From: Oryzias latipes | Taxonomy: Eukaryota; Chordata; Actinopteri; Beloniformes; Adrianichthyidae | Direction of reading: 5' to 3' | Assembly: GCF_002234675.1 (NCBI RefSeq) | Contig: NC_019867.2 | Location: 21,985,042-22,049,041, forward strand | Length of the DNA stretch: 64,000 nt | Shown here: in pieces, positions 1 to 64,000 of the stretch | How the letters are laid out: each line of letters starts with the position of its first letter | How positions within the stretch are numbered: position 1 is the stretch's first letter | Notes under the pieces: generated by a model | Seen by the model: only the letters and a program-made list of their open reading frames with translations | Told to the model about the DNA's origin: nothing | Database searches by the model: none | Made by a program: the position numbers and the translations under genes

Positions 1-576
1 GAGCTAAAAGAATCTGGAAAAGCAGCAAGGCTGGCTCTTCAACCTTTGAATTTCTGCTTTCCTTTTTTCATCTCGTCTCTGTAGACACCCAACTAGCTGT
101 TCTTCAAAATGTTTTAAGTTGGTCATGACGATGTCTTCCATGGCCCGCATATTGTTATCTATGTCATTTCTGATTCTCTCTTCCCTATTTAAAGCACTGG
201 TCATTGAATCTCTAAAATCAGATTCAAGTGCATTTATTTTATCTTTCAGGTCCCCCAATTCAGCACTGAAGGAAGCAAGAGTTGGCAAAGTTAGGTAGGA
301 AGTGGCCTCCTCTTCAGCCTCCAAGTTGTCTTCCTCTGGGTCTGAAAGATAGAGTGAGCTAACTGGAGATGTGACTTCCCCAATAGGATTTCTCCTGGTA
401 ACCCATGTGTCCCGTCTTTCTGGGTCCTGCTCACCAGAGGTGTGGAGGAAGGAGAAAAACCTGGTGTCCTGTTCTGAAGGCCCTTCATCTTGTTCACCCC
501 CATCCTCATAACTCGGGATATTGCTCTCTGATGCCAGGTTTTGTCTGATCCTGGATTGACCGGCAAATTATGGTTG
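1..576 (-). CDS. Coiled-coil ORF of unknown family, possibly a retroelement gag-like protein (runs off left edge)
   Basis: An open minus-strand frame runs from a stop near 574-576 to a stop at the extreme left edge, about 190 codons. No ATG is visible near its upstream end, so the start may be spliced or lost. The upstream half is acidic and Ser/Pro-rich. The downstream half (about 4-324) has heptad-like spacing of Leu/Ile/Met with many Glu, Arg and Lys, as in a coiled coil. About 240 bp upstream of the frame (815-837, minus strand) lies a tract resembling a primer-binding site, next to a short TG...CA-ended segment (838-883). This raises the possibility of an LTR-element internal region. I do not recognise the protein family. 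Confidence 0.35.
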
Positions 577-814
577 GTTGATAAAAAAAAAATTCAGCCC
601 ATATATTTACCCTGGGGAAATTGTCACAAATAAAATACAAAAAACCCTGAAACACAATGCCAGGCAAGGGTATATCACAATATTAACCCTGTTCATAAGG
701 CTGACCACCACAACAAGAATATAAATAACAAAAATAGAAAAAAACTCTGAACGGGCGAATATTTATATTACCCAAAAGAAAAGAAAACCGTTTTGGCTTC
801 ATTGATTTTTACAT

Positions 815-884
815 GGTCCCCATAGTGGCCACCAAAATGTAACGCTAAAAAAAACAATAAAATAATTAATTTGAGTTGTTACAT
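815..884 (-). repeat. Possible LTR end plus primer-binding-site-like tract
   Basis: On the minus strand a segment beginning TGTAACAACTC and ending AGCGTTACA is followed directly by TTTTGGTGGCCACTATGGGG, the kind of sequence found where an LTR abuts a tRNA primer site. The TG...CA segment is only about 46 bp, so it would be a truncated LTR. Orientation agrees with the coiled-coil ORF at 1-576. Confidence 0.25.
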
Positions 885-974
885 TACCAAAGGAGGTTAC
901 TCACCATGTCAAACCAACTCTGGTCTGTCAGAGAAGGGAAGCTCGTTTTCGGCCTACATCATAAAATTGTCTAT

Positions 975-3120
975 TTATTTAAAAGTAAATTCTGTCCTAC
1001 GTTCCTGGTGGTCTGTGACCCTGTCGTACCAACTAGGAGTCTTTTCAAGTGACTTGACCAGTGTCCTCTCAATGGCCAGCAGAGCTAGGCTGCTTAAACG
1101 GCCTTGGCCCATTGTGTTTCGGGTGTAGGACTTGAGTCGCTTTAAACAGGAGAAACTCCTTTCTACACCTGCAGATGTAGCTCAAATTGTTGCCACTGTC
1201 ACGGCTGTGGCCGTATTTGGTTTTGTTTGGTTCTGTTTGCTCTGTGTTTTGTGTATTATTTCTGTATCAGAGTGGGACTTGTGTTTTTTGTGGATCTTTG
1301 TTTGTATTTCTGATTATTTTCAGGTGTGGTGGAAAGGGTGTGGCCTCCATTTGAACAAGCTGGCGGAGGCAGCCTTTAAAGCCACCACTTGGACCTCCAG
1401 CCAGTGGGAGGGGAGCCTTGCTGCAACAGTCTCCACTGCAGCTTGGCCCTCTTCTCCATTTTGGTTTTGATTTCACCTCTTGTTTAGTTGTGTGTTGCAC
1501 TTTAGTATTTTGTATTCATAGTTCTTCGTAGTTTGTATTTTTGTGCCCACTCTGATTAGTCTTTTGTTTTATAGTTATTTAAGTGAAGCTGTAGGGGTGA
1601 ACCGCCATTTTGTTTAGTACATGTTTTCTCCTGTTTTTGTTAGGTTAGGGAGGTTAGAGTTTTGTCATTTATTTCCCTTTCCTTTCATTTACAGGTAAGA
1701 TTACATGTTTCAGTTAGTTGGGGTTTTGTTTGTTATTTTGGCCTTGGTTCACCCTGAAGCCTTTTAGCTTCACTTTTAGTTATTGTTGGATTGTTTGTTT
1801 ATTTGTAAATAAATTTGGTTATTTTATGGAAACATTCGTTTGGTGCTCTTTGTTACAGTCAACTTTGGTAGCCAAACCGTTACTTTTTTATGTTATGCCC
1901 CCCCTAGCACCCCTAGACACAAAGGGGGCGTAACAGCCACTAATGAGAACAGTTTGTAAAGCTGAGGCACTGCACTGTCCAACTCCATGTCTTTAAGGAA
2001 CACCAAGTAATCACACAGCTTTCCCCTGCAAGTCCTGATCTGATTACAGTACTTGAAGTTCTGACCTCAGTCTTCCTGAATCAAAGTGATGGCCATAACT
2101 TTTCAGGACACTTTGGAAGGCCTCCTCTAGAAATACCTGTCTCATGTCATCAAATTTCCCTGGACTGACTAATTCTAAGAAGAGCATGCTTTCCAAATTT
2201 GAAAAACGTTGAGGAATCTGCTCCAAGATATTATCAAGGATGGCCATGTACAGATTTATGTATTGCACTTGTGGATCCTGCAATTGGGTCAGACGGTGCT
2301 TTCTAATGGGCTCATCTCGTGGGTCTAATGTGAGATCTGCTGTTTTGGCATAAATGGCTTAGAAAGCCCCCTCTGACCTCTTCTCTTTGACAAATGCAAG
2401 AAGAGATTCAATTCTGTTCTTGCAGTAAAGAACATCCATCGCCCTCTGCTGGACAATATCAAAGACCACATCAGTCTCAGAGAAGATTTGTTCATATATG
2501 AACAATATTAACACAAACTCATAATCCTCCAGTTTCCTCACAATACCTTTGGCACAATCCAGGTTATCATCATCCATTGTTGTATCTGCAATGATGTTCT
2601 CAAATGTCTGCAGGAGGCCATCATAATTGTTTGCCACAGTGCTCACTATCGGTGATGTGAAATTCCATCAAGTAGGAGCGTCTCTGGGCAACCTTGAACA
2701 GCCTGCAGACTCCAGAAAAGATGTCCTCTTTGTGGATTTTGAAAAACATGTGGCAAATCCAGAGTGATGCAAAAAAAAACTGCACTCAGGCAAGCATTTA
2801 GCCCCCTGTGACAGCACCAGATTCAGTCGGTGTGCATAGCAATGTACAAAAATTGCACTGGGGGCTATTGCTTTCACTTTGGCCTGCAGACCATTGAGAT
2901 CTGAAGCCATGACAGCAGCCCCAGCATAGGTCTGTGCCACAGGCTTGTCCTTAAAATTGTAGCCCTGCATGTTTTTCATTTAATGTCAAAAACGGACTGG
3001 GCATCTCGCCCCCCGCGAAACATCAAAAAATCCAATAAAGCGCTCCTGAATTTTACCTGCACTATCCACATTGCGAACAATGACAGAGAGTTGGGATGGC
3101 AGGATATATCAGTTGTTTCA
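975..3120 (-). pseudogene. hAT-type (ZMYM1-like) transposase, degraded and split by a solo LTR
   Basis: Minus-strand pieces at about 2668-3120, 2359-2646, 1941-2283 and 975-1191 read in order as one transposase. The first holds a VDETTDIS-like segment, then AQTYAGAAVMASDLNG and FVHCYAHRLNLVLSQ, hallmarks of the hAT RNase H-like catalytic core in fish ZMYM1-like proteins. The last holds TSAGVERSFSCLKRLKSY, the hAT C-terminal dimerisation motif. Frames are interrupted by shifts and stops (for example a TGA just before ATSAGVERSF). The piece ending LYKLFSLVA at about 1941 and the piece resuming at 1191 rejoin in frame once the intervening LTR and one target duplication are removed. The copy is inactive. 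Confidence 0.8.
1197..1935 (+). mobile_element. Solo LTR (739 bp) inserted in the hAT transposase
   Basis: The segment begins TGTCACGG and ends GGCGTAACA, and is flanked by the exact 5-bp direct repeat GCCAC at 1192-1196 and 1936-1940. An AATAAA near 1807 on the plus strand fits an LTR polyadenylation signal, suggesting plus orientation. No internal coding region adjoins it, so it is a solo LTR, probably Ty3/gypsy-like. Removing it restores the hAT reading frame. Confidence 0.75.
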
Positions 3121-4306
3121 TCCACGCAAATAGCTTCAGTGATTCCATACAGAATCGCTGTCAGTCAAAAGGAGATGCAGTCTTTCGACAGACCCTCCAA
3201 TCATCACGCAGAAGCTCCCCATTCACCCCCAGAGACGCTGAGCGTCCATGGGCGGGACATAATCGCAGCGTTTATCCAATGACTGTCTACTTTCGAAGCG
3301 CTGTAAAAAACGTTCAAAGCAGCCCCATTGAAGTCAATGGACGCTGGGTTTCTATAGGGAAATGCACTGCGACGCTGCGGGAATGTATAAGGAGGAAATC
3401 GAGTTAGCCGACCTGCTATAAGTAACTGATTCTGAACGAACTCCTCTTTGAGATGAACGTTTTCTAACGCATTTTGACCAATAATTTTGTGACATAAGGG
3501 AAGCCGAGCTTCCCTTGCAGTTTTAAAGAAATCGCCACTGAAACCAAAAAAAAAAAAAAAAAAAAAAAAAAAACACCACACAACAGTCGATCCCTGCAGG
3601 TGAAGCAGAATGCTCATAGTATTGTAGCGACCTGGGGGTTAGCCCCGCCTTCAGCCCCTAAGGCTCAGGGGAAGTGGGGAGTTTGGGGTGAAAACCTTGA
3701 GTGAGAGGGCTGGAAGTTGAAGTGACATCCATGCTGTTTGGGCTGTTAGAGTATTATTTAACTGAAAAACGGAATTTCACCTTTGGAAAAAAAAAAACTT
3801 TTTTGGTCATAAAAAATTATATTATTATTATTATTTACCAAGGCTGTGTCCCACCAAGGTGGGGTAGCCTAGACAAGGCACACAATTTTAGCTCCCTCTG
3901 TCTCTTCCCCAAACCCTCCTCCTTCAGTGCGTGAGTGCGTGTGTGCGTATGTGCGTGCGACTGGTCTGAGATAAAAAGAGAAAAAATTATATATAAATAA
4001 AAAATAACAGTTCGTGATACAACTTATTATTCAACCCCGTAAAATTTCCTGTTTTCCCAAAATCCAAGTCCCTCAGTGAATAAAATTTACAGTCGGCTGA
4101 TGTCCAGAAAAAATAGGATTCCATTAAAAAAAAAAATCCAGTAAAAACCAAAAAAAGTCCCAATCTTTCCATGGTACCATGACTTTCAAAAATATATTCC
4201 AAAAAGAAAAACAATAGACCTTTTTCCCACTTCCGCATTTTTTGCCCGGAAATACGTCAATTAAGTGTAAAAGAACTTCCTGTTAGCATAGCGGTAGATA
4301 TGAAAA
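3121..4306. other. Repeat-rich interval without recognised gene
   Basis: The interval continues the upstream part of the degraded hAT and then holds short repeats, a 28-base poly(A) at 3546-3573, a poly(T)-flanked segment and an ATT-rich tract near 3821-3836. No conserved coding segment was recognised. Confidence 0.5.
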
Positions 4307-5338
4307 ATGGCAGAGTCGAAGAGTTGCAGTTTCTGTTGTGTTCCAGGCTGTTTGTCTTCCAACCAAAAACAGCCCCACCTTTCATTTCATTATTTTCCTG
4401 TGGATCCAAACCTGAAACCCAAATGGATACAGGCGATCCGAAGAGAGGAAAGGCATAGTTTTATGTAAATACAGGTAGCACCGTCTACTGCTGGCATTTC
4501 CCTCCGGATTGTGGTGCAGCTGCGTCGTTCGTCGCCTGAAGAGTGGTGTTGTCCCGAGCCTATTCCCTTGGAACAACTTTACTGCTCCTTTGAGAAGGGA
4601 GTCAGTATATGACAGAACCTCAAAGGTCAGGCTATGCAGCTATGCTGTGAAGATGGCGACATGGTGGCTAAGCTAAGGCAGTAAAGATGGATCACAACTA
4701 CGTGACACACCCACCTGCAGGTAAGGTTGTTCATAATGTGTTTGGTTAACGTTAGTCAACTATGTGTACCCTTATTGGATAAATGCATTTCTACCTGAAC
4801 AAATTAACGTTTATAATAAAAGCTGTTCACGTTCCCCCACTATTTTAATTACCTGTATTTAATTACTTTTGAGTATTTTGTCATTTGTATTTTCCTTAAC
4901 AAAAATAAATGAAATGTATTTGTAATTAAATACTTAAAATACTTTTCGAAACATGATTACTGTGTTGTGTTGAAAGGTAGCAAAAATATGTTAAGACTGG
5001 TTTTTAATTCCTTTATCTTCACAGGGGCTCTGGATGAGGCTTTGGATTACAATTCATGACTTAGAAGCCAAGTTCCCTTGCTGGACCCAGGAGACGATGT
5101 CATGGCGGACAAAGAGTTCCTCGTTCAAGACCTCCTTACTGACAATGGATCTAAGCTCATCATTCCACCTTTTAAGCTTTCAGCTCAATTCAGCAAGGAG
5201 GAAACGGAACAAACCCAAGCCATTACCCGCCTCAGAATTATAGTGGAAAGAGTGATCGGTGTGATAAACCGATCACATCTGTCCTTTCACATCAGGGACT
5301 CTCCCGTGCCGTTCACACTGATGGACAGTGTGAATTAG
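4307..5338 (+). pseudogene. THAP + DDE_4 transposase remnant (ISL2EU/PIF-Harbinger-like)
   Basis: From an ATG at 4307 the frame reads a THAP zinc-finger start: a CCVPGC-type C2CH opening, then HYFPVDPNLKPKWIQAIRR. It stops early. The expected following THAP segments (HFPPDC, then LKSGVVPSLFPW) are present near 4490-4560 in shifted frames. At 5078-5338 the end of a DDE_Tnp_4 domain is readable: DKEFLVQDLL, IPPFKLSAQFSKEE, then RLRIIVERVIGVIN with the conserved VERxI motif carrying the catalytic Glu. The middle, with the other catalytic residues, was not found. THAP plus DDE_4 on one strand and a SWIM protein on the other is the layout I know for ISL2EU transposons. The copy is defective. Confidence 0.7.
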
Positions 5339-5649
5339 ATCTGGCTTAACTGCCGTGTTTTGGCAAATTATCAAGGACTTTTGTTTTGAAGAGTGAATTA
5401 ATGTGTGGTATGTAAATAATGTATAATGTGCAAATAGTATGGAAAAATGTAGTGTTCCCACATTTTCTTAAAATCGAATTAAACATAATTGTTATATTCT
5501 TTTTATTTTTCTTTTGAAATATGACTTTGACTTCACAACAGTAAGACAGAAGGCTGAACTGATTGTTAAAGACAAGATAAGTGTAATTTAAAGTATGCAT
5601 TCATGCATTTGCCTTAATATATATCCAATTTCTCTTTCATTCCATCTCA

Positions 5650-6345
5650 GAAACCCCATCCAACACAGCCAGGAGAGGTTGGTGCTGCACCTGGCATAAT
5701 CTGCTTCCAGATGCCATCATATATGGATCTGGCTGTGGTCCTACACAAGAGAAACACAAGATTATTGGTCACACAAAAAAGTTAGACATAAGTGAATAAC
5801 TACATTTAAATTTTATTCATTATATCTGCAATAATCATAATTTGGTTAGTCACAAGATTAGAAAAAACTAAACTTGCTCTCACAAAGCAACAAAAAGTTA
5901 ATTTAATCACCTGTACATGCCTTGTACAGTGTGGACCTCAGACCGTCCCTGCCAACTGTTTTGGGCTTTTGCACCACCAGCTCACTAACCGGTTCAGGAT
6001 GGATTCCCTTATAGGTAAAAGGCAAAAAGCAATTACAGTCTAGTCACTACTGGGGGTGTTTTTATAATAATTTACAGTTGTAATGGATACACATCCGTTC
6101 TTAAATCATAATGACAATTTTATCACAAACCCACCTGTGTTCTTGGTCTGTGCCATCTTTGCAAGCCACTCGTGCAGGCGGGGGGGGGGGGGGGGTGGAA
6201 GAACAGCCTGCAGACCAGCTGTGAATAATGTGTGGTCTGGAATAGGATGGCAACTATGTGATTGCAGAATCCTTTACCAGCTGCACAACTGCAGGAGAAA
6301 GCTTTCAGGTTGGCACTTTCTGCATCCAGTGATATCTGGACACAA
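5650..6345 (-). pseudogene. SWIM zinc-finger protein fragment (YqaJ-type partner of ISL2EU)
   Basis: On the minus strand 6345 to about 6200 reads a SWIM finger, CSCAAGKGFCNHIVAILFQT (C-x-C ... C-x-H). At about 6000-5930 it reads IHPEPVSELVVQKPKTVGRDG, and near 5740 DPYMMASGSRL. These are the conserved segments preceding the YqaJ nuclease domain in fish SWIM/YqaJ proteins. The YqaJ domain itself was not found. A G-run at 6180-6195 interrupts the frame. Convergent orientation to the THAP/DDE_4 remnant supports a single ISL2EU-like element covering about 4.3-6.4 kb. Confidence 0.6.
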
Positions 6346-6426
6346 TAAATTAAATAGGTTACAATTAAGACATACTTATGTTGCTACATCAATTTTCATA
6401 ATAACATGAAACTATAACTTTCAGTA

Positions 6427-6612
6427 GGGTGACCAGATTTGAGTTTGTAAAAAAGAGGAGTGAAGTGAGTTTGTGAGATATTTCATCAAGAGAAATTGGT
6501 GTGCAGAGCTGCGTACATAAAGCAAATACATTTCATCTATGTTCAATGTTATTTTATTATATAAGTATCAAAAAAGAGGACATGTCCAGGAAAAGAGGAC
6601 GTCTGGTCACCC
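6427..6612. mobile_element. 186-bp MITE with GGGTGACCAGA inverted ends
   Basis: The left end GGGTGACCAGATTT and right end GTCTGGTCACCC are inverted repeats, and TA flanks both sides (6425-6426 and 6613-6614). The internal sequence is AG-rich (GAGGACATGTCC near the right end). It has no coding capacity. The superfamily is not certain; a TA target would fit Tc1/mariner-like elements. Confidence 0.6.
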
Positions 6613-6628
6613 TAATTTCAGAAAAATA

Positions 6629-9544
6629 CTAATATGGCGTCAAAACAACTCCTTTACTCACAACTGGCTGTCTGCTTTGTTGTTTCACCTCAAGCCATTT
6701 TCCAACAGCTCGTCGCACCCAGGCAACAACATTAACTAACCTGCCAAGATCACTAAAGTTTTCTACAGTTACAACACTCCCAATTCTCCAACTAGTATAT
6801 GGCTTTAATGAACTGGTAGGTGTGCCTAGGCCTTGTTGAGCCATGTTTAAATTTGCTTGTGGAATTGGGTTACTGTCATCTCGACTTGCTTGTGCTCTGG
6901 TTACCACTGCTGTGAAGACATTTCTCTGAAGTTTGTTCACACTTTCTCTGGCATAAGCTGCAACCTCATTTGCAGATTTCATGGGCCACTCTTCTATAGG
7001 CCGTTTTAGGAACGCTGGTCCATCTTTCCATGCAGAGTTTTCTTTCAATCCCTCAGGAGACGCTCCTCTTGTAATGATGTCAGCAATATTTAATTCTCCA
7101 GGAATCCACCACCAGTCCTCCACTGACACAGCCTTCTGAATCTCACCAACACGGTTAGCAAAAAATGTTCGATATCCATAACTTTCTCTCTTAATTGCTC
7201 CAAGGACTGTTTGGCTGTCCATCAGATGAATCCATCGCTCAACTTCCACCCCTCCATGGTTCTCAAAGTATTTTCTTAGTCTGCTTGCAAAAACTGCACC
7301 ACAGAGTTCAGCTTTGGTTGCGTCTCCTTTCTGATCCAATGGTGCAAGCTTGGCTTTTGACTCAACAAAACGAACATCAATTCCAACCTTGGTGACCCAC
7401 CTCAGATACATCACAGCACCATAAGACTTATCACTTCCATCAGAAAAGGTGATCCCCCGTAGTTTCCCAGTCCAGTCAGCTGGTGTAATGCTTCGATAGA
7501 ATTTAATTTGTCTCAGATCCACCAACTCTTCAAAAAGCTTTATGGCTTCTTCTCTTAGACATGCTGAAAGGGGTTTATATATTTATATGCTCAGTTTTCC
7601 GCCACCTGCCTCTTAGAATGCCTTTCTTACTAAGATTGCACCCTTTTGTTTAGCAGGTGCTACTAAGCCGATAGGGTCATAAAGTCCAGCTACTTGGCTC
7701 AGCAGTTCTCTTCTAGTCAGTGGGTCAGGTGTTCCAGATCTCACCTCTTTCTTAAGCAGATCCTTTCCAAGTCTCATTTTTTTCTGTTTGTTGGAGAAGT
7801 TAATGGAAGTCAGCATATAAAGTTTATCCTCTTCAACATCGTATCCAACACCCAGAGCTTTATTATCTTCATCTCTCATTTGATTCGCAAGAATAATAGT
7901 TGTGCTTGGTATGGCTTCGTCTTGTTTTGTGTCAGGTTTTTTCCCAGTCGTTTCCCTCCCACTTTGCTGTGACCGGACCCATGGTTTCAAAGAGAAGCCT
8001 CCAGATTGCAAGATTTTCTCTACTCCTTCTGTTATTTTATCCAGTCGCTTCAGGCTATTGTGGGAAGTAAGGATGTCATCGACATAACTGTCTTCTTCAA
8101 TTACTCTGTGTTCCTCTTCTAGGTGAGCAAAGATTGGCAGATTAGCTGTTTATCTCATAGCTAACTGCACAATGCAGCCGGCTGGTCTGCCTCCAATGTT
8201 GACTCGGGTAATGGCAAACTCTTTTATTTCTTCTTCAAACTTATCCCTCCACAGGAATCTGTGTAAGTGCATCTCACGTTCTTCCAACCACACAGAGTTG
8301 TACATTTTCTTGATGTCGCCCAGGGCAGCATACAACCCTCGCCTGAACCTCAGTAAAACAGCTATTATAGGGTTTAACACATCTGGTCCCTTTAACAGAA
8401 GATCATTCATGCTTAGCCCTTTAAACCTCTGACTGCTGTTCCACACAAGCCGTACAGGAGTAGTCACAGAATGTGGATTCGGTGCCACCAGATGACTTGC
8501 ATACCAGACTGGTCCTGTCCAGTTCATTTTGCTCTTCTCAGTGAGTTCTATAGCTGCTCCCCGCTCAATCATTTCATGTATCTGGGTTGTATATGCAGCT
8601 TTCCACATTGGATCTCGATCCAGTTGTTTCTCAGTTTTCAAGAATGTTAACTCCACTGTATGCTTATTATTGGGGAGTATAGTAGGATCCTCCTTCCAGG
8701 GATATCTTGCATGCCAATGTGGAAACTTTACATGACTATCCTCCATCACATAAGTAAGGCCGTCTTTTATAATTTCAAGCTCCTTCTCCTTAGCCAGAGT
8801 CATTTCTTTTCCACCAGCTTGGCAATTTCCACATTGACATCCCCCGCATTTAGGCTCACAGGCTGCCCCAATACTCTCCCACCTCCACCATTTGAGAAAT
8901 TCATGATTGGTGGCAGTGGTAAACTTCACATTAGTTACATCTTGTTTTCTGAGATCAGGATTACAGTCAGTCTTTGGATCTCTATAAATCTCCTCATATC
9001 TTACAACAGCTGTTCTCATTGATCGGGCAAAGTGGGTTCTTGACTCCTGCACCAAAACTTCCACATCCTCAAAAAGGTCAGGATGTGCTCCACCCACTGT
9101 TATCCCCAATGGAATTTCCCACAAGACAAGATCTCCAATTACTTTCATTCTTTGTGGAGCCAGTCTCCCTTCTCTATGGCTGATGAGAAGCTCAATCTCT
9201 TTTGGTCTCTTTAGTTGCTCCAAATCAATGTCAGGAAAGAATGTCTTCAACTTCTCAGGTGTGATGACATCATACACTCTACCAATTTCATCAAGCCCAT
9301 AACAGACCAGTTCATGTGAGGCCACTGTGCCTTTAGGAGTTTTAATTCTGACTCTGAGAAGATATCTTTGTGTTGAAACTTTCATGGTCATTCCACCCAC
9401 CCCATGGACAATCAGTGTGACCTTCTCACTTTGCAATCTCAATCTTTCAGCAGCTTTGTGGGTAATATAGTTTGTATCGGATGCGAGATCTATCAGTGTC
9501 CCGATTTTTTGACCTGCATTAGCAGTAATCTCCATCAACATCAT
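6629..9544 (-). pseudogene. BEL/Pao retrotransposon pol region (protease, RT, RNase H), frameshifted, integrase missing
   Basis: Three minus-strand frames succeed one another. 8150-9544 starts with an aspartic-protease-like segment (LIDLASDTNYIT) and continues into the Pao-type reverse transcriptase (LVWNSSQRFKG, KMYNSVWLEEREMHLHRFLW). The RT catalytic box reads SYVDDILTS at about 8068-8094, between the open frames. 7613-8011 carries the rest of the RT and a Pao-specific segment (LLSQVAGLYDPIGLVAPAK). 6629-7525 is the RNase H-like domain (FSDGSDKSYGAVMY, MDSQTVLGAI, WWWIPGELNIADIITRG). No integrase follows; the element ends next to a MITE. The copy is broken by frameshifts. Confidence 0.85.
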
Positions 9545-9605
9545 GATGACAGGAAGTTCACAAAGTCCATTCTTTTTCAGCAGCTCAGACTGGGTTTTAC
9601 TTGTG

Positions 9606-11327
9606 TTAAGTCATTTTTCTTGAGTTGTTTGTAAAAGCTTTTCTACATTTTTCTGCCATACCTGGAGAAAGTTGAGATAAGAACTCCTGTTGCTCATCAG
9701 TCAGTTTGCAGTTGGTACTCCTCTCACAGACCTTCTTGTTCTTAACAGTATCTGCTTTTGGACAGAGGAAATAATGGTGGTTAGAAATGCCATCCTTTTT
9801 GCAGTCTTTATTTCTGCATAAAAAAGAATCAGTGCAATAACTGTCTCCATCGTGACATCCAAGGCATCTTCTGCAGGCTTTCAGTTTTTCTATAGCAGCA
9901 TGCTTATCATGGAGATTCAGTAGCTTGAACTTTTTACAGAAGAATATTTTATCACCATGTCCTCCGTCACCACACACAACACAAACATCATGAAGTGCTT
10001 TCTTTGTTACTCTTGTGGAGGCATACTGTTTGTCAAATGTTCTTGCAGGACGTTGAGCTGACTTCTCCATTTTATCCACCGTTTTTAACTGCTCCAGCCT
10101 CTCAAGGATTTTTTCCTGATGTTTTAGAAACTGCAAAAGTTCATCAAAATGGTTTTCTGATGAGATGTCATTTTTAGGCTCTACTAAAAAGGTTAGCCAG
10201 TCTCTTTTTATGAAGTCAGGTAGTTTACTTTCTATTGTTTGTGCCACCAATGGATTCTTTATCGCACCAGACGTCCCAAGCTCTGTCAGGTCTGTTAAAG
10301 CTTTCTCCACAGACTGTATTAGGTCAATGACTTTTCTTGGCTGATTTCCCCTCACAGGAGGGATCTTCTCTAATTCTTCCAGTATCTCAATGGTGATGGA
10401 TTCTTTATTTCCAAACCTGTTATTCAACACTCTGAAAATCTCATCCGCTGTACTATAAATTGACAATCTAAGGTCCTTGGCAATCTTGTCATCAACACTA
10501 TCCAAAAGTTGAATTTTTATGACTTTAGCTGACCCAGATGGCTCGCCTTGCTTTTGTAGTCTCTCCCAGTCTTTCCTCCATCTGTCAAAGTCTCTTTTAT
10601 TACCTGTGAAAATGGGAAGGGCTGTTGGCTTAATCCTCACAATGGGTACAGCAGGTGTTAATGATGTGGAGGGTACTCTGTCTCTTCCACCAACTACTTC
10701 CTCTTCAACCCTTCGAGCAGTAACAAACTCAACTTTCCTCAGCTCAAGGTTACTGCTGATTGCTTTTGAACCTCTGACTCGGCCATCCAGGTTCCTCCTT
10801 TCTTCCATAGGCATCCATTTCTCCCAGGCAGACATAATCCTGATCACCTCTTGCATCTTTTTACTAAGAAGAGTCATGTAGACCTCATACCCTTCTAGAT
10901 ACATTCCTTTTATAGGTAGGCCACTTGCTGCTTCAGCATTTTTTTCTGCCTCGAGAATAGAGGCTTCAACTTCATACTGACCATATCTTGACCACAAGTT
11001 CTTTTGAACTATTTCCTTTACTTCTTTAAACTTCTCTTCAGCATCAACTGCTGTCTTTTCAATGTCATAATCCAATGCCTTTTCAAGGATGTCCTCTGAT
11101 TCTTCTTTTGTTGTTTGAAATAAAAGTCCAACTTTGTACTCATCATTGCTTTCCAGAAGATGTTTGAAGTAGTCAGACAGTTTATGAAATTCTTCTTTTA
11201 GCTCTACTTCAGACATGCTGTTAGCTTCTCTAGTGAGAATGTTGGTCTGTCGTGTGAATCTGCTTTTTGCAGCAGTCCTCTCCCTTTTGAGTTCCTTAAC
11301 AGTCTTTCTTGGGCCTTCATTTGCCAT
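9606..11327 (-). CDS. BEL/Pao gag polyprotein (DUF1759-type, zinc knuckles), 573 codons
   Basis: One open frame from an ATG at 11325-11327. The N-terminal 200 residues are basic and coiled-coil-like. The central part reads ALPIFTGNKRDFDRWRKDWER and LRLSIYSTADEIFRVLNNRFG, typical of the DUF1759 gag region. The C-terminal region is Cys/His-rich (CVVCGDGGHG, CRRCLGCHDGDSYC), as in BEL/Pao nucleocapsid. It precedes the pol frames in the same orientation with a short gap. The open frame makes this the best-preserved part of the element. Confidence 0.8.
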   Translation of the reverse strand: MANEGPRKTVKELKRERTAAKSRFTRQTNILTREANSMSEVELKEEFHKLSDYFKHLLESNDEYKVGLLFQTTKEESEDILEKALDYDIEKTAVDAEEKFKEVKEIVQKNLWSRYGQYEVEASILEAEKNAEAASGLPIKGMYLEGYEVYMTLLSKKMQEVIRIMSAWEKWMPMEERRNLDGRVRGSKAISSNLELRKVEFVTARRVEEEVVGGRDRVPSTSLTPAVPIVRIKPTALPIFTGNKRDFDRWRKDWERLQKQGEPSGSAKVIKIQLLDSVDDKIAKDLRLSIYSTADEIFRVLNNRFGNKESITIEILEELEKIPPVRGNQPRKVIDLIQSVEKALTDLTELGTSGAIKNPLVAQTIESKLPDFIKRDWLTFLVEPKNDISSENHFDELLQFLKHQEKILERLEQLKTVDKMEKSAQRPARTFDKQYASTRVTKKALHDVCVVCGDGGHGDKIFFCKKFKLLNLHDKHAAIEKLKACRRCLGCHDGDSYCTDSFLCRNKDCKKDGISNHHYFLCPKADTVKNKKVCERSTNCKLTDEQQEFLSQLSPGMAEKCRKAFTNNSRKMT

Positions 11328-11590
11328 TTTTGTGTTGAGAACTCTCCACGTCTGCGTCAGCAGCTTTACACAGGACCTTCTGAAGCCTTTTATCTTCTCC
11401 TCCTGGCTGCATCGTGGTTATCAAGTGTAGAGTTATTTCTTTTCATTTTCAATGCTGCCCAACTCGAATGGCTCAGGAGACAACGGAGGACGCTGGACAA
11501 CTCCACTCATTTTAACTTCTTTTTATTTTCAACAAAGAATGGATGAGAGCCTGATAACCTTGAAATAAAACAGAAAATAATTAAACAGAT
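11328..11590 (-). repeat. BEL/Pao 5' leader and possible LTR remnant
   Basis: This is the segment upstream of gag. It contains TTGATAACCACGATGCAGCC on the minus strand just after CTCTACA, which could mark an LTR end and primer site, but no matching 3' LTR was found. It is cut off by the adjoining LINE. Confidence 0.3.
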
Positions 11591-11601
11591 ATCAGAAATG
11601 T

Positions 11602-13869
11602 TTGTCAGAAATGTACTGTTATTTTAAACTTGGGTTATTAATTAATGACATAAGCGATCACTTGCCTGTATTTGCTATATTTGACTTCAGGTTGCAAAAA
11701 AAGTCAGCAGAAATCCACCAAATATACAAAAGAATAAGGAATGATGAAACTCTGAACGCTTTCAGAAGTGATCTCATAAATCAAGACTGGAATGAAATTT
11801 ATACAAATGATGTAAACGGTGCATATGAGGCTTTTCTGAAATGTTATTTAGATCTTTACAATAGACACTGTCCAGAAGTTCTAAGTAGACCTAAATCTAA
11901 AAATAACAGAAAACCCTGGATAACAAAGGGCCTACAGAATGCTTGTAAAAAGAAAAACAAACTCTATAAGGACTTTTTAAACTTAAGAACAGCAGCAGCT
12001 GAAAAACGTTATAAGGTTTACAAAAACAAGTTAACAAATGTATTGAGACAAGCTGAAAAGAAATATTATCATAGGATTCTGTATGAAAATAAACATAACT
12101 TAAAGGCTACGTGGAATATTCTGAATAAGGTCATAGGAAAAGAGTCAGGATCAATAGAACTACCTCACTTCTTCCTTAAAGACAATGTGGTCATCAAAAA
12201 GCAAGAGGACATGGCAAATGAATTCAATTCATTTTTTGTAAATATAGGACCCAATTTAGCAGAAAATATTACATGCAATTTACAATCAAAAGATATTATT
12301 GAAAATAAAAATTGGATTTCCCATTCTATGTATTTATCTGATGTGACTGAAAATGACATTTTGACTACAGTATACAAACTAAAAAACAAGACCTCAAAGG
12401 ACAGTGACGGGATTGACATGAAATTAATAAAAATGACCATAGATTGTGTTGTAAAACCACTACATCATATCTTTAATCTTTCACTTAAATTAGGAATTTT
12501 TCCTGAGAAGATGAAAATAGCTAAAGTTATTCCTTTTTTTGAAAATGGAGACAGACATACTTTTAATAATTACAGACCAGTATCATTACTTTCTCAATTT
12601 TCTAAAGTTTTAGAAAAGTTGTTTGTTAACAAACTAGACAGCTTTATTGAAAAAAATAAATTGTTAAGTGAGAATCAGTTTGGGTTTCGTTCTAATAGGT
12701 CTACAGATTTGGCTATAATGAAAATAGTTGAAGAAATTTCAACAGCAATCGACAAAAAGAAATACACAATAGGAGTTTTCATGGATTTAAAGAAGGCTTT
12801 TGACACCATAGATCATTCTATCTTGATTTCTAAATTATATGCATATGGGGTTAGAGGAATCGCCCTGAACTGGATCACCAGTTATTTAAAAAACAGACAA
12901 CAATATGTACAGTTTGGAGGTAAGAAGTCTGATCTTATGAATATTATTTGTGGACTCCCACAAGGCTCAATTGTAGGACCTAAACTTTTTATTTTATATA
13001 TAAATGATATCTGTGATATTTCTAAGTTGTTACAGTTTGTTTTATTTGCTGATGATACTAATTTTTTCTGTTCTGGGGATAATCTGAAAACCTTAGCTAA
13101 AGGTATTGAAATGGAAATGATAAAACTCAAAATGTGGTTTGACTACAATAAACTATCTTTGAATCTAACAAAAACAAAGTTTATGGTATTTGGTAATAAA
13201 AACAGAACAGAAGTGACTTTGTCCATTGACAATATAAAAATAGAACAGGTGTCTGAATTTAAATTTTTAGGGGTTATGTTGGACGACAAATTAACATGGA
13301 AATCTCATATATTTTATGTAAAAAATAAATTAGCAAAGAGCCTTTTTGTTCTGAACAAATCTAAATATGTTTTACCATGTCATATTATGCACATGTTATA
13401 TTGCTCTTTGGTTTTACCTTATTTCACATATTGTATTGAAGTGTGGGGAAATACATATGAAACTAATATAATGCCCTTAATTCTACTACAGAAGAGAGCT
13501 ATTCGAATTATTCACAAAGCTAATTTTAGAGACCACACAAATGATCTTTTTATTAAGTCAGGCTTATTAAAACTTAAAAATTTAATTGAATTGCAGACCT
13601 TATTAGTTATGTTTAAAGCCAGAAACAGAGATTTACCAGAAGACCTACAAAAGCTTTTTATTTTTACCACAGGAGATGAAAATCATAGGAGAAAATATGA
13701 TTTCAAACAACAGATTGCTCGAACAACATTAAAGCAAAAGTGTTTGTCTATAGCAGGGGTAAAAATGTGGAATTCCCAGGAGAATCAGTTAAAAAGTTGT
13801 CAAAATATTATTAAATTTAAACGCATGTATAAAGCTAAACAAATTAGTTTGTACAAACTTGACTGTTGA
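11602..13869 (+). CDS. LINE ORF2: endonuclease end plus reverse transcriptase, 755 codons open
   Basis: The frame opens near the last conserved block of an apurinic-type endonuclease (SDHLPVFAIF, residues about 18-27), so most of that domain is missing. A full reverse transcriptase follows: YRPVSLLSQFSKVLEKL, GVFMDLKKAFDTIDH, GLPQGSIVGPKLF, and the catalytic FADDTNFF near residue 485. The C-terminal region has the KFLGVMLDDKLTWK block. I place it in the Jockey/CR1/L2 group of non-LTR elements; the clade is not resolved. The long undisrupted frame indicates a recent, 5'-truncated insertion. The 3' end is marked by an AAATAAA-type tail. Confidence 0.85.
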   Translation: MSEMYCYFKLGLLINDISDHLPVFAIFDFRLQKKSAEIHQIYKRIRNDETLNAFRSDLINQDWNEIYTNDVNGAYEAFLKCYLDLYNRHCPEVLSRPKSKNNRKPWITKGLQNACKKKNKLYKDFLNLRTAAAEKRYKVYKNKLTNVLRQAEKKYYHRILYENKHNLKATWNILNKVIGKESGSIELPHFFLKDNVVIKKQEDMANEFNSFFVNIGPNLAENITCNLQSKDIIENKNWISHSMYLSDVTENDILTTVYKLKNKTSKDSDGIDMKLIKMTIDCVVKPLHHIFNLSLKLGIFPEKMKIAKVIPFFENGDRHTFNNYRPVSLLSQFSKVLEKLFVNKLDSFIEKNKLLSENQFGFRSNRSTDLAIMKIVEEISTAIDKKKYTIGVFMDLKKAFDTIDHSILISKLYAYGVRGIALNWITSYLKNRQQYVQFGGKKSDLMNIICGLPQGSIVGPKLFILYINDICDISKLLQFVLFADDTNFFCSGDNLKTLAKGIEMEMIKLKMWFDYNKLSLNLTKTKFMVFGNKNRTEVTLSIDNIKIEQVSEFKFLGVMLDDKLTWKSHIFYVKNKLAKSLFVLNKSKYVLPCHIMHMLYCSLVLPYFTYCIEVWGNTYETNIMPLILLQKRAIRIIHKANFRDHTNDLFIKSGLLKLKNLIELQTLLVMFKARNRDLPEDLQKLFIFTTGDENHRRKYDFKQQIARTTLKQKCLSIAGVKMWNSQENQLKSCQNIIKFKRMYKAKQISLYKLDC

Positions 13870-14110
13870 ATGCAATTTTTGGAATGTATGTATTAAATGA
13901 ATGGAATGTATTTACTGTGTAGTGGAACTGTACATTGTGAAATCTGAGCACAGGTGTGAGAAATGTAAATGTAATGTTTAAAAGGGAGCAGATAATTATA
14001 AGAATTGTGTTCTTCAATTCTGCTCCCTTCCAATCATGAAAATGTTCAATATGTAAGACATATCATGAAAGGAACAAATAAATAAATAAAATAAAATAAA
14101 AATAAAACTT
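13870..14110 (+). repeat. 3' UTR and AAATAAA-type tail of the LINE
   Basis: Non-coding sequence after the LINE stop ends in a run of AAATAAA/AAATAA units at about 14078-14107, the usual short tandem or A-rich end of a non-LTR element. Confidence 0.6.
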
Positions 14111-15189
14111 TTGCAAATATTGTGCCATTTAACTATTTCACTTGTTAAATAATGTTCCCACAAATATCAGACTAGAAATGAAATTGAAATAAACATACCA
14201 ATGGGGTCACCGAAGTCATCCAAGCATTGAAATGTTTGTTTGTTGCTCAGCTCACCATGACTGCCAGACAAAACCCCCACCTGCACACTGTCACCTCCCA
14301 TTACCATGTTACCCAATCACAAGTACTTTCAATAATGACACCATGCATATTAATTTACAGGCAGTGTATTTACAGCATTTAATTTAATTTCATTTTTCCC
14401 CTTTGCTCTCCCCTCGAGCACTTGACTTTTTTTCTTTGCACATTTCATTCATTCATTTCAATTTATTTCAATGTGGCGATGTCACATGACCTAAAACTTC
14501 ATTTCGGTTTGGATTATTTTTAACTAAATGGCTGGGATGTGAGATGTTTTTATATTACCTGTGAATTATTTTGTCCCGCTTTCTTTTTTCTTTACTTTAC
14601 TCTAGTACTGATTGAAGGAATAATTCTGTATTTATAAAAATGAAGTTAAATTTTCAAAATATTCATAAAAAAGTACTAATAGCAGAAAGATGTTTGAAAC
14701 CTTTGCAGAATTTATTTGTTGACAAGTTTGCATTTAGAGGTTGAAATAAAGTTATATGAATACATTACATATGCTTTAATTCATTTTAATAAATACAACT
14801 TGAAATGCATAAAAATCTCACATTCCTCACACTTTTGACACCATAACCAGAACAGCTGCTTCGAGTTTCCGGTAAATAATCCATGGATGGCACAGAGCTG
14901 ATGAAAGTTTCCATGAAGACATTGATATTGATAAGCAGGGGCACAAGTGTTTGAAAGCAGCGCTGGTTCACATGGCAACTTTTTGACCTGCAAACTGGCT
15001 CCTGAGGTGTTTTATTGAAGACTTGCATGAGTTTGAACATCACAGGATAAACCAATAGAGAAAACATTCACGTTAATGAGTTGCTTTTTATTTTATTTTT
15101 TTTAACCACAAAACCTTTAAAAAAACACACCAGAAGCTCCCCAGTCGTAACTTCCCTCTTCACCTGCATTCCCACCACCGAGGCAGTGA
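14111..15189. other. AT-rich interval with no recognised feature
   Basis: No ORF resembling a known protein and no clear repeat ends were seen. Several short minus-strand ORFs near 14.8-15.1 kb have no recognisable motif. Confidence 0.4.
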
Positions 15190-15800
15190 TTTGAATGAGG
15201 AAGAGATTACTGCAGGATTCTCAGTTACAAGACAGAACAAATCTGACACCAGACCACATCTGCGAACTGCTGGAAGTGTGCCTCAACTCGACATATTTCC
15301 AATTCAGGGGAAACTTCTACAGGCAGAGGCACGGCTGTGCTATGGGCTCTCCAATCTCGCCCATTGTGGCCAATTTGTACATGGAAGAAGTTGAGAGAAG
15401 AGCCCTGGACTCTTTCCCAGGTACTACTCCAAGCCACTGGTTCAGATATGTGGACGACACTTGGGTCAAGATCAAAATCTAGGAAGTTGAGACTTTCACA
15501 GATCATATCAACGCAGTCGACAAGAACATCAAGTTCACCAGTGAAGACACAAAGGACAACATTTTAGACCAGGGGTGGGCAATTCCAGGCCTCGAGGACC
15601 GGTGTGTCTGCATGATTTCCAGATACTCTTGCCCTACTCATGGCTGATTACCTGGTTCAGGTGTGTCCAGCCAATCAGAACATGCCAGAGCAGGGTATGC
15701 TGGAAAACATGCAGGACTGCGGCCCTCAGTGCCCACCTCTGTTCTAGACTGTGCTGTGATCATTGGAGAGGACAGACAGCTCCAGGTTGAAGTGTACAGG
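15190..15800 (+). pseudogene. Penelope-like element reverse transcriptase fragment
   Basis: The plus frame 15195-15482 reads LTPDHICELLEVCLNSTYF, QRHGCAMGSPISPIVANLYM and the catalytic RYVDDTWVKI, characteristic of Penelope-like RTs. An early stop follows. The sequence continues in pieces through 15569, is interrupted by a hAT MITE (15570-15741), and resumes at 15750 with LDCAVIIGEDRQLQVEVYR. It is then cut off by a piggyBac-like MITE fragment. Confidence 0.8.
15570..15741. mobile_element. 172-bp hAT MITE
   Basis: The ends CAGGGGTGGGCA and TGCCCACCTCTG are inverted repeats. The flanks TTTTAGAC (15562-15569) and TTCTAGAC (15742-15749) form an 8-bp target duplication with one mismatch, as expected for hAT. 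It lies inside the Penelope RT fragment and has no coding capacity. Confidence 0.8.
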
Positions 15801-15910
15801 TCTTCACTGGTGTCCATGGATTACATGAAATTGTCTTCACCTTTCCCCACTTTTGTCATGGTAGGGATAACACGTCAATGTTAGGGTGGGGTCATAGGAT
15901 AGCACAAGGG
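15801..15910. mobile_element. Truncated copy of the piggyBac-like MITE family
   Basis: It carries the family's right two-thirds (TCTTCACTGGTGTCCATGGA ... GATAGCACAAGGGTTA). The left end is missing. Confidence 0.6.
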
Positions 15911-15979
15911 TTATAACTGTGTTCCCCTTCACATTGAGAAGTGCTGTATACTGACAAGCATGCACAGAACCTTGGTAAT

Positions 15980-15985
15980 TTTATT
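15980..15985 (-). terminator. Candidate polyadenylation signal of atad1b
   Basis: AATAAA on the minus strand lies about 85 bp downstream of the atad1b stop codon, inside its likely short 3' UTR. Confidence 0.5.
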
Positions 15986-16068
15986 TTTGAGCCATTATGC
16001 CAGCTGGTATTTCAGAGTTTTTTTTTATGTCTCTGCTGATTGAATTGAAAAAGTGCAAAACAGGATGT

Positions 16069-19000
16069 TCAGTCCAGAGGAACCACTGATGGCTTGCTTA
16101 GCATGGAGGCTGTGGCCCGATTGGACTCCTTCATCTTTTCTAGGCCGAAGAGGAGGTCCAGCTGAGTAACTGGTCGCAGCTTCTCTTTGTCCACTGGGCT
16201 GGAAAGAGGAAGGTCACAGATGTTAGCTATACCGACCTTTGTTATATGGAAGTGGGTAAATATCAAACAACATAAAGTTCCGACCTAAACTTTCTAGGTC
16301 AGAACATCCACTTAACATCCAACAATTTTGGAGTCTGTGGAAAGGCATGAAGTGAATCACAGACTACAGCAGCAGAGATGCACATTGCCTGATGACCCCT
16401 CTCTACCAGGCTTTCAACCTTTTCTACTCCCGCTTTGAGAACTCCAACATCCCCCCTGCACCAGACTCACCACCCCACCTGGCGAAGAGTCTTTCAGTGT
16501 GACGACCGCGGAAGTGAGGGGGAACCTCCAGAGGATCAATCCTCACAAAGCTGCTAGACCCAACAACATCCCTGGACGGGTGCTGAAAGACATATTCAAC
16601 TCCTCCCTGAAACAGGCAGTGGTCCCCACCTGCCCGAAGATCCCCAAAATCAATCCAATTCCCAAAACATCCTCAGTGACAGGTCTGAATGACCATCGTC
16701 CGGTGGCCCTGACACCAAAAGTCATGAAATATTTTGAAAAACTGGTCATAACCCGTATCACAGAATCCACCTGCACCAATATGCATACAGGTCAAACAGA
16801 TCCACAGAGGGCATCATCTCCTCTGTGGTCCACACAACCATCACCCTCCTCGAGAATAAGAATTTGTATGTTCGCCTGCTCTTCATGGACTTCACATCAG
16901 CCTTCAACACAATCATACCACAGACCAAAAACAGCACACACACACTTAGACTGAGCTCCACTCTTTGCAACTGGGTCTTGGACTTCCTGACGGACGGACC
17001 ACAGTCTGTGAAGATCAGCAACATCTCCTCCTCCCCGATCACCCTCAGCACGGGCTCCCCCCAGGGCTGTGTACGACTGCACAGCGAGTCACCCCAGCTG
17101 TTTGATCGTGAAGTTTGCGGATGACACAGCTGTGGTTGGACGCATCACCGACAACGATGAGTCAGACTACAGGCGGGAGGTGGAACATCTGGAGGGCAGG
17201 TGCAGAAACAACAACCTCTGCATCAACGTGAAGAAGACCAAAGAGGTGATCATGGACTTCAGGAAGGACAGACACCCCCCTCCTCCCCTTCACATTGGAG
17301 GGGCTCCGGTTGAAATAGTTTATAGCTTCAGGTACCTGGGTGTGCACATCTCCAACGACATTATCTGGAACACCAACACTTCCTGCCTGATCAACAAGGC
17401 ACATCAGTGCCTCTATTTTCTGAGGAGGCTCAGGTGCGCTAAGATGGGGATCGCAGTCCTGACCTCCTTCTACAGGTGTGTAGTGGAAAGCGTACTGTCC
17501 TCCTGCATCACTGTGTGGCACGGCAGCTGCTCTGCGGCAGAGAGAAAAGCTCTGCAACGAGTGACTAAAGCTGCGCAAGGGACTGTCGGTTGTAGCCTGC
17601 AGACCACCACTGACATCTACAAAATCAGATGCAGGTAACGATGCTCCCGCATCCTGAAAGACCCCACTCCCCCCTCACATTCTCTCCCTGCTCCCCTCAG
17701 GCAGGAGGCTGCGGAACTTAAAGGGGAGGACCATGAGACTGAGGAACAGTTTCTTCCCAGAAGCAGTAAGACTGCTGAACTCTGGAAGGTCATTGTAACC
17801 CCCCCCCACACACACAGACAACTTGAAAAAGCATGTGATACACTCTCTTCTGTGCTAAATTTCAGTGCAATAATCATAGGACCGTGCAAAAATCATGGGA
17901 ACTGTGCAATACGGTAATAAATTCTCTCCTGTGCAATACTCAATAGGAGTCATAATATTTCATGTTGATATGTCTCTTACTTCCTGTCTTAATCTCACTG
18001 TAAACGGCTGGCCCGCGATCAGAGACAGAAATTTCCTTTTATTCCTGCATCCTCTTTTAAAACACCTAGTTTCTGCAGAGCAGCAGCTTGTGGCCCACAT
18101 TTTTCTACACATCTTTTTCAAATAGCATTGTTTCGTCTGCTCCTGATTCACGATTTAAATTAAGACTTACTCAGAAATGCAATTTTAAGCTGAATTTTCT
18201 TTATGTATGTGTCCTCCATCAGAAAAAATCCCACAAGAACAGGCTAAAAACAAAAAACAAAACCTTCCATTAGAGTGGGTCTTTCTACGTCTGAGTAAAG
18301 GACGGAGAATGTTTAGGGGAGAATTAGTTTGTGTTGGATTACTAGTTTTTATAAACATTTTACTCCTCATTTCTATCAATGATCCTGTTTATTTTTTCTT
18401 TCCTAAATATTCCTATTGCAGTTTTTTAAAGTTATTATAAATAATGTGGGGCGGCCATGGTGCAATGGTAGGGTGGTCGGAAGATTGCAGGTTCGACTTC
18501 CGCCTTGCCCGCCCATGTGCCGAAGTGTCCCTGGGCAAGACACTGAAACCCTTGTTGCCTCTGGTGCAAGGTTGGCCCCAGTGTGTGAATGGGTTTGTGA
18601 CTACAAAGCACTTTGGGGACTTCGAGGAAGGTAGAGAATGCTATACAAGTATACGCCATTTACCATTTTAACATAATGAAAATTATAAAGTAAAGTTTTG
18701 TATGATAACGCTGAATTTAGTTCATTAAAACTCTTGTTTAACGATTTAAACCAGTTAAATATAAAAGTAGGGAAAGCAGCCAGTTGAGGTTGCTCGGACA
18801 CTTAGTCAGGATGCCTCCTGGACGCCTCCCTGGGGAGGGGTTAAGGGCATGTCCAACTGGGCGAAGGGGAAGACCCAGGACACGCTGGAGAGACTACGTC
18901 TCTTGGTTGGCCAGGGAACACCTCGGGGTTCCCCCAGAGTAGCTGGAGGAAGTGGCCGGGGTGAAGGAAGTCTGGGCATCTTTGCTTAGACTGCTGCCCC

Positions 19001-22000
19001 CGCGACCCGGTCCCAGATAAGCGGAAGAACATTTTTCCTTCTTGCAAATTGGGGTACAAGAGAAACAGTTTGAGAACCACTGCAATATGGTTTGGCCAGA
19101 AAAAATGACCAGACCAGATCTGAAGACTGTAAACTATTCTAAGCAGAACTAAAATGCGGGAACCGCGCTTTCGTAAATTTCTCAAAGCAGCTCATCTGAG
19201 AACGCAACAGCATTTAACCTGATAGGTAAATGTGACCTACAGCTCCTCTTCCTCACTGTCCTGCAGCAGCAGCCCGATCTGCCTCATCTCCTCCTTGCGC
19301 ACGTAGTCCCTGATGCGGTACAAAGCCGCGTCTCGACACAGCTCCCTGAGGTCGCTGCCAGAGTAGCCTTGTGTCCTTTCAGCAATCTGCTTCAGATTAA
19401 TAGCATTACTGAGCTGTGAGGAAGAGACAAAACAGCAACATCAGGCAACTGGGCCGAACTTGTTCATCAGCAGATGAGACAATGAATCAGTCAAAACAAA
19501 CAGCCTCCAGGTCATTCAATTTGTTACAATTTGACATGGAAAATATAGATGTTTCAGAGCCACTCGAAGGGGTGTCCAACCTGAAAAGGAATGCCATGCT
19601 AGGGTTGTGCCGATGGACGATGCCATCGTGATGGCTGACTGACATAATGATGGAGAGACACCATCGTGATGCTACGACGCCACGCTGCGAGTCGACACCA
19701 TAAGCCGCGGTTATATGTGCAAAATATCTTGATCGGATCAATGGTCGGATTAGAATTCAACCGTGTACACGGGCCCAGAAAAACTTTTTCTGATCGGAAC
19801 AAACGTTCACATGGGTCACACTTTCGGTCGGAAGAAATCATTTGCACATGCCCAATAGTGTTTGAAATTTCGGAAGAAGAAATGAGTTCCGCTGAGAGGC
19901 TACATACATAGATATCTGGCAGCTCCGTAATATACGAGATGATCTTCTAAACGTGCTTTTATTACTGTTACGGTTATTATGAAGCGCCTGTTTGCTCATC
20001 ATTTTAATTTTAATCCGTGTGGTTAGTCCTTTTTTTGTGTGGAAGAACGGAGCAGGAAGAAGCCAGGGCTAATAGAGGCTAACACGCGCTCACAACATTT
20101 AGCCTTTGATGAACATACAATGCGGGAAATGGTGCAATCTGCAGCTTGGCTGAACGTTAATATGTGGGAATAACTTCAGCCTTTGTTTTGTCAGGACATG
20201 ACTGGAAATACAAATCCACGTGATTGTTTGAACGGTTTCTAAGAACTGAGCGACATTTCTGCTTTGAACAGCTGGCGGTCCGAGCTCTGCCCGGACACAC
20301 ACTTTTACCGGACGACCCGCTATTTTTCTTTTTTGTTAAAGTAACTTCCCTCAGTTTATACTGGATCATCGCAGATGAGTCATTAGTTGGGATATCAAAT
20401 AAACGAAGTAATAAAGTGAAATAACGAATAATATATATATAATAACGAAAAATTAAAAATCCCCCCCCGACGATATCATCGTCCCTCCCGATGGTTTACT
20501 GCAAACATCGTCAACTGCCAACTCAAGGGACATCACCCAACCCTATGCCATGCAGCTCACATTTTCTCCTGCGAGAATCAGCCTCAGGATGTCTTCTCTC
20601 TGCCTCATGTCCTGAATGGAGAAAGCAGACTTATTTTTATTTATCAACAGATGTTTTAAATAGAAACATGACATCTTTAACAATAATATTGTAATTATTT
20701 GATTTTTGTAAACTGTGAAGGCTTTACTTTGCTTGGTGAGAATTCAGTTGCACTTTCAAGTTCGATGTTTTGAGGTTTATTTCGTCTCCTTAAAAATGTG
20801 CAATACCACAGATTTTTATAAATATATATATTTTTTTAAGATAAGTTTTTCTGCTGTGTTCTTACAGGCAGGCCAACGTGAAAGGTAGCAGGCATCCTGC
20901 GCAGAATAGCTGGATCCACGTCCTGTGGTCGGTTTGTGGCTCCCATCACCATCACCTAAATTCCACCCAAACAAAAAGAAGAATGTCCACCTGCTGTCTG
21001 ACAAACACTAATCCAGTGTGATATTTCCTTTGAAAAAGGCATTGAACCTGTGTGGTTAGAGAAGTGTCAAGTCCGTCCCACAGACTCATGAACTCCGCCT
21101 TCATCATGGCTGTGGCCTCATGGTCCAGGCTGGAGCGATTCCTCAGAAAGGATTCTAAAATATGAGACATCGTAGCATAAAAAACCCACATCACAATAAA
21201 TAAAAAGTCTCAAATAATACTTGGCCTCTATTCTCACTTTGATTAAAACCTCTGAGGATTTCTTGTAATACAAACCACTCATCTGCTTTTTCTATCATCT
21301 CTGAAGAGTATTTAATTGAAATCAAACAGGAAATCCCTTGAAGTTAATCCTGTTGGGAAACTCACCAATCTCATCAATGAAGATGATGCATGGCTGAATT
21401 TTGACGGCTAAAGAGAAGACCGCGGCAGTCAGCTTCTGGGATTCTCCGTACCACATATCTGTCAGAGTGGGTGCCTGGAGGTTAATGAACTTGCATTCTG
21501 AGGCTTTGGCTGTTGCCTTAGCGATCATAGTCTTCCCACAACCAGGGGGACCAAATATCAAAACTCCTTTAAGACAAAAAAAAACCCACACACAGTACAT
21601 TTATGTTTTCTTAAGCAAACTTTGATCAAAAAATGCCTCGACATCCTTTCAAATTTTTGTGAATCAGTAACAAAAGTTCCCGATTCACAAAGTTAACCGA
21701 GTCAAACACAACAACAAAAAAGAGCTTGGAACATTTAAACTCAGTAATTTATATCTCAAGAAATTACTAGGCCGTTGTTTTTCTGTAGTGGGCAATTTCA
21801 GTCATTTTCCTTTTTAAGTTCTTAATGATATTTTTGTCCCTACCTTTTTCTAAATTATTTTTTATGTTAATAATTCCAGTTTGCTGTTTTTTGCATTGAT
21901 AATGCATTGATAGCCTTGATAATGATCTGGATTATTCTTTGTTCAGGCAGCTGGAAAGATGCAAACAACCTGATTTATCCTCACAAAAAAAGAGAACTCA

Positions 22001-22844
22001 GCAAATCACTTTACATTTTAGTAACATGGAGAAAGTCACTTTAATTAGCAAAAAGTTTCTGCTTACTTAATACAACACAAGTGTTGAGAACATACAAACT
22101 AACGTCAGAAGAAAATAAGTTCCATCTGTAATTGAAAAATTTCCCACAAATTGCTACAAATATGGATATTTTAACCAAATACAATTCATTTAAGGAAATT
22201 TCAAAATTCCAGAAACATTTTGACTATGACTCCAATCATTTTCTGTTCTGGATTCCAGTATATTTAAACAGTTTATACCTTTAGGAGGTTGAAAGAGTTT
22301 GGATCCAGGTAAAAGGTGCCTTTTCTTAAAAGGTAGGATAACAGTGTCTTGTAGTTCGTTGATAACCTCTTCAAGACCTGCAACATCCTTCCAGGAAACC
22401 TGCAAGATGGCACAAGTTGGATGTTTGAAAAAAGAAAAATCAAATCAAAGATACTGGTGATTCCCAGAGTCTTACCCATAAAATTACCTTTATAGTTTGC
22501 GGATCAACTAAATGAGATGCTATGTTTAGTTCGTAATCTGTTAGTGTTATCCCCTGGACACCTATCCTCTTCATAAGTTGTTCTGCCTGAAAAAAGACGA
22601 AACCAGAAAAATAAGAATGAGGAACTTTGCAGGCAGAAGTTTTAGCTTAAACGAAGCTCAAGTTTGTCTTTGAACATACCCTTTTCTTGGACTGACTTTT
22701 CTGTTTGGTGGTAGGGTCCATAGCATCAACCACCCACTTTATGCTGTAGTATGTGACAGCACCGAAAACGGTCAACCTGATTAACATGCCCAGCACTTCA
22801 TTTCTAGATAGGGGCCGCATAAGGGCCTCAGCGGGAAGCAGCAT
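16069..22844 (-). CDS. atad1b: ATPase family AAA domain-containing protein 1b (outer mitochondrial membrane helix translocase, Msp1/Thorase)
   Basis: Nine coding exons in transcript order: 22680-22844, 22488-22586, 22279-22399, 21366-21566, 21048-21154, 20866-20955, 20561-20611, 19241-19413, 16069-16198. They total 1137 bp (378 residues), with GT/AG borders and phase kept throughout. The protein is a membrane-anchored AAA ATPase that pulls mislocalised tail-anchored proteins from the mitochondrial outer membrane. The N-terminus has one hydrophobic segment ([19 protein letters not shown]). Exon 4 holds Walker A (GPPGCGKT), pore loop (WYGES) and Walker B (IIFIDE). Exon 6 has the sensor-1/arginine-finger stretch [17 protein letters not shown]. 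The ending [16 protein letters not shown] fits the fish b paralogue rather than a. Odd points: Met where KWYGES is usual, and Glu after IDEI where Asp is usual. Intron 8 (3 kb) is full of repeats. Confidence 0.93.
16399..17800 (+). pseudogene. L2/CR1-like LINE fragment in atad1b intron 8
   Basis: Plus-strand frames read [17 protein letters not shown] (16695-16750), [16 protein letters not shown] (about 16880-16925), then after a deletion the catalytic [13 protein letters not shown] (about 17104-17140) and [11 protein letters not shown]. Frameshifts and a missing stretch between the PQG and FADD blocks show it is dead. The downstream part ([10 protein letters not shown] ... RSFFPEA-like) matches the usual LINE C-terminal region. 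Confidence 0.75.
18444..18665 (+). repeat. tRNA-derived SINE in atad1b intron 8
   Basis: A tRNA-like head carries an A-box-like GGTGCAATGGTAGGG and a B-box-like GGTTCGACTTCC. The body CTGGGCAAGACACTGAAACCC and the end with AAAGCACTTTGGGGACTT ... CCATTTACCATTT are familiar fish SINE sequence. Not a functional tRNA: the cloverleaf is not complete. Confidence 0.65.
18795..19028 (+). repeat. 3' end of an RTE-type (Rex3/Expander-like) LINE
   Basis: It contains the conserved fish RTE 3' region: TGGACGCCTCCCTGGGGAGG, AAGACCCAGGACACGCTGGA, and CCCGCGACCCGGTCCCAGAT followed by AAGCGGAAG. The terminal GATG repeats are absent here. Confidence 0.65.
19600..20545. mobile_element. 946-bp non-autonomous hAT element in atad1b intron 7
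   Basis: The ends are TAGGGTTGTGCCGATGG and ACATCACCCAACCCTA (imperfect inverted repeats). An exact 8-bp duplication TGCCATGC flanks it at 19592-19599 and 20546-20553. It lies just inside the intron, the duplication ending six bases from the exon 7 donor (GT at 20559-20560 on the minus strand). The internal sequence is shared with 39.69-42.56 kb and 25.36-25.76 kb. No coding capacity was seen. Confidence 0.8.
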
Positions 22845-24190
22845 GCCTGCCTACCTGCAGGTGTTAATCCATCAGCTGAATGAAAAAGGAGAAAAACTCA
22901 ATAAAAGCAACTCCTGAGTCACATTTGATGAAAAGTCTCTACTAAATTCGGTGTCATGCAAACAAGTCAACACTCAATAGTGTAATTGTTAACGTCAAAA
23001 TATTCTGTATTACCAACAAAAAGGTGCATATTGTAAGATAATATCAAGGTAAATTATGAATAGGCATAATGTAAAGAACGTGACGATTCGCACGTAGTTT
23101 TCAAAATACAGCTCTGAACTTTTCTCTTGGCTGCACGGACCAGAGAGGGTTAAGGTTAGGATTGCAGTTTCGGTTACGGTTAAACCACCAAACGGTTCCC
23201 GAGCGCGGCTGTTCCTGCTGCTCACCTGTCCTCCAAGGGAATGCATCATGCAGAGACAGATAATGGGGTTTGAACTTTAAGTTTAATTTTAAATACGTGC
23301 GGCCTACAACATAATGCAGCCTTAACACTTAAAATACGTGCAGGCAATGCGCATCTTTACTGCAAGTATTCCGTGTGGCCAAGATGAATTTCCATGTGCC
23401 TGCTGGCACGTAAAATACGTGCGAATAACATGAGGCTTATTATAGTAAACAAAAACACGATTACATGATTAAATTTTCTGTATCAATAAAAGCTGTGGCA
23501 TAAGTATTTACCATGACATAAATACGATTCTTATCCGAGTCATTACAAAAAATTACAAAATAAACAACAGACAGTCATTACAAAAAATAGTTAACTAGGG
23601 AGGAGGTTGTTTCGTAAATATGTAGAACTAGATTCAAGTTAAAACATACTGGAGTTTTTTTCACTAAGCTAACAGAAAAAGCAAAACAAACGTGTTTCCA
23701 CAGCGCGTTGCATACATTTTTGACAATACCGGTTTCATTTGATGTCAGTGAGTGAGGACACTAGCAGCAGTTTGTCCTTAAAACATCCTTTTAAATTTTA
23801 TCTAAACTTTCGTGTAAATTTGTACGATTATAAGAGGAATTTTAAAATAGATATAATTGATTACTATACTTAATAGAATGAGAAATGTCTTACGTAGTGG
23901 AAATCCATTTGAAGTGTAACGTGCTTTGTGGCTCGGGTGGAAACATCCAAACTAGGGAAATCCAATCCTAATCCCTAACTACCAAAGACCGAAAGAGTGC
24001 GGGACTATATAGTACCCTGGATTTTAAAAGTAATTCGGACACCCATGCTCACTGCTTTTCCTTTTCGGGTGTTGTTCATATGGCGCTTGACAAAAAAATA
24101 AAAATAAAATAGTCATGATGATACAGCAGAATGGCGCATTACCGCCAACACCTGGTCTGGAGGCTAACCTTTTTTCATCCTTGATCTTAC
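22845..24190. other. Upstream region of atad1b
   Basis: A possible acceptor (TTAACACCTGCAG on the minus strand, ending near 22857) precedes the ATG exon, so a 5' UTR exon probably lies further upstream, but I could not place it. Repeated ACGTGC motifs occur around 23.29-23.42 kb. No other gene was recognised. Confidence 0.35.
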
Positions 24191-24199
24191 AAATTTTTA

Positions 24200-24833
24200 G
24201 TTTAAGCAGTGAGTTATTTATAATCCAGTAAGCTTTCTTATTTTGGAATGTAGTTTCAGATCATTTAATCGAAATGTAAATTGCGTTATGATCTGTTAGT
24301 GGAGAAGGAAAAATGTTAACTTCAATATCATCTGCACTTAGACTATCAGACACCACCCAGTAATCGATAAGATTGTTTGGATCCATCATTATTACTCCAG
24401 GTAAAAACAAAATCTGATGGAAATTTTCAGCTTATATCTTTCAGCTTATATCTATGCAAGAATGACTGTAAGGGACAATCAGAAAGAGCACATGGTGGCC
24501 ATTTGTCCAGCTGATTATTTAATGCTTTATTAAAATCCCCTCCTATTATAATAATCGCATCAGGAAATTTGTTTAGACCACAAATTATATCATTTTCATT
24601 CAAAGAAAGGAGCTCAACATTTTCAAGTTTGAAGTTGTAACCATATATGTTAATGGTAATAAAGATCTTGAGTGGATATTATCAAAAAAACATAGTGTCC
24701 CTGACTGTCACATTTGCTCATAAGAATGTCACTCTCATGTTTGTTTTCAACTGTGAGAGTGCCAGCTGAATGCTGACTACCATGTGATGGGTATACATTT
24801 TCACCCCATTGTCCAGAAGTTTGTATCATTACT
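24200..24833 (-). pseudogene. Tx1/L1-like LINE endonuclease fragment, downstream part
   Basis: Minus-strand reading in order gives WGENVYPSHGSQHSAG (near 24.79 kb), IIIGGDFNKALNNQLDKWP (near 24.55 kb), then LIDYWVVSDSL and PLTDHNAIYISI (near 24.3 kb). These are successive blocks of an L1/Tx1-type endonuclease. The start of the same domain lies at 36398-36515, on the far side of the composite transposon. The frame is broken in places. Confidence 0.7.
24828..24833 (+). repeat. Left target-site duplication of the composite transposon (ATTACT)
   Basis: ATTACT recurs at 36398-36403. Joining the two flanks across a single copy restores the LINE endonuclease reading across the site (HFTSNDTNFW on the minus strand). 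Confidence 0.75.
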
Positions 24834-24857
24834 ATGGAAGTTTTTCTGTGCCATCAG

Positions 24858-25007
24858 ATTCTGAATATTTTTAACCCTTGAATTTTCATTCTGAATTTTT
24901 TTTACCTTTGAATTTTCATTCTGAATTTTTATAACTTTTGAATTTTCATTCTGAATTTTTATAACCCTTGAATTTTCATTCTAAATATTTTTTAACCCTA
25001 ACATTTG
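24858..25007 (+). repeat. Subterminal 30-bp tandem repeats, five units
   Basis: The units start at 24858, 24888, 24918, 24948 and 24978, each beginning ATTCTGAAT (ATTCTAAAT in the last) and most ending TTGAATTTTC. The mirror-image array sits in the right terminal repeat. Tandem subterminal arrays often bind transposase; that role is inferred here. Confidence 0.75.
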
Positions 25008-25107
25008 ATCTCCCAAAAATTCAATGTAAAAAAATTCGACGTGGAAGACGCTGCTTCTTTTGTGCCACTAGCACAACTAGTCGATCTAAGAACACATCGA
25101 TATCCAG

Positions 25108-25138
25108 CCAATCAAGTCATGAGAACGACATGACGTCA
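25108..25138 (+). promoter_or_regulatory. CCAAT box and CRE of the left terminal promoter
   Basis: CCAAT at 25108-25112 and the full CRE/ATF palindrome TGACGTCA at 25131-25138 stand 58 and 32 bases upstream of the transposase ATG. They are duplicated in mirror image at the right end (CRE at 36097-36104). No TATA box was seen nearby. Function is inferred from motif and position. Confidence 0.5.
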
Positions 25139-25169
25139 GCGTTCGGTACGTTTTACAGAAGTCCAAAAG

Positions 25170-28100
25170 ATGGCAGCAAACTCGGCAGGCGGTTCATCGG
25201 TGAGTCATTAATCCTTTATATCTCTCTATTATCGTCTCATTGACGTCGGCTAATAGAGCACAAAAACGTGCATCTTTTGTTGATATTTTATTTTTTCAAT
25301 TTTTCCTGCCGCGAACTATGTGTCAACTTTCAGCTTCCGGGTTCAGGACGTTATTGCTTAGTTAGAACGGACCAGAGAAGCGGTTTCCAACTATAGAGCG
25401 AGATGATTTTCTAATGTGCTTTTATTTTTGTTGTGATAATTATTGAGTTCATGTTCGCTCATAATTTTCTAAGTCCATACATGTGGCCAGTGCTTTATTC
25501 TTTGCCGAATTTACCCCGTAATAACTTAGGGTTAGGCTAATATGTGTCAAAAACCTTTAGCTTCGGATGAACTTACATTCAACGCCGAAATGTGCATCTT
25601 GGCTGCAGGTAAATACGTGGGAATAGAATCCGCCTTTTTTCTGGACGTGACTTCTCACTGTCCCAAAGCCGATCCTCTGATTGGAGACACAGTTCTCCGA
25701 GTCCACTCATGCAGAGCCGGCGGACAGAGACTGCGGTCAGAAGTCTCCTTTTTGCAACAATAAAGAAAACTCAGATATGATAACCGGCATTATGTTAATG
25801 GGAAAATAAAAAAACAAATTGTTTTTTTTTTTATTTTAATTTGAAAAACGAATGATGGATGGATTGTTGTTGCTGTAATGCCTTCAGGTGCAGAGCGGGG
25901 GCATACCCCAAAACAATAAGTCACAGGCTTCTGTTTCAGTAGTTGCAAGGAGGCAAAATAAAAATTTTCATGTCTATATTTAGGAGTTATTGACAATACA
26001 AGCTGGAAATCTGCAAATGTCCGTCAGATTTAACAAGACTCTAATTTTTTTCTTTTTTTTTCTTTATCTCTCTTCTAGGAACTTCTACAACATATTTTTG
26101 AGAGACTTCGCTCCCGTTTGGAACATGTTCTTCAACGCTTACCCCTAGATCTGGACTTCTTAGACTTCATTTGCACTCAAGAACATGTATTTTTAAATGC
26201 TTTGTCTAGTCAGTTAACAGTCTGTCCTGCTATTTTAGAGGAACTGACACATCTGCAAGGACTTATTAGTACTGAAAAAGAAAGAACAAACAGTTGCATT
26301 GCTGTTGTGCAATGGGAGCAGGGTCCAGCTGGGCGACAACGAATGGCGCTATCCTCAGACTACCTTTGTAGCCTTCTGGAACTTAATCTTCCGGTCACAT
26401 GCATAGCCAAACTCTTGGGTATGTCCAGAAGAACAGTTTACAGACGTATGAATGAATCTGATCTTTCAGTGAAAGGACTATATAGCACCATGTCAGATGA
26501 AGACTTGGATCAGTGTGTCAGAGAAATAAAATCCAGGCAGCCTAATTCTGGGTATCGAATGATGAAGGCTCTGCTGCAAGCCCAAGGACATAGAGTGCAG
26601 TACAACAGAGTCAGAGCATCCATGCATCGTGTAGACACTTCAGGTGTCCTGTCACGTATGGTCCATCTAGGATGCATTGCTCGACGAACGTACTCTGTTC
26701 CAGGCCCCATGTCCTTGATACACATAGATACCAACCACAAACTAATACAGTATGTTATTTCTGAATTATATATTCTTGATAACGTGAACCTTAATGCAAA
26801 GTTTGCGTTGAAATACAGTTGCAAATGATATGCATGTTATTTGATCAAGTGCTTTGTTGATGTTACTTACCATGCAGCACAAAGAAAAACACATTTGAGT
26901 TATATTTAACTTTTTTGGTTTAAAAAAAATAATCCTTTCTTTTCCCTTTTTCCTACTTTCAGCTACAGCATTGTCATTTTTGGTGGCATTGATGGTTTTT
27001 CACGCAAAGTAAGCACACTTGTCAATAAAAACACAGTTGTTTAGATGCTTATTCCTCATAAAGGTGTTTTTTACTGTTCTTCAGATAATGTATCTTGGTA
27101 CAGCATCCAACAATCTGGCAGCAACTACACTATCTTTCTTCCAAAGGGCAGTTGAAAAGTTTGGTTTTCCTCTGAGGTTAGGAGGTATTTTTTAATTCCA
27201 ATTTGACATTTAACCAATATTTTCTAAGCACCATTACATATTGTGTGCTTTTTTAATTCTCTATATTAGGGTACGTGCTGATCACGGGGGAGAAAACGTA
27301 GACGTTGCACAACTTATGTTTACGGTCCGTGGCACTGGAAGAAGCAGCTTCATTTCTGGAAAAAGTGTTCACAACCAAAGGTTTGTTTGTTTTAAGAACC
27401 CGATATGTGAGTGTTTTTTTTGTACAAGTAGTAATAGGACAACTGCACTGTCAAAGCATGTGCTACTTTAAGTTGGATTTTAACACACAATTCATTATAA
27501 GAAAAATTTATAAATTTAACACAAATCTTGTATGGGTTTAAGGTCTGGAGATTTCAATGGTCAATTCATATGTAAAAATGATTGCCCGAACCACTTTTAA
27601 TTGTTTAGGTCTGTCGTGATCTTGGACTAGCATGTTATGTTTTTGTTCATATAACTTTTCCTGTGATATTATGGATCACATCAGAATCAGAAATACTTTA
27701 TTGATCCCACATGTGGGAAATTTGTTTGTCACCATAGCAACTGACAGCAGAGGGAGAAAAAAAAGACTAAGAATAATATAAAAAAAAGAACAAAGAAACT
27801 GTAGCATAAATGCAAACAAGGTAGTATAATTTAAAAAGCTATTTACAGAACAGTGCATGTTCAAGTGTTCATTTAAAAACACAATTTTTGCAATTTCCTA
27901 CAGAAGATTTATAATGGAATACTCCATTTACTGAATCACTGTTTTTGTAATGACCTAGGATTGAGCGGCTCTGGAGAGATCTGTGGGTTGCTGTGACCAG
28001 CACATACTACAACGTTCTCCACCACCTTGAAGAAGAGGGATTCCTCAGCATTGCCAGTGTTCAACACCTCTTCTGCTGCCACTATGTATTTTTACCACGT

Positions 28101-28533
28101 ATACAGGAGGACCTGGACACTTTCTGCAGTGGTTGGGATAATCATCCTTTAAGAACAGAAAGTAACATGACTCCTAACCAGCTGTGGGTACTGGGTCGTG
28201 CACGTCATCCCATTCCCGAACCAGAGAACATGGAGGTATATACGAATATATAGATAACTTTGTGATGTTGGTTTGTTTGCTCTTTACCATTTATTTATTT
28301 CTGTGGCTTGCATACCTCAGGGCATGGAGATTCCACATATTGAGTGGGAGGAGAGTGGACTTCCTCATCAGGACCATTCAGACGTCGTTGTGCCAAACAT
28401 CAACTGCCCACTGACAGATGAACAAATGGCAGCTTTAAGAAGTGCAGTTGACCCAAGAGCTGAATCAGACTCCTTTGGCTCTGATGTTTACATTGCAGCT
28501 GTTCAGTTTTGTGAACATTTTTTTCCACAATAA
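25170..28533 (+). CDS. IS3-like DDE integrase/transposase, seven exons, 479 residues
   Basis: Exons: 25170-25199, 26079-26749, 26963-27008, 27085-27176, 27270-27380, 27959-28235, 28321-28533. They total 1440 bp, all with GT/AG borders and matching phase. The first exon ([10 protein letters not shown]) lies in the terminal repeat. Residues about 114-134 form a helix-turn-helix ([16 protein letters not shown]). Residues about 151-195 resemble the IS3 OrfB pre-core helix-turn-helix ([18 protein letters not shown]). The integrase core follows, with candidate catalytic Asp227 ([10 protein letters not shown]), Asp284 (RADHGGEN) and Glu319 (IERLWRD), i.e. D56D34E spacing. After the core come TPNQLW and an acidic tail. 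It should cut and join the element ends. No stop or frameshift was seen, so it may be functional. Confidence 0.88.
25360..25765 (+). repeat. Segment related to the 19.6-kb hAT element, in intron 1 of the transposase gene
   Basis: It shares successive blocks with 19.9-20.3 kb and 41.88-42.2 kb (AGCGAGATGATTTT, GTGCTTTTATT, TTAGCTTCGGATGAACTTAC, GTGGGAATA). It is present only at the left end of the composite element, so it either inserted later or is captured sequence. Exact ends were not found. Confidence 0.5.
27680..27735 (-). repeat. SINE/LINE tail fragment in transposase intron 5
   Basis: On the minus strand it reads AATTTCCCACATGTGGGATC then AATAAAGTA, the same tail as the SINE at 57.8-58.06 kb. 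It lies within the 578-bp intron 27381-27958. Confidence 0.55.
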
Positions 28534-28587
28534 AGGAAAAAAAATCTGTTAAGAGGCCAGTGGGATCAGTTTCATCAGTGGTTTATT
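28529..28587. terminator. Back-to-back polyadenylation signals of the two convergent genes
   Basis: AATAAA at 28529-28534 (plus) overlaps the transposase stop codon TAA at 28531-28533. AATAAA on the minus strand at 28582-28587 lies about 125 bp beyond the ligase stop. The two signals are 48 bp apart, so the transcripts end tail to tail. Confidence 0.5.
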
Positions 28588-28711
28588 TGAGAGCAAAATC
28601 TCAATCTTTTTTTTTTAACAAAAACAGTAAAACACGTGACATTCAATGCCACAACAAACTTCCTGATCTTAACAAAACCTTTTTTTAAGAACATAAAACA
28701 AACCCAAGAAT

Positions 28712-31700
28712 TTACAGGAGCCCAAATCCTGTATGACAAGTCTCAATACAGGCAAGGAGATCACATCTGAAAGATCTGTAGTCTCTGTAATGACCTGGAA
28801 TTTTTAAGGTCTCATAGCATGTGGAGGCTGTGGGATAGCTGCTTCTGACGATCTCCACAGACAGGCTCTTCGGTAAAATCTCCCATCCAGTCCAAAATTT
28901 GGCTAAATTCATCAATTCAACTGCCGTTCCTGTAAACATAAATGAAGCAAAATCCAGAATAAAGATTATGTTTCAATTTATTTGTCAAAAAAAATTTAAC
29001 TTTACAATTCTTAAACTGTGTGTCAGTGTAGCTTTAAGGCTAATTTGGAAAAATATGTATTTAACAGACGTAATTACACTTACTGGACAAATAAGAGTAA
29101 CATAATCATGTTAATGTTTTCATTCATGAATGTTAAGGTTTTCTTTCTGGAATTGATATTTTTTTATAAATTCAATTCAATAGCAGCCAGGTAAAATTTT
29201 TTTAGCACTCCCATTTATGAAAGAAACGTACCATTTTTAATGAACTCCTGAAGATACCCCTTGATGCGGCTTTTGGTTTCAGCAGACCAATCATCATCTT
29301 CATCTTCCTCCTCCTTTGGCCAACTGATGCGTTGAAGAAATATCTGTAATAAGATAAAAGTATTAAACATGTTGGAACAATTTAACTTCAATATATAGTA
29401 TCCCCCCCCCCCAATTCACAGGGGTTAAGGACCAGAGACACCTGTTAATACGCCAAATTTGAGAATGCCAATACCACATTTATTTTGTAAAAAGCATGAA
29501 AATTCTCAACAAAGTGAATTTTTTAAGAAAATGGTAGAAGTACAAATCCTAACTGAGGTCACTGGCAAATATGTACCTCAGGACAAATGTCGCCTGTTCT
29601 TTCACTTGGAAAAATCAAGGCTGCAGTTTCAGGTCGCTTGGTAAGCACTGTCCACACTGGAGTCTCTTTAAGCCCTCGTCTCAGCTGTTTAATTTGCCTT
29701 GTGACACGTCCAATGACCTACAAACAAACAGATTTAAACAAACAATTTATAAACAAACAAACAAATTATAGTTGGTGATGGCACAGTTGTTAAGTAGAGA
29801 ATTTGGAATTGTCACTTCATTTCATAAAACCTGGTCTGGAGTCTAATGATGCTAAAAAACAAGCTCTCATAAAGGATGTCATACATTTTCTATCATGGCT
29901 TTGCTATTTTTTTTATAGAAGGTCTGGTAGTTTATTTAGAAGGAAAAGCAAAAATACTATACTCAGGCATCCATGATATTTAAATAAAAAGATTCTGCCA
30001 AAAAAAAAAACATTTTCACTCACAGCATGGATCAACAGCTTCTCAAAAAGCCATTTTTTATTGCTCTCTGTCAAGCAAGGAAGGTCCCACGCATAGGCCA
30101 ATTCCTGAACCCTTGCTCTTTCAGCATCAGAAAGTGCATTGTCCCCTTCAAGCTTAAAATAAAATAAAAAGTTAAGATCTAGCGCAAAACGTGATATTAA
30201 AAAATAAGTGTAGTTCAGATATTGAAATACACTTCTCAGAACCTAAGAACAAAAATTTTGAAAAAATTGAAACAAAAATTACAAGCTCGATTTTCTCTCT
30301 GATGTCCAGGTCTGCGCAGTCCTCCAGTGTAACGGTTGCCGTTTCAGGGCTCCCACCAAGTAGGACATGGACAACAGCGGGGCTGAGCCCAGACAAGCAG
30401 GGTCCTTCATGTATGAAGGAGTGGCCAATCATTCTCCCTGCCACCAGGAACATGTCACTCTCCACGAGAAAGTGAGAGGCTGAGGGAACTAAATGGCCAG
30501 GTGGTCCTTCAAAAAGGCATGTAACATTGGAATTTGCTGTTCAAGACATTAAAATGAAAAATTAATTAAGTTATAGGTTAGTCTTTCATACGATTTGGAA
30601 GGAGGCATAATGTTATGTGCTTACCAAAATTGATGCAAAATCCAGATTTCAGTTTCTCCATACATGTGGAGATAAAGTAACGAGTGACTCCCTGTCCAAC
30701 AGCAGTATCCCCTTTAATACAAAGGTGAGGTTTTAAAAATTGAGCAAACAGTAAATATGTTTTCTTTTGTAGTAAAATTGCTGTGACATCCATTTACATG
30801 TACCTTCCAGTCTGCAATTCAGGGGACGTGCCCACTCTACATTAGGCCGCTTGTAAAATAAAACAAGGGCCAAATCCTGTTGAGCTGGGGTCTGTTTCAG
30901 GTCCATGCTCAAAACCAATGGACTTTCCCTTTCATGAATACGGCGATAAAAACTTGCACATGCAGACATGGCTTTTATGGGGTCACTGATGGTTAGCCAA
31001 CCTATAAAAATAATCAAAAAATAAACAAATGAAGTGGTGGTTTATTTAAACCACATGTCAAGCGTCAAATCTTAAAGGCATGTCACTTTTGCTTGGATGT
31101 TAAATTAGTTCACCTTACATTTGAACATCACTGTAACAGTAAACCATGAGTCGGGAGTACAGCAATATTACCAAAAGGTTACCTTCTGCAACTACTGCAT
31201 TGTACTAACCATGAGCTACACCTACCATCACTGACCAGGGCTCCAGACTAACTTTTTTCACTAGGAGCACTGTGGCCCCTAACTGAAAATTTTAGGGGCA
31301 CAACCAGAAAATTTAGGGGCGCATACCGTAAATCAACATTCTAACCAAATCTACTAATTTCCACTGTATTACTAATAAATACTTTAATAATAGATGCAGA
31401 AATTACAATGTGCTGTTTCAAATTCAGTGTCACATTTTATTCTGCACTTTTGAAGATGCAACAAGAAGGTAAACTGACAGCACCATCGCTGTCACGACAG
31501 TACAAAGAAGTAAAGAAAACGGATGGAAATTTATCTTTGTGACACCAAATAGGTGCAGCCAAGATGCACAATAAGCGTGTTTGAGATCACCCAGGTGAAC
31601 TCAACGCTGCACAGATCACCTGGTGTGTGACATATATTTTTGTTTTTGCTCCAACATCACCTGTCAATCATCACAAAAATATCGCGAGAAAGGGGTGGGA

Positions 31701-34700
31701 GCAAGGGGCAAACCTACCCGGACACAGCTGGAAACTGAACTGACTGAAAGCTGCCCTACAGACTACAAAACAATGCATTATGGGACATGTGTCCTGATGG
31801 TTTTTGTAGTGGAGTGATTAATTAAAATAATTTAAAATACCAATTCATTAAAAAAGGCTACATACATCACAAAACATTAAAATAATCATAAAATATATAA
31901 TAACACAGATCATACTAAGGGGGAAAGAATATTAAAACTACACTGAATGTTAAGGACAACTCCAACTTCCTGTTCTCCTTCAGTCTTGCTGCAGATTCGC
32001 TTTCATCTCACAGCCCCCCCGCCTGGTCTCCCCAATGACCCAGGCGAGCCGCCGGTTCATCTCAAACACGTCTATCGTTGCATTTTCCCCACGTATTTTC
32101 AGTGTGTCTAAAACTAATGTTGTTTTTGCTCGAGCGTGTTTAATTCTCCTCAGCTGACCCGACTCCCGCGGGACGGGAGCGGTGAGCTGCCGTAACGGCC
32201 GTGCATAAACCGTTTGATGCGCCGCCGTAACCGTAACCAAAACCTAAACCTTCCTCCGGGTCTGTGTGACCCAGAGAAAAGTTCAGCACGGACTGCATGT
32301 ATTTAGAAAATTACGAGCGAATAAATACGTTCTAAAGGAAAGTAAGGAACTCCTTAATGTGGTCCGGGGAGGGAGGGGGCTGTCAGGTTTCCGTCTTTCA
32401 AGTCCTGTCATTGCCACGCCCCCAAGAGTCATATACCCCACTGTGATTGGTTGCTTTGTCAGCTTCGCGCACGACAATGAACAAGTGTCATTCATACAAA
32501 CTGGCGGGCTGCAGTAACATTAAACCTTCATATTAAGGCGGGGACCGCAAAATATCATCTTGGGGGCCGCAAATAGCCCGCGGGCCGCGAGTTTGAGACC
32601 CCTGCTGTACACTCTGGCACTGGTACACTAGCCGCAGGTGGGAAGAACGAATCAATAGTTTGCTTACTCATAGCTCAGACGCACATATCAGGTTGTGATA
32701 TTTGTCTCCGTTTCCTTCCCACAGATGTTTACGCGCACTCGATTATCTCTAGGCCCCTCCCCCTACACGCATTTTAGCCACTCACAGTGGCTTTCCCTAT
32801 TCTTCTCACACGCAGTGGCCGCGTCACAGACGGGCATCACGCGAGAGTGTGTGCTCGCGTTTGATGAGTATGTGCGCGAGTGTGTGTGTCTGCCTGCGTG
32901 CGTGTGCGCTCGCGTCTCATTGATCATTTCATTGATCATTGACGTGCCCCTTCCACGTTTGATGTATAAAAAAATACGTAGGGTGGGGGAGGCAAATTTA
33001 CTGGTCGCGCATGTGCGACTGGATGTAAAATTCAGTCGCCCACTCTCATATTTTGGTCGCAAAATGCGTCCAATTGGTCGCAGTCTGGAGCCCTGCTGAC
33101 AGTTGAAGTTCCAGATGGTCCTGGAACTGCACTTTGCTCCTCCTCACTGACAGTACCTTCAAGTATTCTTTCATTTCCTGCACTACTCACATAGTTCTTT
33201 CTGTTACACTTCGGACAAATAGGTTTAATGTAGAGTAAAAACTTTCAATAGCAAGAAGTTAATAATTACCTTTCTCCACATGAAGAAGCATGCTCCTCGA
33301 TGAAGTCAGTGGAAAACATTTCCGTGCATAGAGGACATTGCTGCAATGCTGAAGAAATCAAAAGTTACAAACTGAAATAAATTTCCACTGCAAGTTTTAA
33401 ACAACTAGTTTCTAAATTTGCTGTAGTCACAGTGTGTTTACAAAAGATTACAAAAAATTCTTACATTTGTTCACCACTGGTTCATTGGCATCCACACCAG
33501 CACAAGACTGGATGTGTACTGTGAGAAGTTGAAGGGGAACTGCTTCTGTACACTTCTGACATGTGGCTTTGGGCATGCTGCTGAATGCCTTATCAGTTGG
33601 GTGAAGAGGGTCGGTGCTGAGCTCTTCTTGTATTGGCGCTATGAATAACGTTGCATTGCCATTCTTATTTGCCAATTTTAAGATCTTGCCTGTGTATCCG
33701 GTGCTATCAGGTGCCACTAAAGAGAGTTTTCGGCTCCCCCATCCGCCTGTATAAAACATTTAAGGAAAATTAGGCTATAAAACTTAGATAGTTACATTAA
33801 TACTTTAAACACACTAAAAAACTTAAGGCCAATTTGATTACTGTTTGAGTACTATCAAAAACAAAATAATCTAAAGCAATCTTAAGGATAAAAAAAGATA
33901 CCCAACTTTGTTATTAGGAATTAAGATGTCATATGTATACAATTACAAATAAATATTATATTTTCAAAACTTCTTAAGGTGTATCAATATGCAAAAGTGA
34001 TGAAATGGCACTGGAATAGAAACTCAATATTTCCCACCTCGACACTTGTACACCAACCAACCACCAGTAACTGCTGCCAGTTTTGGAAACAAAACATTGA
34101 GGGCTTCACACAGCTGTAAACAAACATTATATACATTATTAACTTAATTAAGGATAAAAAAAAAAGTGCTCTTATATAATTGTAATAACTTTGTTTTTTT
34201 ATTTCTTAGATGTCAAACTGAGGGAGTTACCAAATAGATATTGAAAATAGACACACAAACATGACAATTTGCATCTTATTACCTCATCATGTGTTGTGCT
34301 TTCATATAGTTGAGCAGTCCTGCGACCCAACCCTGCCTGCAGGTGGACTATCTGCTCTTCTTCAGATGGACTTCTCTCATATTGTTTAGGCAACAAGTGA
34401 AAGACCACTTCCAATGGTTTAATTTTCTTTGCAGGGATATAACTTGCTGCAGGAAAGCGCCGCTTTCCTCTTCCACGGGCAAAGATACCTGGAAAGGACC
34501 TTTAAAAAACAAAAGAACAAAGATGTGTGACTAAAAAACACTATTATAACAATTTTATTTGAAGATTGACATATGAAACAGATGAACAACATAAAGCTTG
34601 CTATGACGTAATAACCTGACATGGTGAGTCAAAAGTCTAGACACATCTCATTATGAAAGTGTAGAAATGTCAACACCTGCGATTTCTTTATGTTATATAA

Positions 34701-36065
34701 ACATTTAGAACAAGAACTTTTGCGTTGTAAATTGGTGGTATTGTAGTTAGCACAACCACCTCATGTGAAAAAAACAAAAACAAATTTTCTTAACCTTTTA
34801 CCTTGGGCAATAAATATGGAGCCATAAATGTTTTGTATTGGTCGAGCATAACGGTATTTGCTCAGTTGTGCATAACCTTAAATTGGACTAACTGGGTGGC
34901 AAACATTTGTTTAACAAAATAATTTCCCATTGCTATTAAGAGCATGTGAGCCACATTCAGCTGAGGAGCTGCAGGAGTGAAACCAACTAAAAGAAAGAGA
35001 GGCAAAAAGAGGCAAGAAAAAAAAGGCAAAAGAGGGCTTGTCTAGATATGTTCAGCACCCCCCATTGTCGTGCCTGTTTTTGTCACTACAGAAAAACTAC
35101 CAACACAAAAAGGTTGAAATGAATGAAAACACAGTTCTGTTCAAGTTTACCGTGTCATTTCCATCTGAACAGATGGTCTTTCTGGTCCAGTGTTGTTAGT
35201 GTGGCTGCCTTGCCTCTGCTCCCTATACAATGCAAACATATTCATTAATCAGATAAGGCTTGACCTCGAATTTAATAATCAAAAAAAAAAGGCAGAGATG
35301 AAAACCTCTGGTTTAATACTCAACCCTTCAGTGTGAGTAGTAACACCAGAGTTAGTGCTCTGGTGTCTCCCAGATGATGTTACCAGGTGCAGTAAGCGTT
35401 GGATTGACTGCACAATTTCACTGTTATCACTCTAACACAAAACACAAATACACAAATTTAGCCCACGGATGGAAACATAAAATATTAGCGTTATTTATTT
35501 TGTAGTCCATAAACGCAGTGCTTCTCAATAATTTTTTGCGCACGCCCCACTATTTGAGAAGCACTGCAGATTAACGCAAAATATAAGGAGATGGTAGTCG
35601 CTATCTGGCTATATACGTGGTCTTTCACGTTAGCAAAAAAGCTAACACAAGGCGGGAAAATTAAAAAAACATAAAAAATATTTTGTCATTTATTATATAA
35701 ATTTGAAAAATAGATGAGTGGTTCATGTAACATTGCTTTGTTTTTATTTTAAGTTGAAAAACGAATGAACAAGTGATACACGTATTGTTTCTTTTACATA
35801 CGCATACCAGAGTTAGCGGTCTGATTCTGTCTGACCCACGACCAGGTGCAGCAGCAGTCACTAAGCGCGGGATTAATAACTGCACAATTTTTTTTCACCG
35901 TGATTCGCGGCGGGAAAAATAGCGAGAACACAAATTTGAAAAAATAAAATATCAACAAAAGATGCACGTTTTTGTGCTCTATTAGCCGACGTCAATGAGA
36001 CGATAATAGGGAGATATAAAGGATTAATGACTCACCGATGAACCGCCTGCCGAGTTTGCTGCCAT
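28712..36065 (-). CDS. RAD18-type zinc-finger HECT E3 ubiquitin ligase carried by the transposon; exon 8 interrupted by a hAT element
   Basis: Fifteen exons: 36036-36065, 35325-35431, 35151-35222, 34283-34499, 34038-34113, 33465-33746, 33270-33348, exon 8 in two parts (33096-33200 and 31226-31230/31235), 30804-31001, 30625-30711, 30283-30536, 30024-30152, 29577-29717, 29232-29343, 28712-28929. Leaving out the insertion and one duplication, they sum to 2112 bp (703 residues) with every phase matching. Residues 1-10 are the terminal-repeat leader. Two C-x2-C-x11-H-x3-C fingers (Cys230/233, His245, Cys249; Cys266/269, His281, Cys285) resemble RAD18-type ubiquitin-binding fingers. About 325-703 is HECT-like (GDTAVGQGVTRYFIS, GRMIGHSFIHEGP). 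The active-site-like STCYETLKIP places Cys669 34 residues from the end. It presumably conjugates ubiquitin; substrate unknown. Closest known relatives by look are fish G2E3-like proteins. Confidence 0.85.
31236..33095. mobile_element. 1.86-kb hAT-like element inserted in exon 8 of the HECT gene
   Basis: The ends CAGGGCTCCAGACT and AGTCTGGAGCCCTG are perfect inverted repeats. The flanks are CTGAC (31231-31235 and 33096-33100), a 5-bp duplication. Removing the element and one CTGAC restores the exon reading frame (TSTVSDG) exactly. The interior is a mosaic: AT-rich at left, CpG-rich at 32.0-33.0 kb. Its ORFs have no recognised transposase motif, so it is non-autonomous. Confidence 0.8.
32530..32614. 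repeat. Terminal fragment of a second hAT element nested in the insertion
   Basis: CCGCGGGCCGCGAGTTTGAG followed by ACCCCTG is the familiar end of a Charlie-like hAT (CAGGGGTCTCAAACTCGCGG in reverse). The other end was not located. Confidence 0.45.
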
Positions 36066-36397
36066 CTTTTGGACTTCTGTAAAACGTACCGAACGCTGAC
36101 GTCATGTCGTTCTCATGACTTGATTGGCTGGATATCGATGTGTTCTTAGATCGACTAGTTGTGCTAGTGGCACAAAAGAAGCAGCGTCTTCCACGTCGAA
36201 TTTTTTTACATTGAATTTTTGGGAGATCAAATGTTAGGGTTAAAAAATATTTAGGATGAAAATTCAAGGGTTATAAAAATTCAGAATGAAAATTCAAAAG
36301 TTATAAAAATTCAGAATGAAAATTCAAAGGTAAAAAAAATTCAGAAAGAAAATTCAAGGGTTAAAAATATTCAGAATCTGATGGCACAGAAAAACTT
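35936..36397 (-). repeat. Right terminal inverted repeat (462 bp) with promoter and leader exon
   Basis: Mirror image of 24838-25299. It carries the CRE at 36097-36104, the ATG at 36063-36065, the ten-codon leader exon 36036-36065 and the donor GTGAGT at 36030-36035, all read on the minus strand. The element ends here abut ATTACT directly. Confidence 0.85.
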
Positions 36398-36515
36398 ATT
36401 ACTTGTAAAATGAGATACTTGAGAAAAAAAAATGGTTTTCAATTGTTTAGCGAATACAAACAGCGCTTTACGTTTTATGGCATTTCTTAATCCCCTGACA
36501 TTCAGTGAACCTATT
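36398..36515 (-). pseudogene. Tx1/L1-like LINE endonuclease fragment, N-terminal part
   Basis: On the minus strand it reads SLNVRGLRNAIKRKALFVFA and ends HFTSN at the insertion point. SLNVRGLR is the signature opening of Tx1/L1-type endonucleases. It continues at 24833 and below. Confidence 0.7.
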
Positions 36516-36664
36516 GATAAAGACAGGAAGAATAAAAATAAAAATCTGAGTAAACAGGAGTGTGTTGTGTTACTTCCAATCTATGCGTCAAATTTATCAT
36601 AGAGTGGGAAAAAATCTTTTAAATAACCTTTATGCTACTTTCAAGAGGTTGGGGTGGTAGAGGG

Positions 36665-38200
36665 GATAAGCTCCCACTCCCTATAAAAGCTCCCAATAGT
36701 GTGCATCTCAAATAGCCTCTGACAACCCAGTCTATCTCCTGGCCTTCTCGTATGGCTTAGCTACTTAACCCGGCGAAACTGTTCCTACTGACAGAAGGGG
36801 CTGGCGCCTCAAAACCACCCGCTTCGGGCAGATGGGGCTCGTCAACCTCAGGCGGTAGCTCACCTAGGAGAAGGAAACTCTGATTCCAAACCTCCTCTGC
36901 CTTGCAGTATACCCTCTCAGGCAAAGGCTGAAGGAGTAAACCCTGACAGAAAATTCAGAGTCTCTAAGATGGCCTTACCTTGTATCGTCAACAACGTCAA
37001 CTGCCAGGAACAAAGCCCAACAGACTACCCGTCACTACGCCAACACCTACGGGCTGAACCTCTGCAGCAGTATACAGTCAGCTGCAGAGACAGGGAATGC
37101 AAGAGAAATGTACGAGGGCATTAAGAAGGCAATAGGCCCAAACATCTCCAAGACCGCCCCCTCAAGTCCAAAAAGGGGGCCAGGTGATCACCGCCCGGGC
37201 GCAGCAGATGGAGCGATGGATAGAGAACTATCTCGAGCTGTACGCAACGGAAAACACAGTAACTGACACACCTTGACACCTGCCAATCATGGAGGAGCTA
37301 GACACCCCTACTGTTGAAGAACTGCCTGCCTTGTCTGTGGAAGGGCACCTGGGAGCAACTGAATCCCCCCAGAGGTCTCAAAGAGCAGGAAACCAGCCCT
37401 GCTTCATCCAATCCAAAACTTCCTCTGCCCCTGCAAGGACTGCAGCGAGGGTTTCTTCATCCACACCAGGTCGGATGGCAAGCTCTATAAAATAGGCCGT
37501 CTTCCTGCCAAGACTAAAGTCACAGAAGTCCTCTTCCATGAGATGCTCTTTGCTGATGACACAGCCTTGACATCACACACTGAATGCGGGATTCAGCAGC
37601 TTGTCAGTCGGCTCTCCCACACCTGCAAGGAGTTTGGACTTACCATCAGTCTGAACAAGACCAATGTCATGGCCCAGGGTAATGAGACCCCCCCCCCCAA
37701 CAATCGCCATTGACGGATACATCCTGGACGTTGTGGAGAACTTCGCTTTCCTCAAGTCCACGATCTCCAGTTCGCTGTCTTTTGACTCGGAGATTAACAG
37801 CAGAATCATGAAGGCGGCTGTAGCCAAACTAATCCAGCAAGTGTGGAACAATTCCAGCCTCACTGATAAGACCAGACTGTGCATCTTCCAAGCCTGCGTG
37901 GTCAGCACTCTTCTCTGCGGCAGCGAGACGAGGACGCGAGGCATGAGAAGAAGCTCAAAACCTTTCACATTAGATGCTGCAGATCAAGTGGCAAGACAAG
38001 GTCCCAAACACAGAGGTGCTGGAACGAGCCAGCAGCACGCATGCAGCACTCACTGAGAGACGTCTAAGGTGGCCGCATTCCCAAAGACCTCCTGTATGGC
38101 GAGCTGGTTAAAGGCCAAAGAACAAGAGGACGTCCAAAACTGAGCTTCAAAGACGTCTGCAGGAAGGACATGAGGCGGTGCTCTATCGAGCCATTTTGCT
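36665..38200 (+). pseudogene. Non-LTR retrotransposon fragment (RTE-like): 5' leader and RT C-terminal part
   Basis: 36.7-36.96 kb has a fish LINE leader (GGCGGTAGCTCACCTAGGAG and following). 37.5-38.2 kb reads the catalytic MLFADDTAL (about 37541-37567), EFGLTISLNKTNVMAQG, then after a C-run frameshift FAFLKSTISSSLSFDSEIN, VVSTLLCGSETRT and, in another frame, LLYGELVKGQRTRGRPKLSF. Most of the RT between leader and FADD box is missing or rearranged. A G-free C-run at 37689-37698 disrupts the frame. Confidence 0.7.
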
Positions 38201-39689
38201 CCCAAATTGAAATTGAATGTGGCTTTTTTTTTTAAAGCATTACACATCTCACTGTGGTGGTTTGGAAAACGTAACATCATTGTTCATCTTAATGATTTTG
38301 GTTGTGCTTTTGTTAGGTGAATGCGTATAAAATTAACTTTTGCTTATTTTTGCTTATTTGTTTTATAAAATCTTAGGGATCACAGATTAAAATTTTAGCC
38401 TAAGGCTAAACTCTGGCATGTTTTTAGACATATGTCTGTGGGATTTTAATTGAGATTCACTGTTCCCAAAAACAAACAAAAAAAATCCTAATGACTAATT
38501 AAATGAGAGAAATGTAAAAAACGTTTTAAGTAATGTTCTAATTTGATCAAAATGACCAAACCTCTTGAAAATGCCTAAATTTTCGTGGATTAAATCCCCT
38601 TAGAATAGTTTATCAAAAATGTATGTGGCTCTGGTCAATTGAGTGAGATAGCACATCTGAATCCAATATCTTTATTTGCTTTCCACTCTATTCCAGTGCC
38701 TTTCTGATAATGAATTATTTACCCTTTATAACAGCAGCCTAAAAGATAAGGTTGTAACAAATGACACTCTTCTTCAGGCAATTTATCACACATAACCGAG
38801 GACTGTTAATTGTCACAGATAGCGAGCTAAATTGGAAGATCAGAGTGTGAAGACACGTCTGAAGGATGAGGATGCACCTTTTCTGTTTTTTTTTATCTGT
38901 GTGGCACCGCAGTACTAACAGAAAACATGAAATCTATTTACTAAATACAGCAGTTACAGTTTGTGTCACTTCAGGCCAAACTTGGAAAAATAAGTATTTA
39001 TTGTGATGTCGATGTAACTGGCTATCAAACTCTGGCAAAAACTTCTATCTATGTAAGTCATTTTATTTTAAACACATTCTTGAAATTTCTTTGTAAACCA
39101 TCTGTCATGGTATGCATATTTGTATGATTTTTCTTGGTTCTTACCTTGTCTTTTGTTTATGTGAAGGCTGACTGTGACTCCACCCATTCTCCTGTGCTCC
39201 TGTGGATTTGTCACAGCTGCCTACTTTGCTAAACATCCACACTAACATTTAAAGGGCCTATATCATGCTATTCTTAAGCTTTTCAGAGTAAACTATATCC
39301 ATATACTGTTTGTGATCATTTATTGTCTTTGGCACACTAAAGAAGGATTTTTTAAATGAAATATCAGTTATTTTAACAGTTCATTTTCTTACCCAGAAAT
39401 GAGACCACTCGATCTCTGAGGCACCGGCTTTCACTCCTTGTGGGGACTGGCAATTTTATGACATCCCAGACCTAGAGGCAGCCTTGGCAGAGTATCTGCG
39501 TTTCACCCATGAAAACAAACATCAGAACTTTTGCAATGGTGGATGTGCATATTGTGTATATAAAAGGAAAGCCTTTTTTTGCCCATCACCGCTAGCTCCC
39601 CGGAGAAAGTGTGTGTGCCTAGGCCGGTGTTAGCAGCGCAGACTCTTCCTGGAAGGGGCTGTTCCTCACTTATGTAGATCACAAAAGCT
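38201..39689. other. Interval without recognised gene or repeat ends
   Basis: AT-rich sequence with short homopolymers. No conserved ORF or terminal repeat was recognised. Confidence 0.4.
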
Positions 39690-39883
39690 GCGGCTACATG
39701 TGCAAAATATATTTGATTGGATCAAAGATCGGATTAGAATTGAACATTGTACGTGGGCCCAGAAAAACTTTAATTATAACAAACGTTTACACACTTTCGA
39801 TTGGAAAAATATCCTTTTGACACGCGCAGGACTGTCTAAAAAACCAGAAACAGCTGTAGAAGAAATAGCGAATTCCGTTTTAA

Positions 39884-40119
39884 CCCTTGTGCTATCTTAG
39901 ATGACCCCACCCTTACATTGACGTGTTATTCCTACAATGACAAAGGTGGATAAAGGTGTAAAAATTTCATGTAATCCATGGACACCAGTGAGGTTGACAA
40001 ATAATTGAAGATAAAAGGTTCAGCGCACTGTCTAGTGGGTCTAGATCAGTGTTTTTCAACCTTTTTTGAGCCACGGCACACTTTAACCTTGACAAAAATC
40101 CCGCGGCACACCAGCATCC

Positions 40120-40152
<33 letters not shown>

Positions 40153-41856
40153 CAGAAACTCATGGTCTGTATTGATCTACTGCCCCCCCCCCCGCAATCT
40201 CCCGTGCATTTTTGTGATAATTGTGGCCAAAAAAGCAGGACGTTGTGGCTGCTTTTTCTAAGAGATGAAATAAAAGTTCAATTAGAAAATTTAGAAACTG
40301 TTTGTTTGTTTGTTGTGGTTTCAAGACGTTTCACAAGGACAACTCATGGTGCGCTGGGACACTGGCCCTTTAGGCCAATGCATCATGGGAGATGTAGTGT
40401 AAAAACTGCAGAAAAAGGGCAGACAGACTCTATTCTCGGAGCTTCATTGTTTTGTTCACTTGTTCCACGGTCTGACACCGGACTCTGTGGAAAGCTACAT
40501 GTCGGGCCCCGCCTTTGCCAAATAGGGGGGTCCGGTTAAATTGCTACACCCAAAAGATTCAGGACCAGGGGAAGAGCGCCACACAGAAAACCCAAGGAAC
40601 AATTGTTTTTTAAACTGCAATAATTTAATCCAATAAAAACATGCAGCCACAACACGACAAAGCCCAAACGGTTAAAACCTAACTAACTAAGACCAAATGT
40701 TTAAAAAGGTAGTAAAAACAGTAAAAAACTTTAAAGAGGGACCTCATAAAAACATTGTTAAAATAGTTAAAAGAAATAGTCCATGAAGCACCAGGGAGAC
40801 AGGTCCTGCAGTCAGCCACAGTCTTGTCTTTGTCCACCCTCGCAGGCGTGGTGGGGTGTTCCTCCCAACATCTACCTGCAGAGTGAAGATAGATCCTGCG
40901 AGTATCTCAGCTGTGTGGGGTAAACAGGCCTGGCTATATGCAGGGTGAGAGTGCCACTGGAAGGGTAAAGGATACTCACACACCGGCAGGGCTCCTCACC
41001 CTGCCTATGAGTGTATGTCGCACTGTGGCACTCCTGTCCTGGAGAAGACTCCTACACCGACTGCAGCTCCAGCCACACAGTTTGCCCCAGTGCTGTGTCC
41101 TTCAACAGCTACCAGCTGCTCTCTTTCCTTTCTCCTGCTGCCAGTGCAGCTTTATGGGTGGGGCCATCAGCTTACTGATTGGACACCCAGGTGTGTCCAA
41201 TCTGGGACTCAGTCTTCATGGGGGTGAAACAACACAAAAACCAACTCCAACATAAAAGCATGCAAACAAAAATCAGAGAAGACTTCCTCCATCAAAACAA
41301 ACTTCAACACAAAAGCATGCAAAAAATGACAGGAAAAGGTTTCACCACACAACATACACCACTAAAGACGAGCTTTAGCTGGTATTTTTGTTAGAACTGA
41401 GCGACTTTTTGAGCTAAATTGGAACAAGGAAGTGAAGACTTTAACCACTTCTGATTGGTCAGACTGATGACATGTGATTAAGCCTTCAAGAATGATTGGA
41501 GGAGACAGTTAAAGGTGCGGGACTTTTCCTTACACAGTTATAGCTGCAGGTAAATCGCGGTACCGTGATTCTTATCAAAATGTCTTTAATAGAATTAAAT
41601 AAACACAAAGAAAAAGTAATTTTAAGATCTTTTATATTCTTAACTCCTCAGTGTTTTATCAGGGCCTGTTTGGATGAACACAGAGCTGAAATCCTGGAGA
41701 TGGTAAATGTTTTTAGATCAGTTAATGAGGGCAATTTCTCCACGGCGCACTTGACCATCTCCCACGGCACACTAGTGTGCCGCGGCACACTGGTTGAAAA
41801 ACACTGGTCTAGATGACCAAACTCCTAATTTTATAGTGCCTAGGATAGCACAAGGG
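39884..41856. mobile_element. piggyBac-like MITE interrupted by a 1.76-kb hAT element
   Basis: CCCTTGTGCTATC at the left and GATAGCACAAGGG at the right, each flanked by TTAA (39880-39883 and 41857-41860). About 213 bp belong to the MITE (39884-40046 and 41807-41856); the remainder is the nested hAT. TTAA target and CCC-starting ends fit piggyBac. Confidence 0.75.
40047..41806. mobile_element. 1.76-kb non-autonomous hAT element
   Basis: The ends CAGTGTTTTTCAACC and GGTTGAAAAACACTG are perfect inverted repeats. The 8-bp duplication GTCTAGAT lies at 40039-40046 and 41807-41814. It has a 31-base poly(A) at 40121-40151. The middle (about 40545-41390) differs in character and may be another insertion, but I could not fix its ends. 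No transposase was recognised. Confidence 0.85.
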
Positions 41857-42826
41857 TTAACAAACAAAGCTGCAGCTTAAAGCGAGATGATTTTTCGCTC
41901 ATAATTTATTTAAACCATGCAGCCACTGCTTTATTCCCGGCAGAACAGACCAGGAAGAAGAGTTAGGATTAGGCTAATACGTGCCAACAACATTTAGCTT
42001 TGGATGCAGTTAAATCTATGCAATCAATGCCGCAGAGTGCATCTTGGCTGCATGTAGATACGTGGGAATAACACCAGCCTTTATTTTGTCTGGACACGAC
42101 TTGTAACACAAATTCACGTGATTGTTTACACGTTTTTTAAGGACTGCACAACATTTCTGCATTGAAAGGCCACCTCCGCCAGCTCACACACCCAAAGCCG
42201 CTCCTCTGCTGGGAGACACGGTTCTCCCGGGAGACGCAGTTCTCCTGAGTTCGGCAGCTTGCTCACACAGGGCAGCTGGAGGGACTGCAGTTCGAAGCCT
42301 TCTCTGGAACCGTAAAAAAGCACCCTCCCCTGCCCGCAAACACGAAGCTACGAGTTCGACTGCACTGCTTAAAGAACATGCTTCGCTCGAACAGAGCAGC
42401 CGGCTGGTCCTGTTGGCGCTCCAAAACCTTCTCTGGAGCGTCACACCTTCTACGCATGAAATAAAAGCCAAAGCAGTAATGACCCACAATCGAATAAACT
42501 GTTTAAATGCACCACAATAGGATCAACAATCGTCATAACCCACGATTGTTGGGTACAGCCCAGAGGGTTGCTGCTGACGACGTCCTTGACCCTTCCCTGA
42601 TCAACAACTTCCCCCTATTCCATCTGGACAGACCAGCACCCTGACCTCGGAAGTCAGAACTCTGTCTCCCTCTCTGGTCATCAGCGGGACAAATCCCTAG
42701 AGTTCTAACCACACTTCCTGGATGCTGCACACCTGAATCTCATTCACTCAATCAACCAAATTATACTTAAGCTCTGCACTGAGCTTAGCCTTCTGGCCAC
42801 TGCCTTCTTTACCGAACGTTTTATGT

Positions 42827-43020
42827 CCCTTGTGCTATCTTAGATGATCCCACCCTTACTTTGACCTGTTTTCCCTACCATGATGAAGGTGTAAAGATTT
42901 CATGTAATCCATGGACACCAGTGAAGATCACAAATCATTGAAGAAAAAAAGTTCAGCGCACTGTCTAGTGGGTCTAGATGACCCAACTCCCAATGATAAA
43001 GTGCCTAAGATAGCACAAGG
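42827..43020. mobile_element. piggyBac-like MITE copy
   Basis: It starts CCCTTGTGCTATCTTAGATG and ends GATAGCACAAGGG. The left TTAA has decayed (TTATGT) and the right flank is TTAT. The body CATGTAATCCATGGACACCA is shared with the other copies. Confidence 0.7.
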
Positions 43021-43755
43021 GTTATATAAATGGACCTGATGTTCTGTCTCCTGACTGACTCTGTTTGCCTGCCGCCTGCACCGACCCTTGCCTGGATTTT
43101 GACCAACCTGTCTCTCCTCTGATGATCTCCCGCTGAAGTATAATGTTGTCGGCTGGAGAGGGGTTGTGTTGGTAGCATCAGCATCTCTTATTTATTTTTT
43201 TTACTTGTCCTGTCCAACAGCGGGGCAGACAGATGATAACTGAGGGCTTCTTGTGTTGGACATATTTTACTTTAACAACAGGGGTTATCAATCTTCAGAC
43301 AAACCAAATGTATGTCTGAATAAACCCCTTTTGTAATTGGGGCCAAACTTTATTAATTTCAATCATGTTTGAAAATCTTTGGTGTTGGACCGGACGGAGA
43401 AGGAAAGGAGGGAAGAAGAGAGAGGGATGTTAGAGGGGGGGGGGGGGGCGGGGGGGTGATAGTAGGAGGGGGGGGGATAAGACCATGAAGCAGCATAGAG
43501 CAGCAAGTTTACTGATTGTTTATCATTACGGTAAGGTTCAAATGTAGTACAAAAAGGGCGGGGCCTGTCCACACACACACACAAATGTTCTCAACACACC
43601 TGCTAGCTGCAAAAATGTCCACATGTCAACATGTACACAAAACAGATAGTGTTCACACACGCATACTTGTGCCTTTAAACCAACTAGTGTGAAATATTTC
43701 ATTCATTCAATCATGCAAACTATTAGTGCAAAGGTGAGCTAACACCTGTGCTCAG
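43021..43755. other. Interval with G-rich runs, no gene recognised
   Basis: It holds a purine-rich stretch at 43391-43486 with G-runs (43435-43448 and nearby). No ORF with known motifs was seen. Confidence 0.4.
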
Positions 43756-43789
43756 GTGAGTGTTTATGTTCTTCTAAAATGGATGGTGG

Positions 43790-44935
43790 CTGTGACAGCC
43801 CCGGACGAGCACCCCATCACCACCCAGGAGTTCTGGGCATCCCCCCGCCCCAACTCCGGGTACGAGCCAGGACCCCCCAAGGGAGACCCGCTCCGCACTC
43901 CAGGCAGCCACCCACCTGGCCCACGGTTGGTCCAGGGAGCAAGGCAGGGGCCAGCCGCCCCCGCCCAGGAGGGGGAGCAGCCCAGGGAAAAAGGGGGCCC
44001 ACAAGGGGTGTTGTAAACATGGCCCAACCAGGCTCGGCCACAGTTGGAAATTTGGCGGGGCCCAGCACTCAGGGGCCAGGACCAGAACCCACCCCCAGGG
44101 ACACAGACACCCCCGGCTCAGGTGTAATGTCAGGTGTAATGTGACCCCCCCCCCCCCCCCCCCCCCCCGAGCGGAGAGAGCACCGCTGGGCCCAGGAAAC
44201 CGGCACCCAGGGGACACGGCAGCCGTTTTTAAGGGTCCCGTACCCCCCACCAGGGAAGGGGTAGGGGACAGATGGTCCTAGGTCCCACCTTCCTTGCAAA
44301 ATGTGTGTGCGTGTATGTGTGTTTGTGAGGGTGTGTGTGTGCATGTGTGTGTGTTTTATGTTGGAATGTATATTTTGAGGGGGAAGGGGTGTATTTACTA
44401 AGGGGGGTGCAGTTATAATTGGCGGGTAGGGCACTGAGGGGACATCTCCTGATTACTCACAGTGATGTCCCCTCACCCTCCCCACCAAGGGGCCCTAAAT
44501 GTCTAAGGTGCGGTAAAAATTGGCAGGTAGGGTGTTAGGAGGACATCCGCTGCTTGCTGGCAGTGATGTCCAAGCACCTTCCCCACCAAGGGCCCTACAT
44601 GTCTAAGGTGCAAATAAAACCGAAAGAGGGGGGGCCCACTCCATACGGCAACCATTGGAGGGATACCACTGCCAAGTAGCTCCCCCCCCAAGGCGCATCC
44701 CAGGCTAAACCCCCCACCCCTTCACCCTAATATGAGGTTATATGAGGAAGGGAGTTGGGGACAGCTGGTAGACTGTCCCCCCCGGTGGTCAAACAGCCGT
44801 CCCCCAGCCCCCCCCTCCCCCCCAGAATAGGGGCCAGCACCACCCACCCCACACAGAGAGAGAGGAGCCAGAAAGCGCCGCCCCCCCGGAGCAAGTCCAG
44901 GCCCCCACCCCCAAGCCCCGGCACTGTAGTGTCAT
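43790..44935. repeat. GC-rich dispersed repeat with internal tandem duplication
   Basis: 43.80-44.46 kb matches, inverted and diverged, the block at 63.34-63.96 kb. It includes a 24-base C-run (44145-44168) and a GT-rich microsatellite (44300-44353). Two 101-bp-spaced units (starting 44417 and 44518, AATTGGCGGGTAGGG / AATTGGCAGGTAGGG) form a tandem duplication. Long ORFs in several frames here result from low stop frequency in GC-rich DNA and were not called. Confidence 0.65.
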
Positions 44936-46220
44936 TCTATGAATGATTCTTTTGCTGGACTTTGGACATTTCAACATGTTGAACCTGTGTTTTGAAAGTG
45001 TTGTTTCATGTAAAAGTTGAGGTTTCTTTTTGCACTAAAACTGGATGTGTGCAATGATAGTTTCTGAAAACTATCCAGCCTTACTAACTAGCCTGAATTT
45101 TATTTGAACTGTAAGAACATTATGGTTGGTGGCAGATATTATGATGCTTTTATGTAATCTGCGTGAGTGGGATTTTGAAGGTTTTTTTCTCTCATTCAAG
45201 GCTATACTTTAGTTATTGAAATATTGTTTTACCTTATTTTTTTATGAAAATGCCTGGCACACACACATTTTCTTTGCCAGGTTTTGTTTTTTTTGTTAAG
45301 GTTGCCTAAACAATGTTTACTTTTAGAAGTTGTGGCAGTAAAACTGTAAAACACTGAGAGAATACTATAACACAAGTTCTTCTAACTGCGTTGTTGATAA
45401 ATAGCCTTGTAAGAATTTTTTTGATTACAGGCTGTATAGTGTCATATTGTTACAACTGCTCAGGTTGATGTTTACTCTTGACTCCGTTAGTCACTTATTA
45501 AAAGCATATGTACAATAATCAACCTTTTCAGTCATTGCAATAATTTACATTTTTGCTTATATTTACACTCATGCTGTTTTTTTTTTTTTACTGGATTGAA
45601 CAGATGGATATATGTTAAAATTACACTTTTGTTTTAAATTATAACATGTACACGGACTTGACAATATTGTTTTTTTTATACCTAAAAACTCTTAAATAGT
45701 AATATTGTAAAAATTACACAGCCTGGTATTATTACAATCATTGCCTAATGCTGCTCTTTAATTGTATGACTGATGACTTGTTTTAGGTGCTTTTGGGAAA
45801 ACTTTGACAGTGTTTAATAAAAATAAATTAAACACGGTCAGTCTGTCCAAATATTTTAATTTTGAATTTTTTTGTATTGACTCTATTCAAGTATATGTAT
45901 GTAAAAGAAAATGTTTAATGATTTAAATGTAGTAACCTAAAATGTGAAATATTTTAGAATTTAAAATTAAATAAATGATTGTAGTAAGTACTAAAACATT
46001 TTAAGTACAATATACTTCTTTTAAATATATTGTAAGAACTTAACAATCTAACTATAGATAACTTGATTAAAATTGTGTTTTGAACAAAGAAAATTTAGTC
46101 AGGTTAACTTGAATTTTTTTTGTCACTTTAACTTACAAAAATAAGTCTTCTAACTTAAAACTTTAAGTTAACAATAATTAAAAAAAATGATGTAATCAGT
46201 TTTGAAGAAATGTTTGAGTG
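44936..46220. other. AT-rich interval, no feature recognised
   Basis: No ORF over 60 codons and no clear repeat ends. Confidence 0.4.
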
Positions 46221-46249
46221 AAGTGAACTTATTGGGTTTTACATTGCAG

Positions 46250-46524
46250 GACAGGGCATCGCCAGTGAGGCACATCACTAACTGCAGGGCTTTCTCCTCA
46301 TTTGACCAGCATGCAACATGAGCTAACAGTTCAAACTGTGCTTGAAAAGCTTCCCAATCCACTTTGCCGTCATATCTGGGCGTCTTCATTGATGGAGGAA
46401 CAGAATCGTGAAGCCCGGCTGGAGCTCTTACGGTTCCGGCCTTCGGACGTGAATCTTGAAGCGCGGGCTCTTTACAGCGACCCAATCCAGCATTGGCAGC
46501 CAAGCTAGCAACCATCCGCTTCAC
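46250..46524 (-). pseudogene. Ty3/gypsy gag fragment
   Basis: The minus frame reads MKRMVASLAANAG, then PRYDGKVDWEAFQAQFELLA and EEKALQLVMCLTGDAL, the typical start of a gypsy gag capsid region. It is truncated after about 85 residues. Its 5' end forms one arm of the perfect hairpin at 46491-46614, and an LTR with primer site lies 200 bp upstream. Confidence 0.7.
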
Positions 46525-46614
46525 CCGCTCTTTATGTTTTTTTTCCTTGTCACTACAAGGAAAAAAAACATAAAGAGCGGGTGAAGCGGATGGTTGCTAG
46601 CTTGGCTGCCAATG
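46491..46614. repeat. Perfect 59-bp inverted repeat with 6-nt loop
   Basis: The left arm 46491-46549 and right arm 46556-46614 are exact reverse complements, separated by TCACTA (46550-46555). Each arm codes for the same gag segment (KRMVASLAANA) on opposite strands, so a piece of gag start has been copied head to head. Confidence 0.9.
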
Positions 46615-46725
46615 CTTCCGTGAGCTCCTCTCACCTCCTCACGCTTGCAGAACGTATCCGCGGGAAACATTGTGCAGAGTTGTTGTGGTCGAAAAGAGCT
46701 GCCACGGTAAGGCGACAAGTTCGAT

Positions 46726-46739
46726 CACTTCTGACACCA
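46726..46739 (-). other. Primer-binding-site-like tract of the gypsy element
   Basis: TGGTGTCAGAAGTG on the minus strand sits two bases after the LTR end, the expected place and wording for a gypsy tRNA primer site. Confidence 0.55.
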
Positions 46740-46741
46740 AA

Positions 46742-46989
46742 TGTAGCGTCCTCTTTTCCTTTTCTTTGTCACTGAGGCACGGAGACTAAATCCTTTTTAT
46801 GGTTTTTATTTTGGCTACTCTAGGCCGAAACCAACGCTGTACAACATGCAACTCTCAAACTTTCTAGAACTCTCTCTCACAGTCGCTGAACGACTAACTG
46901 AGAGCCAACCCCTCTCTGCATGATGCGTTCAAGTAACTCTGGAACTTAGGAACGACCAACAGCCACCCAGTCCAACTCAGTCCGCTACA
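46742..46989 (-). repeat. Gypsy LTR (248 bp)
   Basis: On the plus strand it begins TGTAGCGTCC and ends AGTCCGCTACA, giving TGTAGCG/CGCTACA inverted termini. A primer site follows on the minus strand. No second LTR in the same orientation was found. Sequence just beyond 46989 resembles part of this LTR in the opposite orientation (GGCTGGGTGGCTGTTAGAG at 47009-47027). Confidence 0.65.
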
Positions 46990-47070
46990 CTATAGTAGTG
47001 GTCTAAGTTAGGCTGGGTGGCTGTTAGAGTTTCACGACGCTTCTATGAACTGGAGTTCCATGAACGCACT

Positions 47071-48992
47071 ATCATTCCGCATGTGTGAGGAGCTACCAGC
47101 CAATGTTTTTAGCCTGTTAGCCACATGTGGAGTGGTGTCTGTGATTATCTCACTTACAATGCATGGATGCACAATGCACACCGAGAGTGTTAATAGATCA
47201 GGTTTTTTTATTTTGAATAGTTCTACATGATAACAATGTTTCCATTTTTGAGTTCATGAGATCATCCCAGAGAGTCTCTGCTTCAGGTCCTGCAGTAAAA
47301 TTACATCTTAAGTTAAAATCAGAGCACGCAGCAAGTGTGTGTGTGTTTGTGTGAGCGCAAATTAAGGGTCCGTTGCTCAGTTCGCCGGAAAAGTTATAGT
47401 AAAAAACGATTTCCTCCAAAGTACAGAGCCTGATTCTTTTATTAACCCACTCTGGAGGTGTCCGAACGGGGAAGTGAACCCCAAATCAAACCCCGGATCT
47501 CCGCTGCTTTTTCCAACCACGGTCAGAAACGTCATCGCAGGAAAGGTTCAACATTTTCCCCGAGAGGTAATAATAAAACTGGAGGACCTAATTTATAATC
47601 ATTGTCTCAATGAAAAAAGAAAAATATCATAAGGTTCAGGAGGCCGAGCAGGCTTGTTCCGCTTTCCCCAGCCGGTCTGGCCGCCAGCTCGCCTCCCGTG
47701 AGCCGACGCGGTGTAAGGCACGATGTGACGTCAGACTGGATCTGTGAGCACAGACAGCAGAGCTGTGTTAGCTGCTGAGCAGAGAAGAGCTCTGAGTGAA
47801 TGGCGTAAGAATGAGGAGTGTTTCAACGGGGGACTTCAAGACGTGGACGACCGGAGCTCCTCTGTGGTTTGGTCCACCCAACCCCCTCAAACTACAAAAA
47901 CAGAGTCGTCCTTGTTTGCATTTTCTGCAGCAGACAGATTGTTTGACTCTATTTGATCTTCAAATGCCAGCAAAGCTGTGCAGATATCGCTGAAATATGT
48001 CATCTCTCTGACCGGCACACCGCAGAGCAGGTATTGAGGAATATGAGTCGATTTCCATGGATGAGCCAAAAAGCGTTTAGATCCCGCCCACTTTCACTGA
48101 TTGACAGATAGACTCGTTCTCCTGAAAAAGCTCTTCATGCTCTCAATAAATAAGTCATTCTGAAAAACAGCAACATGAAATAAAAACAAAGCTACTTTGG
48201 AATATATTGATTTTGAAATCCGGGGTTTCTGAAAAAAGACGTAGAATTCTAATAATATTCAACACGATTAAAATGAATATTTTAAAATGCTATCTTAAAA
48301 TAATGAACAGGTTTTTAAAGCAAAATGAAATGTATTGAATATAATGGCTAATTTAAAATCAGTCTGCAGGTTTTTCACAATTTCATGATCTTTTTATATA
48401 TATATGAAAGATTTATTGGTTGATTGTGTATTTGCCTGAGGTCATATTTTTTTATTGAATTAAATATTTATTTATTTAATAATGAACAGTATAGGACTCC
48501 ATATCCCTCTGGCAAGGTTTCCTGCCTGTGTAAGAAAAGAAAAAAACGCAGTGCCTGCGAGCGCCTACTGCCCCTTTTTTTAGGGCGAATTTTAAGGCCT
48601 TTTAAATAGCTTTTTCAATAGCTTTTTTAAGGAATTGGAAATTACCGCATTTACCGCTGAATCTGCCTGCGCCGTGAAAGTACAATACACCCCCCCCACA
48701 CACACCTGCAGTCGAGGGCTGCGGCTGGCAGGGACAAAAGTGGTGCACAGAGCCTTAACTTTGATAACTGCGACAAAAGTGGATTACAAAGCTCTTCCCC
48801 GTGAAAACTAATAAGATTAATGATAAATATGATGCCTTCCATTTCCTTAAATTAATTTGTTATTGTTAATCCACTTACCTTTTACAAGTTATTCCTCTAG
48901 CAGGTGCTTGCAGCTTCTCTAAAATGGCTGACTCCAAAGTTTCCCCTCCTGGAAAGCTTCTTGACAGATGGGGTTAACTTATCCAAAATTAA
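47071..48992. other. Interval without recognised gene
   Basis: It contains a CpG-richer part at 47.45-47.9 kb and AT-rich sequence after 48.1 kb. ORFs are short and without known motifs. Confidence 0.35.
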
Positions 48993-49197
48993 CCCTTGTG
49001 CTATCCTAGGCACTTTAACATTGGGAGTTGAGTCATCTAGACCCACTAGACAATGCGTCGAACATTTTTTCTTCAATGATTAGTGAACCTCACTGGTGTC
49101 CATGGATTACATGAAATCTTTCCACCTTTATCCACCTTTGTCATGTTTGGGAGAACACGTCAATGTAAGGGTGGGGTCATCTATGATAGCACAAAAA
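48993..49197. mobile_element. piggyBac-like MITE copy
   Basis: It starts CCCTTGTGCTATCCTAGGCAC and ends GATAGCACAAAAA, flanked by TTAA on both sides (48989-48992 and 49198-49201). The body is shared with the other copies, in the opposite relative orientation to 42.8 kb. Confidence 0.75.
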
Positions 49198-49399
49198 TTA
49201 AGGAGCAAAGATTCAAACATAACTATTTCATGTTTCATGTGTCTACATGATTTAAATATATAAAGTTAACACTGCAAGAAATTGTGTGATTTTCAAGATT
49301 AAATTATTTTTAGAAAGTAAACATAATATTTAACATCAAAACATAATATTTCATATTTAACAGACATGTTTATTATTTGTAAATTGAACAACCCCACTT

Positions 49400-50020
49400 C
49401 TCCCGTTTTTTCAGTGTGGAAACTCAACCACCCGGATCTTTTCCTCTTCTGAACTTTGACCTTGGTTTTGTTGAAATAGGTGGGAGGGAAAGTCAACCAC
49501 CTTAGCCCTTCTCCTCTTCCAAGTCCCATCACTAAGGGCGTTCTTACCCTATTCTTGAGGTAGGAAGCTTTGACTCCTGGGAGGTGGGAGGAAATGACTC
49601 TGTGGCAGCACCCGAGTGGTCTGTGCACAGATTTTTCTCAATTCAGTTTTGACTGTTTGATTCATTCCCTCCACCTTTACTTGAGACTGTGGGTGATATA
49701 AATGAATGTTTCAGATCCAACATGGCCTCAACCTCCTGCAAGTCCTGGTTCTTGAAATGAGTTCCATTGTCGGACCCGACTTTGATGGGAACACCATGGT
49801 GTGGGATGTAATGATAAACCAGACATTTTATCACTGATTTGCTGTCTTCCCTCTTGGTGGGCCACACCTCTGGCCACCCAGTAAATGCATCCACTCACAT
49901 CAACACACACCTGTAACCTCTGGTAGAAGTTACCATGTCTGTAAAATCAATGATGGTCTCTCGCCCTACCACTGGTTCCACTGGAAAGCTCCCTGGCTCT
50001 TCTGGTGATGCCCCCTTTTG
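49400..50020 (-). pseudogene. Retroviral/gypsy-type integrase core relic
   Basis: Minus-strand sequence from about 50005 to 49643 reads the integrase core: an IIDFTDM block, a DAFTGWPE block with the first catalytic Asp, and a SDNGTHF block with the second. An in-frame stop separates the first two. Downstream (49.4-49.64 kb) the C-terminal region is readable only in shifted frames with several stops. It is an old, inactive endogenous copy; envelope and gag were not recognised. Confidence 0.65.
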
Positions 50021-50258
50021 TAATCTTACCATCTCGGTGAGCCATGGCTCTGGCTCCCACTCCGTTTCTGAAGAGCTCTGCTCCTTCTGCTTCTACTTTC
50101 GCAACCTCAGTGACTATGACAACTTCTGCTCTTTGAGCTGACTGCCTTTCATTCTGATCTTCCATTATTGCATATGCTGATCTCAATCCATCCTTGTCTG
50201 CTTCTATGCAGTAGGCCTCTAGAAGCTCCATGTCAAACTCAGTATGGCTGGTGCATTC

Positions 50259-50654
50259 TGCCACGTTGGGGGGGTTGATGAAGGACCCAAAATGCAGAGG
50301 TGAGAAGGCAGGTGGTTCCAAACACAAAGGGGTTTTAATACCCAAACAAAAAGCCCTGTTAACCAGGGTTAACAAACCAAACCAATTGTTGGGGTAACCA
50401 GGAACACAGGGACTCAGATTGTCAGGAAAAAGACAGTATGGACCTGCACAAGACAAAGGCAGAGAAGAGACCTAAATACACACAAAACTGGCAAGACACA
50501 GGTGAAAATGATCAGGAGAGATTGGGACCAGGGAAGAAAAACTCAAAACTAACACATACAGGAAACCTTCAAAATGAAACAGGAAACAGAACTCAAAACA
50601 CAACAGAACAAAAATACAAGAAAAAACTAAGGCAAATAAACCCAAACCATAACA
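50259..50654 (-). repeat. Probable LTR (396 bp)
   Basis: On the minus strand it begins TGTTATGG and ends ACGTGGCA, with an ATTAAA near the start of its last 80 bp as a polyadenylation signal. No clear target duplication was found. It is either a solo LTR or belongs to the neighbouring relic. Confidence 0.5.
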
Positions 50655-50968
50655 CTGTCCACTCGTTGCTTGCAAGAAAGACCTCAAAAGCTTTTTGCTT
50701 TTTTAATTTCTTTTTTACTTTGGTGTGTATGTGTGGGCTGTACATCCATCATTTTGTTCGATAAGCAGTCCCCAGACGGACCTGCTTCTCTCTATCCTGT
50801 TCTGCCTTACTCATTTCACTTTGAGCTTTTTAACCAAAAAACCCAATTCACACTCCAAACCACAACAGGTTTGTTAAAATACAGACAAATCAAAGGATAA
50901 CACAGACCATAACTTTTAATAGTTTTCTCAAAACCAAAATACATAAGACAACAACTTAGGTACCTTAA

Positions 50969-51172
50969 CCCTTGTGCTGTCCCATGACCCCACCCTTACA
51001 TTGACATGTTATCCCTACCATGACAAAGTTGGATAAAGGTGGAAAGATTTCATGTAATCCATGGACACCAGTGAAGATCACAAATCATTGAAGAAAAAAG
51101 GTTCAGCACACTGTCTTGTGGAGTCTAGATGACCCAACTCCCGATGTTAAAGTGCCTAGCATAGCATGAGGG
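50969..51172. mobile_element. piggyBac-like MITE copy
   Basis: It starts CCCTTGTGCTGTCC and ends CATAGCATGAGGG, flanked by TTAA at 50965-50968 and 51173-51176. Confidence 0.75.
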
Positions 51173-51176
51173 TTAA

Positions 51177-51845
51177 GGTACGAATGACAGTTATGACAAC
51201 ATCCCTTCGGATGTGTGAAAGTAAAGTATGTAATCATGCTACACATCACACAGTTGTGTCTGAAGGGGAAGGTATCAGAACACCCAAGGAGGTTAGACAA
51301 ATGCAGTTTATTTAAGCTCAGGTGGTAGGAGAACACTGATACTGCCAGATGCACAGGGGAGTCTGTAACGGAAATCCAAGAGAGTTAGTGTTTGTGAGGT
51401 TCTAAGGACAATACTCAGGTGGGAGGACTCCACCTCAAGGAAACACCCTTTTGTGTAGAGATGCACACTACAGCATCAACATGGGGAACTGAGAGCATCA
51501 GGGAATCCGTGTAAAGTCCAGTCGAGGGTCTTGCACTTGAAATCCAAGCCAGAATCCAAACTTAGGCAACACACCAAAAAGGGGCAGACTCTACTCGATG
51601 TAAAAAAAAAAGAACAGGGATCAACACCAGCAGGCATAAACTTAAACTTGATATGTCTTGATTGAGGATAGAGAACTCAACGAATTTCCAGAGTGTAGGT
51701 GAAGGAATGGAGCTTAAATACTCCAAGGTCCAGCTGCACAGACTGAACAATCGGTGGAGTCAGGAGGGGAAACCATGGGGTCATAAAGGCCTCTAGATCC
51801 TGACAAGTTGCTGCAGGCTTGTCAGCTGAAAATCCATGATGCTAA
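51177..51845. other. Interval without recognised feature
   Basis: Probably old repeats (dispersed-looking, purine-rich), but no family was recognised. Confidence 0.3.
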
Positions 51846-51849
51846 TCTC

Positions 51850-53243
51850 CTGTTACACTATAGCCCAGTGGTGATCTATTGGGCTGAGATCTGGTGACTG
51901 TGGAGGCCATTTGAGTACAGCACAGTGAATTAATTTTCATGTTAAAGAAACCAGTCTGACATGGTTCCAGCTTTGTGACATGGTGTGTTATCCTGCTGGA
52001 AGTAGCCATCAGAAGATTGGTATATTGTGGTCATAAATGGCTGCTACTTCACCTCCCAGCACTGATATGACTGCATCAATAAACGCGGACATACAGATCA
52101 CTAACCTCAAACACGACATCCAGAAACGCTCTGTTGAGCTGAGGTCAAGAACAATCTGAATTCTCTCCTGAACTTGCCGCATCAACAGTCATTGCACATT
52201 GGCTTGCTGAAAGCAGCCTTGCAAGACATGGTTCACTGAGACCCTGACACCTTGCTGCAGCCTTCCTCAAGCTCTAGATCCAAACCGCTTTGGTCTGAGG
52301 TGGTCTGCCACAGGAAGAAAGCGTCAAACTGTGATGGCCTCGTTCTTTCCAACCGCTTTGATGTTGTCGGTTCCAACATCTGATGAAGCCCTGGCAACTG
52401 CTCCTCCACTCAGTGGTGGCTGCCTCCATCTCTCCGCTTCTAAGATATTAAATTCAGCCGTCTGCAACAACTTCACATCTGGCTTAGAGAACACTGTACT
52501 TTTATTAATATTCCATACATTGACAATTTCACCACCTTCTATAACATATCCTATTTCTTTAAAACCGTACAGCCTCCATCCAAACCAAAAAGGATCTCAT
52601 CTTCTATCAATGAAAATTAAACGTACACTCCACTCCAGTAAACTGTTCACTGATGGACTGGACCATTGCCGGACCATCTTCAGTTAAAACCACGACTTTC
52701 ACACAACACATTGCAGTTCACATAAGCAGATATCACAAACGTGCCTGGTCAAGATCCACCAGCTCCACAGTCAGCAGTCCGCCTATTTCATATGTTACAG
52801 TCTGCAGACCACCAAAGTCTCCCTCCTTTTTTATTCAAGAATTTTCTTAATTTTTATCATTTATAAATTTTAAATATGGCAGTCTTAATAATGTCTATCA
52901 ACCTACACGTTGACAAAGATGGTGCTGCTGATGCAAATTTCAATAATAAACTAAAGTCAGCCATTGATGCTGTAGCTCCACTTAAAAAAAACTGAAAACT
53001 AAAGCTACAGCACCCTGGAGAAATGAAAGGATCAGAGCCAGGAGATCATATCAAGTTTGATTTGATTTGATGGTCAGCAACAATACTCAGGTAAGCTGTG
53101 GCCTTGTAACCATGCTGATATGTAACAAAGGGGCCCAAGAAAATATCCCCTACACCACCACCTCCAGCCTGAACCGTTGATACGAGGGAGGATGGATCCA
53201 TGCTTTCATGTTGTTGCCGCTCAATTCTGACCGTATCATCCAA
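51850..53243 (-). pseudogene. Tc1-like transposase, split by about 1 kb of other sequence
   Basis: The minus strand 53243-53060 reads RQQHESMDPSSLVSTVQAGG, then GIFLGP-like and ATAYLSIVADH, the middle of a Tc1 DDE domain. 52040-51850 then reads SDGYFQQDNTPCHKAGTMSD followed by WPPQSPDL in another frame, the next Tc1 blocks. The two parts are separated by unrelated sequence that includes a LINE fragment. Dead copy. Confidence 0.65.
52885..53045 (+). pseudogene. L2-type LINE fragment inside the split Tc1 copy
   Basis: The plus strand reads FNNKLKSAIDAVAPLKKK and APWRNERIRA, a segment lying between endonuclease and RT in fish L2-like elements. Confidence 0.5.
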
Positions 53244-53267
53244 CTAAATCTAAGTAAAAAATCCCTC

Positions 53268-53300
53268 CATCCATTATTATTATTATTATTATTATTATTA
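53268..53300 (+). repeat. (ATT)n microsatellite
   Basis: About eleven uninterrupted ATT/TTA units. Confidence 0.85.
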
Positions 53301-53624
53301 AGACTTGCTTCAATTATCCAGAATAACAATGCTATTTCTTTATTATAAGGTAATGAATGGTGTTGTTTTTACATCCTGTCAAGTGAACAGTATATGTTTT
53401 GATAAATAAATGAAACAGTGACCTTGCTTTTAAAAAAGTGTTTAATCAAATTTCCCCAAACAATGATAAACAAAACATGAAGTTTTGAACATTTTCATAA
53501 ATGATAACAGCAATCATTTTCAATCACATTCTCCCAAAACCACATTTTGAGTTTCACATATTGTTGAAAAAAAAAGAGGGTGTTCATTAAAAAGACATCA
53601 AAATTTTGTTCATTGAGAAAAATC

Positions 53625-54650
53625 TAGTCTCGGTTGGGCTTTAACAAGCACATCAAAGTCAGGGTCAATGTCTGAGGTGGAAACACAAAGCACTGCCAAT
53701 AATGAACATCAGAGAGAGAGAGTGGTTCTATATCTGCATTTATGAAATTTCATCACTGAAAATGTTTGTTCACAAATGTACGTAGACCCAAATAGAACCA
53801 ACAATCTTCTAGTAAAATCTCATGTTTGGGAGGTTCTCTTCCTAAAGGGAGGGGTAAAAATTCACCAGTTTTCCTGAATTAAACTGTTCTACCAGTATGG
53901 CATCAAACAGCATGTCAATTAGCTCCAACTGGACATAACTGGGTGCATTATCTTGCATTATCTTTGCAGATATCAGGTCCATTTCATTTTCAATTGTTCT
54001 AAAGTCTTCAAATTTTCTTGAATACTCCCCATGGAGTGGGCATAACATGAACGAGTATATGTGGAGGTGTTCAGCTGATGGTGTGATTTCTTTCAGAGTT
54101 GGCATGTCAGTGAGAATAATCTTTAGTGCTTTTTGATAAAAGCTTTCACCAGGGTCTGCATTTCATGCACCAAAAGGCCTTTGCCTTGGATTTTTTTCAA
54201 TCATCAGTGCAGTCAAATCAAAAGCACAATCTGTCACCCAGTCTTTATCAGAGAGCTCTGGGTTGTCTTTGCCTTGTCTTGAATCTCCATTTTGAAGTCC
54301 CAAACTCTTTAACAGTTTCCTTACATTGTGACAGTGAATGGTATGCCATTTCAATCCCAAAGTGTCCATGCAGGCTTTTCCTCCGGGAACAGATCTCTTC
54401 CCGTCATCATGCGTTTCAGTGCCCACACTGCAGCCAGCTCCTCGGTGAAGCTCGTTATCCCACCAACAAACAATATTAACTGGGCTTTGTCATGGGCATC
54501 ACATTCCACGCTCCGAGTGGAATGTGAAGGAAAACAAAGTTGAAACTCACCACTTGACTTCTCATCCCCCTTGTCACTGCGTTCCTGGACAACGGGATCT
54601 GTGCAAATACTTGGGGGATCCTTTAAAATCCCACACACAATTTTAAAATG
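53625..54650 (-). pseudogene. hAT transposase remnant (GTF2IRD2/EPM2AIP1-like, Charlie group)
   Basis: Minus-strand pieces in order: 54638-54351 (FVGGITSFTEELAAVWALKR), 54426-54163, 54105-53842 (SRKFEDFRTIENEMDLIS, YVQLELIDMLFDAILVEQF), then 53.80-53.63 kb in another frame (GSTYICEQTFSVMKFHK, SDIDPDFDVLVKAQPRLDFS). The last holds the hAT dimerisation motif. Frameshifts and stops between pieces show inactivity. Confidence 0.75.
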
Positions 54651-56248
54651 TGGCGTGGACTCTGGGGGGTGATGGGTGCGCGGGGGGTGATGGGTGCGGG
54701 GGATTGATCTTATTCGACTCGAATCTCATGAATACTGGACACTTGTCTGTTTTGTAATTTCCCAGTAACCTCACTCGGGCCGTTTAATGCCCAGATCGGA
54801 TCTAGAAAATAAAGAATAAAATAAAGCATAAGTAAAGTAAATTAAAGCGTTTTAGGCACATTCAGACATAGTTTTCCAATTATACAGAAAAATGCCTCTG
54901 GTACAGTCTTGGATTATATATTATATTTTAACGTGTATTGTGATATGCATCATATGGCCAGACTCTTGGCAATACACTCCCCTATATGGTTATATGCTGA
55001 GACCCATGATGATGGGAATTCACACAGATGTTATTCAATGGCAGGTAAAAAAAAGGATGCCACAAAACCTTTGCAAACTCCTACGCAAGCAAATTTGCAT
55101 GGGACTTTTGAGCTCATGGATTTTTGCATGCAGTTTTGCCTTTTATTTCAAAAGATGCACAAGTAATTTTTTACCAATAAAACAAAAAAACCTAAGGAAA
55201 AAAGAAAAAAGTATCTAATAAGTAAAAATGTTCTTTGTGAAAATAACAAAGAACTTTTGTGATATTCACAACAATAGGAAATGTCTTGGATCTGTGACAT
55301 CTGTGATATCACACAAGGCCAGAAACTTGATGGCTTGTTTGTTAGAAAGATACAACAAAAGATGAGTAATTTTGCTGCTGTTAGCAGATGATCCAGCAAT
55401 TGTGTAAATAAAAGCTGTATTTTTCTATGTAATTCCTGCTAGAACAAGTTTTCAGAGTTTTCAGAACTGACAAAACCAGAAGGGAGAAAAAAGAAGACAG
55501 GCTCCTCATAAATTTTTCTTTTTATTTCCTAACTTTTTTTTCATTTATTTTTATTATTATTATTATTATTATTTTTCTTTTTTTTTTTTTACAATATATT
55601 ACTATTATTATATGGTTTTATAAATCAAACTTCAAATAATTTTGTACATGCTTTTGGGCTGACATTCCCCGGTCTGATGAAGCCTAAAACAAAGATGTAA
55701 AGAAAAAGGCACATGGTTGCTCTAGTTTTCAGTGAGCACTCCTAAAGAAACAAAGAAGTGAAGTGGCTTGTGTGAGTGTAGAAACAATGCCTTTTGATTC
55801 AATAATGACGAGTCCTTTCAAAGCCCGTTACATCTCTTGCTGGGGCACTGCATCTGTAGTTGTCCAGCCAAAAGAAAATGTTCAGTCGAAACCAACATCG
55901 TCCAAAAGAGTTTTACAGTAGAAATAACAGAAAAATGTTATTTGCTGCACTAAGTTGATGGACTCCATAGATTAACAGAAAGTCAAAAGCAGGTTATTTC
56001 AGAGAGTGCAGCTTACCCTATGGTCCGGTGTGACAGCGCAGTGCAGTGAAACAAAATATTGATTGTATTCTTGGGAAAGCGCTGCTGCCTTTGGGCAGCC
56101 AAGTGTGCTGTGTGTGGTCTGCAGTGTGAACTATCACACATGCTACTGAAGTACCATCAGTCCCCACTTGTCCCGGAACGTCTCACATTTTTGTAAGCCG
56201 ACTGCTGCTCAACATTGCCAAAATTGTTTCTTAAAGTTTCACTTTCTT
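54651..56248. other. Interval including probable galnt9 3' UTR
   Basis: The part nearest 56248 follows the galnt9 stop and should be 3' UTR. Poly(T)/ATT tracts at 55501-55600 could carry minus-strand polyadenylation signals. No coding sequence was recognised. Confidence 0.4.
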
Positions 56249-59200
56249 TTAGTGCTTTGGATGCTTAATCCAGTTTCGAATTAGCCACTTCTGACCAGAA
56301 CACCTCTGCACCACTAAACGAAGGCCAAAGTTGGCGTCTTTAGTCATCTCCACCTCCAAGCATCGACCGGTGTCTCTGTTGATTATTGGTCCATTCTACA
56401 TTAGAAACAGATAACAATCAGGCTGTAATTTAATTGAAAACGTAATTATGACACCGAAATTTATATCAGTTAAGAAAAAAAAAGAAAATTGGTATCTCAA
56501 TTTATTTTTACTAACACTTATATTCACAGATAATAGGATCTCAAACCTGTGTAAAGTCCCAAAGCCTCTGGGAAATCCTTGAGACAGCATCACATTTTTT
56601 CAGACTGGGTGTTCGACCTCTGCCATCATCAATTAGGCATTTTGTGTCAGGCAGAAAGGTGGTTGATCCCAATGGTCCAAGCTGGAGCAGTCCGTCTGTA
56701 GAGTATCGGGCGAGCTATAACAAAATAAATGAAAGCTGTGCTTGCTGCATTGGAAAACATTGTTTTATTATTATTATTATTTTTTTTTTACAGAAATAGT
56801 TTTGAACTTCTGTTGAGAATAGAAGCAGGGGGGGGGGGTAATGCACTGTTTGTAAGCTCATCAATAGACACTAAAACTATCTATGACACATTAGCTGCGT
56901 TTCCATTGCATATATGTGCAAAAGTCCAATCGAAATTCAAGACATGTCAAAAAACACAATTTGGCTTACACAAATTTTTTCCACGACACTAGCGCTCATC
57001 ATCCTCTATCGAAGGAAATACCAGCATGTTATTTGTGTTTTCATGAGTGACAAGCTCCTTACAGGTGGGAGCGGATTAAGCAATATTGGTAAATCCTGGG
57101 TGGTCATTTTATAGAGGAGCTGTGGATTCAACAATTCCGCACGACATGCTCAACTTATGGTGAACTGTGTGATGCTGTGTGCTCTTTTGTGGCGTCCGCT
57201 GTGCAATGCCCAAGGCAGCCAGTTCCTACTAAGAAGCGCTTTGCCATCCGCTTGGTGGCCAACTGACTTATTTAATGACTCATTTAATTCGGAAAAAGTG
57301 TTTTCATTGCAGTTTTGCAAATTATGTGAATTTCAATACACCTCAAAAACCACCTCCTTCAAGCACAAAAAGTTTATTTCAATAAATGCGATTTTCTTCA
57401 AAATTGTTGTGTTTCCATTAGGAAAATTGTGATCGCAAAACCAATTAGCACTATTTCATAGTCAATGAAAACATAGCCTCTGTCAAATCTATCCTTTTAA
57501 GCCTTGTGCTATCCTAGGCACTTTGACATTGGGAGTGAGGTCATCTAGACCTCACAAGAGAGTGCACTGAACTTTTTTCTTCAATTATTTGTGATCTTCA
57601 CTGGTTTCCATGGATTACATGAAATCCTCTCCACCTTTATCCACCTTTTTCATGGTAGGGATAACACGTCAATGGTCATCTTGACCCCATAGGATAGCAC
57701 AAGGGTTAAAGGAGCTTCCATCAAGACACATGTAGACACTTTATGGTTTGGACTCGAGAATTTTGAAAGAAAACTTTCCAGTTGTTCTTATGCGGCTGGG
57801 TACCTCGTTTGGTAAGGTGAGAGGCTACAATGCAGGAACCCAGGAATGCAGGGTTCGATTCCCGGAGGGGGATAAACAATGGTACTGGGTCAATAACCAT
57901 ATCAATAGCGAGCAATGAACATCACCCAGTGAGGGCCCTTAGGCAAGGCCCTTAACGCTACTGGCTCCAGAGCGTGGTTAAGCTGCAGCTCACCGCTCCC
58001 CCAGGGGATGGGTCAAAATGTGGAGAAGAATTTCCCCATTGTGGGATCAATAAAGTATTAATTAAATTATTATTATATAATGAAATCAAAGTTAGTCACA
58101 TGTCCCTGGATTATTTTGAAATAGTTAATGTCTTCCCAGGCTGGGAAATTACTTGTTTTAAATTAAGGAATTTGGATATTCTTTTTTTCTGTGTGAATTT
58201 AAATGTCAAATCCAAACTTTTATTTAGTCAGTCTGTTAGACAGTCTGTTAGATATGTTTGTCAGTTTGGAGGTTTCTAACCATACATGCAAACAATGTAG
58301 TAAAGATGAGTGTGCAATAAAATATGTTTTGCTGTTAAATGTGTCTTTTAGAACAACACTTTTCAATCATCCTGGACAATCAATTTCTAAATATGACAAA
58401 AAACTAATATTTAATTTATTTATTTATGCTTTGTAACACTACAGTTCTACAGGAGGCTTATTGTTAATATACACATGCTCACAAATAAAACAAGCTGTAA
58501 TGTCTTTATTGATATGACAAAAAAAGGATTTTAAGGGTTAAATTTGCAAATTAAAAGATAGTCAATGTGTCATTCTCTGTGAAAAATACTAAATGAGAAG
58601 AGTTGTGCCTGGAGTGGGGTAGGGTAAAAAACACAGACAAATGCTAATATAAATAAAACTGAATAATTTTGCCTCTTTAATTATCCTATAAACATTATTG
58701 ATTTAAAAACATTTTTATACAAAGGTTTTTTGTTACAGAGGCTAAATAGAAAATTGACAGGTTAACATTTCATCTGTTTAACCAACTGTGAATTAGCCAG
58801 GCTTTGCACGCTGTGACTTTAAATCTTTAAAGCAATCTGCAAAAGTATGTTATTGTATAATTTTTTCTCTCGTATGTTTTGGTTTAAAGATACATTGCAC
58901 ATGTTTTTTTCACTAATGTTGTGGGTTCAAATCCTCAGCCGTGTCATACCAAAGACTCTTTAGATAGGACCCTCCCTGGTGCCTCCCTGCCTCACATTCA
59001 ACAGTAGGAGAGCTAAACCACTAAATGGTTCCTGAGCACATGTGTCTGTAGCTCGCCATTCACCCAGGGATGGGTCAAATGCAGAGAAGGAGTAATATAT
59101 TTTACACGAGTAATATGTTTTACTTCACAAGTAGTGAAATATAAGCAGTTTAGCAGCTCAATTTAAAAATTGTATTGACTCCAAAAACAGAAAAATTATA

Positions 59201-62200
59201 AGGGCACATCTTTTCACTTGAGCCTTACAAGGAATGGTTGGGTTTCTGTCAACCTAAGATACATTCCTTGGACAAATAAAATGCAATAACATATAAGAAT
59301 ATTTAGGTAACGATAATCTTATATCACAATAAGCTAAAGGGTGGCAACAGTGCAGAAATAGATGTCAGCTGAACTCGGTCTGACCTGCGAAGACATCCCA
59401 TGACAGGGATAGAGAATGGCTTTGTCATCATCCTCTGAGCCTTGGTCCAGGCAGTATCCACTGGCCTTCCCATTTCTCACCTGAGACAAACACAGAGGAG
59501 CTCCAACTGTAAAGGTTCTTTAAAATGTATTTGTTTAAAGTCCCTCCCCGATCATCTTTTGATCTATTGTAAAAAGCGTTCCCAGTGGTCTTTTATTATG
59601 CTTCCTTTTAGCCAAAAATGAAAAAAAAAAACTTTTTTTTGTCTGCTCCTAATTCACAAAGGTTTGCAAAAAGAAAAAATATCAGAAATGCAATTTTAAG
59701 CTTAATTTTCTTTATATAAGTCCTCAATCATGAAGAAATGTCACAACAACATGTTAAAAACACCACATTCACAATTTTTATCTGAATGGGTCTTTACAAT
59801 CAATATTGCACCAAATTAACTAACAAATGTTTATATCATCTGCGACCTGGTCCCGGATGAGTGGAAGAAGATGGATGGATGGATGTTTATATCAATATGC
59901 TGCTGGAAATCAATCACATGCTGATTTCTAAGTTACACATTTAGCATTCTATTGTGCTTTGCATGTTATCCTCTTCCTTTTAAAAAATCTGCTGTTTTTT
60001 TCTTGGACGATAGCCAGCACAGAATTTTAATATAACCATCTCTGTGCCATGATAGAATATCATCATACGTTATCGGCCTCCCTTCTATAAGCCACATGGA
60101 GTGCAGGCGTCTTTCCTGTATGATTTGAATGCTTAAGGCTCCCTATCCAGGTTGTGGCGTATTTATCATGTGCTGTTGTCAGGGAAGGTTCCACTCGGCT
60201 GGTCTGGTCAGCCACGGCTGAGTGCCAAGCTGTTGCTCTGTGACACAGACTGACTTCTGTTGCAGCAGCTGTATGACGACACAACATAACTGCTTCCCGG
60301 CTTGTCAACAGATCTGAAAAAAGTGCACTTAAGTGGGTGCTGCTCTGAAGAATCCATTAGCTGGATGCCACGGCCAAAACAAGGCACTGGGGGAACGCAT
60401 GCGGTGCAAATTTACATAGCTTTGATCAATCTCGCTGCCATGTAAGGCATAGAGATATTCCATAGCTTTCCATTTTTGAAAATGATATAAGTGAAAAATG
60501 GTGCATTCCTGCAACACTACATAAAGTTTATCTCAATCTGCCAGTCACCTGTTTGCCTCCCCTGCTTGCTACGTTGGAGACAAGCTCAAAGCAATCAAGA
60601 TAGGATTACTAGTTCAATTAATTGTCATTATAGGAAATGTTTCCGGTTATGGAGTGAAGTTGCATTGCTGTAGCAATGTGGACTTTTACACTTACTGAAA
60701 ATGTGTTTGATAAATATTCAGATAGTTTCAAAACATTATGGTGCATTTTACATGTTCTTGCTATCACAGTTTTAGTAATAAGTTAAAATTTTCATTTATT
60801 TTTTCTGTGAATCAATATAATTCCACTTAAAAAATAATTCAATTTTTTCATTTCCATCAAACAGCATGTGGTAAGTCAATTTGCAATTTATTTCAAATCT
60901 CAGCATGTCTCACCTCGCCGTAGGTGATGGTGTTGTTGTAAACTCGCATCTCTGGATAGACGTGTTCAAGGTACCAACGGAAGCTGCGGCACTGCAATTT
61001 TTTCCTCAGAGCCAGGCGCTCAGAGACATCTCCAAAATCAACACCTGGGTTCTATTTGCAAAGAGAACAAAAATAAAGAAGAATAAGAGAAGGGGAAAGA
61101 AAAGAAATGACAGATACTTTACCATTTACTTTGGAACAATATAAAGAGCAGACAAAAGTGTTACAGCCATTTCTAGGTTTACCAGATTGATTTGGGAATG
61201 CTCGGAAGCTGAACTGCCTAAGGCAGGGGTGTCCCAAAGGTGAAAAGGTTTGAGAGTAAAATATTCAGCCTGACATTCTTTGAACTGTTTTAATAACATT
61301 AAAGGCAAATGAACAATTTGTTGAACATTTTTTTGCATTATAATTCCTTTTAATTTTTCACATAAAAATACATCTAAATACTTTTAACCAAAATACTGTG
61401 AAATTAAAAATCTTTCGCATCGTTTATTTCCAGTTAGCTTGTCGTTGTTAGCATGTCTTGTCTGGTAGACCCTCTTAATGCTGAATTTCTTCAAAGAGCT
61501 ATAGTTTTCTGGTATATTAGGCAGACAAAGTTGTTTCATATTTTACTCAATAAAATTGACAATTTCCTCTTGTCCTGGAAGTGGTGGCCATCACTGTGAA
61601 CTTTTTATTTTTATTTACAGTTGACATTTTAGAAATGAGCTAGAAAGTGTCACAGAAGGGTCACACAACAGTGTTTCACAGGTGTGGCCAACTACAATCA
61701 GGAAACCATACATACAGTTTTCAAAAAATCCTGAGGGCTGCATACTATTGATCTTATGACTGGAGACGGTGGGCCGATGGCAATTTTAAAGCCGGTTGCA
61801 TTCAGCCCACGGGCCTGAACTAAGGTCTACTCTGACAATGATGTATATTGTTAAACAATAAAAAAACATGCAAAACCTTGCTTTGCAAGCAAAAAAAGAC
61901 ATCTAATTTCGCTGAGAAGTTGTTTTGCATCCGTGTTGGGTGCTGCCCGCCACGGTGAATCATAAAGTGTTCTCAATCCAATAATTGTGCTCTCTGTGTG
62001 TGCCATAGGCAATAACGAGTATGAGTACATGTGGGTATGAATAGGATTAGTGCTGTTTGGTCTTAATTGTATAGAAAATACCTCTGTGCCACAGGACATC
62101 TGAGGTAATAACATGCTTTGCTGCTGTGTTTGAGATAACACTCATGGAGGGATCTATAGAGGAGCTCTGTCTTTTTGAGTTCTGTTGCGGGAATCTCTCT

Positions 62201-62850
62201 GTCTGAGAATATCAGCGCCTTAAATAATATCTTGCAGGAAGTATCAGTTTGCTTAAAGAAGCTTTTTGCTGCATTTATCAATACCCTTCATTGATAATGA
62301 GGAGGCAATAGGCTCAATGTTAAACTTTTTATAGTGAAAGCAGCTTTTTACTAATTTGTATCTCATCTTGAAAGACTGATGAAACTGATGTGAATGGAAA
62401 TCTTGATTAGACAGGAGCACAGCTTCTATCATATCTCTGTTGTACTTTGTATCTTTATATCTGTTGTACTTTGAATGTAGTGCTGCCTTGCTCCGTCTGT
62501 TTCCATCGTGAAGGTCAAGTGAAATAAAATCGGAATTTTGAATTCATTTCAACTGGTTTCTCTGGAGATGTGCGCTCGGGGTCTGAATGAACAAGCGACA
62601 CGTGAGAGTGAGAACAGCTCTGGGATTGAAAGAGGGAGCAATCTATAACGGGGGAGAATCTTACATTGATAGGAATGTTCCAGGCCATGTAGACGTGGGA
62701 TTTGTATTCATCCATCCACACCTCGGCGGCCCGCAGAGCATTGCGCTTGGCATAGTAATCTATGTCGTTGTTGTAGGGTTTTTTGGTGCGCTCGATGTGG
62801 GCAACTCTGGCACATGGCAGGACCTCCATGCTTCCTCCACACTGCCACAC
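56249..62850 (-). CDS. galnt9: Polypeptide N-acetylgalactosaminyltransferase 9, C-terminal five exons (partial)
   Basis: Exons in transcript order: 62665-62850, 60914-61051, 59385-59480, 56547-56714, 56249-56395. They have GT/AG borders, all phase 0, giving 244 residues and a stop. Upstream exons lie beyond the window. This Golgi type II enzyme starts mucin-type O-glycosylation by adding GalNAc to Ser/Thr. The first exon here ends the catalytic domain ([20 protein letters not shown], the conserved Trp-Gln-Cys-Gly-Gly block). The second is the linker ([20 protein letters not shown]). The last three form the ricin-type lectin domain ([40 protein letters not shown]; ending RNWIKHPKH). The [19 protein letters not shown] ending fits GALNT9 better than GALNT8/17/18; the paralogue call is from memory. 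Introns hold SINEs and MITEs. Confidence 0.85.
56892..57477. mobile_element. Possible MITE in a galnt9 intron
   Basis: The left end GCTGCGTTTCCATTG and right end CAATGAAAACATAGC are imperfect inverted repeats. The internal sequence repeats the GTTTCCATT theme. No target duplication was confirmed. Confidence 0.4.
57501..57705. mobile_element. piggyBac-like MITE copy in a galnt9 intron
   Basis: It starts GCCTTGTGCTATCCTAGGCAC and ends GATAGCACAAGGG, flanked by TTAA at 57497-57500 and 57706-57709. Confidence 0.75.
57788..58065 (+). repeat. tRNA-derived SINE in a galnt9 intron
   Basis: A tRNA-like head with B box GGTTCGATTCC (57852-57862) and an upstream A-box-like GGGTACCTCGTTTGGTA. The body ends GGGATGGGTCAAAATG, then AATTTCCCCATTGTGGGATC and AATAAAGTA. 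The same tail is found inverted at 27.7 kb. Confidence 0.7.
58066..58915. other. galnt9 intron sequence, no further feature recognised
   Basis: AT-rich, with only short ORFs. Confidence 0.4.
58918..59100 (+). repeat. Second, partial tRNA-derived SINE
   Basis: B-box-like GGGTTCAAATCC at 58922-58933 and the related body CATTCACCCAGGGATGGGTC. The 5' tRNA part and 3' tail are incomplete. Confidence 0.45.
59845..59886 (+). repeat. RTE-type LINE 3' tip with GATG repeats
   Basis: GCGACCTGGTCCCGGATGAG then TGGAAGAAGATGGATGGATG is the extreme 3' end of a Rex3/Expander-like element. Confidence 0.6.
61060..62660. other. galnt9 intron
   Basis: A hAT-like tract near 61686-61830 (AGGTGTGGCCAACTACAATC, GCCGGTTGCATTCAGCCCAC) suggests old repeats. 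Nothing else was recognised. Confidence 0.35.
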
Positions 62851-62957
62851 CTACACGGCAGACAGTAAGAGAAAATGGTTTTGTCAATTAAACTGAAGAA
62901 TGTAATTAAAAGATAAACACATCTATTGGTATGTGGGCTATTGGTATGTGGGCTTAA

Positions 62958-63162
62958 CCCTTGTGCTATCCTAGGCACTTTAACGTTGCGAGTTGGGTCA
63001 TCTAGACCCACTAGACAGTGCTCTGAACCATTTTTCTTCAATGATTTGTGATCTTCACTGGTGTCCATGGATTACATGAAATCTTTCCACCTTTATCCAC
63101 CTTTGTCATGGTAGGGAGAACACATCAATGTAAGGGTGGGGTCATCTAAGATAGCACAAGGG
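62958..63162. mobile_element. piggyBac-like MITE copy
   Basis: It starts CCCTTGTGCTATCCTAGGCAC and ends GATAGCACAAGGG. The left flank is TTAA (62954-62957) and the right TTAC. It is among the best-preserved copies. Confidence 0.75.
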
Positions 63163-63339
63163 TTACAACCTACCTATTGATAGGTTTTAAATTTAAAACC
63201 CATGATATTCTATTGTATTTTTTGTTTTTTTATCGTTTTATGTCAAGCACCTTATGTTCTACAGCATGTTGATAAAAGGTGCTCTACAAATAAAGTGGTC
63301 AGTCTCATATTTTTTATGCTATGAAGAAAAAAGGCAAAG

Positions 63340-63960
63340 ATGGCCATCAGTAGTCTTGGTGTGAGTAATCAGGAGAAGTCCTCTCAGTGCCCAATTTTAA
63401 CTGCACTCTTTAGTACACACACCTTTTACCCCACAAAAATATACACTACAACAAACACATACACATGCTCACAAAAACATACATTACACAAGGAAGGAGG
63501 GACATCTGATCTTCTGTCCCCTTCCCCATCCCTGGTGGGGGGAACCAGGCCCTCGGCAATGGCTGCAGTGTCCCTTGGGTGCTGGCTTCCTGGGCCCAGT
63601 GGCCCTCTCTCCACAGAGGGAGAGGGATCTGTGAGTTTTCTGGCAAGACCAAGAGCCGGGATCACATCACATCTGAGCCTGGTGGTGTCCATGTCCCTGT
63701 GGTGTGGGTTCTTGCCCTTGAGCGCCAACTTTCTTCAAAATTCCAACTGTGGGTGAGCCCGGTCGGGCCATGTTTACAGCACTCCTTGTTTATAGCACCC
63801 CACTTCTCTTGGGCATCCTCCTCCTGGGTAGGGGGTGGCCTGCCCCTGCCTTGCTCTCTCCTGGACCAACCTTGGGCTGGGTGGGTGGCTGCCTGAAGCG
63901 TGGGGCGGGTCTCACTTGGGGGGCCCTGGCCCTGCCTCCTGAGAACAAGTGTTTGTTCCG
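63340..63960. repeat. Inverted diverged copy of the 43.8-44.46-kb GC-rich repeat
   Basis: Successive shared blocks in reverse order and strand: GTGAGTAATCAGGAGA, a CA-rich tract, CTGTCCCCTTCCCC, TTTCCTGGGCCCAG, and AACTGTGG near the end. It lacks the long C-run of the other copy. Confidence 0.65.
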
Positions 63961-64000
63961 GACATTCTCAACACACCTCCAATTGATTGACAGAGCTCAA

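What the first reader, a model, noticed from the sequence alone, without database searches (positions are those of the whole stretch)
24838..36397. Composite DNA transposon pairing an IS3-like integrase with a RAD18-finger HECT ubiquitin ligase
One bounded unit (462-bp inverted repeats, 6-bp duplication) holds two convergent multi-exon genes. One is a DDE transposase with IS3-like helix-turn-helix regions; the other is a complete-looking HECT E3 ligase with two C2HC fingers. A ubiquitin ligase riding with a transposase suggests the element manipulates host protein turnover, for example DNA-repair, checkpoint or silencing factors, to aid transposition. The layout is read from the sequence; the function is inference. 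I know of no description of such a system but cannot search.
Basis: partly seen in the sequence, partly recalled or inferred. Interest (0 to 1): 0.93.

Follow-up and report, generated by a model that had tools for sequence, protein, structure and literature searches.

The report
Fish transposon with a ubiquitin-ligase gene
A jumping gene in a fish genome carries, besides its own transposase, a gene for a HECT-type ubiquitin ligase, and both genes begin with the same short coding exon inside the element's mirror-image ends; related fish proteins point to an old, shared pairing, though what the ligase does is not yet known.

Summary
The layout is real. An IS3EU-type DNA transposon with 466-bp inverted repeats (462/466 identical) holds two convergent multi-exon genes: an intact DDE transposase frame (479 aa) and a HECT E3 ligase gene with two C2HC fingers. 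In this copy the HECT gene is split by a nested 1.86-kb transposon and the right terminus seems to lack about 6 bp. New here: the start codon, first coding exon ([10 protein letters not shown]) and first splice donor of both genes lie inside the repeats, so both proteins start identically. Other teleosts show the same signature with other peptides (MAANFSSGTS, MAEHDERGL, MDDRRSSA). Of 123 same-species pairs 13 lie on one contig, two with consecutive locus numbers, and distances co-vary (r=0.90; mostly between deep clades). The catalytic cysteine is kept in 93 of 94 proteins with that column. So the ligase looks like a long-term part of fish IS3EU elements. Its target and benefit are inference. 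Fungal IS3EU with an opposite-strand alpha-kinase gene and MuDR with promoters in its repeats are published; a HECT gene with a repeat-encoded shared exon was not seen in the listings and passages searched.

The parts
24827..24832 (.). left target-site duplication CATTAC (reading with IS3EU termini)
   Evidence: sequence; IS3EU 6-bp TSD and TAYGG ends from PMC12730594
24833..25303 (+). left terminal inverted repeat, with terminal TATGG
   Evidence: 24838-25303 matches right arm 462/466
24858..24999 (.). array of ~30-bp direct repeats in the left TIR, candidate transposase-binding sites (inference)
   Evidence: TRF, 4.7 copies
25108..25138 (+). CCAAT at 25108 and CRE-type TGACGTCA at 25131, promoter-like sites just upstream of the start codon (pattern match only)
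25170..25199 (+). transposase exon 1 ([10 protein letters not shown]) inside the left TIR, donor GTGAGT
26079..26749 (+). transposase exon 2 (HTH region, first catalytic D)
26963..27008 (+). transposase exon 3
27085..27176 (+). transposase exon 4
27270..27380 (+). transposase exon 5 (second catalytic D)
27959..28235 (+). transposase exon 6 (catalytic E)
28321..28533 (+). transposase exon 7 and stop
28712..28929 (-). HECT last exon, C-lobe with catalytic Cys (PTASTCYETL), stop
29232..29343 (-). HECT exon
29577..29717 (-). HECT exon
30024..30152 (-). HECT exon
30283..30536 (-). HECT exon (N-lobe)
30625..30711 (-). HECT exon
30804..31001 (-). HECT exon (start of HECT domain)
31236..33095 (.). nested DNA transposon interrupting a HECT-gene exon (14-bp inverted repeats, 5-bp duplication CTGAC)
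33096..33200 (-). HECT-gene linker exon, cut by the nested insert
33270..33348 (-). HECT-gene exon with second C2HC finger
33465..33746 (-). HECT-gene exon with first C2HC finger
34038..34113 (-). HECT-gene exon
34283..34499 (-). HECT-gene exon (RSFPGIF motif region)
35151..35218 (-). HECT-gene exon
35306..35431 (-). likely further HECT-gene exon (SDNSEIVQSIQRLLHL..., resembling SQSEIVQSARHLL of relatives); its 3' end is 35384 or 35306
36036..36065 (-). HECT-gene exon 1 ([10 protein letters not shown]) inside the right TIR, same sequence as transposase exon 1
35932..36397 (-). right terminal inverted repeat (terminal CCATA missing)
36398..36402 (.). right target-site duplication remnant ATTAC

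Best explanation
This is a fairly young copy, now damaged, of a teleost IS3EU transposon that is a two-gene unit. Each terminal inverted repeat carries the start codon, the first coding exon and the first splice donor (shown), and probably the promoter (inferred), so transposase and HECT ligase are presumably expressed together and share an N-terminal peptide. The transposase (integrase-type DDE) cuts and joins the ends. The HECT protein of intact relatives is most likely a working E3 ligase, since its catalytic Cys and zinc ligands are kept across deeply diverged proteins, and serves the element as an accessory factor: its two C2HC fingers, of a kind with RAD18 and XAF1 fingers at best weakly, would bring it to its target, and it would ubiquitinate either a host factor that limits transposition or the transposase complex itself. 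Structure, pairing signature and conservation are shown by sequence; expression, activity, substrate and benefit to transposition are inferred.
Against: No full-length element from another genome was seen; pairing elsewhere rests on protein N-termini, contig lengths and locus numbers. Only 6 of 193 same-species pairs share the start peptide (many models are N-truncated, many pairs are not from one element). The threshold of 5 was chosen, and shuffles ignore relatedness. 13 of 123 on one contig is only modestly above the ~5 expected for ~24 chromosomes (recalled). Within the 8 closest pairs co-divergence is weak (r 0.56, 1735 of 20000). The three gene models that join both gene types (P0191, P0229, P0244) have them on one strand, not convergent, and P0244's transposase part looks like another type. 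This copy's HECT gene is interrupted and its right end trimmed. No data on expression or ligase activity.
Confidence: 0.7

Rival explanations
1. The HECT ligase acts on the element's own transposase or transpososome (copy-number control or complex disassembly) rather than on host defence or repair.
For: The shared TIR exon implies co-expression; co-divergence of the two proteins is what protein partners would show.
Against: Co-divergence also follows from linkage alone and is weak among close pairs; no interface or substrate data.
Confidence: 0.3
2. The HECT gene is a passive passenger or host-serving cargo kept by linkage and by sharing the TIR promoter and exon.
For: No functional data; this copy is decayed; fungal IS3EU carry other second genes (alpha-kinase, TET) (PMC12730594).
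Against: Catalytic Cys in 93 of 94 proteins and finger ligands in 83 to 88 of 86 to 94, although the 22 other rows of A2 go down to 37% identity to the first.
Confidence: 0.2
3. A host HECT gene happened to lie between two TIRs in this one locus.
For: Only one DNA copy could be read.
Against: The HECT gene's first exon is TIR sequence, identical to that of the transposase, and the same signature recurs with other peptides in other fish.
Confidence: 0.02

Closest known systems
IS3EU (IS3EU/GingerRoot) superfamily, Repbase
   Same: IS3-like DDE integrase-type transposase, TAYGG terminus (left end), 6-bp target duplication (as far as readable)
   Different: 466-bp TIRs with coding exons; the word HECT does not occur in the main text of PMC10045372 or PMC12730594 (term counts 0)
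Fungal TET+ IS3EU with alpha-kinase and TET/JBP genes (PMC12730594)
   Same: second gene in opposite orientation to the transposase
   Different: alpha-kinase and TET instead of a HECT ligase; shared TIR exon not described in the passages seen
Maize MuDR (mudrA/mudrB; PMC3440606)
   Same: two convergent genes with promoters inside the TIRs
   Different: unrelated transposase superfamily (recalled); mudrB of unknown function; no coding exon in the TIR mentioned in the passages seen
RAG1 / TransibSU (PMC4411706)
   Same: two-gene transposon lineage; vertebrate RAG1 has E3 ligase activity
   Different: RING, part of the recombinase and stated to be missing in TransibSU; not a separate HECT gene

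Membership tests
IS3EU superfamily | IS3-like DDE integrase core without the HHCC domain, HTH N-terminus | tested here: met
   PF24764 E 4.8e-72, HTH_21 and HTH_8 above cut-off, no HHCC family among the matches listed; triad spacing D-56-D-34-E
IS3EU superfamily | TA..TA termini (TAYGG..CCRTA) | tested here: inconclusive
   left end TATGG present; right end lacks the last 5 bp in this copy
IS3EU superfamily | 6-bp target-site duplication | tested here: inconclusive
   CATTAC left, ATTAC right next to the trimmed end; or ATTACT on both sides with a 4-bp offset
IS3EU superfamily | clusters with Repbase IS3EU transposases in a tree | not testable with these tools
   Repbase sequences not held
HECT E3 ligases | HECT fold with catalytic Cys in the C-lobe | tested here: met
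   Pfam and Cys on the window; fold on the relative P0122
HECT E3 ligases | ubiquitin-transferase activity | not testable with these tools
   needs biochemistry
RAD18-type (UBZ4) fingers | C2HC ubiquitin-binding finger | tested here: inconclusive
   C2HC ligands conserved; RAD18 E 0.028 but XAF1 E 0.021; zf-C2HC_2 and zf_UBZ below cut-off; a relative, P0123, matches XAF1_C above cut-off

The most novel reading that the evidence does not exclude
Teleost IS3EU elements carry a dedicated HECT ligase as a standard second gene, with a coding exon built into the TIRs so that both proteins bear the same N-terminal tag; the ligase is a transposon-borne counter-defence or repair-steering enzyme that acts where the element is cut or inserted.
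Probability: 0.35. Interest if true: 0.88.

Novelty: new variant of a known kind. Interest (0 to 1): 0.72.

Why it matters
It would be a vertebrate DNA transposon family with its own HECT-class ubiquitin ligase, kept long enough to co-diverge with the transposase, and an unusual gene design in which the terminal repeats supply the first coding exon of two genes. It would also explain some fish proteins now named 'G2/M phase-specific E3 ubiquitin-protein ligase-like' as transposon genes, and gives a testable case of a mobile element using the ubiquitin system.

Tried and rejected
Relatives in viral contigs: none confirmed. Phage records: none for transposase exon 2, the only piece tried. Rfam: nothing in the window at gathering score. 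The own genome could not be searched (and repeats). Literature, all from listings unless said: searches (0 papers; 4; 1,002, 25 listed; 3; 28, 15 listed; 2; 'IS3EU' with 'ubiquitin', 2; 15, 10 listed; GingerRoot, 9), 4 (IS3EU, 35). Passages were seen of PMC10045372, PMC12730594, PMC12763893, PMC5638112, PMC4411706 and PMC3440606. No listing showed such a system, but Repbase Reports and most subscription papers are not held, so absence from print is not shown. PMC5638112 reports an unclassified repeat with a G2E3 match among those increased in invasive Cottus: possibly this HECT family, not checked. The HECT protein's region around residues 97-202 of P0122 was not folded or searched alone. Rejected: single host-gene capture. 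The shared MASSS(G) start of P0216 and P0218 with P0052, P0058 and P0108 looks like a TRIM start; these six pairs are counted among the 11. One search missed a few entries and held one fused model; one search recounts.

Full report
What is there. The window is fish DNA, most likely Oryzias latipes or very near: the window transposase matches an O. latipes protein at 98% identity over 86% of its length (P0001) and the C-terminal HECT part matches O. latipes LOC105354611 at 100% over 368 aa (P0131), which may be this very locus. The element is flanked by 466-bp inverted repeats differing at 4 sites and sits in a LINE-like sequence (named from recall) whose minus-strand frame is open when the flanks are joined. 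The left end reads CATTAC-TATGG-AAGTTTTT, which fits published IS3EU ends TAYGG..CCRTA and 6-bp duplications (PMC12730594, passages; PMC10045372 gives TA..TA and usually 6 bp, passages). The right end reads AAAAACTT-ATTAC, so it appears to lack CCATA and one base of the duplication.

Gene models. Exon joints are GT/AG and in phase, except where the nested insert cuts an exon. The transposase has seven exons and 479 aa. The HECT gene runs on the minus strand to a stop at 28712, 178 bases from the transposase stop. A further HECT exon at 35431-35384 or 35306 resembles the SEIVQSARHLL stretch of relatives. A nested 1860-bp element with 14-bp ends and a 5-bp duplication splits one HECT exon; from recall, that duplication length suggests a hAT5-like element.

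The shared first exon. The start codon, ten codons ([10 protein letters not shown]) and the donor GTGAGT lie in both repeats and are in phase with both second exons. If this is a rule of the family, transposase and HECT proteins of another fish should start alike, with another peptide. Several do. Among 120 x 120 comparisons the longest common starts are 12 (MAQNTTTNDGAS, an unnamed 'lgn' protein and Misgurnus), 10 (MAANFSSGTS, both Trichomycterus), 10 (MAAANPGGSP, Sarotherodon and Maylandia), 9 (MAEHDERGL, both Brachyhypopomus) and 8 (MDDRRSSA, both Nothobranchius). The first three end just before ELL, ELV or DLL of the transposase, where the window's exon 1 ends. With species labels (115 transposases x 116 HECT proteins), a common start of 5 or more occurs in 6 of 193 same-species pairs, from five species (two of the six share one HECT protein and 99% identical transposases), and in 11 of 13147 others; shuffled labels gave 0.46 on average and never 6 in 5000. 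The threshold was set after one search was seen. Of the 11, two are cichlid pairs, one a carp-order pair, six involve the TRIM-fused P0216 and P0218, and two are Astyanax with Perca and Melanotaenia with Dissostichus.

Linkage and co-divergence. In 13 of 123 same-species pairs with a printed contig length both proteins lie on one contig, in 10 of 28 species (which mends: 13 of 122, 10 of 27); two Melanotaenia pairs have consecutive LOC numbers. Unlinked genes on about 24 chromosomes (recalled) would give about 5, so this test alone is modest; contig identity was judged from its printed length. Three gene models contain parts of both gene types (P0191, P0229, P0244), but on one strand, and P0244 with a transposase part of another look. 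Protein distances of 13 pairs that I chose for linkage correlate (r 0.90, 1 of 20000 permutations); for the 9 linked by exon 1 or neighbouring locus number (the window's own pair among them) r is 0.91 (10 of 20000); within the 8 closest pairs only 0.56 (1735 of 20000). The signal is mostly between deep clades.

Mechanism. Shown by sequence: shared exon, convergent genes, conserved active sites, recurrence of the start signature. Inferred: TIR promoters (a CCAAT and a TGACGTCA site lie upstream of the ATG), co-expression, ligase activity, and an accessory role in transposition acting on host factors or on the transpososome. MuDR is the working parallel for convergent genes with TIR promoters (PMC3440606, passages); fungal TET+ IS3EU for an opposite-strand second gene (PMC12730594, passages). 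RAG1 shows that an E3 ligase domain can accompany a transposase-derived protein (PMC4411706, passages).

Verdict. A real, recurrent, apparently undescribed variant of a known superfamily. 'Undescribed' rests only on the open-access searches named in Tried and rejected.

Noticed in passing
window 31236-33095: Nested DNA transposon (14-bp inverted repeats CAGGGCTCCAGACT, duplication CTGAC) inside a HECT-gene exon.
   Followed up: yes
window 6629-11417, minus: Long ORFs that look like gag and pol of a BEL/Pao-type LTR retroelement (named from recall, no search run).
   Followed up: no
window 11581-13869, plus: Open 762-aa reverse-transcriptase-like ORF, a LINE (named from recall).
   Followed up: no
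window 39877-63169 and 15801-15917: Seven places of a dispersed repeat of up to ~210 bp, SINE- or MITE-like, about 80-93% identical.
   Followed up: no
P0216, P0218: Carp-family proteins that join a TRIM (RING, B-box) N-terminus to this HECT type; possible host fusion of a transposon HECT gene.
   Followed up: partly
P0084, P0128, P0187: Clusters of O. niloticus proteins also bear a ferret (Mustela) label, probably contamination in the source record.
   Followed up: no
PMC5638112: An unclassified repeat with a G2E3 match is among repeats increased in copy number in invasive Cottus; may be this HECT family.
   Followed up: no
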